From a virus, in the IMG/VR virus record IMGVR_UViG_3300025889_000538, positions 1 through 32,314 of that record: a stretch of 32,314 bases of DNA; one strand, 5' to 3'. The notes beneath the pieces were generated by a model that was given only the letters and a program-made list of their open reading frames with translations, was not told where the DNA came from and did not search any database. This document shows, piece after piece, positions 1 to 32,314 of this stretch (within the stretch, counting starts at the first letter, position 1; each line of letters opens with the position of its first letter). The position numbers and the translations under genes were made by a program.

Positions 1-55
1 GTTCCGGGGGGCTGCCCGAAAGCGGTGCCAGGGCGACCCCGCCCGCCCGCCGCAT
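1..55 (-). CDS. Possible start of a gene running off the left edge
   Basis: An ATG at 55-53 (minus strand) opens a frame that stays open for 18 codons to the window edge. The visible peptide is small, Gly/Ala/Pro-rich and begins MRRAGG. It lies just past the HNH gene, where tailed phages often carry the small terminase subunit, and a proline-rich N-terminus would fit one of the small-terminase families. That identification is positional inference only. No clear Shine-Dalgarno is visible and the region is very GC-rich, so it may not be a gene. Confidence 0.25.
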   Translation of the reverse strand, partial: MRRAGGVALAPLSGSPPE

Positions 56-61
56 GCATAT

Positions 62-88
62 ACAGGGGGGGGCGGGGGCCCCTGTTTT
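62..88. terminator. GC-rich hairpin downstream of the HNH gene
   Basis: ACAGGGG (62-68) pairs with CCCCTGT (79-85) around a G-rich loop, and TTTT follows on the plus strand. It lies just beyond the stop of the HNH gene, the last complete minus-strand gene. On the minus strand there is no U tract, so it could stop plus-strand readthrough, act as a weak minus-strand terminator, or simply be GC-rich spacer. Confidence 0.3.
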
Positions 89-107
89 GCTGTCGACGAT
101 TGATCGA

Positions 108-425
108 TCACCTGGTAGCCCCCCGCCTGCTGTTGCACGATCTGTGAGCTGGAGCGAGAACAGAGTCGAGTTGACCAGGTGACACGTGGTCCGCGGTCCA
201 GGGGTCGTCTGCACGCGCCCCTTCTTTACAGATCCAACATGTGGTCCACGGGCTCGCGTTCCATTGTTGTCTGAGGTGTGCTGAGTTGCGACGGTATGTC
301 GGGTCCTGGTGGTGGGGGCGTGGTGCCCGTCTGGCCATGCGTTGTCGTTCGTTTTTTTGTTTGCATTTCGGGCAGCGGGTGCGGGTGGTGAGGATGCCGC
401 AGTCGAGGCAGGGGCGGGGGCTCAT
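108..425 (-). CDS. HNH endonuclease with N-terminal zinc ribbon
   Basis: This 105-residue protein is likely a phage HNH nuclease that nicks or cuts DNA. The N-terminus carries CLDC and CPKC pairs (about residues 6-21), a zinc ribbon. The C-terminal half has a CWIC pair, then TADHVSP supplying the conserved His of the beta-beta-alpha metal fold, then AHRSCNSRRG, the usual Asn/His end of HNH domains. The ATG at 425 was chosen because it overlaps the upstream stop by four bases (ATGA); the same frame is open further upstream, but that stretch reads as a low-complexity shadow of the primase gene. HNH proteins beside the terminase genes assist packaging in several phages. Here the large terminase is at the other window end, so the link holds only if the genome closes on itself or the ends were adjacent. 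Confidence 0.75.
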   Translation of the reverse strand: MSPRPCLDCGILTTRTRCPKCKQKNERQRMARRAPRPHHQDPTYRRNSAHLRQQWNASPWTTCWICKEGARADDPWTADHVSPGQLDSVLAPAHRSCNSRRGATR

Positions 426-538
426 TGTCCCGCCCGGTTTTTCCAGTTGCAGGCGGGGCAGCGGTTGTGGTGCCCCGGATGGTATTCGGTGCCGCATTGT
501 TCGCATTCGACGAAGACTTCTGGTGTGTCTGGTGTCAT
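422..538 (-). CDS. 38-residue zinc-ribbon protein
   Basis: This tiny gene fits exactly between the primase and HNH genes and overlaps each by four bases (ATGA junctions at 535-538 and 422-425), which implies translational coupling. The product begins MTPDTPEVFV. It has two CxxC pairs, C12/C15 (CEQC) and C27/C30 (CPAC), separated by a His-rich loop (H20, H23, H24), which is a compact zinc ribbon. The function is unknown. Stand-alone zinc ribbons next to primases can bind single-stranded DNA or template, but that is inference. The exact tiling by two overlaps, together with the cysteine pattern, is the main evidence that it is real. Confidence 0.7.
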   Translation of the reverse strand: MTPDTPEVFVECEQCGTEYHPGHHNRCPACNWKNRAGQ

Positions 539-2691
539 GGCCACCATTCTTCCTCGTTGTTGTCTGGGTGTTCCGTTGGCAGCCCTCGGTCCCCATCCCC
601 CCTATAGGGGGGATGGGGTGACCGGGATGGGCCATCCCAAGCCATCCCGTTACCCATCCCGTTTTCGATGTCCTTGTTTTTCAACGGTTTCTGGGGGCGT
701 GCCGTTTTTTGCTGTTCCATCCCGTCTGCGTGTTGGGATGGGCCCATCCCGTTTGACACACGGGATGAAATGTAGTTACGTTTTTGTGTGTCAACCAGGT
801 GTTCGACGGTCTCTGATCGTTTGTGTCTGCGGCGTTGCGCGGCGAACGCGGCGCTGCGAGCTGGCCTGTTCGGCATGTTTCTGATTTCGCGCCACATGGC
901 GTTGAGTCCGAGGTCGGGTTCGATGTTGGCGTTGTCGAGCCAGGTTTCTGCCTGGTTGGTTCCTGGCGGGTCGAGTGGTCGGTCGCTGTTCTCGAATCTG
1001 AGCGGATCGCGGTGTTCGACGAGTTTGACGGTTTCGGGTACCCATCCCATGCGTCGTTTTTTGGCTGCGAGGGTGATGCCGTCGTCGTGTCTGCGGAGTG
1101 CCCAGACGACGTCGACGTCGTCGTTTTTCGCTGATGAGCCGCGTTGTCCTTTGTCGGGGTCTTTCCCTTGGTGGTCGAGTCTGACGCTGGCTCGTCCTGC
1201 TGCTTTGAGTGCTTGCGCGGTCATTCTGTAGAACGCGCGGATGGTGTCGGCTTCGTTTTCGTCGCCTGCGACGGCGCGGCTGAACGTGTCGATGATCACG
1301 AGTTGTGCGTCGACGAGTTCGGCGAGTCGGTTGACGGCGATGCCGCCTTCTGGCGTGTCGCACGCGGGCAGGGTCGGCAGGAGCGCGTAGTGCAGGTATT
1401 CGAGTTCGGTGTTTTCTTCGTCGACGCCCATTTCTCCGAGTCGGTCGGCGAGGTCTGCTGGTGTCATTTCGTAGTCGAGATACAGCACGTGTTTTTGGTC
1501 GCGGCAGGCTGCTAGCGCGAGCGTGAGCGCGAATAATGATTTGCCTGTGCCGCCTGGCGCGTAGATCGCGTGTGCTCGTGCTTCGGCGATGACGGGTTCG
1601 ACGAGCCAGTTTTCGGTGTTGTGATCTGTTTCCCAGAAGGTGCGCCAGTCGAGGAGTTGGTCGACCAGGTTTTGGTCGTACGTGTCGACGTGTCCGGTTG
1701 GTTGTTCGAACGTGTCTGGTGGCGGCAGCAGGTCTTCGAGTTTGGCGGCGTGTTGGTTGTAGATGGTGTCGAGTTGGCGTGCTGCGTCGCTTCGGTTGCC
1801 GTGATGGTAGATGGCGGCGTATAGGCCGAATGCTGAGAGTGCCCATCCGCTGCCGTCTGCGGTGCTGTTTGCTGCTGTGATCCACGTGGACGGTGTTTCG
1901 GTGGTGAACACGACGAGCGGTCCGTCTGGTTCGTGTAGGACGGCTGAGTGGCCGTCTCGCGGGTTTTTCCCTGGTCGTGTCCATAACGTTTCGGTTTGTC
2001 CGGTGCGTGCGATGGTCCAGCCGATTTGTTGTAGTTGGTGATGCCAGTTCCATTCGTGTTGGAACGCGGTCCACATGTGATCGTCACGTTGTGTCATCGT
2101 GGTGTCATGGTGTTGCGGTGTCACTGGTTCGACGAGTTTGTCGAGTAGCCATTCGGGCGCGTCGGCAGGTTGGATGGTCCACGGTTCGCATCCTGGTTTC
2201 CATGTGTATTTGGCGCCGGTGGTCGGGTGGATTGACGGGCACGCGACGATTTGGCCGCCTGCGCCTCTGATGTCGAGTCCTGGTCCGAGCCGGTTACCGG
2301 TCGATTGTTGGTTGCGGATCGTCACGTCAGCTGGCGCGTTGAGGATGATGTGGAGTCCGCCGCCGCCTGTTTCTTGTGTCCAGGTGGCGGGTAGCGGTCC
2401 GTGTTGTTCGACGAGTTGTTTGAGCGTGCTGTAGCCGTCGTGGTCGTGTGTGTCGACGTCGATGGCGAACAGGTTGCGGCCGTCTGGTTGTGGTCCGAGC
2501 GCGAGTCCGATGCCGTGATCTGGCATTTGGTGCCACCACGTGTTGATTTGGTCGTGGTCCACGGTTGCTGCTGTTTGCCAGGACGGGATAGGCGGATGCT
2601 TTTTCCCTGGTGTGATCGGGATGACTCTGATTCCGGCGCCGGTGTACGCGAGCGCATAGTCGAGAGCTGTTTCTGGTGTCATTGTGGTCAT
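535..2691 (-). CDS. Bifunctional prim-pol primase / RepA-like helicase
   Basis: This 718-residue replication protein would prime and unwind phage DNA; no phage DNA polymerase is visible. Residues about 10-180 form an archaeo-eukaryotic primase (prim-pol) domain, with the metal-binding AIDVDTHD (D78, D80) and the GGGGLHIIL strand (H114). Residues about 345-560 form a RecA-fold ATPase, with Walker A APGGTGKS (379-386), YLDYEM near 405 and the Walker B strand VIIDTFSR near 465, as in RepA/AAA_25 helicases. The C-terminal 100 residues are basic, low complexity and probably disordered, and their DNA contains an iteron cluster. The ATG at 2691 overlaps the upstream stop by four bases; ATG 2682 is an alternative. 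Fused prim-pol/helicases are common in phages and plasmids. Confidence 0.9.
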   Translation of the reverse strand: MTTMTPETALDYALAYTGAGIRVIPITPGKKHPPIPSWQTAATVDHDQINTWWHQMPDHGIGLALGPQPDGRNLFAIDVDTHDHDGYSTLKQLVEQHGPLPATWTQETGGGGLHIILNAPADVTIRNQQSTGNRLGPGLDIRGAGGQIVACPSIHPTTGAKYTWKPGCEPWTIQPADAPEWLLDKLVEPVTPQHHDTTMTQRDDHMWTAFQHEWNWHHQLQQIGWTIARTGQTETLWTRPGKNPRDGHSAVLHEPDGPLVVFTTETPSTWITAANSTADGSGWALSAFGLYAAIYHHGNRSDAARQLDTIYNQHAAKLEDLLPPPDTFEQPTGHVDTYDQNLVDQLLDWRTFWETDHNTENWLVEPVIAEARAHAIYAPGGTGKSLFALTLALAACRDQKHVLYLDYEMTPADLADRLGEMGVDEENTELEYLHYALLPTLPACDTPEGGIAVNRLAELVDAQLVIIDTFSRAVAGDENEADTIRAFYRMTAQALKAAGRASVRLDHQGKDPDKGQRGSSAKNDDVDVVWALRRHDDGITLAAKKRRMGWVPETVKLVEHRDPLRFENSDRPLDPPGTNQAETWLDNANIEPDLGLNAMWREIRNMPNRPARSAAFAAQRRRHKRSETVEHLVDTQKRNYISSRVSNGMGPSQHADGMEQQKTARPQKPLKNKDIENGMGNGMAWDGPSRSPHPPYRGDGDRGLPTEHPDNNEEEWWP
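591..767. repeat. Iteron-like repeats and palindromes; candidate replication origin
   Basis: CCATCCCGT occurs as direct copies at 642-650, 654-662, 717-725 and 744-752. Related inverted copies (GGGATG core) lie at 624-630, 735-742 and 760-767. Three palindromes are built from the same core: 12-base arms CCCCATCCCCCC and GGGGGGATGGGG around TATA (591-618), GGGATGG-G-CCATCCC (624-638), and GGGATGGG/CCCATCCC (735-750). T-rich stretches on the plus strand lie between them (661-716). All of it is in the coding sequence of the primase tail (about residues 642-700), as the lambda origin lies within gene O. The repeats are directly visible; the origin role is inference. Confidence 0.55.
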
Positions 2692-3485
2692 GCGAGTTGT
2701 TCTGAGAGCCAGGTTTCGTGGTTGTCTGCGGCGACGACGGGTTGTCCGAGCAGGATGCGACGGCAGCGTTCGCTGGTTTCGTTGATCGGTCGATCGTCAA
2801 ATAGATGTTCGGTGTAGTGGTGTTGGCTGTTGTCTGTGCATGCGACGGCTTGTTCGAAGTCGTGTTCGTACAGGTGCATGCTGCCGATCGTGTGTGTGTA
2901 GGTACCGAGCGCGATGCCGAAGTGTGCGGCTATTGCTGATTGCAGCGTGATGAACTGCACAAGGTCGTACGGCAGTCCGAGCCACACGTCGTTGCTTCTC
3001 ATAACGGTTCTGGCGTGCAGTTTGTTGTTGCGAATCATGTATTGCAGCGCGATGGTGCACGGGATGTCTTTTTTGTCGCGGTTGAGGTCGGTCGCAGAGT
3101 CGTAGATGGTGAGTACTGCTTGTCTGCTGTCGCGATCGCGTTCCAGGAGTTTTACGAGGTCGTCGAGTCGGCCGGAGATCCGGTTGCCGTACGCTCCGTG
3201 AAACGTGCCGTTGTCTGTGTAGTTACGGAACGCGCGTACACGGTCGGTGACGGCTTCTGGCACGCTGATTTGGCCGACAAGTTGGAGAGCTTCGAGCGCG
3301 GAGATCGCGTGGTTGAGCTTGCGTCCGTCGATGTCGATGCGGATGCTTGCCGGGTAGGTGACGGTGAACTGGTGATTGAGCAGTTCACGTGTTTGTTGTC
3401 CGCGCGGTGATGTTTCGGTTCCGTGCATGTACAGATCGTTGATCGTTCCGATGATCGCTTCGCCTGGTGTTTCGTACGTGGTCAT
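2688..3485 (-). CDS. Thymidylate-synthase-family enzyme, probable dCMP hydroxymethylase
   Basis: This 265-residue protein of the ThyA superfamily transfers a one-carbon unit from methylene-tetrahydrofolate to C5 of a pyrimidine nucleotide. The catalytic Cys is C143 in IPCTIALQY. The phosphate-binding region reads MRSND (162-166), as in T4 gp42 dCMP hydroxymethylase, where ThyA typically has QRSCD. The residue that sets base specificity, Asn in ThyA (LPFN), is Asp here (LPYD, D174), the dCMP-type choice. HLYEHD (204-209) matches the HLY motif of ThyA. Prediction: 5-hydroxymethyl-dCMP (or 5-methyl-dCMP) from dCMP. It is coupled to the kinase upstream and the primase downstream by four-base overlaps. 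A plain thymidylate synthase is the alternative, but the residue pattern argues against it. Confidence 0.75.
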   Translation of the reverse strand: MTTYETPGEAIIGTINDLYMHGTETSPRGQQTRELLNHQFTVTYPASIRIDIDGRKLNHAISALEALQLVGQISVPEAVTDRVRAFRNYTDNGTFHGAYGNRISGRLDDLVKLLERDRDSRQAVLTIYDSATDLNRDKKDIPCTIALQYMIRNNKLHARTVMRSNDVWLGLPYDLVQFITLQSAIAAHFGIALGTYTHTIGSMHLYEHDFEQAVACTDNSQHHYTEHLFDDRPINETSERCRRILLGQPVVAADNHETWLSEQLA

Positions 3486-3988
3486 GTGGGCAGTGTTCCT
3501 TGTAGGTCGTCGATTGTCATTACGGGTATGTGTGTCGCTTCGGTTCGTCCGGCGATGTCAACGAATCGTGCTTGTGCCCAAGCGATGCTGGTGAACGTGT
3601 CTTCTTCGCCGCGTTGCGCGAGTGTGCACGCGATCTGGTCCACTGGTCGGGTGACGACGATGATCGCTGCTCCGATTTCTACGAGCATGCGGGTGCATCG
3701 TTCATAGTCGTCCCATTCGTCGAACAGTGACGGTCGGTCGAATACTTCGGGCCAGACGAGTTCTCCGAGGTGCCATCGGTCGCAGATGATCGGTCGATCG
3801 GCGACTACTGGCAGCACGTATTCGTCGAGCCAGTCGTCGTGCACCGGTGCTTCAGCGTGCAGGTATCTGGCGCCGTATGTTGCCGCGTACCGTTTGCAGA
3901 ACGTTGTTTTGCCTGTCGCGTCTGCGCCTTCGACGATGAGGATCGGCGCTGGTGCTTGCGCGGGCGCGAAGCTGGTCATGTCAGCCAT
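3482..3988 (-). CDS. P-loop deoxynucleoside monophosphate kinase
   Basis: This 168-residue P-loop kinase resembles thymidylate kinase and other dNMP kinases. Walker A is EGADATGKTT (about 20-29). A CDRWHLGE stretch follows in the position of the DR(Y/W) motif that contacts the acceptor nucleotide, and VVTRPVDQ follows the Walker B-like strand. It lies between the dCTPase/dUTPase and hydroxymethylase-like genes, so the likely substrate is the modified dNMP (as T4 gp1 phosphorylates hm-dCMP), with dTMP the conventional alternative. The ATG at 3988 was chosen because it has a GAGG 9-10 bases upstream and overlaps the previous stop by eight bases; a longer open frame upstream looks like a shadow. 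ATG 3979 is possible. Confidence 0.75.
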   Translation of the reverse strand: MADMTSFAPAQAPAPILIVEGADATGKTTFCKRYAATYGARYLHAEAPVHDDWLDEYVLPVVADRPIICDRWHLGELVWPEVFDRPSLFDEWDDYERCTRMLVEIGAAIIVVTRPVDQIACTLAQRGEEDTFTSIAWAQARFVDIAGRTEATHIPVMTIDDLQGTLPT

Positions 3989-4400
3989 TGCACGTGTCCT
4001 CGGTGCATGTGACGTCAGGGTCGTCGAGCGCGCGTCCGCAGCTGGCGCATTTGCCGGTGATCCCGTCGTATCCGGCTTGTTGTCTGGCAGCGTTGAGCGC
4101 GTTTTTTTCCAGGTAGCGTCCGGCGATTTCGGTCGGGTTGGCACCGGCGACGAGCATCAGGTTGACGAGGAAGTGCAACGCGTCGATGAGTTCGTTCAGG
4201 TACGCGTCGCGGTTGAAGTGTCGTGACGTGGCCCACGGTTTCCAGCCGGTTTCTGCGAGCGCTTCGTGTAGTTCGTCAGTCAACGCGGTTGTCATGTCGA
4301 CGATGTATCTGCGGCGGTCTTCGCCTTCCAGGGTGGACGGGTCGACTCCGTACGATCTGGTTTGCAGTTCGAGTTGTTTCTCGAAAATCATTGCGAGCAT
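3981..4400 (-). CDS. dCTPase/dUTPase-like (gp56/MazG superfamily) with Cys tail
   Basis: This 139-residue all-alpha NTP pyrophosphatase likely hydrolyses dCTP and/or dUTP to the monophosphate. The first helix motif DELHEAL (E43, E46) and second NELIDALHF (E70, D73) supply the metal ligands. The stretch from ELID to the GY at 110-111 closely parallels T4 gp56 (ELVDIFHF, then KN, N, ARQ and GY), which removes dCTP so that only the modified nucleotide enters DNA. Residues 118-137 add four cysteines (CASC, then C132 and C137), a possible zinc knuckle that I do not know from gp56. The start has a strong ribosome site (AAGGAGACTGCCCC before ATG) and overlaps the deaminase stop by 13 bases. Confidence 0.75.
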   Translation of the reverse strand: MLAMIFEKQLELQTRSYGVDPSTLEGEDRRRYIVDMTTALTDELHEALAETGWKPWATSRHFNRDAYLNELIDALHFLVNLMLVAGANPTEIAGRYLEKNALNAARQQAGYDGITGKCASCGRALDDPDVTCTEDTCNG

Positions 4401-4819
4401 GGGGCAGTCTCCTTGGTCAGTTGGATGCGGAACGTGTCCGCGATTTGGTTGATGTGATTCGCATCATACGTTGCCGCGTCAAGTTCGTGCACATAGTGAA
4501 CTCGAGCGATGCGGTATGCGGCGATTGTTTTCAAGCATTCGTGGCACGGCAGATGGGTGACGGCGAGCAGTCCGCCGGCGGTGTCTGCTGTTGTGCAGTA
4601 TCTGAGCGCGTTCAGTTCGGCGTGCAGCACGTGCGCTCGTCGTTGGTCGCGGTTCGTCCAGTCGATTTCGATTCCTGGTGGCGCACCGTTGTATCCGACT
4701 CCAGCGACACTGTTGTCTGGTCGCAGGATGCACGCGCCGACTTTGAGCCACGGGTCTTCTGATCGCGCGGCTGCTGCTTCAGCTATCGCAAGCGCGTATT
4801 CAGGCCATGACGGTCTCAT
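4388..4819 (-). CDS. Deoxycytidylate (dCMP) deaminase
   Basis: This 143-residue zinc enzyme of the cytidine deaminase superfamily converts dCMP to dUMP. It shows the HAE motif (H66, E68) and PCHEC (91-95), which supply the zinc ligands and the proton-shuttling Glu. VGYNGAPPG near residue 41 is typical of dCMP deaminases. It would supply dUMP for thymidylate while lowering the dC pool, the role of T4 cd. The ATG at 4819 forms an ATGA overlap with the methyltransferase stop; an in-frame ATG at 4843 would add eight residues without a better ribosome site. The length is typical for the family. Confidence 0.85.
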   Translation of the reverse strand: MRPSWPEYALAIAEAAAARSEDPWLKVGACILRPDNSVAGVGYNGAPPGIEIDWTNRDQRRAHVLHAELNALRYCTTADTAGGLLAVTHLPCHECLKTIAAYRIARVHYVHELDAATYDANHINQIADTFRIQLTKETAPCSQ

Positions 4820-5976
4820 AGCGGCAGTCGCTGTTCGAGCCATGTCGGTTGTTTCCTGACGTCGATCACGTATTCGCGGTCTCCGATCTGGTCGCCCTGG
4901 TTGCTGCCTGGTTGTCCGTTCAAGCTGGCGGCTGCCCAGTCAGCGATCCATCGTCCTGACTTGTACGGGATGCCTTTACCGAACCATGCTTGTCCGTTTA
5001 CTCCTGCGTCGACAGCGGGTTGAATTGTCCATCGATCGGGGAGTCCCATGATGCGAGCCGCTTCGCGGTACGTGAAACAGCGAGGCAGCACCGGATGCAC
5101 GTTTTCACTTGACGCGTATTGTCTAAGCACGCGAGCTGGTTTGTCATAGTTCCATCGTCGAGCCGCGTACATCGACGTGCGCGAGTCGACTCCTGGTTTC
5201 TCGTTGTTCCATGTGTCAAGGGTGACACCAGCTGCTTGTGCTCGCAGCCATGCTTCTCCTGCCGGTTCATCCGGCAGCCATTCAGCTTTCGCGGCGAGTT
5301 CAGCGAGTCGTACGGCTCGCGGTGTTGGCGCTACATGGTGACCGTCAACTGATCCGATCGGTTGTTCTTCCAGGTCGCCGATGGCGTCACGTAACGTGAG
5401 CAGTTCAGCGATTTCTGGTTGTTCGATTCCGAACGGGACGGTCGACGCGACAAAGAAGTAGCGGTTGCGTTCTGCGTATCCTCCGAGCGTCAGGTTGTTG
5501 TGCAGGACGTGATGCAGCGTGTATCTGCGTCCGGTGTGGAACTCTAAGTGTTCTCGCAGGTTGCGCATGAGTTCGCGTCCGGACGTGTATGCGCCGGTCA
5601 CGGACTCGAACACGACGATCGCTGGTTCGCACGCTGCCGCATAGTCGATCAGGTTCCACATGCCCTGGTTCGCTGGCGAGTCGATACCTCGGTATCCGAC
5701 GCGTTCTCCGTTCTCGTCGCGTTTGTTGACGCATGTTGATAGCCCGGAGAATCCTGAGCAGGCAGGGTTGCCGAACACGAGATCCGCTGTTTCAGCCTGC
5801 CAGTTGTCCGGTTCGTCTGCTTGAATGTCGGTTGTTTGCAGCAGGTCCAGGTTGCCGACATACATCGGCAACCCGAACCCGGCTGCAGCTTCCCGTTTCG
5901 CAATCAGATCGAAACCTGCGTCTTTGACAGCGAGCGCGAACGTTCCGCCGAACGTTTGGCAGTCGATCGCGCGCAT
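4816..5976 (-). CDS. Diverged C5-cytosine DNA methyltransferase
   Basis: This 386-residue SAM-dependent enzyme would methylate C5 of cytosine in DNA. Motif I is the N-terminal FGGTFALAVKDAGF. The catalytic loop reads FGNPACSGFS (C73) instead of the usual PPCQ. Motif VI is VFESV (Glu present, Asn replaced by Ser), motif VIII is AERNRYFFV, and the C-terminal YREAARIMGLPDRW plus GKGIPYKSGRWIA correspond to motifs IX-X. The target-recognition region is short. Such variant C5 enzymes occur in phages and can start hypermodification when paired with a TET-type oxygenase, but I see no TET gene here. It follows the SSB-like gene by one base and overlaps the deaminase by four, so it sits in the nucleotide-modification operon. 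Confidence 0.8.
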   Translation of the reverse strand: MRAIDCQTFGGTFALAVKDAGFDLIAKREAAAGFGLPMYVGNLDLLQTTDIQADEPDNWQAETADLVFGNPACSGFSGLSTCVNKRDENGERVGYRGIDSPANQGMWNLIDYAAACEPAIVVFESVTGAYTSGRELMRNLREHLEFHTGRRYTLHHVLHNNLTLGGYAERNRYFFVASTVPFGIEQPEIAELLTLRDAIGDLEEQPIGSVDGHHVAPTPRAVRLAELAAKAEWLPDEPAGEAWLRAQAAGVTLDTWNNEKPGVDSRTSMYAARRWNYDKPARVLRQYASSENVHPVLPRCFTYREAARIMGLPDRWTIQPAVDAGVNGQAWFGKGIPYKSGRWIADWAAASLNGQPGSNQGDQIGDREYVIDVRKQPTWLEQRLPL

Positions 5977-5977
5977 G

Positions 5978-6412
5978 TCAGTCGAACAGGTCGTCGACGC
6001 TGGTCATCTTCTGCGGCGGCTCGTACTTCGCTTCGAACAGCTTCGCCGGGTTGCGGCCGGGCTTCTTCTCACCAAGCGCCGAGTGCTTGATCGCGAGCTT
6101 CCCGCCAGGTTCCAAACCGGCAGCGCCAGCGTCCTTCACAGCCGATCCGATCGCGCGAGCCATCGCTCCAGGCTTCACCCAGACGGTAACGATGTCGCCT
6201 GCGGCCACGTCGTTGCCGTCGACTTTCGCAGTCCCGCTAGTCGCTTCGAGTTCGACGACGAGACGGTCGCCGTACTGGGTGGTGACCAGGCGCGGTTGTC
6301 CTTCGACGGTGCCGACGATCGTGTCGCCGACTTCGGCGAATGCGATCGAGCCGACGCTGATCGAGTCGCCGCCTCCGCCGTTGCTGTTCAGCCAGTTCAT
6401 TGCTTCAGACAT
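5978..6412 (-). CDS. SSB-like single-stranded DNA-binding protein
   Basis: This 144-residue protein resembles phage single-stranded DNA-binding proteins. It has an N-terminal Gly-rich segment, a beta-rich middle (about 18-90) that could be an OB fold, and an acidic tip, VDDLFD, like the SSB C-terminus that recruits replication proteins. It follows directly on the Cas4/RecB-like nuclease (eight-base overlap), a common exonuclease-plus-SSB pairing. GGAGAG precedes the ATG. The fold is inferred from composition and context, not from a diagnostic motif. Confidence 0.6.
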   Translation of the reverse strand: MSEAMNWLNSNGGGGDSISVGSIAFAEVGDTIVGTVEGQPRLVTTQYGDRLVVELEATSGTAKVDGNDVAAGDIVTVWVKPGAMARAIGSAVKDAGAAGLEPGGKLAIKHSALGEKKPGRNPAKLFEAKYEPPQKMTSVDDLFD

Positions 6413-7919
6413 TTGTGCTCTCCAATGTGAGTGTGTTTTCTGGTGTCACAACGACGGGATCGCCGTTGTGGATGTGTCGCGCGATCACGACAAGCTGTTC
6501 GGCTTGTTGTTTCGTGAGCGTGCCGACTCGCTGTCCAAGCGAGCCATCTGGTGAGCCGACGGTGTTCAACGCACAGTTGAACATGTCGTCGACGTCGGTC
6601 AGTTTGGCGAACGCAAGAAGCGCTCGACCGATCTCGAACCTGCGCACTGACGGCACTTGTGTGATCGACACAGAGTATCCGTCTGCTTTCGCGGCTGCTG
6701 TCTGTTGGTTCAACCAGGCGCGTTCCTGGTCGTTCAGTTTCGCGACGTGCGCTTCGAGTTTTTCGACAGCTTTCTCGTCGGCGTGTTCTGTGTCGTCCGG
6801 TCTTGGCGCTGCCGCCTGCCGTTTCGGTGCACGCTTTGCTTTCGGTGCAGGCTCGGCCGCAGCCATGAACGGCATTTCGTGTTCGGCTTCCAACGCCGCC
6901 AGGATCTCGTCGACTCGTTTCAACTGTGTCTCGTCGGCGGTCGCCAGTTTCGACAGGGCAGGATAGTTCGCTGGCCAGGCAGCGACGAGTTGTTCGCCAT
7001 GTCCGGCAGCTTTCAGCTGTTTTGCTCGTGCGACAAGCGTGTCGATCGCGACTGTTTCCTTCGGCATTGCTTTCTGGATGGCGCGTGTTTCGTCTCGTCT
7101 TGCGGTCCACCAGGCGTGCATCGCTACCCAGTGCGCTTGCGCGGCGGCGAGGTCGATCGGGAACGTTTCGCATCCTTCCGGTTTGATCGACACGACAAGA
7201 CCGTGATCGAACTTCGGTATGCGCGCGCGTCCAGGAACGCCGTCGATATCGATGATGCAGTATTCAGCGTTGCAAGCGGCAGCGATCTGTGCGCCTTCTT
7301 CTGCGTACGCGCCGTGTCGCGAGCTTCGGGTCCTGGTTTTCCAGTCGATCGCGACATTCTGACCGTTGATTTTCACCCACGCGTCAGCGGTCCCTCCGTA
7401 GCCGTATCCGTGCAGGGTGCGGTTGAACACGACGATTTCTTTGCCGATCAGTTCTGGCTGATGCTTGTCGAACCAGGTGCGAATCGCGTTCAGATACAGC
7501 TTTGCTTCAGGCAGCGATTCTGCGGGAACGTTCCAGGCGGCCAGGTCGAGCGCTGTCGGTTCGGTTGGTTCGTCACCGAGAAGCATTTGTTCTGCCCAAT
7601 AGTGAACGATCGTGCCGCGTCCTGCCGCGACTTTCAGATCGTCGGTGTTGATGTCACGCAACCATTTTGCGCGCTCGTCCGGTTCCATCGCTGCGAGCGC
7701 GATGAACGTGTCAGCGTCGCTTGCTGCGATGCGTCGAATAGCGACGTTCGTCCAGTCGCTCCCTGACGCTTTCTTGACAGCGCTGATCGACGGTCCACGC
7801 CAGTCGGACGCGGCAGCGATCGCGCATGTGGGTTGCGGGTCGGTGTACCAGCGTTCGTGGAACCGTCCGACTTTCACGCGGAACAGTTCCGGATCGGCAG
7901 CTTTCATCAGTTCTTTCAT
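6405..7919 (-). CDS. Cas4/RecB-like PD-(D/E)XK exonuclease
   Basis: This 504-residue protein has an N-terminal nuclease domain (about 30-260). Motifs: GRGTIVH (H106), EIVVF (E161), GGTADAWV (D179), AIDWKT (D192, K194) and a QIAAA helix (Q211), the layout of Cas4/RecB-family nucleases found in many actinophages. Asp occupies the second catalytic position, where Glu is commoner; both are accepted in PD-(D/E)XK. After an Ala/Lys/Pro-rich linker (about 345-370) there is a second helical domain without a recognisable motif. Its likely role is DNA end processing in recombination with the SSB-like protein encoded just downstream. AAGGAG lies about seven bases before the ATG and overlaps the end of the preceding tiny gene. 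Confidence 0.8.
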   Translation of the reverse strand: MKELMKAADPELFRVKVGRFHERWYTDPQPTCAIAAASDWRGPSISAVKKASGSDWTNVAIRRIAASDADTFIALAAMEPDERAKWLRDINTDDLKVAAGRGTIVHYWAEQMLLGDEPTEPTALDLAAWNVPAESLPEAKLYLNAIRTWFDKHQPELIGKEIVVFNRTLHGYGYGGTADAWVKINGQNVAIDWKTRTRSSRHGAYAEEGAQIAAACNAEYCIIDIDGVPGRARIPKFDHGLVVSIKPEGCETFPIDLAAAQAHWVAMHAWWTARRDETRAIQKAMPKETVAIDTLVARAKQLKAAGHGEQLVAAWPANYPALSKLATADETQLKRVDEILAALEAEHEMPFMAAAEPAPKAKRAPKRQAAAPRPDDTEHADEKAVEKLEAHVAKLNDQERAWLNQQTAAAKADGYSVSITQVPSVRRFEIGRALLAFAKLTDVDDMFNCALNTVGSPDGSLGQRVGTLTKQQAEQLVVIARHIHNGDPVVVTPENTLTLESTNV

Positions 7920-8047
7920 TGTGCAGTCTCCTTCATTTTCCGTCCGCCGCCAGTGTGACGGCTGCAGGTCGGTGGTTGTGTCGGTCGAATATATAGAACG
8001 ATCCGCGCGTTACACGCCGGACACGTCCACGTCGACGTTTCCTTCAT
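7916..8047 (-). CDS. 43-residue zinc-finger protein
   Basis: This small gene is coupled to the nuclease by an ATGA overlap and is preceded by CGGAGG about eight bases before its ATG. The product begins MKETSTWTCPACNAR; CPAC and a downstream CSRH could bind one zinc. Its 5' part overlaps the 3' part of the upstream small gene in another frame by 38 bases. The function is unknown. The evidence is the ribosome site, the coupled stop and the metal-ligand spacing. Confidence 0.6.
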   Translation of the reverse strand: MKETSTWTCPACNARIVLYIRPTQPPTCSRHTGGGRKMKETAQ

Positions 8048-8159
8048 CGGTCGGCTTCCTCCGTTCAATCAACGCGCACGTTTTGCATAACGTTCTTTTG
8101 TCTGATCGCGGTTTGTTGTATCTGCGCATGCACCGGAAACAGGTTCGCCACACGTACAT
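8010..8159 (-). CDS. 49-residue basic zinc-ribbon protein
   Basis: The gene starts at the ATG of a TGATG junction with the preceding coiled-coil gene. The product begins MYVWRTCFRCMRRY. It has CFRC and CKTC pairs separated by 15 residues and many Arg/Lys, which suggests a nucleic-acid-binding zinc ribbon; the C-terminus turns acidic. It overlaps the next gene by 38 bases. No specific function is recognised. Confidence 0.6.
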   Translation of the reverse strand: MYVWRTCFRCMRRYNKPRSDKRTLCKTCALIERRKPTDEGNVDVDVSGV

Positions 8160-8293
8160 CAGTCCGGCGTCCTAGCTTCGGCTTCGAGACGCATGATTTC
8201 GGCTCGCAGGTTGACGACAAGCTCGGACAGTTCTTCGTTTCTGCGGCGCAACGTTTCGATCAACAGTTGCAGCGAGGCGGTCGTGTCAGTCAT
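8159..8293 (-). CDS. 44-residue coiled-coil protein
   Basis: The gene is coupled to the membrane-protein gene by ATGA (8290-8293) and to the next gene by TGATG. The product (begins MTDTTASLQLL) is almost entirely one predicted helix with leucine-heptad spacing (L8, L11, L15, L22, L25, L29, L36), so it probably dimerises as a coiled coil. Given its place just after a transglycosylase and a membrane peptide, it could be a spanin- or holin-accessory component, but that is only inference. Confidence 0.6.
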   Translation of the reverse strand: MTDTTASLQLLIETLRRRNEELSELVVNLRAEIMRLEAEARTPD

Positions 8294-8424
8294 GGTTTGC
8301 ACGTCCTGCAGTGAATGAACTGACAGTTGCAGGCCTGTTTCACTGGTCGTCGTTTGATACCAAGCAAGATCAGTTCGACCGCGAGCGCGAGCGCGAGCAC
8401 GATGATCACGTCTGTTGCTGTCAC
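8290..8424 (-). CDS. 44-residue membrane protein with Cys-rich tail (GTG start)
   Basis: The gene starts at a GTG with an excellent AAGGAGG a few bases upstream, inside the 3' end of the transglycosylase gene (GTGA overlap). Residues about 5-23 form one transmembrane segment rich in Ile, Val, Leu and Ala. Then come basic IKRRP and a tail with four cysteines (CNC, then C39 and C42). Being coupled to a peptidoglycan hydrolase, it may be a holin-like or anchoring peptide. The Cys tail could bind metal or be modified; neither can be decided from sequence. Confidence 0.6.
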   Translation of the reverse strand: MTATDVIIVLALALAVELILLGIKRRPVKQACNCQFIHCRTCKP

Positions 8425-9014
8425 AACGCCTCCTTCAGTTCGCACCAGTGACCGACGCGATCTGGTGTCGACATGTACCACGGGCTGAAACCGCATCTGA
8501 ACTCGTCCAATCCTTCATGCATCTCGTACAGGTAGTGAGCGAGTGCAAGGTTAGCAGCAGGGTGCAACAACGCGTCCTGGCTGAAACCGAGCCGTTCGAA
8601 TCTTGCGCCGTGAGCTTCCCAGTTCAGTTGCATCAACCCGTAATCGTTCGTGTGTGACACGACTGTCGGTCGACACGACGATTCACGAAACATGATTTCG
8701 TCGACGATCGGCAGCAGTTCTCCCGGCCATCCAGCTCCGAGCGCGATCGTCCAGTAATCAGGGCAGTGCGCGTCGGCAGGGACGCGTGGACTGGCTGGTG
8801 CCGGTTCGCGTTGTTCGTCCGCCCAGATCACGTTAGCGGTGATCTGCACTGAACGCACCGGTGTCGGAACGGCTGTTGTGGTTGTCGTGTCCAATGTCGG
8901 ATGCTTGTACACGGTGACGGGTACGGGCGGCCGGTCGATGGCGAGTTCGATGTCGTCGCCTGGTGCGATGGCGATGAGCGCGAGCAGGCCTGCTGCGGTA
9001 GCGAGTGTCTTCAT
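8421..9014 (-). CDS. Secreted SLT-type lytic transglycosylase
   Basis: This 197-residue peptidoglycan hydrolase has a Sec-type signal segment (MKTLATAAGLLALIAIAPG). A Thr/Pro-rich linker follows (about 38-80), then a lysozyme-like transglycosylase domain. The catalytic Glu is E111 in MFRESSCRP, and YGLMQLNW (125-132) is the conserved substrate-groove motif. The ATG at 9014 overlaps the resolvase stop (TGATG). It lies among replication and early genes, far from the amidase/holin lysis module, so it may remodel the wall from outside or act in lysis with the membrane peptide downstream. Resemblance to actinobacterial resuscitation-type or SLT enzymes is possible. Confidence 0.85.
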   Translation of the reverse strand: MKTLATAAGLLALIAIAPGDDIELAIDRPPVPVTVYKHPTLDTTTTTAVPTPVRSVQITANVIWADEQREPAPASPRVPADAHCPDYWTIALGAGWPGELLPIVDEIMFRESSCRPTVVSHTNDYGLMQLNWEAHGARFERLGFSQDALLHPAANLALAHYLYEMHEGLDEFRCGFSPWYMSTPDRVGHWCELKEAL

Positions 9015-9349
9015 CAGAGCACCTCGTTGAGTATGGCGACGAACATTTCGCCGGTCATCACGCAATAAAACTTGCCGCCGTCTGTGGTGCCGCGCGGTTT
9101 GATCGCGACACAGCCGTATTCGGCGCCGTCGTTTTCCATCTCGCGTTCGAGTTCACGAAGCCATCCTGGAAGATCAAGCTTCGCTGCTGACTTCACCTCG
9201 ATTACCGTGTTCGGGATCCCGCTGATGTCGCCGCGGTCGTGTTGACCTGTCAGCCGGCGGCGTTCAGCTGGCCATCCTCGTCGTTTCAAGAAGTCGACGA
9301 ACTGGTTTTCACCGGTTCGTCCCTTCGCTTTGATGCTTGCAGAGTTCAT
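9014..9349 (-). CDS. Holliday-junction-resolvase-like PD-(D/E)XK nuclease
   Basis: This 111-residue nuclease contains GRTGENQFVDFLKRRGW (about 10-27), with the conserved Glu of motif I. RGDISGIPNTVIEVKSAAK (about 39-57) is the D...ExK core, D41 and E51-V-K53. This matches small archaeal/phage Hjc-type resolvases and related restriction-fold nucleases. It would process branched replication or packaging intermediates. It is the first gene downstream of the left minus-strand promoter, and the ribosome site AAGGAGACACTGCCC before ATG is the standard initiation cassette of this phage. Confidence 0.75.
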   Translation of the reverse strand: MNSASIKAKGRTGENQFVDFLKRRGWPAERRRLTGQHDRGDISGIPNTVIEVKSAAKLDLPGWLRELEREMENDGAEYGCVAIKPRGTTDGGKFYCVMTGEMFVAILNEVL

Positions 9350-9395
9350 GGGCAGTGTCTCCTTCCGTTCGTCCTGGTTGGCGACGAACTACACC

Positions 9396-9424
9396 AATGT
9401 AACCATGTTCTCAAAAACTTGCAC
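9396..9424 (-). promoter_or_regulatory. Minus-strand promoter of the left divergent pair
   Basis: On the minus strand GTGCAA (9424-9419) is followed after exactly 17 bases by TACATT (9401-9396), preceded by TGGT. The same -35-like GTGCA(A/T) with 17-base spacing recurs at two other predicted promoters in this window. Transcription would start near 9389 and give a leader of about 40 bases before the resolvase ATG. It would drive the long leftward replication operon. Confidence 0.5.
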
Positions 9425-9456
9425 ATAGGGGGTCCCCCTCTCTTCACATTCGTGGT

Positions 9457-9462
9457 TATAAT
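9457..9462 (+). promoter_or_regulatory. -10 element of a leaderless plus-strand promoter
   Basis: A perfect TATAAT lies in TTCGTGGTTATAATGA, shared base for base with the right plus-strand promoter at 11486-11491. The A of the downstream ATG (9469) is seven bases after the end of the hexamer, where the first transcribed base is expected, so the mRNA would have no leader. No GTGCAA -35 is present: a GGGGG-T-CCCCC palindrome (about 9428-9438) sits in that region instead. Confidence 0.6.
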
Positions 9463-9468
9463 GAAGAC

Positions 9469-9618
9469 ATGACCAACAGCTACACCAAGACAGACACCGA
9501 TCACTTCATCGACGAGATGGTCGCTAGCGCGATCGACCTGCTCGAAAAGGGGAATCTCACTGATGAGCAGCGCGAGTTCGTTGCCAGGATCATCGACAAG
9601 ACACTCGAAGTCTTCTAA
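9469..9618 (+). CDS. 49-residue acidic helical protein, probably leaderless
   Basis: This is the first gene of the left plus-strand operon. The product begins MTNSYTKTDTDHFIDEMV and is acidic and largely helical, with an Asp/Glu-rich middle and a TDEQREFVARIID helix. No Shine-Dalgarno precedes the ATG; the predicted transcription start coincides with it, so it probably uses leaderless initiation, which is frequent in Actinobacteria. No family is recognised. As part of a short divergent operon with its own terminator, it could be an early host-takeover or regulatory protein (inference). Confidence 0.6.
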   Translation: MTNSYTKTDTDHFIDEMVASAIDLLEKGNLTDEQREFVARIIDKTLEVF

Positions 9619-9638
9619 CCAACCAACGAGGAGAACAC

Positions 9639-9854
9639 ATGCCAACACCAATCACTGAACACCGAGGTTTCCTGATTGTCGCCGTTGTCGACGACGACAC
9701 CGGACGCATCGATTATTACGACGTTCACGATTTCACGTGGGGAGACTGGACCGAAGAAGAACCCATCTCGTCGTTCATACCGACAAAGAAAGCAGCGCGC
9801 GAGTTCATCGCTAACGAACTTCGTTGGCGCAAAATGCGTAATCGCTTCCGCTGA
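9639..9854 (+). CDS. 71-residue hypothetical protein
   Basis: This is the second gene of the left plus-strand operon. GAGGAG lies nine bases before the ATG, inside a CCAACCAACGAGGAG leader like those of other genes here. The product opens with a beta-rich segment (RGFLIVAVVDDDTGRIDYYD) followed by a helix ending in basic RWRKMRNRFR. The layout resembles small single-domain phage proteins in which an antiparallel sheet packs on a helix. No function is recognised. The gene ends 13 bases before the terminator hairpin. Confidence 0.6.
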   Translation: MPTPITEHRGFLIVAVVDDDTGRIDYYDVHDFTWGDWTEEEPISSFIPTKKAAREFIANELRWRKMRNRFR

Positions 9855-9867
9855 CCGTCACAATCTG

Positions 9868-9898
9868 AGCGCCCGTGTCCGTCCTGGACACGGGCGCT
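9868..9898. terminator. Bidirectional terminator hairpin, copy 1
   Basis: GCGCCCGTGTCC (9869-9880) and GGACACGGGCGC (9886-9897) form a perfect 12-bp stem with loop GTCCT, extended by an A-T pair. TTT-CTC-ATTT follows on the plus strand. It lies between the convergent stops of the plus gene (9854) and a minus gene (9902). A nearly identical hairpin ends the second plus-strand operon at 12077-12111. Confidence 0.75.
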
Positions 9899-9901
9899 TT
9901 C

Positions 9902-10057
9902 TCATTTCCGTTCAAGCGCACGATCACACGCGTCGACGAGATCTGCGAGCATGGAGCGCGTAAACGCGGCCGCCTTCGCTTCGTCCAACGCTGCGATCAT
10001 CGCGATCGCGACCGCTTTCACCTGCTGCGGACTCGCGTCCTTCGTCGCCAACTTCAT
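9902..10057 (-). CDS. 51-residue helical protein
   Basis: GGGAGG lies six bases before the ATG at 10057. The product begins MKLATKDASPQQVKAVAIAM and is alanine-rich and amphipathic, probably two helices, ending in DACDRALERK. It overlaps most of the 3' half of the zinc-ribbon frame (9924-10157) in another reading frame. The good ribosome site and regular codon use suggest this is the principal product of the overlap. The function is unknown. Confidence 0.6.
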   Translation of the reverse strand: MKLATKDASPQQVKAVAIAMIAALDEAKAAAFTRSMLADLVDACDRALERK

Positions 10058-10157
10058 CAACAACCTCCCTGGAACTCGCGCACTGATGCGACGGATGCAA
10101 ATACGCTGCCGGTGTCATGAACACGGTCAGGCAGCGCAAGCATCGTACGACGTTCAC
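9924..10157 (-). CDS. Zinc-ribbon protein with GTG start, long overlap
   Basis: A GTG at 10157 overlaps the upstream stop (GTGA). The first about 30 residues carry CLRC (6-9) and a later H-x3-H-x-C cluster, a small zinc-binding module. The remaining residues (to 77) are Glu/Asp/Arg/Gly/Ser-rich and coincide with the reverse-strand gene 9902-10057 in another frame, so this tail looks like out-of-frame readthrough. Either the protein tolerates a junk-like tail, or a frameshift or sequence error has removed an earlier stop. I recognise no function. Confidence 0.45.
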   Translation of the reverse strand: MNVVRCLRCLTVFMTPAAYLHPSHQCASSREVVDEVGDEGRESAAGESGRDRDDRSVGRSEGGRVYALHARRSRRRV

Positions 10158-10390
10158 AGCAAACCTCGCGATCGAAGCTCGTCACTCAACACGTCCCACA
10201 TGCCGCGATCATCGTCGATATTCGACACCCAGGTTTCGATCGCGTTGTTCAGATCAGGATGACTGTCGAGCATGTCGACAAGCAGTTGACCGATGCGCGC
10301 GTTGTGCCGCCGTTGCGTCTGCCCAGACAGATCGCGTTTAGCGATGTCCACCAGGTGGAACAGTTCGCGAATGTCTGCGCGTGCGATCAT
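10154..10390 (-). CDS. 78-residue hypothetical protein
   Basis: The gene is coupled to its neighbours on both sides by four-base overlaps (ATGA upstream, GTGA downstream). The product begins MIARADIRELFHLVDIAKRD and looks all-helical with alternating acidic and basic residues. The C-terminal half is WVSNIDDDRGMWDVLSDEL. No transmembrane segment or metal motif is seen and no family is recognised. Its place in an accessory operon of tiny proteins suggests an early or regulatory role, which is inference. Confidence 0.6.
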   Translation of the reverse strand: MIARADIRELFHLVDIAKRDLSGQTQRRHNARIGQLLVDMLDSHPDLNNAIETWVSNIDDDRGMWDVLSDELRSRGLL

Positions 10391-10593
10391 TGTCTGTTCT
10401 TTCTGATGATCCGCAAGTCACGATGATATTCGGCCCACGCGTCACGACACGGTTGGCACGGTTGTTCTCCGCGTCGAACGTGTCGTCTGTATGCGGACGC
10501 TGTTCCGCACGGCGATGTAGCTGGTCGTCCTGGTTGACCGGTTCTGGCGCCTCGCGCGGCTCGCCATTGTCGTTGATATTCGGCTGTCGCCAT
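10387..10593 (-). CDS. 68-residue Cys/His protein typical of actinophages
   Basis: The product begins MATAEYQRQWRAARGARTG. Its central block CGTASAYRRHVRRGEQPCQP (about 29-48), followed by a third Cys and a basic helix, matches a pattern I know from many small actinobacterial and actinophage proteins (CGT-x-SAYRRH-x-RRGE-x2-C-x2-C). The cysteines and His could bind one zinc, and the Arg content suggests nucleic-acid binding. The ATG at 10593 has AAGGAG eight bases upstream; the frame extends further up, but a start there would run into the hairpin region. The biochemical role is unknown. Confidence 0.65.
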   Translation of the reverse strand: MATAEYQRQWRAARGARTGQPGRPATSPCGTASAYRRHVRRGEQPCQPCRDAWAEYHRDLRIIRKNRQ

Positions 10594-10618
10594 TGTGTTC
10601 TCCTTGTGGGTATGTGGA

Positions 10619-10676
10619 AGCGGTCCGGCAGTCGGCACCAGGGGAAGGAGGGGTGTGCCGTTACTGCCGGACCGCT
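10619..10676. terminator. Long hairpin between small genes
   Basis: AGCGGTCCGGCAGT (10619-10632) pairs perfectly with ACTGCCGGACCGCT (10663-10676). Inside it CGGCAC (10633-10638) pairs with GTGCCG (10655-10660), with a two-base bulge and a 16-base purine-rich loop. It lies in the 108-base gap after the 10702-11094 gene and before the ribosome site at 10593. Without a U tract on either strand, it may be an intrinsic terminator of actinobacterial type, an attenuator or an RNA-stability element. Confidence 0.55.
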
Positions 10677-10701
10677 CGCGCGTTGCTGTGCGCGCGATCT
10701 G

Positions 10702-11094
10702 TTACATGTCGACCGTCACGCCGTCAGGCAACGTCAACGAAGGGATGAGCGCGTTGCGGATGTCGGCGATCCACGTGTCACCAGCGAAGTCGGTGATGTC
10801 GTCAACGAGTTGTTGTGTGGCGCTGAGGTTCGCTGCGCCGCATGACACAGTGAACATGATTTCAGGGTGCGCGTCGTAGGTTTCGTCGTCCGGATCGCCG
10901 TACACTCCGATCAGGATGACGTCGTCGTACGAAACCCAGACGCATTCTCCGTTGTCTCCCCACGGGATGATGCGTGCTGTGTGATCGTGGTGTGGTGCTT
11001 CAGCGTTCGGGAACGTGTCGTCGATCCACGCGTTGATGTTCGTGATGTCTTCGCCAGTGTACCTGTACACGTGTTCTGTGGTTGTGGTGTTCAT
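10702..11094 (-). CDS. 130-residue acidic hypothetical protein
   Basis: The product is strongly acidic and beta-rich, with His-containing HHDHTARIIPWG in the N-terminal third and a hydrophobic strand VILIGVYGDPDDE in the middle. It begins MNTTTTEHVYRYTGEDI. No family is recognised. The start is fixed by the standard cassette CCAACCAGGAGACACTGCCC before ATG. It is the second gene behind the right minus-strand promoter and is followed by the 10619-10676 hairpin, so expression may drop after it. Confidence 0.65.
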   Translation of the reverse strand: MNTTTTEHVYRYTGEDITNINAWIDDTFPNAEAPHHDHTARIIPWGDNGECVWVSYDDVILIGVYGDPDDETYDAHPEIMFTVSCGAANLSATQQLVDDITDFAGDTWIADIRNALIPSLTLPDGVTVDM

Positions 11095-11118
11095 GGGCAG
11101 TGTCTCCTGGTTGGTTGA
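11090..11118 (-). repeat. Translation-initiation cassette, copy of a 29-base direct repeat
   Basis: Bases 11090-11118 are identical to 11363-11391. On the minus strand the unit reads TCAACCAACCAGGAGACAC then TGCCCATGAA, so it carries a CAACCAACCA leader, the Shine-Dalgarno AGGAG and the start codon. Shorter versions precede genes at 9349, 4400, 25341 and 21521, and on the plus strand at 11543 and 11770. Confidence 0.7.
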
Positions 11119-11124
11119 TGGATT

Positions 11125-11367
11125 TCAGTAGTTGATTTCGATGATGGTTGCGCCGCTCGCGTTGAGACCGTAACCGCAGTCAGCATTGTTGGTCAGCCAG
11201 CGATGTGCTGCCGCCCTGGTCGCCCACACTTTCGCGTCCGACATGTTCGTGCTCGTGACAACGCAGCAGTGTTCCTGGTTGATTCCGACAACGAACCGAC
11301 TGCCGGCATGGTCGAACAGATCAGTCAAAATCATTATGTACTTCTTGGTCATGTCATTCATCTTCAT
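11125..11367 (-). CDS. 80-residue hypothetical protein
   Basis: This is the first gene of the right minus-strand operon. The product begins MKMNDMTKKYIMILTDLFDH. It has a beta-helix-beta character: a hydrophobic strand, then NQEHCCVVTSTN, then a Trp/Ala helix (AKVWATRAAAHRWLT) and a final strand ATIIEINY. Helix-plus-strand proteins of this size often bind other proteins, but no family is recognised. The start is set by the repeated AGGAGACACTGCCC cassette. Transcription is predicted from 11411. Confidence 0.6.
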   Translation of the reverse strand: MKMNDMTKKYIMILTDLFDHAGSRFVVGINQEHCCVVTSTNMSDAKVWATRAAAHRWLTNNADCGYGLNASGATIIEINY

Positions 11368-11391
11368 GGGCAGTGTCTCCTGGTTGGTTGA
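11363..11391 (-). repeat. Translation-initiation cassette, second copy of the 29-base repeat
   Basis: Identical to 11090-11118. Two genes 270 bases apart thus share exactly the same leader, ribosome site and start context, which suggests either duplication of the 5' region or strong selection for equal, efficient translation. Confidence 0.7.
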
Positions 11392-11417
11392 GGCCGACGT
11401 GTTCGACCGACACTCCT

Positions 11418-11446
11418 ACTATATACACGTTTTTGAGAACATGCAC
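11418..11446 (-). promoter_or_regulatory. Minus-strand promoter of the right divergent pair
   Basis: GTGCAT (11446-11441), 17 bases, then TATAGT (11423-11418) on the minus strand. Start is expected near 11411, with a 44-base leader to the ATG at 11367. Its -35 lies in the left arm of the 26-base palindrome, so one bound protein could control both directions. Confidence 0.55.
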
Positions 11447-11467
11447 ATACCCAACTAGCTATGTGCA
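11442..11467. promoter_or_regulatory. Palindromic operator-like element between divergent promoters
   Basis: TGCACATA (11442-11449), ten bases, TATGTGCA (11460-11467): a perfect 8-base inverted repeat with half-sites about 18 bases apart centre to centre. Each arm contains one of the two divergent -35 elements. A half-site, TGCACATA, recurs at 9420-9427 within the left divergent region. A dimeric repressor or activator site is a reasonable reading. Confidence 0.55.
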
Positions 11468-11491
11468 ACTCTTCACGTTCGTGGTTATAAT
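11463..11491 (+). promoter_or_regulatory. Plus-strand promoter of the right divergent pair
   Basis: GTGCAA (11463-11468), 17 bases, TATAAT (11486-11491). The block CTTCACGTTCGTGGTTATAATGA differs from the left plus promoter at only one position over the last 20 bases. Start is expected near 11498, giving a 45-base leader with AGGAG before the ATG at 11543. Confidence 0.65.
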
Positions 11492-11542
11492 GAGGTCACC
11501 AACCAGGGCGAACGCCCACCAACCAACCAGGAGACAACTAAC

Positions 11543-11743
11543 ATGAACAACACCAAGCACATCTACGAAGTCCAAGTCGGCGACAGGATCACCGCCTGCG
11601 GAGACACCACCTTCTCCGACACGTTCCACGTCAAGTGGATCGAAAGATTTCTTGACGGGAAGCCTTACTTCATCAGGGGAGACGGCGGCAAGGCGATCAT
11701 GACGGGCAACGGCGACGACCGCATTCTCACCCTGGCTGACTGA
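11543..11743 (+). CDS. 66-residue hypothetical protein
   Basis: This is the first gene of the right plus-strand operon, with CCAACCAGGAGACAACTAAC before the ATG. The product begins MNNTKHIYEVQVGDRITACG and looks like a small all-beta protein (VQVGDRI, FHVKWIERF, PYFIRGDGGKAIMTG), similar in feel to SH3-like or OB-like barrels. No family is recognised. The short divergent operon and own terminator suggest expression separate from the rest of the genome. Confidence 0.65.
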   Translation: MNNTKHIYEVQVGDRITACGDTTFSDTFHVKWIERFLDGKPYFIRGDGGKAIMTGNGDDRILTLAD

Positions 11744-11769
11744 CCGACCACCAACCAGGAGGACAACTG

Positions 11770-12057
11770 ATGGAAGACATCTACCGAGACCTAACACTCG
11801 ACGAAGTGAACAGCGACGAGTTCGAAGACTTGCTGGAGACGATCGTCGAAGGCTGGTTCATGGACGAGCCGATGGGATGGATCGACCTGTGTGATCGCAT
11901 TGACGACATGTGCGGCGGGTTACTGAACGCCACAGACGAAGTCATTGACGGCGCGCTCTACCGAATCCACCGATGCACACCGAACCAGCCCGACGATCCA
12001 GTCGTCAAGCGCATCATCGCTCGGGCACGCAAGATCAAACGCGAACTCAACAGCTGA
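11770..12057 (+). CDS. 95-residue acidic helical protein
   Basis: This is the second gene of the right plus-strand operon; AGGAGG lies eight bases before the ATG. The first 55 residues are very acidic (many Asp/Glu, for example DEVNSDEFEDLLETIVEG), while the last 20 are basic (VVKRIIARARKIKREL). The protein is probably helical. Acidic phage proteins can mimic DNA or bind basic host proteins, but nothing here proves that. It ends 19 bases before the terminator hairpin. Confidence 0.65.
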   Translation: MEDIYRDLTLDEVNSDEFEDLLETIVEGWFMDEPMGWIDLCDRIDDMCGGLLNATDEVIDGALYRIHRCTPNQPDDPVVKRIIARARKIKRELNS

Positions 12058-12076
12058 CCAACATCAACCTCTGACA

Positions 12077-12111
12077 GAAGCGCCCGTGTCCGTCCAGGAC
12101 ACGGGCGCTTC
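12077..12111. terminator. Bidirectional terminator hairpin, copy 2
   Basis: GAAGCGCCCGTGTCC (12077-12091) and GGACACGGGCGCTTC (12097-12111) form a perfect 15-bp stem with loop GTCCA. The 12 core bases of each arm are identical to those of the hairpin at 9868-9898. It separates the plus operon ending at 12057 from the minus gene ending at 12190. I see nothing else in the rest of this 132-base gap. Confidence 0.75.
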
Positions 12112-12189
12112 AACATGTCCGTACAAATGTGATGCCGTCCAACCCGACCGGAGGCGAGCCGGGTGGACGACACCACGCAGCAACCTACG

Positions 12190-13203
12190 TCAATCGCCCA
12201 ACCAAACGATGTACGACGCAGACACCTGCCCGCGATCCGGATCAACGAAATGTAACCGTTGTGACGGTCGACCAGTCGCCGCCATAAACTCTTTCGCGTA
12301 CACGTTCTCCGACTCCGGCGAACCAGACACGTAAATCTGACCGCCGTTCGCCATCGTCAACGTCATCGGCGTATGGAAATGTCCCATGTACACGTCGTCG
12401 AACGGATCGATCACACCAGCAGCCCACTGATTACACTTGCGCAGAATCCCGAACGCGGGCGTGTTCCCTCCGAAGCTTTTGATTTCGTCACCGTGGACAA
12501 GCAACGCGGTGTAGTTGCCGATCCGAACGTGTTGATGCCAGGCGGACGACGTGTGCCACGAGCATCGCTGTTCGTCGTCGAACTTGTCGGCAGCGATCCG
12601 GTACGCCATCCGATCAATGTTGTCTCCGCCAGGCATGTCGCCCTTGCGGCCCAGTCGACCGTGGTTCCCGTACTCGCACGTCACCGTCACCTGGTCGAAC
12701 ACTGCGAGCAGTTCGCGCACGAACCGTTCCATCAACCCTGCTGTTGCGAACAACTGTTCGAACAGATGCGCTTCAACTTCGTACGCTTGTCCAGGGAAAA
12801 TGCTGATGCCTTCAACCATGTCGCCGCCGAACATCACGTGAGCTTCCTTCACTGGATGATCAGCGCGTTGAATGTCGGTCAGCGACGCGATCTTCTCAGC
12901 GAACCGCATGATGCGTTTCTCGCACGTGTCGATGTCGTAATCAGACGTGTGTTTTCCCAGCTGCCAGTCGGTCGCGTGAATCAACGCGACTTCAGCGTCG
13001 CGTTTCCTGCGATCACCGATCGGTTTAGCTACTGCTGGCGGTCGACCGAGCGCGAGCGCCGCGTCACGAGCCGCTTCGAACACGGCTTCAATCAGATCGT
13101 CCGATTGACGTTTCGCTTTCCTGGTCGCTGCCTGCTGTCGTCGTAACGCAGCACGAAGCTCTTCGTTTTCTGACGCCAGATCAAAATCGCCAAGATCAGT
13201 CAT
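12190..13203 (-). CDS. Calcineurin-like metallophosphoesterase
   Basis: This 337-residue two-metal phosphoesterase starts with a coiled-coil-like N-terminus (about 8-45). The metallophosphoesterase core follows with motifs in order: HATDWQLGK (first Asp/His), FGGDMVEG (GGD), EYGNHGRLG (GNH), LLVHGDEIKS (HGD) and MGHFHTPM (GHxH). These are the ligands for the two metals in Mre11/SbcD- and cyclic-nucleotide-type phosphoesterases. The substrate cannot be told from sequence; DNA-end processing, removal of nucleotide second messengers, or nucleotide salvage are all possible. It overlaps the HTH gene by four bases. Confidence 0.85.
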   Translation of the reverse strand: MTDLGDFDLASENEELRAALRRQQAATRKAKRQSDDLIEAVFEAARDAALALGRPPAVAKPIGDRRKRDAEVALIHATDWQLGKHTSDYDIDTCEKRIMRFAEKIASLTDIQRADHPVKEAHVMFGGDMVEGISIFPGQAYEVEAHLFEQLFATAGLMERFVRELLAVFDQVTVTCEYGNHGRLGRKGDMPGGDNIDRMAYRIAADKFDDEQRCSWHTSSAWHQHVRIGNYTALLVHGDEIKSFGGNTPAFGILRKCNQWAAGVIDPFDDVYMGHFHTPMTLTMANGGQIYVSGSPESENVYAKEFMAATGRPSQRLHFVDPDRGQVSASYIVWLGD

Positions 13204-13433
13204 CGACCTCTCCGATACTTCTGAATAGCGTCCGACGTGATGTCGAAACCCCAGGATCGCAGCACGCGCGCGATCGCTGCCGACGTGTAACCTTTGTCGC
13301 TGATCGCTGTCCGCAACGCTTGAAGTCGATCGTCGCCGTCGGCTTCCATCTGTTCGATGATCAGATCCAACTTGCGTTTGTTGTGCACACGCTGGTTTTC
13401 CGCTTGGAACGCGGTCATGTCAGGTCCGGTCAT
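13200..13433 (-). CDS. Small HTH DNA-binding protein
   Basis: The 77-residue product begins MTGPDMTAFQAENQRVHNKR. Residues about 46-75, beginning KGYTSAAIARVLRSWGFDIT, read as a helix-turn-helix: IARVLR as first helix, a Gly turn, then TSDAIQKYRRGR as recognition helix. This resembles small-terminase N-domains and Xre/resolvase-type HTH modules. It could be a transcriptional regulator acting at the divergent promoters, or a terminase-like DNA-binding subunit. GGGGAGG precedes the ATG at 13433. Confidence 0.6.
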   Translation of the reverse strand: MTGPDMTAFQAENQRVHNKRKLDLIIEQMEADGDDRLQALRTAISDKGYTSAAIARVLRSWGFDITSDAIQKYRRGR

Positions 13434-13455
13434 GTTGCCTCCCCGGTTTGTTTGA

Positions 13456-13650
13456 TTACTTGCGGCCGAATCTAACGTCGTTCTTATCGAGCCACGTGAT
13501 GATCAACGGCACAACAGCTGAAGCTCCAGCCGCAAGATACAACCGTATGTCGCTTTTGTCGACAGCGAACACGTCAGCGCCGTCCGCTAGGAACATTCCG
13601 AGCACGGTCGCGACCCATACTTTCGCCCACGATTTCGCAGCGTTCTTCAT
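13456..13650 (-). CDS. Putative holin
   Basis: This 64-residue protein has two hydrophobic segments (about 12-30, WVATVLGMFLADGADVF, and 38-54, LYLAAGASAVVPLIITWL), a basic C-terminus (KNDVRFGRK) and a short charged loop. This is the size and topology of small phage holins, and the lysis context fits: amidase and a second membrane protein lie immediately upstream, the latter with a four-base overlap. A holin would permeabilise the membrane so that the amidase reaches the wall. Confidence 0.7.
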   Translation of the reverse strand: MKNAAKSWAKVWVATVLGMFLADGADVFAVDKSDIRLYLAAGASAVVPLIITWLDKNDVRFGRK

Positions 13651-13862
13651 CGTTTACCTCCCTGGTCGAGATGCCATTCGATGTGGTCGTCCATCCTGGT
13701 TGACACGTGATCAACTTTCCGGTCGATTGATTCGAGCAGTTTCGAGTTTCTTGCGTGATCACGGTTGTTCTCGCGACGCGTTCGTTCGATCAAACCGCCG
13801 ACAGCGATAACGATAACGCCGCCAGGAGCAAGCATCAACCCGACAGCTTCCCACCAGCTCAC
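13647..13862 (-). CDS. 71-residue membrane/coiled-coil protein of the lysis cassette (GTG start)
   Basis: A GTG at 13862 overlaps the amidase stop (GTGA). Residues about 4-24 are one transmembrane helix (VGLMLAPGGVIVIAVGGLI). The rest is a charged coiled coil (RRENNRDHARNSKLLESID) ending in a His-containing segment. The topology resembles phage HHE/holin-associated or antiholin-like proteins (for example the DUF-type holins of actinophages). Function inferred from context: holin partner or second holin. Confidence 0.6.
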   Translation of the reverse strand: MSWWEAVGLMLAPGGVIVIAVGGLIERTRRENNRDHARNSKLLESIDRKVDHVSTRMDDHIEWHLDQGGKR

Positions 13863-14704
13863 TGCGCGACCGCCTGAACGTCGATCAACACGTCTGTCGA
13901 CTGTGACACGTACACTTGAATCTGACCGTTCGACACTGGCACCCACGCGCTGTTCGCGATCGTCACACCGTGCGTGAAGTTCAGATTCGACACGGACGGC
14001 AGCGGACCTGAACCCCACGCTGCGAGCCATCCTGAACCGGTCGGATCAACCGCGGTCAAGTTGACGAACACCGGTCCGGTTTGTCCGACCGAGATCCGTC
14101 GGGTTTCTCCAGCAGCGAAACGACCGCCTTGCGATCGACTGTCAAACACTCGTTGTGGTGGATCGATGAGACGCATGTCAACCTCTGGACCTGGTGTCGG
14201 CGGTGTCGGCGGTGTCGGCACAGGCTCGAACACGCCAGTTTCGATCTGATGATACACGCCGTCACCAGGGCATCTCGTGGCAGCCCAATCCCGGTGACCG
14301 GTGATCGACATCCGGTTCTGCTGTCGGAGGGCGGCGACGAGTTGTCGTGTCCGCTCGACCATCGCTGGGTTGGCAGGGTTCTGCCAATCAACCATTTGGA
14401 GGATGGCGAACGTGTGTCCGTTCTCATTTTTTGTCGCTGCCGGGATGTAGTCGGTGCCACGAATCTCCCAACACGCACCATCCTGATCGACAGCGCAAGA
14501 GTATCCAAGTGAATACCCTCGCCCGTTCACATACGACCGTTGCATCTGAGCAAGCCAACGTGCCGTGTCAGTGTCAGCAGTCTCCGCTGCCGTGTAGTGG
14601 ATGACGATCGAATCGACTCTTGACCAGTTGATGGGTCGTGCGTCGGTGTGCTCCCCGACGGTCATCCCTGCCTGCTCCCACGACGTGCGTGGACGATCAA
14701 ACAT
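13859..14704 (-). CDS. Endolysin: N-acetylmuramoyl-L-alanine amidase (PGRP) with wall-binding domain
   Basis: This 281-residue endolysin would cut the amide bond between N-acetylmuramic acid and L-Ala. The amidase/PGRP domain spans about 8-160, with zinc ligands H37 (IVIHYTA), H138 (TGHRDW) and C146 (TRCPGD), and YSLGYSCAVDQDG in the groove. A Pro/Thr linker (about 162-176) leads to a C-terminal domain (177-281) starting LIDPPQRVFDSRS, like the RVxDxR domains of actinobacterial surface proteins, probably for wall binding. ATG 14704 overlaps the upstream stop (TGATG); a GTG at 14707 is an equal alternative. No signal peptide is seen, so a holin is needed. Confidence 0.88.
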   Translation of the reverse strand: MFDRPRTSWEQAGMTVGEHTDARPINWSRVDSIVIHYTAAETADTDTARWLAQMQRSYVNGRGYSLGYSCAVDQDGACWEIRGTDYIPAATKNENGHTFAILQMVDWQNPANPAMVERTRQLVAALRQQNRMSITGHRDWAATRCPGDGVYHQIETGVFEPVPTPPTPPTPGPEVDMRLIDPPQRVFDSRSQGGRFAAGETRRISVGQTGPVFVNLTAVDPTGSGWLAAWGSGPLPSVSNLNFTHGVTIANSAWVPVSNGQIQVYVSQSTDVLIDVQAVAQ

Positions 14705-14979
14705 CACGCACCGTCAGGATCGACCGGAGGCTCCGGCTCGGGTGGTGCCACAAACTCATCCAACACAGGATCGTAGGTGTAGCCGGAACCGGCGTACACG
14801 CCACGGAAGTTCCCGTTGTACGAAGTCTGAAGCCAAGTGCCAGACAGCCCCAACACATCAGCGATAAACGCCTGCCCTTGTGCTTCGTTGTCTGGTGCGG
14901 GGTCAGGGCAGTTGTCGTCGCTAATGACGATCACTCGTCGGACGACGTTGTTGTTGTCGATGCGTGCGAAGTGTGCCAT
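14704..14979 (-). CDS. Small tail-region protein with MAHFARID start
   Basis: This 91-residue protein begins MAHFARIDNNNVVRRVIVIS, followed by DDNCPDPAP and a Trp-containing strand (GTWLQTSYNGNFRG) and YAGSGYTYDPVLDEFV. I know this arrangement from many marine phage and cyanophage proteins near tail-fibre genes, usually annotated hypothetical. It is probably a structural or fibre-associated protein. The C-terminus is Pro/Glu-rich. AAGGAG precedes the ATG at 14979. The adhesin gene is just upstream, ten bases away. Confidence 0.6.
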   Translation of the reverse strand: MAHFARIDNNNVVRRVIVISDDNCPDPAPDNEAQGQAFIADVLGLSGTWLQTSYNGNFRGVYAGSGYTYDPVLDEFVAPPEPEPPVDPDGA

Positions 14980-14989
14980 CTAATGCTCC

Positions 14990-16126
14990 TTAGTTCTTGA
15001 AGCGGACAAGAACGATCCCGGAGCCACCAGCGCCGCCGGTGGTCGTTGCGCCGCCACCACCACCTCCGGTGTTTGCTGTGCCAGCCGTACCGGTTGCGCC
15101 ACCGCCATTACCGCCGCCGCCAAGACCACCAGACCCGCCAACGGTGCCGCCGCCACCACCACCACCTGCGTAATAAGTCGTGGCGGCTGATTCTCCGCGG
15201 AACGCTGAAGCGTCGAGTCCGTCGCCGCCGTCGCCGCCAGTCGTAGTTACAGAGTCCGAACCTGCCGCGCCAGCGCCACCGCCGCCACCACCTGCGTCAG
15301 TTCCTGTGGCGTCGCCGCCGTCGTTGCCGCTCAGACCGTCACCGATGCCTCCCGGGTTTGGTCCACCAAAGCCACTACCACCGCCGCCGCTGGCTCCATC
15401 GCCCGCTTTATCCAAATCTGACGCTGAGGTGGCTGCGCCTCGACCGCCGAGGCTCGCAATCATTGAGTCAAGGCCGGACCCGTTGCCAGGGGCGAGAGAG
15501 GCGCCACCAGCACCGATAACGATCGTGGCGTTAGCGTCAAGGTAGGCGGTGCCGGTGACGTACCCGCCAGCACCACCGCCGCCACCACCGCCGCCAGAAT
15601 GTAAACCGCCGCCGCCGCCACCGCCAACGACGATGTAATCAAAAATGCCTGCGTCGGTCACGGTGAGAGTCCCGGACGAGGTGAACGTGAGAAGCGTGTA
15701 CGACTCGCCACCAACCGTGATCGTTGATGACGAGCCTCCTGTTGCGACTCCGTATGCTACGCCAGCGGCGGGTCCACGAAAAAAGATGGCTGAAGACGCT
15801 GACGTGAAGTACAGGCTTCCACCCTCCCACTGTGCGAGATCCAGCGACGCTGCTGTGTTGACGGTGGCGGTGCCTGCGGTGACGGTGCAGGTGCCTGCTC
15901 CGATGTTGTGAAGCCAGACGACGTCTCCTGCTGCGAACACTGCGTCGTCGACGGTGATGGTGGTGGCACCGGCGTTGTCCATCACGATCCGGGTGCCCTC
16001 GTCACCGGCTGCCAACGTGTAACTGGCGGTTTTGGTGGTGACGGTCCAGTTGTAGTCGTTTTCTTGCAACGAGTTCATTTCGGCTGCGGTCAGGACTTGA
16101 CCGGCAGTGAATGTCTGTTTGCCCAT
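14990..16126 (-). CDS. Glycine-rich tail-tip adhesin
   Basis: This 378-residue receptor-binding candidate has an N-terminal part (about 1-150) that is beta-rich and Thr/Ala-rich. From about 165 to 370 it is dominated by glycine runs (GGGGGGG, GGGGGGGGAGG, GGGGGAGAAG and similar), spaced by short variable loops, and it ends in IVLVRFKN. This recalls adhesins such as phage S16 gp38, where polyglycine helices pack together and expose host-recognition loops; that mechanism is inference. The first residues (MGKQTFTAGQVLTAAEMN) match a common fibre start. It overlaps the previous gene by one base (TAATG). Confidence 0.75.
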   Translation of the reverse strand: MGKQTFTAGQVLTAAEMNSLQENDYNWTVTTKTASYTLAAGDEGTRIVMDNAGATTITVDDAVFAAGDVVWLHNIGAGTCTVTAGTATVNTAASLDLAQWEGGSLYFTSASSAIFFRGPAAGVAYGVATGGSSSTITVGGESYTLLTFTSSGTLTVTDAGIFDYIVVGGGGGGGLHSGGGGGGGGAGGYVTGTAYLDANATIVIGAGGASLAPGNGSGLDSMIASLGGRGAATSASDLDKAGDGASGGGGSGFGGPNPGGIGDGLSGNDGGDATGTDAGGGGGGAGAAGSDSVTTTGGDGGDGLDASAFRGESAATTYYAGGGGGGGTVGGSGGLGGGGNGGGATGTAGTANTGGGGGGATTTGGAGGSGIVLVRFKN

Positions 16127-16362
16127 TACTGTGCGCCTCCTACGGGTGGATCAGGGAGAACAGGGTTATCGATGTCAATGGTTGTAGGCAGGTCACGGAG
16201 CGCCTGCCGGTAGGTGGCCCACGCTGAAACGTCTACTGGTGCGTCTGCGACTTGTGTCCAGTCGCTGCGAGCCAAAGCGGTGTTTCTCCATAGACGGATC
16301 TGTTGAAGTTTTTGATCATCGGTGGCATCAGGGAAATCAGGGTTGAAGTCAAAAATCGCCAT
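16126..16362 (-). CDS. Tail-fibre-assembly-like protein
   Basis: This 78-residue protein contains RNTALARSDWTQVADAPVDV and WATYRQALRDLP, the hallmark C-terminal motif of phage tail-fibre assembly chaperones and related fibre-associated proteins (RxxRNxLLxxSDWTQ...WxxYRQALRDLP). It lies directly before the glycine-rich adhesin and after the fibre gene, where such a chaperone is expected. The N-terminus begins MAIFDFNPDFPDA. The start lies one base after the previous stop. Confidence 0.75.
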   Translation of the reverse strand: MAIFDFNPDFPDATDDQKLQQIRLWRNTALARSDWTQVADAPVDVSAWATYRQALRDLPTTIDIDNPVLPDPPVGGAQ

Positions 16363-16363
16363 G

Positions 16364-16948
16364 TCAGGCCGCCTCGTAAGTCCAAAACGCTTGCAGAATG
16401 TCGGTGGCTCCCCAAGTAAACGGCAAGGTGCTGCTGATGGGTCGCAGTTTGGTTGATCCTGAATCGTCGATCAATCGTCGAACCTGAACCGTCGTTGTCG
16501 AATCAAGTGTTGCGCGACCTTCCCAAACATCGACACCAACATTGTTGAAACGTGCGGTTCCGACAGCACTACTTACGCAACTTGAGGCGGCTGTTACAGG
16601 CAGGCTCACAGTCACGGCACCGGACACGTCAGCACCAGCACAGGTGTAAACCCACACACAAGTCACAAGTTTCCCGATTTGAACGTAACGGGCTGTCGTG
16701 GTTGTGCCTCCACTGAGGTTCCCGTAACTGGGTGTCCAAGTGTCCCAAGTGCCTAACGCCTCCAACTGGGCGATCTTGTAGTCATGCGACGACGTGACAG
16801 CCGACGAGTCCGCACCGACTTTTGCTTCTAACGCTTCGACAGCGTTGTTGAGGTCGGTGTGTTGCCCTGAGTGGGATGGCAAGTTCAACTGGTCCGAGGC
16901 TGTCGGATCAGTGAACACGTCTAGAGAGGTGGGAAAGTTGATGGCCAT
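16364..16948 (-). CDS. Tail fibre / minor tail protein
   Basis: This 194-residue protein begins MAINFPTSLDVFTDPTASDQ. The segment LPSHSGQHTDLNNAVEALEA (about 23-42) is a familiar signature at the N-terminus of phage tail fibres and tail proteins. The C-terminal 130 residues are beta-rich (TWTPSYGNLSGGTTTT..., then strands with alternating Val/Thr), typical of a shallow jelly-roll or beta-helix. It sits between the hub protein and the fibre-assembly protein; the ATG overlaps the hub-gene stop by one base. Confidence 0.7.
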   Translation of the reverse strand: MAINFPTSLDVFTDPTASDQLNLPSHSGQHTDLNNAVEALEAKVGADSSAVTSSHDYKIAQLEALGTWDTWTPSYGNLSGGTTTTARYVQIGKLVTCVWVYTCAGADVSGAVTVSLPVTAASSCVSSAVGTARFNNVGVDVWEGRATLDSTTTVQVRRLIDDSGSTKLRPISSTLPFTWGATDILQAFWTYEAA

Positions 16949-18240
16949 CAGTATCCGAGTGGGTTGCCGGTCAGCAGGGTCTTGGTGTCATCATACGTCA
17001 TCGACGGTGCGTCGTACAAGATGGTCGATTCGTCATACTGGGTGAGCGACTGCAACACGCCGAACTGGGCATCGTCCAACGTGAAGTAGGTGTCCAAAGC
17101 GGTGGACAACGAGAACCTGATCCGATGCGAATCGACACCGATGGCGTGTTCGATCTTGTCCACCACACCGAACTGGTCGATAGCGGTACCGCCACCCGGT
17201 GGCGTGTAGATCACCCTCACCACCTCGCCCAGATCCAACCCGAGCACTGTGGTGCATTGGGCTGACGAGAGGCGAGCCAGATTCACTTCCAACAACTCGA
17301 AACGGACACGAGCCGTCCCGTAACGAGACACGAGGAAGTTGGCGAACTCCTGTGAATCTGTATCAGCCGGGAACAGCAGGTTGTCGTAGTTCAACGTCCG
17401 AATCCCGTAAGCATCCTGTGAGTTGGTGTCGTCGGCGGATTGAACGGTGCCACCGACACGAGTCACCGTCGCACGGTTGTAAAGCAGTTCTGAGCCGACC
17501 TGCACACCGATGTTCGAGTACGGGATGTTGGTGCCGGTGTCATCGAACGTCGCTTGCGCTGTCGAAGGCGTAGCCGTCCGACGATTCTTGAACGTCAGTT
17601 TGCCGTCGGCAGACACAAACAGACGACCACCCTCAGTGCGCTCCACCAACTTCGCATAGGTCACCACATCAGTACCGGCAGACACCGTGTCCGCCTGCAA
17701 CGTCTGCACACCATCATCGATGTCTCGATCTGATTCTGGGAACTGCACCTCGGTGCGATCCAAGATCGCTGTGATCCGTTCACCCGACAACTGCGACGTA
17801 GCAGTGAACCCGTCCAGTTTCGTGCGACCCAACAGAGAGAAAGCGTCGGACGCTACCGCTGTCGCTGTCGCATCACCATCAATCGTGTAGTTCAGATTCC
17901 AGTCATCGATGGTCCCGTCGAAGATCGGGATGTTGTTGGTTTTGATCCTGAGCCGTTTGCCGGGAACGATGTCGTTGGAGTAGGTGCCACCACCCGTCGG
18001 GTCATAGTCACGATCACGGTTCTCCACCGACACCGAACACACACCGGCCTGCACGTCATCCAACCAACGTGAACGTCCACGACGCACCGTCACCGAGAAC
18101 ACATCAGCAGTGATGTCTACCGGTGAGACACCTTCCAACACGTCCTCACCGAGCACACCAGACTCGGCAGAGTCCAACACGAACGGGTCTGCGACACCGC
18201 CAGTGGAATAGAAATCGACGGTGGTCGCTACCGGCAACAT
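16948..18240 (-). CDS. Tail hub / distal minor tail protein
   Basis: This 430-residue protein lies just downstream of the tape measure, where siphophages encode the distal-tail and hub proteins. The N-terminal 130 residues (SVTVRRGRSRWLDDVQAGVC, SVENRDRDYDPTGGG, IFDGTIDDW) resemble the front of hub proteins that form the tail-tip ring. Later segments (FSLSTALDTYFTLDDAQFG) are beta-rich, as in hub domains of Siphoviridae. The ATG at 18240 was preferred because GGAGG lies 10 bases upstream; the frame also opens from a TTG 18 bases upstream. The tape-measure stop is two bases upstream of the start. Confidence 0.8.
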   Translation of the reverse strand: MLPVATTVDFYSTGGVADPFVLDSAESGVLGEDVLEGVSPVDITADVFSVTVRRGRSRWLDDVQAGVCSVSVENRDRDYDPTGGGTYSNDIVPGKRLRIKTNNIPIFDGTIDDWNLNYTIDGDATATAVASDAFSLLGRTKLDGFTATSQLSGERITAILDRTEVQFPESDRDIDDGVQTLQADTVSAGTDVVTYAKLVERTEGGRLFVSADGKLTFKNRRTATPSTAQATFDDTGTNIPYSNIGVQVGSELLYNRATVTRVGGTVQSADDTNSQDAYGIRTLNYDNLLFPADTDSQEFANFLVSRYGTARVRFELLEVNLARLSSAQCTTVLGLDLGEVVRVIYTPPGGGTAIDQFGVVDKIEHAIGVDSHRIRFSLSTALDTYFTLDDAQFGVLQSLTQYDESTILYDAPSMTYDDTKTLLTGNPLGY

Positions 18241-18242
18241 GG

Positions 18243-20549
18243 TTACGCTGCCCTCCAACCAGCCCCGTTCCGACGCTCATACGCCGTGATCGCATCAACC
18301 ACCGACTGACCGATCATGCCGGGATCACCAACACCGGCCTGCACCGTGATGTTGTACGTCGCGCCACCGATACCGCCACGCATCTGATCAAGCGGCACGA
18401 CAGCTTCAGGACCTGCTTCACCGATCACAGCGAGCGTCGCGCGATTCACGATGCCACCATCCGCCAACAACGGGATGTCTGGCACGCCCAGGGTGAACCC
18501 GTCGTAGCCGATCGGTCCGATCGAGAATCCTGGAATCTTGAACTCGAGCCCGTTCCATGCGCGAATGATGAAGTTGATAGCTTCGCGGAACGCGTCTTTG
18601 ATCCCGTTGAACATGCCTTTCGCTGCTCGACCGATCTTCTCTGGGACACCCGCCACAAACTCGACGATGACACCGAAGCTTGTCGTCACCAGGTCTTTGA
18701 TGGCGTCGAACGCGTCGGACACGATGCCTTTCATCGCGTCCCATACCGCACCGAAATCGCCTTTCAGCAGCGCGGTGCCAATCTCGAAGAGACCGCGGAT
18801 GATTGCGAGCGCTACTTCGACAGTGTTTTCGATTACTTCGAACGCGACCTGCACGATCGATTTCAACGCGTCCCAGAACAGTTCGAACACCGGCCGGATG
18901 TAATCGATGAAACCAGTAATGATTCTGGTGACGGTTGCGAACGCGTCGCCGATAATCGTGATGATGGTTCCGAACACGTCGATCACGATTTCTGCAACGA
19001 CCTTGAACAGATCGATCAACGTGTTTATGACCGGTTCAAGAACCTGGATGATGCGTTCGAACAACGCGATGAAAAACTCGATCGCAGCCTGGATCGTTGA
19101 CACGACGTTATCCATGAACCATCCGGCGACAGGTCCGAGGATTTCTTGGAACGACTCCCACCAGGATGACAACACTTCGGTCACGGTTGCGAACGCGTCA
19201 GTGAAGAAACCGACGACAGCGTCGTAGAACGCTTGCAGCGTCGGCATGATGGTTTCGAACGCTGCCACCAGGGTAGCCCATGCTCCTTGCAAGAACTCCC
19301 AGACAATGACACCAGCTTGTTTGATTGCTTCGAACACCTGGTTGACGAGTTCACGGAACGGCTCGAAACGTTGATACGCGATAACGATGCCGGCGACAAG
19401 AGCAGCGATAGCGATCACCAGAAGCATCATCGGATTGATCGACATCGCAGCTGACAACGCCAGTTGCGCGGCGGTCATAGCGAGCGTGACGCCTCGGGCA
19501 GCCGCAGTCGCCGTCTGGTACGCAACGAGACCAGTAACGATCGACGCGATGATCGTGCCTGCGATCTCCAGTTCGTCGTTGTATTCTTCGACGAAATCGC
19601 GCGCCTTCTCGATCTGCTTGTTGAAGTTGTCGCGGATCGAAGCGGCAGCGTCATCTGCTTGTTCACGGAACTCGCCAAGTCGATCGATCGTTGTTTCGAC
19701 ACCACTAGCGAACGCTTGCGCCGCTGGTTCGAGTTTGGGTCCGAGCCAGTCGATGAAACTGTTGAGCGCGGGTATGCCGCGGTCGACCAGGAGACCGACC
19801 AGGCTTTCCATTGCTGGCAGCAGATACGTTCCGAGTCGCGCTTGCGCGTTGTCGAACTCTGCTGCCAGGATGCGCTGTTGGTTTGCGAGACCGTCTGACG
19901 TGTTCGCAAAGTCTCCTGCCATCTGCTCGGTCGACTGCATCAGCAATCCGTAGCGAGCTTGGACCTTGATCGCTTCGGTCATCTCGCTCTTCGAGTTGAT
20001 CAACCCTGACTCCAGGGCGAACAGTTCGACTGCTGCTGCAGAAAGGTCGATACCGAAACGACGGATAGGTTCGGTTTCACCGGCGAGCGAGCTTTGGAAT
20101 ACGGCAGCGGCGTCAGGAACGTCCAGGTTCATGACGGACGCGAAGTCAGCGATCCTGGTGGTCAGTTCGTCTGTGACAGCGACAACGTCGCCTTCAGCTC
20201 CGGCGATCTGCTTGGAGAACGCTCCGAACTGGACAGCGAACGCGTTGAACTCTCGCGACGACAGACCGACGGCTTGCGCAGATGCTTCGGACAGACCGAG
20301 GATGCCGTCGGCTGCTTCGCCGAACGTGACGTTGACAGCATTGACGGATTCGGAAAGATCGGAAGCGGCGTCAACGGCTTTCTTGCCGATTGTCAGCGCG
20401 GCGGCGCCGAATGCTGCTGACAGGATGCCCACAGCTTTCGCTGTGGTTTTTGCTGCGTCTCCGAGTTTACGGAACGAGCTTTGTGCTTCGCGAACGCCTT
20501 TGTTGTCGAACGACGAAACAATCGGGATGCGTGGCTGTGTTCCTGCCAT
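18243..20549 (-). CDS. Tape measure protein
   Basis: This 768-residue protein sets tail length. The N-terminus has the usual tape-measure motif AFGAAALTIGKKAVDAASDL, followed by long helical segments. Several hydrophobic stretches lie near 330-395 (for example NPMMLLVIAIAALVAGIVIA). Repeated motifs such as WEFLQGAWATL and FFTDAFATVTEV follow. The C-terminus (YNITVQAGVGDPGMIGQSVV) is a familiar tape-measure ending. At about 0.15 nm per residue it predicts a tail of about 115 nm. GAGG precedes the ATG, two bases after the upstream stop. Confidence 0.92.
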   Translation of the reverse strand: MAGTQPRIPIVSSFDNKGVREAQSSFRKLGDAAKTTAKAVGILSAAFGAAALTIGKKAVDAASDLSESVNAVNVTFGEAADGILGLSEASAQAVGLSSREFNAFAVQFGAFSKQIAGAEGDVVAVTDELTTRIADFASVMNLDVPDAAAVFQSSLAGETEPIRRFGIDLSAAAVELFALESGLINSKSEMTEAIKVQARYGLLMQSTEQMAGDFANTSDGLANQQRILAAEFDNAQARLGTYLLPAMESLVGLLVDRGIPALNSFIDWLGPKLEPAAQAFASGVETTIDRLGEFREQADDAAASIRDNFNKQIEKARDFVEEYNDELEIAGTIIASIVTGLVAYQTATAAARGVTLAMTAAQLALSAAMSINPMMLLVIAIAALVAGIVIAYQRFEPFRELVNQVFEAIKQAGVIVWEFLQGAWATLVAAFETIMPTLQAFYDAVVGFFTDAFATVTEVLSSWWESFQEILGPVAGWFMDNVVSTIQAAIEFFIALFERIIQVLEPVINTLIDLFKVVAEIVIDVFGTIITIIGDAFATVTRIITGFIDYIRPVFELFWDALKSIVQVAFEVIENTVEVALAIIRGLFEIGTALLKGDFGAVWDAMKGIVSDAFDAIKDLVTTSFGVIVEFVAGVPEKIGRAAKGMFNGIKDAFREAINFIIRAWNGLEFKIPGFSIGPIGYDGFTLGVPDIPLLADGGIVNRATLAVIGEAGPEAVVPLDQMRGGIGGATYNITVQAGVGDPGMIGQSVVDAITAYERRNGAGWRAA

Positions 20550-20551
20550 AG

Positions 20552-21112
20552 CTACCTCATCTTCCGATTGATGTCTCTAGCGACTTTATCTAACGCGCCT
20601 TGAATGTTTTTGATGACATCACGTTTCTCGTCGACGTACGCGGGAAACAGCACGCGAGAATATCTGGCGCCTTTCCGCCAGCGAAGTCCCCATCCGTTGT
20701 TCGCCATAGCGTCGATGAACCAGCGTCCTGATCTGGTTCTGCCTTTTGACGATCGACCGGCCCAGTCGAACACTGCTCCTGCGGCGTTGCGTTGTTCGAG
20801 TGTCATCAACGGGAACTCGCGCACCTGGCCCTGGTTGATGAAGCCTTTGCCGCCGAACCGGACGCGATAGCCGTTCAGTACTTGTTTCTGACGCCAGCCG
20901 AGTCGTCCTTTGTCGGACCATCCGCTGGTTGGCGCGGTTGCAGGGGCGATCCGTCGTGCCGCTGTAGCCATCGGTCCGGCCATGCGAACGATGTCGCGTT
21001 GGACTTCTTTCCTGGCTTCGTTGTCGACTTTGCCGAGGAGACGCAGCAGTTCGCGTTCGTTGACAAGCTCCATGTTGAACATGAGCTTTCCTGCTGCGGA
21101 CGTGACTGCCAT
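20552..21112 (-). CDS. HK97 gp10-like tail/head-tail protein
   Basis: This 186-residue protein lies between the tail chaperones and the tape measure. Its N-terminal helices (LVNERELLRLLGKVDNEARK, then MAGPMATAARRIAPATAP) resemble HK97 gp10-type neck/tail-completion proteins. The middle has VRFGGKGFINQGQ and a Trp/Arg-rich stretch (NNGWGLRWRKGARYSR) found in such proteins. The unusual part is its position after, not before, the major tail protein. A minor tail protein is the alternative. The start overlaps the fusion chaperone stop (TAATG). Confidence 0.6.
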   Translation of the reverse strand: MAVTSAAGKLMFNMELVNERELLRLLGKVDNEARKEVQRDIVRMAGPMATAARRIAPATAPTSGWSDKGRLGWRQKQVLNGYRVRFGGKGFINQGQVREFPLMTLEQRNAAGAVFDWAGRSSKGRTRSGRWFIDAMANNGWGLRWRKGARYSRVLFPAYVDEKRDVIKNIQGALDKVARDINRKMR

Positions 21113-21521
21113 TACTTGCGCGCTTTCTTCATCTCCTTCGCGCGATCTTGCATGTACGCGAGTATCGCGCGAAGTATTTCTGTGTCTTCAAGAAGGTAGC
21201 GCGGCGGGATCCCGGTCTCGACAGCTACTGACGCAACCAGGTATGTCAGGCTGTCTCGTCTAAAGGGGCAGAAGTCTCGTTTACAACTTCGACCGTGACG
21301 ATCTCGTCGAGCCAGCTTTCGAACGGTTTGACACTGTGACCGGCGTAGTTCATCGACTTCCATCCGAGCCAGTACACGTGTTCCATCTTGAACTCGTTTT
21401 CGAACGCTTTTCCGATACCGGTTTTGTAGTTGCGTTCGAACTCGACTTGGACTTTGGGTGTGACGGGGAACTCGCCGACCGGGCCGTCGTTCTTGACGAC
21501 CCGCAGTTTCATGTTCAGCAT
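21112..21521 (-). CDS. Tail-assembly chaperone fusion (gpGT-like) made by -1 frameshift
   Basis: Reading frame 0 from 21521 runs 87 codons to TTA at 21263-21261. A shift of -1 there continues as RRDSLTYLVASVAVETGIPP and on to the stop at 21112, adding 49 residues for a 136-residue product. The downstream part has the helical, charge-rich look of gpT-type extensions. The coordinates span both frames; base 21261 is read twice. This gene pair sits right before the tape-measure region, exactly as in lambda G/GT, where the chaperones bind the tape measure during tail assembly. Confidence 0.8.
21246..21521 (-). CDS. Tail-assembly chaperone (gpG-like), frame-0 product
   Basis: This is the 91-residue product without frameshifting; it ends LDETA at 21246. 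It begins MLNMKLRVVKNDGPVGEFPV and includes an FERNYKTGIGKAFENEFK helix and WLGWKSMNYAG. Gene position after the major tail protein and before the tape-measure region identifies the chaperone. AAAGG lies about ten bases before the ATG, and the TGCCC context of the common cassette is present; ATG 21512 is an alternative start. Confidence 0.8.
   Translation of the reverse strand: MLNMKLRVVKNDGPVGEFPVTPKVQVEFERNYKTGIGKAFENEFKMEHVYWLGWKSMNYAGHSVKPFESWLDEIVTVEVVNETSAPLDETA
21261..21267 (-). promoter_or_regulatory. -1 programmed frameshift slippery heptamer C CCT TTA
   Basis: On the minus strand, frame 0 reads GCC CCT TTA GAC. C-CCT-TTA fits the X XXY YYZ rule (X = C, Y = T, Z = A): both tRNAs can re-pair after slipping one base back onto CCC and TTT. 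The -1 frame is open downstream through the gpT-like sequence and frame 0 stops five codons later, so the site is placed where it is needed. Confidence 0.85.
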
Positions 21522-21536
21522 GGGCAGTTACCTTTC

Positions 21537-21944
21537 TCAGGAAGTGGCTGTAGTGATAGCTCCAGAAACCGGCCAGGTGACCGACGCCGACGCGAGATCG
21601 CCGACAGCGCCGTTCAACAACGGCCACTCGGTAACCAGGACGGTCATCGAGAAGTTCGGGTTCGTGGTCGAAGTCGTCTCGTTCACCGGCTTCACGCCGA
21701 CAGTGGCGGTTCCGCCAATGAGCGGCGCAATGGTCGCGTGCACTTCGGTCGCCGCGAAATCCTCGTGGAAATCGAGCGAAACGCTGTGATCGCCGAGACC
21801 GGCGATACGGGTGACAGCCGTGTCGCCGAACGCCGTAGTGGCAACTTCAGCGTACGACTCAGTGACCGTCACTGACGCCACATGATCTGAAAGGTCGACG
21901 CCGCCCACTTCGATGAGCGGGTTCGTCAGCACAAACTTGGCCAT
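21537..21944 (-). CDS. Major tail (tube) protein
   Basis: This 135-residue protein begins MAKFVLTNPLIEVGGVDLSD, followed by HVASVTVTESYAEVATTAFGD and SVSLDFHEDF, the familiar Ig-free tube-protein core of siphophages. It is nearly all beta and Thr/Val-rich (FSMTVLVTEWPLLNGAVGDLA). Its position upstream of the chaperones is standard. It is the most abundant tail protein in this class and would form the stacked rings of the tail tube. It starts with ATG four bases after the preceding gene. Confidence 0.88.
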   Translation of the reverse strand: MAKFVLTNPLIEVGGVDLSDHVASVTVTESYAEVATTAFGDTAVTRIAGLGDHSVSLDFHEDFAATEVHATIAPLIGGTATVGVKPVNETTSTTNPNFSMTVLVTEWPLLNGAVGDLASASVTWPVSGAITTATS

Positions 21945-21947
21945 TAG

Positions 21948-22151
21948 TTACTGCTCCTCTTCGAGGTCTTCTGAACGTTCGTCGACCTGGGCAGTAACGG
22001 TCGTCTTCAACTTACCTGATCGAACGGGCTCGATGTGGCCCGCGTCAATCAGGTGGTCGATGTTGCTTGCGGCAAGATCGCTTGCGTCAACAATATCACC
22101 TGGAAGGTGGCCGTTGATCTTTCGCGATCCGACAATCTTGTATTGCTTCAC
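21948..22151 (-). CDS. 67-residue protein before the major tail gene (GTG start)
   Basis: The start is a GTG at 22151 with AAGGAGACACC upstream, the strong ribosome site used elsewhere in the phage. The protein begins with KQYKIVGSRKINGHLPGDIV, then a helix with NIDHLIDAGHIEP and a Lys/Thr stretch, ending in acidic SEDLEEEQ. Small proteins with this arrangement are common in this slot of siphophage genomes but have no agreed function. Most likely structural or assembly-related. Confidence 0.6.
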   Translation of the reverse strand: MKQYKIVGSRKINGHLPGDIVDASDLAASNIDHLIDAGHIEPVRSGKLKTTVTAQVDERSEDLEEEQ

Positions 22152-22160
22152 GGTGTCTCC

Positions 22161-22568
22161 TTACGCGTGGACACGGACAGAGAAGTCGGCGGCAAGGTAA
22201 TCAGCCTCGCCCTGGGAAATCATTCGAACGTTATCACTGCGTTCGACCAGAAGTGTTTGTACGACTCCGCCGAGAGTTCGATCGGCTTCGATCGCTGCTC
22301 GGATTGACGTGTCGCCAGAGTAGTTCATGAACGCGTACAACGTTTTCTGGCTTGCTCGTTCGCTTGTTCGACCGACGATCACGGTTACCGTGTACGCGTG
22401 TTCGGCGTTTCCGCCGGCGAATCCTTGCCAATATTGAACGTTCTCTGGCATGACGAACGCGCAAGGCGGAGCGAATACGTCAGGGATGTGGTCGAAGACG
22501 CGAAGCCCGTTGATCGTCGCTAGTCTGGTTTCGAGACCGTCAGCGATTTGCGCGAGCGTTGCTGCCAT
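22161..22568 (-). CDS. Tail terminator / tail completion protein
   Basis: This 135-residue protein lies between the connector and the major tail gene, the usual place of the tail terminator. It begins MAATLAQIADGLETRLATIN (N-terminal helix), followed by alternating strands and helices (PPCAFVMPENVQYWQGFAGG, YTVTVIVGRT) and DNVRMISQGEADYLAADFSV. The fold, a beta sheet flanked by helices, fits tail terminators (gpU-like). Sequence alone cannot exclude another connector. Confidence 0.65.
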   Translation of the reverse strand: MAATLAQIADGLETRLATINGLRVFDHIPDVFAPPCAFVMPENVQYWQGFAGGNAEHAYTVTVIVGRTSERASQKTLYAFMNYSGDTSIRAAIEADRTLGGVVQTLLVERSDNVRMISQGEADYLAADFSVRVHA

Positions 22569-23212
22569 CAGGCGACCTGAACTTGTTCGCGTCTGTACGG
22601 AGCTAGTAGCGCCATAGCTACCGGATGCATTGCTTGCCGGAGTCGCATGATGCCGATGTCGCCGAAGCCGGCGATACCGAGCGGAGCGTCAGCTGACTTG
22701 AAAATCGACACGCCCTGGATTTGCGCTGCCTGTTCGACGGGATGCGGAAGATAGTCGTTGGCTGCATCAGGGTTCGCCCATCCCCATCGCGCGGTGATCT
22801 GCACGAGTGCTTGTCCGTAGTTGAACGGGAACTCGCGAGCGTTGATCGCTCTGATACGTGTGTACGGCCAGTTCTGTCCGCCCAGTTTGCCGTTGAGCGG
22901 TTCGAGTTGATAGTCAGCAGCGTTCCAGGTGGTCTCGAATACGCCGTCGTCGTCTTCGTCGGTTTTGATAATCAAACCAGTCGCTGTCGAAATATCGTCG
23001 ACTTCAACAAGCCACGGTGTCGACGCAACGAACGTTCTTGCCGTAGCGGTCGCTTGTTGCACGAAATGACGATCGCAGTACGCTTGCACCATCTGCGTCG
23101 CAGCGTCTGCAGCGAGGGTGAGACGGTTGTCGTCGGTCGTATCGGCGACGGCGATACCGAGGATTTCTTTCAGATCGTCTTCGGTGACGAGTCGATCAGT
23201 GAGATGCGCCAT
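22568..23212 (-). CDS. Head-tail connector (gp6-like adaptor)
   Basis: This 214-residue protein begins MAHLTDRLVTEDDLKEILGI, a helix typical of gp6-type adaptors. It continues with LAADAATQMVQAYCDRHF and a beta region (YQLEPLNGKL, PYTRIRAINAREFPFNYGQA, ITARWGWANPD) ending in a helix, the pattern of HK97 gp6/SPP1 gp15 adaptor proteins. It begins inside the end of the methyltransferase gene (17-base overlap), and CAGGGA precedes the ATG. A frame opening 12 codons upstream is less likely. Confidence 0.75.
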   Translation of the reverse strand: MAHLTDRLVTEDDLKEILGIAVADTTDDNRLTLAADAATQMVQAYCDRHFVQQATATARTFVASTPWLVEVDDISTATGLIIKTDEDDDGVFETTWNAADYQLEPLNGKLGGQNWPYTRIRAINAREFPFNYGQALVQITARWGWANPDAANDYLPHPVEQAAQIQGVSIFKSADAPLGIAGFGDIGIMRLRQAMHPVAMALLAPYRREQVQVA

Positions 23213-23714
23213 GTTCAGTCCCTGGTTTGTACGCGACGCAGCGCACATCTGCTGGTCGGCGCTGCCGGTCTACAATGTACTCGACGAAGCCTGCCTCTAC
23301 GAGCCAGCTTGTCAACTCGTTCGGATCAATGTTGCCGTAGTATTCTCCGGCTCTGACCGCTCGGCCGTCGATCGCTGAATGAGGTGCTCGTCCTGGTCCT
23401 GCAGCGGTAGCGATAAACATGCCGCCTGGTTCAAGCATGTCGATCGCAGCTATACAGATTTCGCGAGCGTTTTCAGCGTGTTCAAGCATTTCGGTTGTCA
23501 CAACGCAAGCAGCTAACCGGTGCGGTCGGAATAACGCGGCGTCACACACGATGTCGACGTTCGGTCCTGGAACAACATCCACACCGACGTATTCTTCGCA
23601 ATCAAATAAATGTTTGATACCGCCGTTCACATCGCATGATCCGAGTTCGACAACGAGATCGAACTGTTTGCCGGTCACATGATCGCGCACCCAACGTTCT
23701 GCTTGTTCATGCAT
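23196..23714 (-). CDS. Class I SAM-dependent methyltransferase
   Basis: This 172-residue Rossmann-fold methyltransferase has motif I VVELGSCDVNGGIKHLF (about 21-37). GVDVVPGPNVDIVCDA corresponds to the acidic loop and motif II, and the motif IV/V region is TTEMLEHAENAREI and MLEPGGMFIATAAGPGR, the arrangement of methyltransferase-11/-25 type enzymes. The substrate is unknown. It follows two glycosyltransferases in one operon, so it may cap or modify the sugar they add. It overlaps the upstream stop by eight bases. Confidence 0.8.
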   Translation of the reverse strand: MHEQAERWVRDHVTGKQFDLVVELGSCDVNGGIKHLFDCEEYVGVDVVPGPNVDIVCDAALFRPHRLAACVVTTEMLEHAENAREICIAAIDMLEPGGMFIATAAGPGRAPHSAIDGRAVRAGEYYGNIDPNELTSWLVEAGFVEYIVDRQRRPADVRCVAYKPGTEHGASH

Positions 23715-24369
23715 GACGATGTTTCCTTCTCATCCAAAGCTGTTGATCGGCGGTTGATCCTCGTTGCCCCAGCCGATATACGTCGTCATCCGCGCCTTTG
23801 TTCCACAGCGGATGCAAGTGTTCGATGATTGCGTTTTCGGCGTAAACGAACTGGCTTGCTCGTTTAGCTACCATTGTCCATTCGTTGTCGACAAACCAAT
23901 GCGTATAGCCTTCGTGGCAGACAGTTGATGCTCCATCGAATGATGCTCCGTGATTATCGATCCAGGTTCGTCGAATCATCGGATGCGTCGCGTGTAGTCC
24001 GAGCATGACGGCTCGGTTACCGAGATCATTTGTTGACACGAACGAGTATCGATCGCCTGCTGCTTCCAAAGCTGCTTCGCGCCAACCTGGATGAAACATC
24101 ACGTCGTCGCCAATAAACAACAACCAGGGCTCATCTGTTTCCCTGTATCCCAGGTTGCATTTCGTCGCGAACGTTTTCGATTCCGAATAGTTGACGATCA
24201 ACTCGCAGTCCTCGTTGCGCATCACTGCTTCGAGTTCTTGTTCGTCGTCGTAGTCGACAACGAAATAGATGCGAGCTTTCGCTGTGCTCGCTAGCAGCGA
24301 TTCGACTAGCGGGTCAACATTCTGCGGTCGGTTCATGACCGGAACGATGACAGCGACGTCAATCAACAT
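23707..24369 (-). CDS. GT-A family glycosyltransferase 2
   Basis: This 220-residue protein begins MLIDVAVIVPVMNRPQNVDP, the N-terminal nucleotide-binding start of family-2-like glycosyltransferases. LLFIGDDVMFHPGW (about 83-96) carries the acidic GDD in the DxD position that binds the metal and sugar nucleotide. WFVDNEWT and EHLHPLWNKG lie in the acceptor half. ATG 24369 was chosen; the frame also opens at an upstream TTG, but that would lengthen the overlap with the first glycosyltransferase. It probably glycosylates a virion protein or DNA; see the findings. Confidence 0.82.
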   Translation of the reverse strand: MLIDVAVIVPVMNRPQNVDPLVESLLASTAKARIYFVVDYDDEQELEAVMRNEDCELIVNYSESKTFATKCNLGYRETDEPWLLFIGDDVMFHPGWREAALEAAGDRYSFVSTNDLGNRAVMLGLHATHPMIRRTWIDNHGASFDGASTVCHEGYTHWFVDNEWTMVAKRASQFVYAENAIIEHLHPLWNKGADDDVYRLGQRGSTADQQLWMRRKHRHA

Positions 24370-25117
24370 CGATCCGATCCAAGCGGTCGTAGACGCGTTC
24401 GTCAAGCCACAACGATTTCAGGTGACTTGTTTTGATTCCGGTGTGAACGTGAATCGGTATTTCGAGCGCGCTTGCTCTGGTGCACAACGACAGATCTTCG
24501 CTGATCCACGTGTTGATCGAACTGTTGAAAATCGGCGAGTACCAGGTCGGTCCATATTCCGCTTCGATTTTCTGAAACACTGATTTGTGAATCAGAACGA
24601 AAGCTGATCCTGTCGCGGCACAGTTCACGAGTTGGTCTCGCGGATATTCTTTGCTGACGGTGAAACCTTGATGTTCGCCGTTGTCGTACCAGTTGAAGAT
24701 CGTTGGCGCAGGTTGAACGAGCATGCCTCCGATACCGTCGACACCGACTTCACGCATCATGAAACAGAGACCACCAACGATCGGAGCTTTCTCAGGATCG
24801 GCGACTTCCATCAACCGGTCGATTGCGTCTGCTTCGAAACCCATGTCTGTGTCGAGCCACATCAACCAGTCGACACCTGGCATTTTGTGCGTGAACTGTC
24901 GAGCGGTGTCATTGCGAGCGGACACGATGCCGCCTGTCCCGTATTTGGTCGCGAGCCATCCGCCGCCGATCACTCGTTGTTTGTTCGCAACATCGTGCGC
25001 GATCAAAGCCATCAACGAAGCATGCCACGAGTGCGCGACTTCTTGACCGTGAACGTACGCGACGCAAACCTTGTCCGGAGTTTTCTTAGCGAACTCTCCT
25101 GGCTTGTTCTTCGCCAT
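24359..25117 (-). CDS. GT-A family glycosyltransferase 1
   Basis: This 252-residue protein has the motif order of a GT-A glycosyltransferase: YVHGQEVAHSWHASLMALIA near the start, ARNDTARQF, then VDWLMWLDTDMGFEADAIDR (about 82-101) with the DTD at 89-91 that binds metal and sugar nucleotide, then PIVGGLCFMMREVG. The second half has NCAATGSAFVLIHKSVFQKI and SEDLSLCTRA, typical acceptor-side elements. It overlaps the following glycosyltransferase by 11 bases and the preceding gene by one (TGATG). Confidence 0.85.
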   Translation of the reverse strand: MAKNKPGEFAKKTPDKVCVAYVHGQEVAHSWHASLMALIAHDVANKQRVIGGGWLATKYGTGGIVSARNDTARQFTHKMPGVDWLMWLDTDMGFEADAIDRLMEVADPEKAPIVGGLCFMMREVGVDGIGGMLVQPAPTIFNWYDNGEHQGFTVSKEYPRDQLVNCAATGSAFVLIHKSVFQKIEAEYGPTWYSPIFNSSINTWISEDLSLCTRASALEIPIHVHTGIKTSHLKSLWLDERVYDRLDRIDVD

Positions 25118-25341
25118 CAGTCAGCCTGCTTTCGCGGTCGACCAGGACCGCGCTTTTCTCCAGGCGCTTTCGTTGCCTGTTCAACCGGCTTCGATCGACG
25201 ATCGTCGAGAGGCGTGAACAGATCAGGGCGAAACAGAACGAACGGATCGTCGTCCTGCCAGACGGTGCCTGCTTGCAGACGGACGCGAGCTCCGTTCATG
25301 TTGGCAGTTGTACAGGTTGTGTTTGCGACTACGTGTCCCAT
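25117..25341 (-). CDS. 74-residue protein with AT-hook-like tail
   Basis: This small protein begins MGHVVANTTCTTANMNGARV and has VRLQAGTVWQDDDPFVLFRP in the middle; its basic tail, APGEKRGPGRPRKQAD, matches the AT-hook core (RGRP-like, here RGPGRPRK). AT-hooks bind the minor groove of AT-rich DNA. It follows the capsid gene and hairpin, in the slot where phages often encode head accessory proteins. The TGCCC start cassette (AAGGAGACTGCCCA before ATG) is present. A DNA-binding or head-related role is inference. Confidence 0.6.
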   Translation of the reverse strand: MGHVVANTTCTTANMNGARVRLQAGTVWQDDDPFVLFRPDLFTPLDDRRSKPVEQATKAPGEKRGPGRPRKQAD

Positions 25342-25376
25342 TGGGCAGTCTCCTTTGTGGCAGTTGTAGGGCAGGT

Positions 25377-25414
25377 GCCCGGTCCGACGTGACTGCCCAC
25401 ACGTCGGACCGGGC
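25377..25414. terminator. Perfect 15-bp hairpin after the capsid gene
   Basis: GCCCGGTCCGACGTG (25377-25391) pairs perfectly with CACGTCGGACCGGGC (25400-25414), loop ACTGCCCA. It lies 33 bases after the capsid stop and 36 bases before the next start codon. There is no U tract on the minus strand. This is typical of actinobacterial hairpin terminators, and partial termination would raise capsid expression over the downstream genes. The remaining gap (25342-25447) holds only the ribosome site. Confidence 0.65.
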
Positions 25415-25447
25415 GATCAGATTCGGATCGGCGTCAGCCGATCGTCA

Positions 25448-26848
25448 TCACTGGTTCTGCAGGAGGCGGAAGCCGAGATCGTTCACGGAATCGAATCCGT
25501 GACGAGCGAAGCAGAACCATCCGCGCTGACCGGTCGGACGACCGTTGGTCGTTCCGAACAGATGCGGGATGAGCTCCACCGACATTCCGGCTCGCTGCGC
25601 GACCAGGAAGTTGCTGAAGTCGCCGACCACGAGGATGTTCGCGGCGCCGGTCGTGCCGGTGAACTCGGGCATGTAGTCGGTGGTCCGGATGGGACGACCG
25701 AACAACGTGCCGATGCCGCCAGCGGCGAGGTCGACGGTGTAGTACGCCTGGGCGGAACCGTCAGCGAACGAACGGATCTCGTTCTCGACGTCAGTGTTCA
25801 TCACCCAGGTCGCGTTGGCGCGGTAGCGCTCAGGGAGCGACTTCCACACCTTCAGGACGTCGGGAGCGGAGAACGCTCCGTCGGTGCCGACGACGACCTC
25901 GACGTTGGTGTTCGCGTCGAGAGCGGTGACGATGCCGGTCGGCTGCGAGCTGCCGGTTCCGCTGATGGTCGCGTTCGCAACCAGGTCGATGTAGCCCTGA
26001 TCGATGAGGCGACGCATCTCAGCGGCGAACGCCGGGTAGTCGTCGCCGACCTCGATCGAGTAAGGGATGAAACCGCGAGCGGTGTACACCGGGACGCTTG
26101 GCTGCGCGAGAGTCGGCGAGTCGTCGCTGACCTCGGTGCCTTCGCCGTCGTACGACCAGGACATGCCAGCGGAGCTGACGCCCTTCCACTCGTCAGTCGT
26201 GATGGTCACGACGCGAGCAAGGTCGAGAACGGGAGCGGCGGAAGCGCCAGAGGTGAGGATGATCGACGGGTCGATCAGGACGGGGATGCCGAAACCGCCA
26301 GCGGTGTCGGTGCCCTCGCTCATCGCGCGGTACTCGTCCAGGGCGCGAGCCTCATCAGCGGTGAACGCCGGATGCGACTGAGTGACGCCCTTCATGAACG
26401 CGGACCGGTACGCGTCGTTCTCGGTCAGCAGCAGTCGCTTGGCGATCTGCGTGCCGTCGCAGTTTCCGCTGCGGGTGTTGAGAAGACGGTCGAGGTGATC
26501 GCCGTTGCGAGCAGGAAGATTCTTGCCAGCCTTGTCGAGAACCGCGAGAGCGGCATCGCGAACCTGCTGACGCGAAGCGGTGCCGACGTTGATGTCGACC
26601 TCGGTGCGCTTCATGACCTGCGGCGCGTCGTGACCGGCGGCGCGCTCGACCACAGCGGTGCGAGCGGCAGCGATGCGAGCCTCGCGCTCTTCGAGAGCGT
26701 CGAACTCAACCTTGCGAGCCTCGTGCTCTTCGAGCAGCGATTCGAGAGCCGCGTCCTGCTCGGGCGTGATGTCGTCGGCTTCGGAAAGCTCGACGATCTG
26801 GGAACGCAGCTCTTCGAGCTGCTTGGAAAGATCGTCCTTCTTGGACAT
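25448..26848 (-). CDS. HK97-fold major capsid protein
   Basis: This 466-residue protein has an N-terminal delta domain (about 1-75: SKKDDLSKQLEELRSQIVEL and EEREARIAAARTAVVERAAG) that is a charged coiled coil, normally removed by the prohead protease. The capsid body follows, with hallmark blocks such as FGIPVLIDPSIILTSGASAA, IPYSIEVGDDYPAFAAEMRR, ATISGTGSSQPTGIVTALD and ILVVGDFSNFLVAQRAGMSV. These are the E-loop, spine-helix and A-domain signatures of HK97-fold capsids. The start is three bases after the protease stop with GAGTAACCC before the ATG. It forms the icosahedral head. Confidence 0.95.
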   Translation of the reverse strand: MSKKDDLSKQLEELRSQIVELSEADDITPEQDAALESLLEEHEARKVEFDALEEREARIAAARTAVVERAAGHDAPQVMKRTEVDINVGTASRQQVRDAALAVLDKAGKNLPARNGDHLDRLLNTRSGNCDGTQIAKRLLLTENDAYRSAFMKGVTQSHPAFTADEARALDEYRAMSEGTDTAGGFGIPVLIDPSIILTSGASAAPVLDLARVVTITTDEWKGVSSAGMSWSYDGEGTEVSDDSPTLAQPSVPVYTARGFIPYSIEVGDDYPAFAAEMRRLIDQGYIDLVANATISGTGSSQPTGIVTALDANTNVEVVVGTDGAFSAPDVLKVWKSLPERYRANATWVMNTDVENEIRSFADGSAQAYYTVDLAAGGIGTLFGRPIRTTDYMPEFTGTTGAANILVVGDFSNFLVAQRAGMSVELIPHLFGTTNGRPTGQRGWFCFARHGFDSVNDLGFRLLQNQ

Positions 26849-26851
26849 GGG

Positions 26852-28366
26852 TTACTCCTTCGAGTCGATGCCAGCGAGTCTGAGACGCGCCAAGCGTTGT
26901 GAACGTGATCGCGACGTGACGTGGACTTCGTCCGAGGTCGTGTCATCCGACGAGTGGATTTCATCCGGGTCGTCGATAGCGGCGAGCGACTCGATGTCGG
27001 TGCCGGTGGCCAGGATGCGAGCGATTTCGTCTCGCACCTCGGGATCTTTTAGAGCGTCAAGAGTCTGCCGTGATCGTACACCGACAGAGGTCTGTTCGTA
27101 CGCAGGGAAAACAACAGGACCGACTTCGTACAGTTCGATCTCGCGAATGGTTCGTTCTTCCATGCCGTCATCCCTGGATCGCGCCCAGTCTTCGTCAACG
27201 ACACGGAACCGGAACGACATTCCGGTGATACCTCCGTCGCGGATCGCGTCGCGAACAGGTTGCACCAACCAGTTATCCGACAGGCGAGCTTTGACGCGAA
27301 GTCCGTGATCGTCTTCGCTGATCGACGTGATGCGACCGAGCGGAATCGATCCGATCAACGGATGTGTCCCGTGATCGAACTGCAGTACAGGCATGCGCAT
27401 GCCGATGGTCCGTTTGAACGCACCTGGTGCGATCCGTTCACGGTACGCGCCCATGTAATCTTCGATTTCGGTCCACTGGTTGAACACAGCGCCGTAACCG
27501 TCAAGCGTCAAACCGTCTTCTGATTTAGCGACACGGAACTCCAGGTGGCGCACCAGGTTGTCGCGTTCCCGCATTTGCGGTTCAGCGATTTCTGCTATCG
27601 ACATGTTCTGACCTCGTTCAGCTTTGATTTGTTCAGCTTTGCGGGCGAACCATGATCGGGCAGGTTCAGGGTTCAACGGATTTATCCCCCAAAGATAATG
27701 CGCTACAGCGCCAGCGCCCGGCCATTCGTCAGCATTAGGATCGCTGTTTGACGGAGCGTCCAGGTCGACGTCGTGTCTCGCAGCCCACGCGTTAGCGCGA
27801 ACGATTTTGTCTTCGCTGATATTGCCGTCAGCCATATCGCGAGCTTCACGAATCGTTTTATCTGTGAGACCGTCGCCGCCGAAACCTTCAGCGCGAAGTT
27901 CGAGACCACGAGAAGCAGCGTCGCGAATATAGTCCGGCGGATCAGTGTCCACCTGGCGAGACGATTCAGACGTCGGTTCCGACAACGCGTCAACATCAAG
28001 AGAACCTGGTTGCGCTCGAGCTTCCTCGGTCATCCACCTGTTGCAGTAATAGTCGCCGCGAACATACTCGTCCCACAGATCGCACCAAGCCATGTCGCCT
28101 TGCACGTCGTTCTCGTTGTAATGCACGCAGTTGCCGCACGCTCTGCCTTCCGGCACGTCGTCCGATAACGCTGGTCGATAGTTGTCAGGAAGCTCGCGAG
28201 CTTCTGAACGTTCGCCGCCAGGTTCCACATCTTCAGCGATCGACAACGCGACCATCTGATCGATCGCGTCCTGTTTCGTCTGATGACAACCCATCACCTC
28301 GCCGTCGTCCTTGACGGTCGCCCAACCAGAACAGTCAGGGTTGTCGGATTCAATGAAGTACGGCAT
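26852..28366 (-). CDS. Multidomain prohead protease with N-terminal Cys-rich extension
   Basis: This 504-residue protein is nearly three times the usual prohead protease. Part 1 (about 1-50) is a short module with DCSGWATVKDDGEVMGCHQT. Part 2 (76-111) has four cysteines (C77, C80, C95, C108) and aromatics, like a HiPIP-type iron-sulfur or zinc module. Part 3 (146-250) is helical with a PGAGAVAHYLWG segment known from phage head proteins. Part 4 (about 270-440) is the HK97-type protease, with catalytic H332 (QFDHGTH) and S384 (TGMSFRF). An in-frame ATG at 27604 has GAGG upstream and would give the protease alone. The capsid follows three bases later. Confidence 0.85.
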   Translation of the reverse strand: MPYFIESDNPDCSGWATVKDDGEVMGCHQTKQDAIDQMVALSIAEDVEPGGERSEARELPDNYRPALSDDVPEGRACGNCVHYNENDVQGDMAWCDLWDEYVRGDYYCNRWMTEEARAQPGSLDVDALSEPTSESSRQVDTDPPDYIRDAASRGLELRAEGFGGDGLTDKTIREARDMADGNISEDKIVRANAWAARHDVDLDAPSNSDPNADEWPGAGAVAHYLWGINPLNPEPARSWFARKAEQIKAERGQNMSIAEIAEPQMRERDNLVRHLEFRVAKSEDGLTLDGYGAVFNQWTEIEDYMGAYRERIAPGAFKRTIGMRMPVLQFDHGTHPLIGSIPLGRITSISEDDHGLRVKARLSDNWLVQPVRDAIRDGGITGMSFRFRVVDEDWARSRDDGMEERTIREIELYEVGPVVFPAYEQTSVGVRSRQTLDALKDPEVRDEIARILATGTDIESLAAIDDPDEIHSSDDTTSDEVHVTSRSRSQRLARLRLAGIDSKE

Positions 28367-28373
28367 CAGTGTC

Positions 28374-28922
28374 TCAACTCGCTGGTTCGGCGATGTAATC
28401 GCCTGCGATATGGAAGTTGTCTGCTGTGGTCAGAGTAATCGGTTCACCTTGTTCAAATGGGAAGTCGTTCAATCGTTGACCTGACACGTCGGTGGTGAAG
28501 AGCCACAGATCGTTGTCTCCGGATGCGACATGCCCAGAGATGTGATATTGACGGCTCTCGCTCGCATCATGCAAACATCCTGCTCGCAGCATGACGCTTT
28601 GCGCCGAGTTGAACGGCAACGTCACATAATACTGACCAGTGCCGAACGACGTGATGTTGTCAAAATCCACCTGGACCTCAAAGTGGACGAGATCACCGAC
28701 ACGCACATACTGGCCGTAAAACAACGGATCACCGGTGAACGTCGGCTGAGTTCCAGACGTGCCACCACCCACCGTGTACGTCTCCGTTGTCGGTGCCGGT
28801 CCCTGCGGACCCGGAGCAGTAACCGTCACAGCATTATCAGACTGCGTAACCGAAACCGTGTTGTCAGACTCAACGACGACCGCCGAGTTCAGAGTCTCAC
28901 TAACACTGACCGTGTTGCTCAT
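28374..28922 (-). CDS. Structural/fibre-like protein with collagen-type stretch
   Basis: This 182-residue protein starts with a repetitive Val/Ser/Thr segment (MSNTVSVSETLNSAVVVESD) and a short collagen-like GPQGPAP (about 53-59). It continues as a beta-rich domain (YYVTLPFNSAQSVMLRAGCL, WLFTTDVSGQRLNDFPFEQG). This is the architecture of head fibres or decoration proteins. It overlaps the upstream gene by four bases (ATGA). I see no enzyme motif. Confidence 0.65.
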   Translation of the reverse strand: MSNTVSVSETLNSAVVVESDNTVSVTQSDNAVTVTAPGPQGPAPTTETYTVGGGTSGTQPTFTGDPLFYGQYVRVGDLVHFEVQVDFDNITSFGTGQYYVTLPFNSAQSVMLRAGCLHDASESRQYHISGHVASGDNDLWLFTTDVSGQRLNDFPFEQGEPITLTTADNFHIAGDYIAEPAS

Positions 28923-29269
28923 CTAGTGACCTCGCCACGGACAGTGAAGTTGCCCATCACCAACCGTTCAACCGTCGAACCGTTCACCAACTCCAAGTCG
29001 TACACATATCGGCCAGAATCAACATCAGCCATATCTGACGCAGCAACCGACAGAGTGATCGTGCCTTCCGCCCCACCCAACGTCATCCGATCATTCGACG
29101 TGGTGAGTTCCAACACCAACGTGTCGGTCGGTGTCAGATCACGCACCTGCATCCGTCCAGTCCAGCCAACCAACGAAACCGGATCGCCAGCAGAATCTTT
29201 CCAAGTGAACACCTGCGAATAGGTTGCACCCTGGTCAGCGACAATGTCGTATCCGCCTGCTAAAGCCAT
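28919..29269 (-). CDS. Beta-sandwich structural accessory protein
   Basis: This 116-residue protein begins MALAGGYDIVADQGATYSQV and continues FTWKDSAGDPVSLVGWTGRM, an N-terminal domain found in many phage baseplate (BppU-like) and head-fibre proteins. The rest is two-sheet in character (VLELTTSNDRMTLGGAEGTI, RYVYDLELVNGSTVERLVMG). Position between portal and protease suggests a virion surface or head-fibre anchor. It overlaps the portal stop (TGATG). Confidence 0.65.
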   Translation of the reverse strand: MALAGGYDIVADQGATYSQVFTWKDSAGDPVSLVGWTGRMQVRDLTPTDTLVLELTTSNDRMTLGGAEGTITLSVAASDMADVDSGRYVYDLELVNGSTVERLVMGNFTVRGEVTR

Positions 29270-30585
29270 CAGTTACCACCACCATCAGTTGCTGGTTCCT
29301 GATCCGGTGTCGGCGGCTGCAACTGCACCGAATACAAACCAGTGTGCTCCAACACCGTGTAGTTGCCGGACGTGACCGCCTGCACAACGCTGTCTGGTTG
29401 GAACCCCGCGCGAATCAACGACTCGATCGTCAACGCTTCACTAGATTTGATATCAGCAAGATCTTTCACGTCCTCCTGCAAGAACGCGACATCGCGATCG
29501 TCGTACCACAAACGCACAGACGGGTCAGGAAGATCAAGCAACGTTTCGAGCGCTCCAGCAGCCGCACGCCACAACGGTCGAATCGTTCCGTCAGCGAACC
29601 GGCGTCGAGCCGCAACATAGTTGCCAGAGTTCAACGACGAACCAGCCAAACCTTCGCTGATACCGAGATACGACGCAGGCACGCCTGCAGCAGCAGCGAT
29701 CCTGGTTTCACCCGCGCCCTGGACAGCTTTCAGATTCAACTGGTCGAAGTTCGCGCCGACAACCTTCACGTCAGCGCCACCGCCCAGATACAACGTCTTG
29801 AATGCTCGCTCCACGCCTTTATGTGACGCGTCCATCCGTTGCACAAACGTTTCGAACGCTTCCTTCGTGATCGACGGATCGAACGACACGACCATGTTCG
29901 GAGTCGCCGAGTTCCGCATAAACGCGTGCTTGTACTCTGACAGCTGATTATCAGCGCTCACGTCGTCCAACACCGTTGACAACCAGGTGCGACCGCGGAA
30001 CGGATGCAACGGATCAGGAATCGGCTTGAAGTGACAAATCTCGTCGGCAGGGAACATAGCGAGTTCTTGACCGAGATCGTCCATCACCGCGTAGCCGACC
30101 AGTTCGCGACCGTACGGTCGACCGGTCGTCACATCGTCAACATCAGCAGTCAACACCATCACGCGAGCCGGATCAAGGCGCACCAACTCGTCAGGAACAC
30201 CACGACCGCGACGCCGCACCCAATACGAGTTGCCGAACAAATCAACGTCGACAAGCATCTGTGACAACAGATCACCAGTGTTCGCGTTCATCCACGGGCG
30301 CTCGATCACAGCGAGTTCCGTGTTGCCAAACATGTTTCCAGGACGACCGTCGCGGAACGGTTGCCACTGGAACCGAACCTCGGAAAACACGAGCATGCGC
30401 GCGTGAATCGCTGCGGCAACAATCGGGTTCGCTTGACCTTGTAACGCGGTCAACTCGGTCGGATTCACGACCGGAGCGATGTACCGCTGACCGTTGTACG
30501 CAAACTTCTCGAACAGTCGCAGATAGTCGTTCCACGACAAACCGGCCTGACGAGTTTCTTGACGGCCGAAAAGGTTTGCCAACAT
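29269..30585 (-). CDS. Portal protein
   Basis: This 438-residue HK97-family portal protein forms the dodecameric ring at the head vertex through which DNA enters and leaves. Typical segments are NPIVAAAIHARMLVFSEVRF, DLLSQMLVDVDLFGNSYWVR and PYGRELVGYAVMDDLGQELA near the front, and the crown-side VGANFDQLNLKAVQGAGETR followed by AAAAGVPASYLGISEGLAGS. A Pro/Gln/Gly-rich disordered tail ends the protein. The ATG shares one base with the previous stop (TAATG). The gene follows the terminase with a tiny membrane protein between. Confidence 0.93.
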   Translation of the reverse strand: MLANLFGRQETRQAGLSWNDYLRLFEKFAYNGQRYIAPVVNPTELTALQGQANPIVAAAIHARMLVFSEVRFQWQPFRDGRPGNMFGNTELAVIERPWMNANTGDLLSQMLVDVDLFGNSYWVRRRGRGVPDELVRLDPARVMVLTADVDDVTTGRPYGRELVGYAVMDDLGQELAMFPADEICHFKPIPDPLHPFRGRTWLSTVLDDVSADNQLSEYKHAFMRNSATPNMVVSFDPSITKEAFETFVQRMDASHKGVERAFKTLYLGGGADVKVVGANFDQLNLKAVQGAGETRIAAAAGVPASYLGISEGLAGSSLNSGNYVAARRRFADGTIRPLWRAAAGALETLLDLPDPSVRLWYDDRDVAFLQEDVKDLADIKSSEALTIESLIRAGFQPDSVVQAVTSGNYTVLEHTGLYSVQLQPPTPDQEPATDGGGN

Positions 30586-30728
30586 TAGCTACGCTCCACC
30601 GCGACACCGAACAGAATCAATCCGACACCCGCAACAACGAACCCTGCGGACGGGGACGCAATGCCGGCACCTATACTGGACAACAATACACCGACAGCTT
30701 CAAGAACAAGTGCGACCGGTTTACGCAT
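30585..30728 (-). CDS. 47-residue two-helix membrane protein
   Basis: The product begins MRKPVALVLEAVGVLLSSIG and has two hydrophobic stretches (about 4-22 and 27-43) joined by a Ser/Pro turn, with a charged C-terminus. GGAG lies six bases before the ATG, in the eight-base gap after the terminase stop. A membrane protein between terminase and portal is unexpected. It might recruit packaging or superinfection functions to the membrane, but nothing in the sequence tells. Confidence 0.6.
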   Translation of the reverse strand: MRKPVALVLEAVGVLLSSIGAGIASPSAGFVVAGVGLILFGVAVERS

Positions 30729-30736
30729 GACCACTC

Positions 30737-32254
30737 CTAACCAAACGACGCCCACAGCTCTGCTGCAGGTTGAAACTCCGGACGACTGTTCGCCCGGTGA
30801 TACGCGATACACAACGCGACCGCCGCGTCGATCTTCCCGCGACTCTTACCTTTCGACAACGTGAACCCGGTCTCGTTCAACCTAGGAACCGCGTTCAACA
30901 CGTGAGCACCGAACGCAGGATCAGCATCATGCGTAATCTCACCGCGCTTCAACGCTTCAAACGTCGACCCGACAGCAGGCGTCATCCTGGCCAACGACTG
31001 CGGAATCTCAACCATCGGGAAACCTTCATCCAACAACATCTGTGCAGGCAAATCGAAAAACCGCGGGTCGAACGACACTTCACGCAAATCAAACCTGGCG
31101 CCAAGATCGCGAACCGTCTGCATCACATCAGCAACATCAAGACGACCGTCCTCCGTCGGATTCCACACTTTTGCTTGCGCATGCCAACGACCGTCGTCAC
31201 GTTGCTGCACCCAAACGATCGCAGTCGAATCATGCTTCAACGCGACGTCAACACCCACCCAGGTCGGTGCACCATCCACCATCTCGAAGGGATCTTCAAG
31301 CTCGTCCCACACTTTCTTGCCGTCGTCACCCAACCAACACTCGGTGCCCTCATGCCACTGACCAAGACGGAAGATACGGAAATGCGACTCAGGTGACATT
31401 TCGACCGCAGTCACAAGCGCGTTCTCGTTCATAAAACCTTCACCCAAAGCAGGGTTCGCTTTCAACCACTGCTCGCGATCACGCACATCGCACGACTCGT
31501 CCGCCGCATACTCTGTGAACCGGAAACCAGGCGGCAGATTCCCGTGCCGCACCCGTTCACGCATGTTGTACAACGCGTTGCGCTTATCGAACCCTGGCGT
31601 GCCGATACCGACAACCAACGACCGTGGACGCTTACCAGACGCCAACACCATCGACTCCCAACTGTCGACCGGCATGAACCCGATCTCGTCGACAATCCCA
31701 AGCGACATGTCCAAACCTTGCAAACCGTCCGGATCGTTCGACCTCGGAAACATCTCACCATGATTCAACGGCGTCACAATCTTCTGACCGCCGATAGCCG
31801 AATACACAAAACACCTGGACGACAACTCCCAGTTCTCCCGCAACATCGCCAACGCGACCCCGTACACCGACGTCACAGCCTGCTGCACCGTCGTAGCAAC
31901 CACCGGAATCTGCGGAGCACCAGACTCGTCCGGATCAAACAACGCCCACAAACCGAGCGCAGCCAGAAACGTCGACTTGCCGTTACCGCGACCGACAGAC
32001 ATAACAGCCGCCGTCACCTCGTCAGCCAGCACTTCTTCCAACCACTCTTTCTGGTACGCCGCAAGCTTCAACGGTTTGCCAGCGCCGTAACCTTTCGGCG
32101 ACGCGCAATACGTTTCGATGAAACGGATCGCTCGCGCGTGACGAGCTTTCACACGCCACTTCAACCAGGGACCAGGCGAATCGTTCTCAAGCTTCTTGCC
32201 TGCGTTCCTGTTTCCGCGCATCGAAGCGCCGATTTGTTCGTTGCGACTATTCAT
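30737..32254 (-). CDS. Terminase large subunit
   Basis: This 505-residue packaging ATPase-nuclease has Walker A GRGNGKST (about 88-95) and Walker B SLGIVDEIG (about 184-192, with the catalytic Glu). The nuclease domain is marked by VGVDVALKHDST (Asp near 336) and GKIDAAVAL near the C-terminus, giving the acidic metal site. Basic residues at the N-terminus (MNSRNEQIGASMRGNRNAGK) may contact DNA or the small subunit. It cuts concatemeric DNA and pumps it through the portal. No strong Shine-Dalgarno precedes ATG 32254, so translational coupling with the upstream gene is likely. Confidence 0.95.
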   Translation of the reverse strand: MNSRNEQIGASMRGNRNAGKKLENDSPGPWLKWRVKARHARAIRFIETYCASPKGYGAGKPLKLAAYQKEWLEEVLADEVTAAVMSVGRGNGKSTFLAALGLWALFDPDESGAPQIPVVATTVQQAVTSVYGVALAMLRENWELSSRCFVYSAIGGQKIVTPLNHGEMFPRSNDPDGLQGLDMSLGIVDEIGFMPVDSWESMVLASGKRPRSLVVGIGTPGFDKRNALYNMRERVRHGNLPPGFRFTEYAADESCDVRDREQWLKANPALGEGFMNENALVTAVEMSPESHFRIFRLGQWHEGTECWLGDDGKKVWDELEDPFEMVDGAPTWVGVDVALKHDSTAIVWVQQRDDGRWHAQAKVWNPTEDGRLDVADVMQTVRDLGARFDLREVSFDPRFFDLPAQMLLDEGFPMVEIPQSLARMTPAVGSTFEALKRGEITHDADPAFGAHVLNAVPRLNETGFTLSKGKSRGKIDAAVALCIAYHRANSRPEFQPAAELWASFG

Positions 32255-32266
32255 CGTTATTCACGT

Positions 32267-32314
32267 TCATGCATACACCAGGTTGGTTCGATCTGTCGGA
32301 AGAGTGTCTATGGC
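32267..32314 (-). CDS. C-terminal end of an upstream gene (partial)
   Basis: The minus strand is open from the right edge to a TGA at 32269-32267, giving the last 15 residues AIDTLPTDRTNLVYA. In the standard order this would be the small terminase subunit or an HNH gene, but the fragment is too short to tell. The rest of the gap up to 32254 holds a seven-codon frame (ATG 32270, TAG at 32249-32247) overlapping the terminase start. Confidence 0.4.
   Translation of the reverse strand, partial: AIDTLPTDRTNLVYA

Follow-up and report, generated by a model that had tools for sequence, protein, structure and literature searches.

A phage operon predicted to supply hydroxymethylcytosine, coupled to a C5-methyltransferase-like protein with an altered cofactor site

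The window analyzed here, the whole 32,314-nucleotide stretch of the viral record IMGVR_UViG_3300025889_000538, carries an operon that, on the reading we favor (with a probability of roughly 0.6), makes 5-hydroxymethyl-dCMP and clears the competing dCTP, whereupon hydroxymethylcytosine would enter the phage DNA and a C5-methyltransferase-like (C5-MTase-like) protein would act on that base. Because a deaminase, a dCTPase/dUTPase fold, a kinase, and a predicted dCMP-type hydroxymethylase stand together in one operon, modified cytosine in the phage DNA is the best reading of the sequence, in line with what the initial annotation had proposed.

The operon is a minus-strand array of five genes (2688-5976), each overlapping the next, and both gene calls and profile matches bear out the coordinates, order, overlaps, and families previously attributed to them. 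The synthase gene also overlaps, via ATGA, a Prim-Pol/helicase gene belonging to the same array, whose product would replicate the modified DNA:

4816-5976, minus strand: C5-MTase-like protein, 386 aa (PF00145 DNA_methylase, 2.6e-12; 87-member family alignment)
4388-4843, minus strand: dCMP deaminase, 151 aa (PF00383 dCMP_cyt_deam_1, 4.6e-18; PHROG 174, 2.5e-37)
3981-4400, minus strand: dUTPase_2-fold pyrophosphatase (dimeric dUTPase/dCTPase, T4 gp56 superfamily), 139 aa (PF08761, 4.4e-13)
3482 to about 3988, minus strand: P-loop nucleotide kinase, thymidylate-kinase-like (PHROG 761 "thymidylate kinase", 4.5e-6)
2688-3485, minus strand: predicted ThyA-family dCMP hydroxymethylase, 265 aa (PF00303 Thymidylat_synt, 2.4e-19; residues; MilA match)
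535-2691, minus strand: Prim-Pol/RepA-like helicase fusion (PF09250, 8e-40; AAA_25, 1.5e-21)

The kinase likely starts near 3988, the open frame at 3482-4144 overstating the gene. In the relative L032, the equivalent of the Prim-Pol/helicase gene overlaps the C5-MTase-like gene. A search for RNA families and tRNAs across the window returned none. The set had also been described as compressed into a 32 kb siphophage, but the virus record is linear and carries no estimate of completeness, so that a genome size of 32 kb is unproven.

The ThyA-family protein is best called, from its residues, a dCMP hydroxymethylase, because it combines the catalytic Cys (C143), the dCMP-type Asp (D174, at the position of N177 in Escherichia coli ThyA), deoxyribose-type residues (S164 and R121), and both the Asp and the Gly of the folate site (D166 and G170); alignment confirms C143 and D174, residues of the dCMP type having been noticed before. 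Asp occupies the ThyA-177 position in all 35 synthases from genomes with a C5-MTase-like gene, as do the folate-site Asp and Gly theirs (35/35), and Asn is found at that position in ThyA, SPO1 gp29, and Montesquieu. In a comparison with the PDB, the closest solved relative is the CMP 5-hydroxymethylase MilA (5jnh), with which the window enzyme shares the cytosine-type Asp and, as its sequence would predict, folate-dependent hydroxymethyl transfer, but MilA carries Ala176/Lys133 for ribose where the window enzyme has the Ser/Arg of the deoxyribose type (residue roles in MilA and thymidylate synthase: PMC5175136). As the confidence of the AF2 model of the synthase is low (63.3), its fold match serves as supporting evidence only. 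The enzyme is nearer to those of DSL-LC01, L030, and L032 than to T4 gp42. L033, which falls inside the clade of the window, L030, and L032 in the C5-MTase-like tree (support 99/97), carries instead a T4-type gp42 in its cassette, 52% identical to that of T4, and Kurnik has one too (51%); the presence of gp42 in the equivalent cassette of so close a relative argues for the same product in the window.

As regards the remaining enzymes, the deaminase translation shows the HAE...PCHEC zinc motifs, and the dUTPase_2-fold protein, of the same Pfam family as T4 gp56 (PF08761), displays in translation and alignment the ExxE...ExxD metal motif (E43xxE46 and E70xxD73) as well as a C-terminal Cys-pair tail. 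The kinase, whose Walker A motif is GADATGKT, has weak family matches only; it is weakly similar to the synthase-adjacent kinases of DSL-LC01, Forza, and Kurnik, and a protein search among named phages gave no match. PF21448, the family of T4 gp1, matches gp1 at 3e-107 and does not match the window kinase, so that the dNMP kinase of the initial annotation stands as a Walker A kinase within the operon but not as a member of the gp1 family. With the T4 hydroxymethylcytosine pathway (gp56, Cd, gp42, gp1), the window shares a dUTPase_2-family dCTP/dUTP pyrophosphatase, a dCMP deaminase, a ThyA-family enzyme with the dCMP Asp, and a nucleotide kinase; however, its synthase is of another lineage, its kinase is not gp1-like, its five genes form one operon, its C5-MTase-like partner has no counterpart in T4, and no T4-type glucosyltransferase was seen in it. 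The label "T4-like" therefore suits the set of enzymes, a deaminase, a dCTPase/dUTPase fold, a kinase, and a predicted dCMP-type hydroxymethylase in one operon, but not the genes or their lineage, given 31% identity to gp42 over 108 aa, MilA as the closest solved structure, and a kinase outside PF21448. An origin of the cassette in T4 is rejected in view of this low gp42 identity and of the kinase.

No glycosyltransferase adjoins the operon in the window, which counts against the favored reading. Inside the structural module (23707-25117) lie two GT2-like genes that had gone unmentioned, whose sequences make them candidate DNA or virion glycosyltransferases:

23707-24405, minus strand: GT2-like protein (PF00535, 1.1e-8)
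24359-25117, minus strand: GT2-like protein (homologue in the 36 kb relative G001)

The C5-MTase-like family, whose relatives escaped a single-sequence search of viral contigs and were found by an alignment-based one, comprises 87 members at 52 non-redundant contig loci, in phages only among the data searched. A genome scan run with just one pattern, a weak test of absence, found no bacterial homologues, and we did not find the family, or modified DNA in its phages, described in the literature. The cultured Gordonia phages Sixama, GodonK, and GMA2 and the cultured Micrococcus phage Kurnik are among the relatives. The AF2 model of the window protein (pLDDT 91.5) matches M.HaeIII in Foldseek at 2.1e-16, and 8yf3 (CmoX) is among its fold matches. 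With M.HaeIII, M.HhaI, and Dnmt1, the protein shares the fold, the Cys of motif IV (P71-x-C73, in NPAC), the Glu of motif VI (E124), the RxR of motif VIII (R170/R172), and motif IX, and across the family alignment the Cys, Glu, and Arg-x-Arg of base catalysis are kept in 87/87 members. What differs from these enzymes is the AdoMet signature: the motif I FxGxGG pattern has lost its Phe and its first Gly (each 0/86), the Asn of ENV is absent (0/87), and the GN of motif X (GNxV) has become GK in 84/84, motifs I and II being changed in the window protein as well and its K334 (codon around 4975-4977) standing where motif X normally has Asn. Most members retain a G/A-rich loop in motif I, and the altered site may still bind AdoMet.

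The C5-MTase-like gene is the hallmark of the cassette. Among 26 long contigs that carry it, 23 also have the synthase (the three without a match are possibly fragments), against a background in which any relative of the synthase occurs in 1730 of 50,697 phage records; a dUTPase_2 gene lies within 2.5 kb upstream of it at 47 of 51 testable non-redundant loci. Rather than the added oddity it was first taken for, the gene represents a family that is widespread in phages, is linked to dCMP-type enzymes, and has an altered cofactor site. Glycosyltransferase-like neighbors occur at 24 of 46 loci. PF03214 (UDP-arabinopyranose-mutase family), considered as a constant partner, was rejected, being present in 2/26 only, and the TET/JBP dioxygenase profile PF12851 matched 0/27 records, the control genomes likewise being without a match.

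The substrates, the flux, the modified base in virions, and the whole C5-MTase-like reaction that we infer would run as follows. The dUTPase_2-fold enzyme would produce monophosphates from dCTP (and dUTP); methylene-tetrahydrofolate would supply the hydroxymethyl group that the ThyA-family enzyme places onto dCMP; the deaminase would turn leftover dCMP into dUMP; and the kinase would perform the first phosphorylation on the way to hm-dCTP. Once the DNA has been replicated, the C5-MTase-like protein would flip the modified base out and form a Cys73-C6 adduct, in which the ring is held by Glu124 and Arg170/172, and would change the C5 substituent, beside which the invariant Lys334 is expected to sit; sugar enzymes may act afterwards in many relatives.

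The usual substrate of M.MpeI-type enzymes is unmodified C, which counts against the favored reading; for this family we propose a putative activity on hydroxymethylcytosine in DNA. A possible chemistry, which we put forward tentatively, is that of an AdoMet-free enzyme derived from the C5-methyltransferase fold: attack of the Cys at C6 and loss of hydroxide aided by the invariant Lys would give a C5-methylene intermediate, to which another nucleophile (e.g., a sugar hydroxyl, a thiol, or an amine) would be added; in many phages, this would then be how cytosine hypermodification generally takes its second step. It is rather unlikely that, the hydroxymethylcytosine supply being correct, the protein is still an AdoMet-dependent methyltransferase of residual unmodified C in phage DNA, or of host DNA: the conserved fold, motifs IV, VI, VIII, and IX, and the remaining motif I loop speak for such an enzyme, but the family-wide replacements (motif I Phe and first Gly, 86/86; ENV Asn, 87/87; motif X Asn to Lys, 84/84) and the tight link to dCMP-type enzymes speak against it.

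The 8yf3 match and the position of Lys334, that of CmoX Arg350 and M.HhaI Asn304, also raised the idea that carboxy-SAM or another acidic AdoMet analogue is used to make carboxymethylcytosine, as by the DNA cytosine carboxymethyltransferase CmoX of phage S-B43, and engineered M.MpeI N374K does accept carboxy-SAM (PMC12783734). CmoX shares the C5-MTase fold and a basic residue in place of the motif X Asn, but it has Arg with SPPC, keeps its adenosine-binding Phe and Glu, and has CmoA as a partner, whereas the present family has Lys with NPPC or CPPC, both adenosine residues changed, and no CmoA, the carboxy-SAM synthase (TIGR00740, absent from 27/27 records with a positive E. coli control); C5 would moreover be already occupied in hydroxymethylated DNA, and we hold this use of carboxy-SAM to be improbable.

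Besides hydroxymethylases, the Asp-bearing members of the thymidylate synthase superfamily include 5-hydroxylases and dCMP methylases. The chance seems slim that the synthase is a dCMP 5-hydroxylase and that the DNA, like that of arabinosyl-hydroxycytosine phages, carries derivatives of 5-hydroxycytosine, although 5-hydroxylases fall within this superfamily (PMC13390438) and AfhB of phage HY126 (9iqu, 9iqc), a close solved relative, shares the dCMP Asp and the PC motif. AfhB has Asn/Val at the positions of Asp166/Gly170, both of which the window and 35/35 linked enzymes keep, and T4-type gp42 can stand in for the synthase. Least probable of all is that these genes merely supply dTTP and clear dUTP, managing the dNTP pools of a phage with unmodified DNA: many phages have genes for dCMP deaminase and dUTPase_2, and Microbacterium phage Armstrong has a dUTPase_2-kinase pair without synthase, but the synthase of every linked genome has Asp, not Asn, MetaGPA tied this dCMP-type Asp to modified-cytosine contigs (PMC8670742), and dTTP supply would leave the ever-present C5-MTase-like partner without a role.

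If the hydroxymethylcytosine reading is true, it assigns an enzyme family to a step of phage DNA hypermodification that has gone unseen, and modified cytosine is to be expected in Gordonia and Micrococcus phages already in culture, whose annotations treat the "thymidylate synthase" and "methyltransferase" genes as ordinary. The C5-MTase-like protein would then flip out hydroxymethylcytosine in DNA and edit it, a catalyst useful for 5hmC chemistry, and "DNA methylase" labels in such phages may mislead predictions of restriction and defence.

The initial annotation had placed a T4-like supply pathway for 5-hydroxymethylcytosine at positions 2688-5976, and the five-gene set is real. Indeed, in G000, a linear virus record of 32,314 bases with no completeness estimate on record, a head-to-tail array of five overlapping minus-strand genes spans 5976 to 2688 and continues into a Prim-Pol/helicase gene (2691-535). 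Four of the five pass the Pfam thresholds by a wide margin, as a C-5 cytosine methylase, a dCMP deaminase, a dUTPase_2, and a thymidylate synthase; chance is no explanation for this cassette. The kinase reported among them stands as a P-loop protein, its match to a family (thymidylate kinase) being only weak. The Prim-Pol/helicase fusion (535-2691, minus strand) is the replication gene of the window, in which no DNA polymerase gene was seen; it overlaps the synthase gene here, whereas its equivalent at the related locus L032 overlaps the C5-methyltransferase (C5-MTase)-like gene. Two genes mark the contig ends:

108-635, minus strand, HNH-like gene, at one end
30737-32254, minus strand, terminase large subunit gene, at the opposite end

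This placement is consistent with a genome cut open between the two genes, and the contig may therefore be close to complete; a gene for the small terminase subunit was not identified. Small plus-strand genes are preceded by a repeated element of 30 bp that contains an exact TATAAT (CTCTTCACATTCGTGGTTATAATGA...; 9440-9469 and 11469-11498, copies 90% identical), and the two groups of these genes are followed by near-identical, GC-rich, terminator-like long hairpins (AGCGCCCGTGTCC...GGACACGGGCGCT; 9868-9915 and 12079-12126), while a 29-nt leader with a strong ribosome-binding site (reverse strand CAACCAACCAGGAGACACTGCCCATGAA) lies at small minus-strand gene starts (9345-9373, 11090-11118, and 11363-11391).

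The best solved relative of the ThyA-family synthase is the CMP 5-hydroxymethylase MilA (2.1e-25), and a fold search concurs, but the synthase model is weak. In an alignment of 41 family members, every one of the 35 synthases whose genomes have the C5-MTase-like gene as well shows Asp at the ThyA-177 position, like T4 gp42, which bears out the dCMP-type residues ascribed to the window enzyme; Asn is found in ThyA, SPO1 gp29, and the Montesquieu enzyme. A MetaGPA study tied Asp at this position to modified-cytosine contigs (PMC8670742). Whereas MilA owes its ribose preference to Ala176 and Lys133 (PMC5175136), the window synthase has the deoxyribose-type Ser164 and Arg121. Another close relative is the phage dCMP 5-hydroxylase AfhB (9iqu); its residues at the folate site are Asn and Val, against the Asp and Gly that the window enzyme (Asp166, Gly170) and all 35 synthases above retain. 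Our best call is that the gene encodes a folate-dependent dCMP hydroxymethylase, with a hydroxymethylated nucleotide as the predicted product.

Queried as a single sequence against viral contigs, the C5-MTase-like protein gave no match; an alignment-based search recovered 80 contigs with the gene (52 non-redundant at 85% identity). The family also occurs in 15 named-phage records (13 from Gordonia phages, plus DSL-LC01 and Kurnik); MT836482 gave a sixteenth, weak match but looks like a canonical C5-MTase. Of the 51 testable non-redundant loci, 47 have a dUTPase_2 gene on the same strand and no more than 2.5 kb upstream; at L030, L032, and L033 it lies 3-6 kb away, within the cassette, and L104 lacks the gene. 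As for the synthase, it is encoded in Sixama, Forza, GodonK, GMA2, DSL-LC01, and Kurnik and in 23 of 26 C5-MTase-like contigs of at least 34 kb, compared with 1730 of 50,697 phage records in which some relative of it was detectable. The contigs being related to one another, we take this as a strong association and attach no probability to it.

The tree of C5-MTase-like proteins joins the window with L030, L032, and L033 in a single clade (support 100/99), within which L033 groups with L030 and L032 (99/97). The synthases of L030 and L032 are of the window type (48-49%), and that of L033 is a T4-type gp42 (52% to T4 gp42, 31% to the window enzyme); a T4-type synthase (51%) is likewise found in Micrococcus phage Kurnik, which sits in another part of the tree. 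Different synthase lineages have been swapped around a constant C5-MTase-like partner, which suggests a common product, hydroxymethylated dCMP (hm-dCMP).

The AlphaFold2 model of this partner is confident (pLDDT 91.5), with M.HaeIII as best fold match (2.1e-16). All 87 members share the PC motif, the Glu of motif VI, and the RxR of motif VIII, but on the cofactor side the Phe and first Gly of motif I are lost (86/86 with letters there), ENV reads E-S/C-V (87/87), and the GN of motif X has become GK (84/84); judged from the alignment, the AdoMet site looks selectively changed and the base chemistry retained. One could propose that the protein uses carboxy-SAM, as its Lys334 corresponds to Arg350 of CmoX and to the engineered N374K position of M.MpeI (PMC12783734). 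However, the adenosine-binding Phe and Glu kept in CmoX are altered in the family, and CmoA, the companion of CmoX, is absent from 27 of 27 records (E. coli serving as positive control), which makes this reading less likely, and we set it aside.

By analogy with established T4 biochemistry, dCTP and dUTP would be hydrolysed, dCMP hydroxymethylated, and leftover dCMP deaminated, and kinase action would, together with these steps, supply hydroxymethylated dCTP to replication. Since M.MpeI forms a covalent complex with 5hmC DNA, the hydroxymethyl group apparently being removed (PMC11347137), a C5-MTase scaffold is able to engage hydroxymethylcytosine covalently. The C5-MTase-like family might be specialised for this base and, with a Lys beside C5, might expel the hydroxyl and attach another group, a tentative proposal to which we give roughly one chance in four.

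Glycosyltransferase-like genes lie near the C5-MTase-like gene in the named phages and, among the 46 contigs that extend far enough upstream, in 24; in some of the others the neighbour is an epimerase, a nucleotidyltransferase, or an RGP-family protein, and the DSL-LC01 neighbourhood also carries a UDP-galactopyranose mutase annotation. In the structural module of the window (23196-25117, minus strand), a gene for a class-I methyltransferase-like protein lies beside two glycosyltransferase-like (GT2-like) genes, one of which has a homologue in the 36 kb relative; the targets of these proteins could be virion proteins or DNA. In Bacillus phage G, at loci covering gp301-gp309 and gp317-gp319, gp301 is a distant C5-MTase-like relative (1.4e-24) that lacks the motif X Lys, gp306 is annotated as an alpha-glucosyltransferase, and gp319 is an Asp-type synthase, a hint that this phage, too, has glucosylated hydroxymethylcytosine.

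Overall, the gene set of the window is real and modified cytosine is most likely its output. The supply pathway is a further example of an already known kind, set apart by its constant C5-MTase-like partner; cultured phages permit a direct test.

Follow-up and report, generated by a model that had tools for sequence, protein, structure and literature searches.

Which reaction is catalysed by the thymidylate synthase (TS) superfamily protein of this locus, and on which nucleotide? The window, i.e., the whole stretch of viral DNA analysed (32,314 nucleotides), is a linear fragment of 32.3 kb, and no replicative DNA polymerase was recognised among its scanned proteins. The original prediction had read the protein as a dCMP enzyme, naming no strand. 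The minus-strand gene 3485..2688 very probably encodes a TS-superfamily dCMP hydroxymethylase; the activity is predicted. Alignment, residue code, fold and conserved gene order support this assignment.

Active-site residues of the TS-superfamily protein

The open reading frame has no internal stop. Its product matched PF00303 in Pfam (E 2.4e-19), phrog_5131 in PHROG (2e-41) and, as the top PDB match by phmmer, MilA (2.1e-25). PF00303, C143 and the fold establish a TS-superfamily domain with its catalytic cysteine. Pfam and PHROG both give the family name 'thymidylate synthase'. None of the eight NCBIfam thymidylate synthase models listed passed its own cut-off, the best reaching 73.5 bits against 174.55.

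Table 1. Features of the locus, with window positions.
Feature	Position	Strand	Basis
TS-superfamily pyrimidine hydroxymethylase, dCMP type (predicted)	2688..3485	minus	265 aa; PF00303, phrog_5131, MilA matches
D174 codon, base-specificity residue (T4 D179, E. coli ThyA N177)	2964..2966	minus	alignments
MRSND, residues 162-166	2988..3002	minus	ORF translation and alignment
C143 nucleophile and T144	3054..3059 (C143 codon 3059..3057)	minus	alignments
D140 codon, three before Cys (T4 D145)	3066..3068	minus	alignment and PMC6400193
P-loop nucleotide kinase, predicted (hm-)dNMP kinase	3482..3988	minus	168 aa from ATG at 3988; phrog_761
All-alpha NTP pyrophosphatase dUTPase_2, predicted dCTPase/dUTPase	3981..4400	minus	PF08761 4.4e-13
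dCMP deaminase	4388..4843	minus	PF00383 4.6e-18, phrog_174 2.5e-37
Divergent DNA cytosine C5-methyltransferase homologue, putative	4816..5976	minus	PF00145 2.6e-12; PAC, ESV, GK motifs

The ORF translation confirmed the predicted MRSND, the aspartate of the LPYD loop (residues 171-174) and the retained C143. The references were T4 gp42 from NC_000866, with MRSND, D179 and C148 as counterparts, and E. coli ThyA from NC_000913, with QRSCD, N177 and C146. The claimed sharing of MRSND and the aligned aspartate with T4 gp42 holds for the NC_000866 sequence. In every alignment made, D174 falls on the specificity column, as had been proposed; asparagine at this base-binding position, which the original prediction named as contrary evidence, was absent. 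Its ThyA motif QRSCD is right for E. coli but is merely one version, with Ala in 57/80 and Cys in 7/80 ThyA-like viral genes at the Cys position.

Four positions, 140/144/162/174, form a class code. It reads D/T/M/D in 80/80 viral genes like that of the window, in 79/80 T4-gp42-like genes and in 0/80 ThyA-like viral genes, all 80 of which read L/H/Q/N. The column after the nucleophilic cysteine holds Thr in the dCMP type, His in TS and mostly Asn in dUMP hydroxymethylases. D174 was kept in 80/80 window-like genes, found with a search pattern that left this residue unspecified, and in 8/8 genes retrieved by other patterns; the pattern is therefore not due to chance. When the diagnostic columns were omitted from tree building, the protein fell inside a supported all-Asp group.

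MRSND had been proposed as a mark of dCMP enzymes. The argument is weaker than proposed, since only the methionine goes mainly with Asp: within a set of 58 genes collected with a dUMP-type seed, M162 occurs in 6/7 Asp genes versus 3/50 Asn genes. The remainder, RSND, is general to hydroxymethylases. SPO1 gp29 has NRSND, N165 is present in 48 of the 58 genes, and 50 combine D140 with Asn174. MRSND was thus dropped as the deciding motif, since RSND also occurs in dUMP hydroxymethylases.

In T4 gp42, D179 sets dCMP specificity (Park 2019, PMC6400193). D145, three residues before the cysteine, activates water, and D145N abolishes the product (PMC6400193). MetaGPA, with 433 TS sequences, ranked position 177 (Asn to Asp) and position 147 highest among the residues linked to modified cytosine (PMC8670742). 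'dCMP enzyme' is correct but incomplete, as Asp leaves the chemistry on dCMP unspecified: it is common to dCMP hydroxymethylases, dCMP-methylase candidates and the flavin dCMP hydroxylase AfhB. D140, T144, M162 and D166 jointly narrow the assignment to a dCMP hydroxymethylase. Asp alone being insufficient, hydroxymethylation is the best reading of the action on dCMP because of D140, T144 and D166.

Predicted reaction and rival readings

In the proposed reaction, C143 would attack C6 of dCMP, and D174 would recognise cytosine at its N3 and 4-amino side rather than uracil. E65 may assist the one-carbon transfer from methylene-tetrahydrofolate to C5. Water activated by D140 would then convert the exocyclic methylene to a 5-hydroxymethyl group, releasing THF and not DHF.

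In a dCMP methylase of the Xp12 type, a folate hydride would instead reduce the methylene to 5-methyl-dCMP, leading to 5mC DNA. An Asn-to-Asp exchange in ordinary TS does yield 5-methyl-dCMP (PMC8670742), and gp63 of AXL1, a relative of the 5mC phage Xp12 (PMC9206674, PMC7653180), shares the LPYD loop. But its code is N/P/L/D: asparagine at -3 and proline following the cysteine, against Asp and Thr here, and the T4 D145N enzyme forms no 5hm-dCMP (PMC6400193). A DHFR gene adjoins the deaminase/TS pair of AXL1, compared with 0/1 in the window and 0/35 in window-like records. DHFR is a weak marker of a 5mC pathway, as T4 and phage G carry one (3/15 reference phages). The Xp12-type features, a non-acidic -3 residue and a DHFR partner, are derived from AXL1 and not established; the protein has D140, and the window no DHFR. 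Methylation is unlikely. It is very unlikely that Asp174 is a local variant of an ordinary thymidylate synthase or dUMP hydroxymethylase, the reading favoured by the database naming. In its favour, the cassette would yield dUMP (deaminase, dUTPase family), and locus L284 has Asp inside the Asn clade. Yet Asp174, T144 and M162 are each unlike both classes, and the supported all-Asp group holds the protein. The TS trio Asn177, His147 and Leu at -3, present in 80/80 ThyA-like viral genes, is Asp, Thr and Asp here; the specificity site is occupied by Asn in SPO1 gp29 and in the LuckyBarnes and Montesquieu proteins. Nor is this residue neutral, since D179N lowers kcat of T4 gp42 up to about 3600-fold (PMC6400193).

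The nearest solved structure, also by fold (Z 25.6, best among the matches listed), is the CMP hydroxymethylase MilA. MilA prefers the ribonucleotide via Ala176 and Lys133, and A176S/K133R abolishes CMP use (PMC5175136). The protein carries S164 and R121 instead, so a deoxyribose substrate is expected; the location in a phage dNTP cassette also counts against CMP, making a MilA-like activity highly improbable. AfhB (PDB 9iqc/9iqu), a flavin-dependent hydroxylase that would give 5-hydroxy-dCMP, has Asp at the specificity site and the second nearest fold among the matches listed (Z 22.7), where thymidylate synthases reach at most Z 20.2. No T4 gp42 structure is among the 50 matches that the structural aligner listed; this has no bearing on the fold. 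RB69 ORF048c, identical to AfhB across 123 residues compared, has Glu at -3, MRSQN (Asn for D166) and Phe for Y206, against Asp, MRSND and Tyr here; an AfhB-like hydroxylase is extremely improbable.

Nucleotide cassette and the C5-methyltransferase-like neighbour

The dCMP hydroxymethylase gene is the last of a compact cassette. The order deaminase-pyrophosphatase-kinase-hydroxymethylase is kept in 10/11 closest relatives, and a kinase homologue adjoins the hydroxymethylase gene in 11/11 closest loci. The kinase matched phrog_761 as thymidylate kinase (4.5e-6). Cassette activities are predicted: the dUTPase_2-family pyrophosphatase would clear dCTP, providing dCMP and dUMP, the kinase may raise hm-dCMP towards hm-dCTP, and the deaminase would be a dUMP source for thymidylate. 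MetaGPA also found the TS domain together with dCMP deaminase and pyrophosphohydrolase (PMC8670742). As a control, the Asn-type relatives in LuckyBarnes and Montesquieu adjoin 5hmdU-type genes (5-hmdU DNA kinase domain PF18723; thymine pyrophosphorylase annotations).

Given the active-site residues of a dCMP hydroxymethylase, the phage DNA is probably disguised with modified cytosine, as in T4; 5-hydroxymethylcytosine (5hmC) may replace much or all cytosine. No clear 5hmC-decorating enzyme was identified. Glycosyltransferase-like genes at 23707-24405 and 24359-25117 were set aside as unrelated, since no homologue was found in 80 window-like hydroxymethylase loci and they are sited among structural genes.

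The model of the methyltransferase homologue (pLDDT 89) has M.HaeIII as its best fold match. The nucleophilic Cys and the motif VI Glu are kept in the motif tally, with PCS/PCA for PCQ and Ser/Cys for the motif VI Asn. A Lys, Lys334 in the window protein, is invariant at the position of M.HhaI Asn304 and CmoX Arg350. A single-sequence pattern search for close relatives returned none; an alignment search did find them. A TS-family gene was present in 49/80 viral records with the closest relatives, with Asp in 48/48 readable genes. A C5-methyltransferase homologue is an odd neighbour if every cytosine is already 5hmC.

In a speculative reading, less likely than not, the hydroxymethylase would act first in a two-enzyme hypermodification, and the methyltransferase-like protein would be no plain methylase but build a new base on 5hmC DNA. 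It would attack C6 of 5hmC covalently in finished DNA; water would leave the hydroxymethyl group, and a Lys-held carboxylated partner would be attached. In a milder form, carboxylated SAM would be used on cytosines that escaped hydroxymethylation. The CmoA model hit 0/45 records, and exceeded its cut-off in only 1/14 control genomes. No report of a dCMP hydroxymethylase paired with a C5-methyltransferase was found among the openly accessible papers listed, and the MetaGPA main text nowhere mentions PF00145 or DNA methylase (PMC8670742).

The sequence rule separates TS, dUMP hydroxymethylase, dCMP hydroxymethylase and candidate dCMP methylase, all usually annotated 'thymidylate synthase'. 5hmC DNA is predicted for the viral group headed by the 3485..2688 gene, a prediction relevant to restriction, to CRISPR resistance and to the sequencing of these phages. 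The widespread methyltransferase-like partner of dCMP hydroxymethylases is a clue, open to testing, that may lead to a new DNA base.

Comparison with known systems

SpCmoX, a carboxymethyltransferase (PMC12783734), shares with the 4816-5976 product the C5-methyltransferase fold and a basic residue where M.HhaI has N304. Membership in CmoX was rejected: the product has NPAC and Lys334 instead of SPPC and Arg350, and PAC/PPC occur without the SPPC motif. The MetaGPA TS homologues with Asp 177 resemble the hydroxymethylase in this residue, in the change at 147 and in the deaminase and pyrophosphohydrolase partners (PMC8670742). Unlike in MetaGPA modified-cytosine contigs (PMC8670742), no carbamoyltransferase was recognised among the scanned window proteins. 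SPO1 gp29, a dUMP hydroxymethylase per its record, shares Asp at -3 and RSND, but has Asn at the specificity site, after the cysteine and for M162. MilA shares Asp and MRxND and differs at S164 and R121.

T4 gp42 has the same MRSND, Cys nucleophile, specificity Asp, Asp three before and Thr after the cysteine, and the T4 dCTPase-dUTPase gp56 matches PF08761, the family of the cassette pyrophosphatase. Differences concern the tree, where the protein is on a separate branch, and the surroundings: a C5-methyltransferase homologue and no glucosyltransferase adjoins the hydroxymethylase gene. T4 Ser94 belongs to the hydroxymethylase signature of Park et al. (PMC6400193). It corresponds to Gly97 (Gly97-Ala98-Tyr99) here, where the T4 gp42 subfamily has Ser/Thr. 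Ser94 was not used as a required signature; it is not general, as SPO1 gp29 has Ala and most aligned relatives Gly. By its sequence, the protein is predicted to work like gp42 but falls outside the T4 gp42 subfamily. It is a predicted dCMP hydroxymethylase of known kind, and T4-style cytosine modification is already known.

Hydroxymethylase gene, fold and alignment

The hydroxymethylase (HMase) gene of the 32,314-base virus record is predicted, with good confidence, to encode a dCMP hydroxymethylase; the type of enzyme is known, the phage lineage that carries it is new. The protein matched PF00303 (2.4e-19) and four PHROG families named 'thymidylate synthase' (best 2e-41), with MilA as best PDB match (2.1e-25). 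Eight NCBIfam thymidylate synthase models matched, none reaching its cut-off. An AlphaFold2 model calculated from the window and ten viral relatives (pLDDT 84.7, pTM 0.89) was structurally closest to MilA (Z 25.6, rmsd 2.6, 256 aligned), followed by AfhB (Z 22.7, rmsd 2.3, 213 aligned) and thymidylate synthases (Z ≤ 20.2, rmsd 2.9, 232 aligned).

The motifs read in the original prediction, MRSND (162-166), LPYD ending in D174 and C143 (within KDIPCT), were all confirmed in the 265-aa ORF. The first alignment comprised 16 sequences, the window and 15 from named records, including T4 gp42 (NC_000866), SPO1 gp29 (NC_011421) and E. coli ThyA (NC_000913); AXL1 gp63 and then RB69 ORF048c were joined later. 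D174 shares its column with T4 D179 and ThyA N177, as had been claimed. Both observation and alignment claim stand because D174, C143, E65 and D140 align with T4 D179, C148, E60 and D145 (T4 numbering as in PMC6400193).

T4 Asp179 is reported to be the dCMP determinant, with D179N lowering kcat up to about 3600-fold, and Asp145, a Leu in thymidylate synthase (TS), activates water for hydroxylation (PMC6400193). Replacing Asn177 by Asp turns dUMP into dCMP use with 5-methyl-dCMP as product, and positions 177 and 147 have the two strongest links to modified cytosine (PMC8670742). Asp alone thus indicates dCMP, not hydroxymethylation.

Residue code across viral genes

Gene sets were drawn from IMG/VR contigs and each was ranked by similarity to its query, hence not random: 80 window-like genes plus eight by other patterns, 80 T4-gp42-like, 80 ThyA-like and 59 from a dUMP-hydroxymethylase seed, for 58 of which an ORF was obtained and for one none. 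Residues 140/144/162/174 were D/T/M/D in all 80 window-like genes, whose search pattern required MRS[NS]D and so constrained M162 and N165 but left 140, 144 and 174 free, and in 8/8 of the other-pattern genes. The same code was present in 79/80 T4-gp42-like genes; the exception, L167 (N/N/V/D), lies on a T4-like contig holding two TS-family ORFs. ThyA-like genes had L/H/Q/N (80/80). All 58 seed genes had D140, with Asn (50), Asp (7) or Lys (1) at 174; the pairs at 144 and 174 were N/N (46), T/D (6), T/N (4) and N/D (1). Departures from a perfect code were L287 and L290, with T/M and Asn, and L284, with Asp inside the Asn clade.

The PW916 gene L018:3280-4098, annotated as 'deoxyuridylate hydroxymethyltransferase', has Asp, Thr and Met; these residues would make it dCMP type, against its annotation. 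Genes of the D/T/M/D type also occurred in nine bacterial genome contigs (L326-L334), mostly Actinobacteria, with MRSQD in two, and are candidates for prophage or MilA-like clusters.

A tree of 126 dereplicated rows was calculated with columns 140, 144, 162-166 and 174 removed. The starred group that contains the window is made up of five Asp rows. Asp at 174 required 4 changes versus a shuffled mean of about 32, on a quick tree in which 46 of 123 inner branches are open, the long-branch placements of AfhB, AXL1 and EcThyA are unsure, and EcThyA is the only ThyA row, the viral ones having been lost at dereplication.

The cassette and its C5-methyltransferase homologue

The cassette genes abut or overlap. 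Of the 11 closest loci, 10 share the order deaminase, pyrophosphatase, kinase, HMase; in the exception, L025, the deaminase was not found in the stretch covered. A deaminase homologue was present in 77/80 window-like loci. T4 gp56, a dCTPase-dUTPase, matches the Pfam family of the window's pyrophosphatase at 2e-5, and Podovirus ct3Et533 groups pyrophosphatase, kinase, 'pyrimidine hmase' and deaminase. DHFR was detected in 0/1 window and 0/35 window-like records, with 3/15 reference phages positive as control.

Coordinates of the features discussed
Feature	Position	Strand	Remark
C5-MTase homologue	5976..4816	(-)	
dCMP deaminase	4843..4388	(-)	
dUTPase_2 pyrophosphatase	4400..3981	(-)	
Kinase	3988..3482	(-)	
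HMase	3485..2688	(-)	265 aa, no internal stop; single ORF in this span
Primase-polymerase	2691..535	(-)	
Two glycosyltransferase-like ORFs and a small ORF	23196-25117	(-)	among structural genes
AXL1 gp63	L324:16623-17564		Asp-type TS homologue, near DHFR

One glycosyltransferase-like ORF matched PF00535 (1.1e-8), the other had no Pfam match, and the small ORF resembles a SAM methyltransferase by eye. Their products may act on virion proteins.

The C5-MTase homologue matched PF00145 (2.6e-12), with PAC replacing PPC, ESV replacing ENV and GK replacing GN; its structural model has a C5-MTase fold, with M.HaeIII as best match. PF00145 was found in 37/80 window-like records (20/35 and 17/45) and 1/50 Asn-type seed records (1/59 of all seed records). 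The Fisher value for window-like versus Asn-type (5.9e-9) still contains shared phage ancestry, as does that for 80% HMase clusters (17/26 versus 1/32, 2.3e-7). The family also occurs in 14/35 T4-like and 6/26 ThyA-like records; the Pfam family by itself thus lacks specificity, and what matters is the clade.

The reverse test started from the nearest homologues of the window's C5-MTase, on 80 records. A TS-family gene was present in 49: in 15 it lay within the locus, scanning of complete records added 26 out of 30 others, and the last 35, most of them short, contributed 8. All 48 readable genes had Asp174 (L485 is incomplete), and 47, all except L484, had Thr144 and Met162. This test is not fully independent, since 10/49 records are also in the window-like set by contig name and the query came largely from that set. 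The PAC/ESV/GK clade usually accompanies an Asp-type hydroxymethylase.

The nucleophile Cys and the motif VI Glu are invariant in these homologues (80 records and 20 window-like partners). Position 334 is Lys in 99/100, with one gap. The corresponding residue is Asn in M.HaeIII, E. coli Dcm and M.HhaI (Asn304) and Arg350 in CmoX, where it binds the carboxymethyl moiety of Cx-SAM (PMC12783734). Partners in environmental T4-gp42-like phages (L355-L368) form a second divergent clade with CPCAGLS, GENAP and CQ replacing GN (Gln at 334), found in 14 of 35 T4-like records and in none of those closest to T4 itself. A reaction directed at 5hmC would be chemically reasonable by analogy, because an engineered form of M.SssI is able to attach thiols to 5hmC (PMC7176277). 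Unexplained beside 5hmC, the partner is the gene that deserves experiment.

DISCRIMINATING the Asp enzymes

AXL1 is a relative of the 5mC phage Xp12 (PMC9206674, PMC7653180), and its DHFR gene lies directly past the deaminase. Its gp63 has Asp at 174 like the window, but Asn at 140 (-3 from the Cys) and Pro at 144 (after the Cys). It is probably a dCMP methylase, for which these residues would be expected; Asn at -3 with Pro after the Cys is a candidate code for Xp12-type 5mC dCMP methylases. RB69 AfhB differs from the window by Glu at -3, MRSQN and Phe206. MilA has Ala and Lys in place of S164 and R121, positions that set its ribose preference (PMC5175136). The window enzyme fits the dCMP hydroxymethylase column at every compared position except T4 Ser94, which is Gly97 in the window and Ala in SPO1 gp29.
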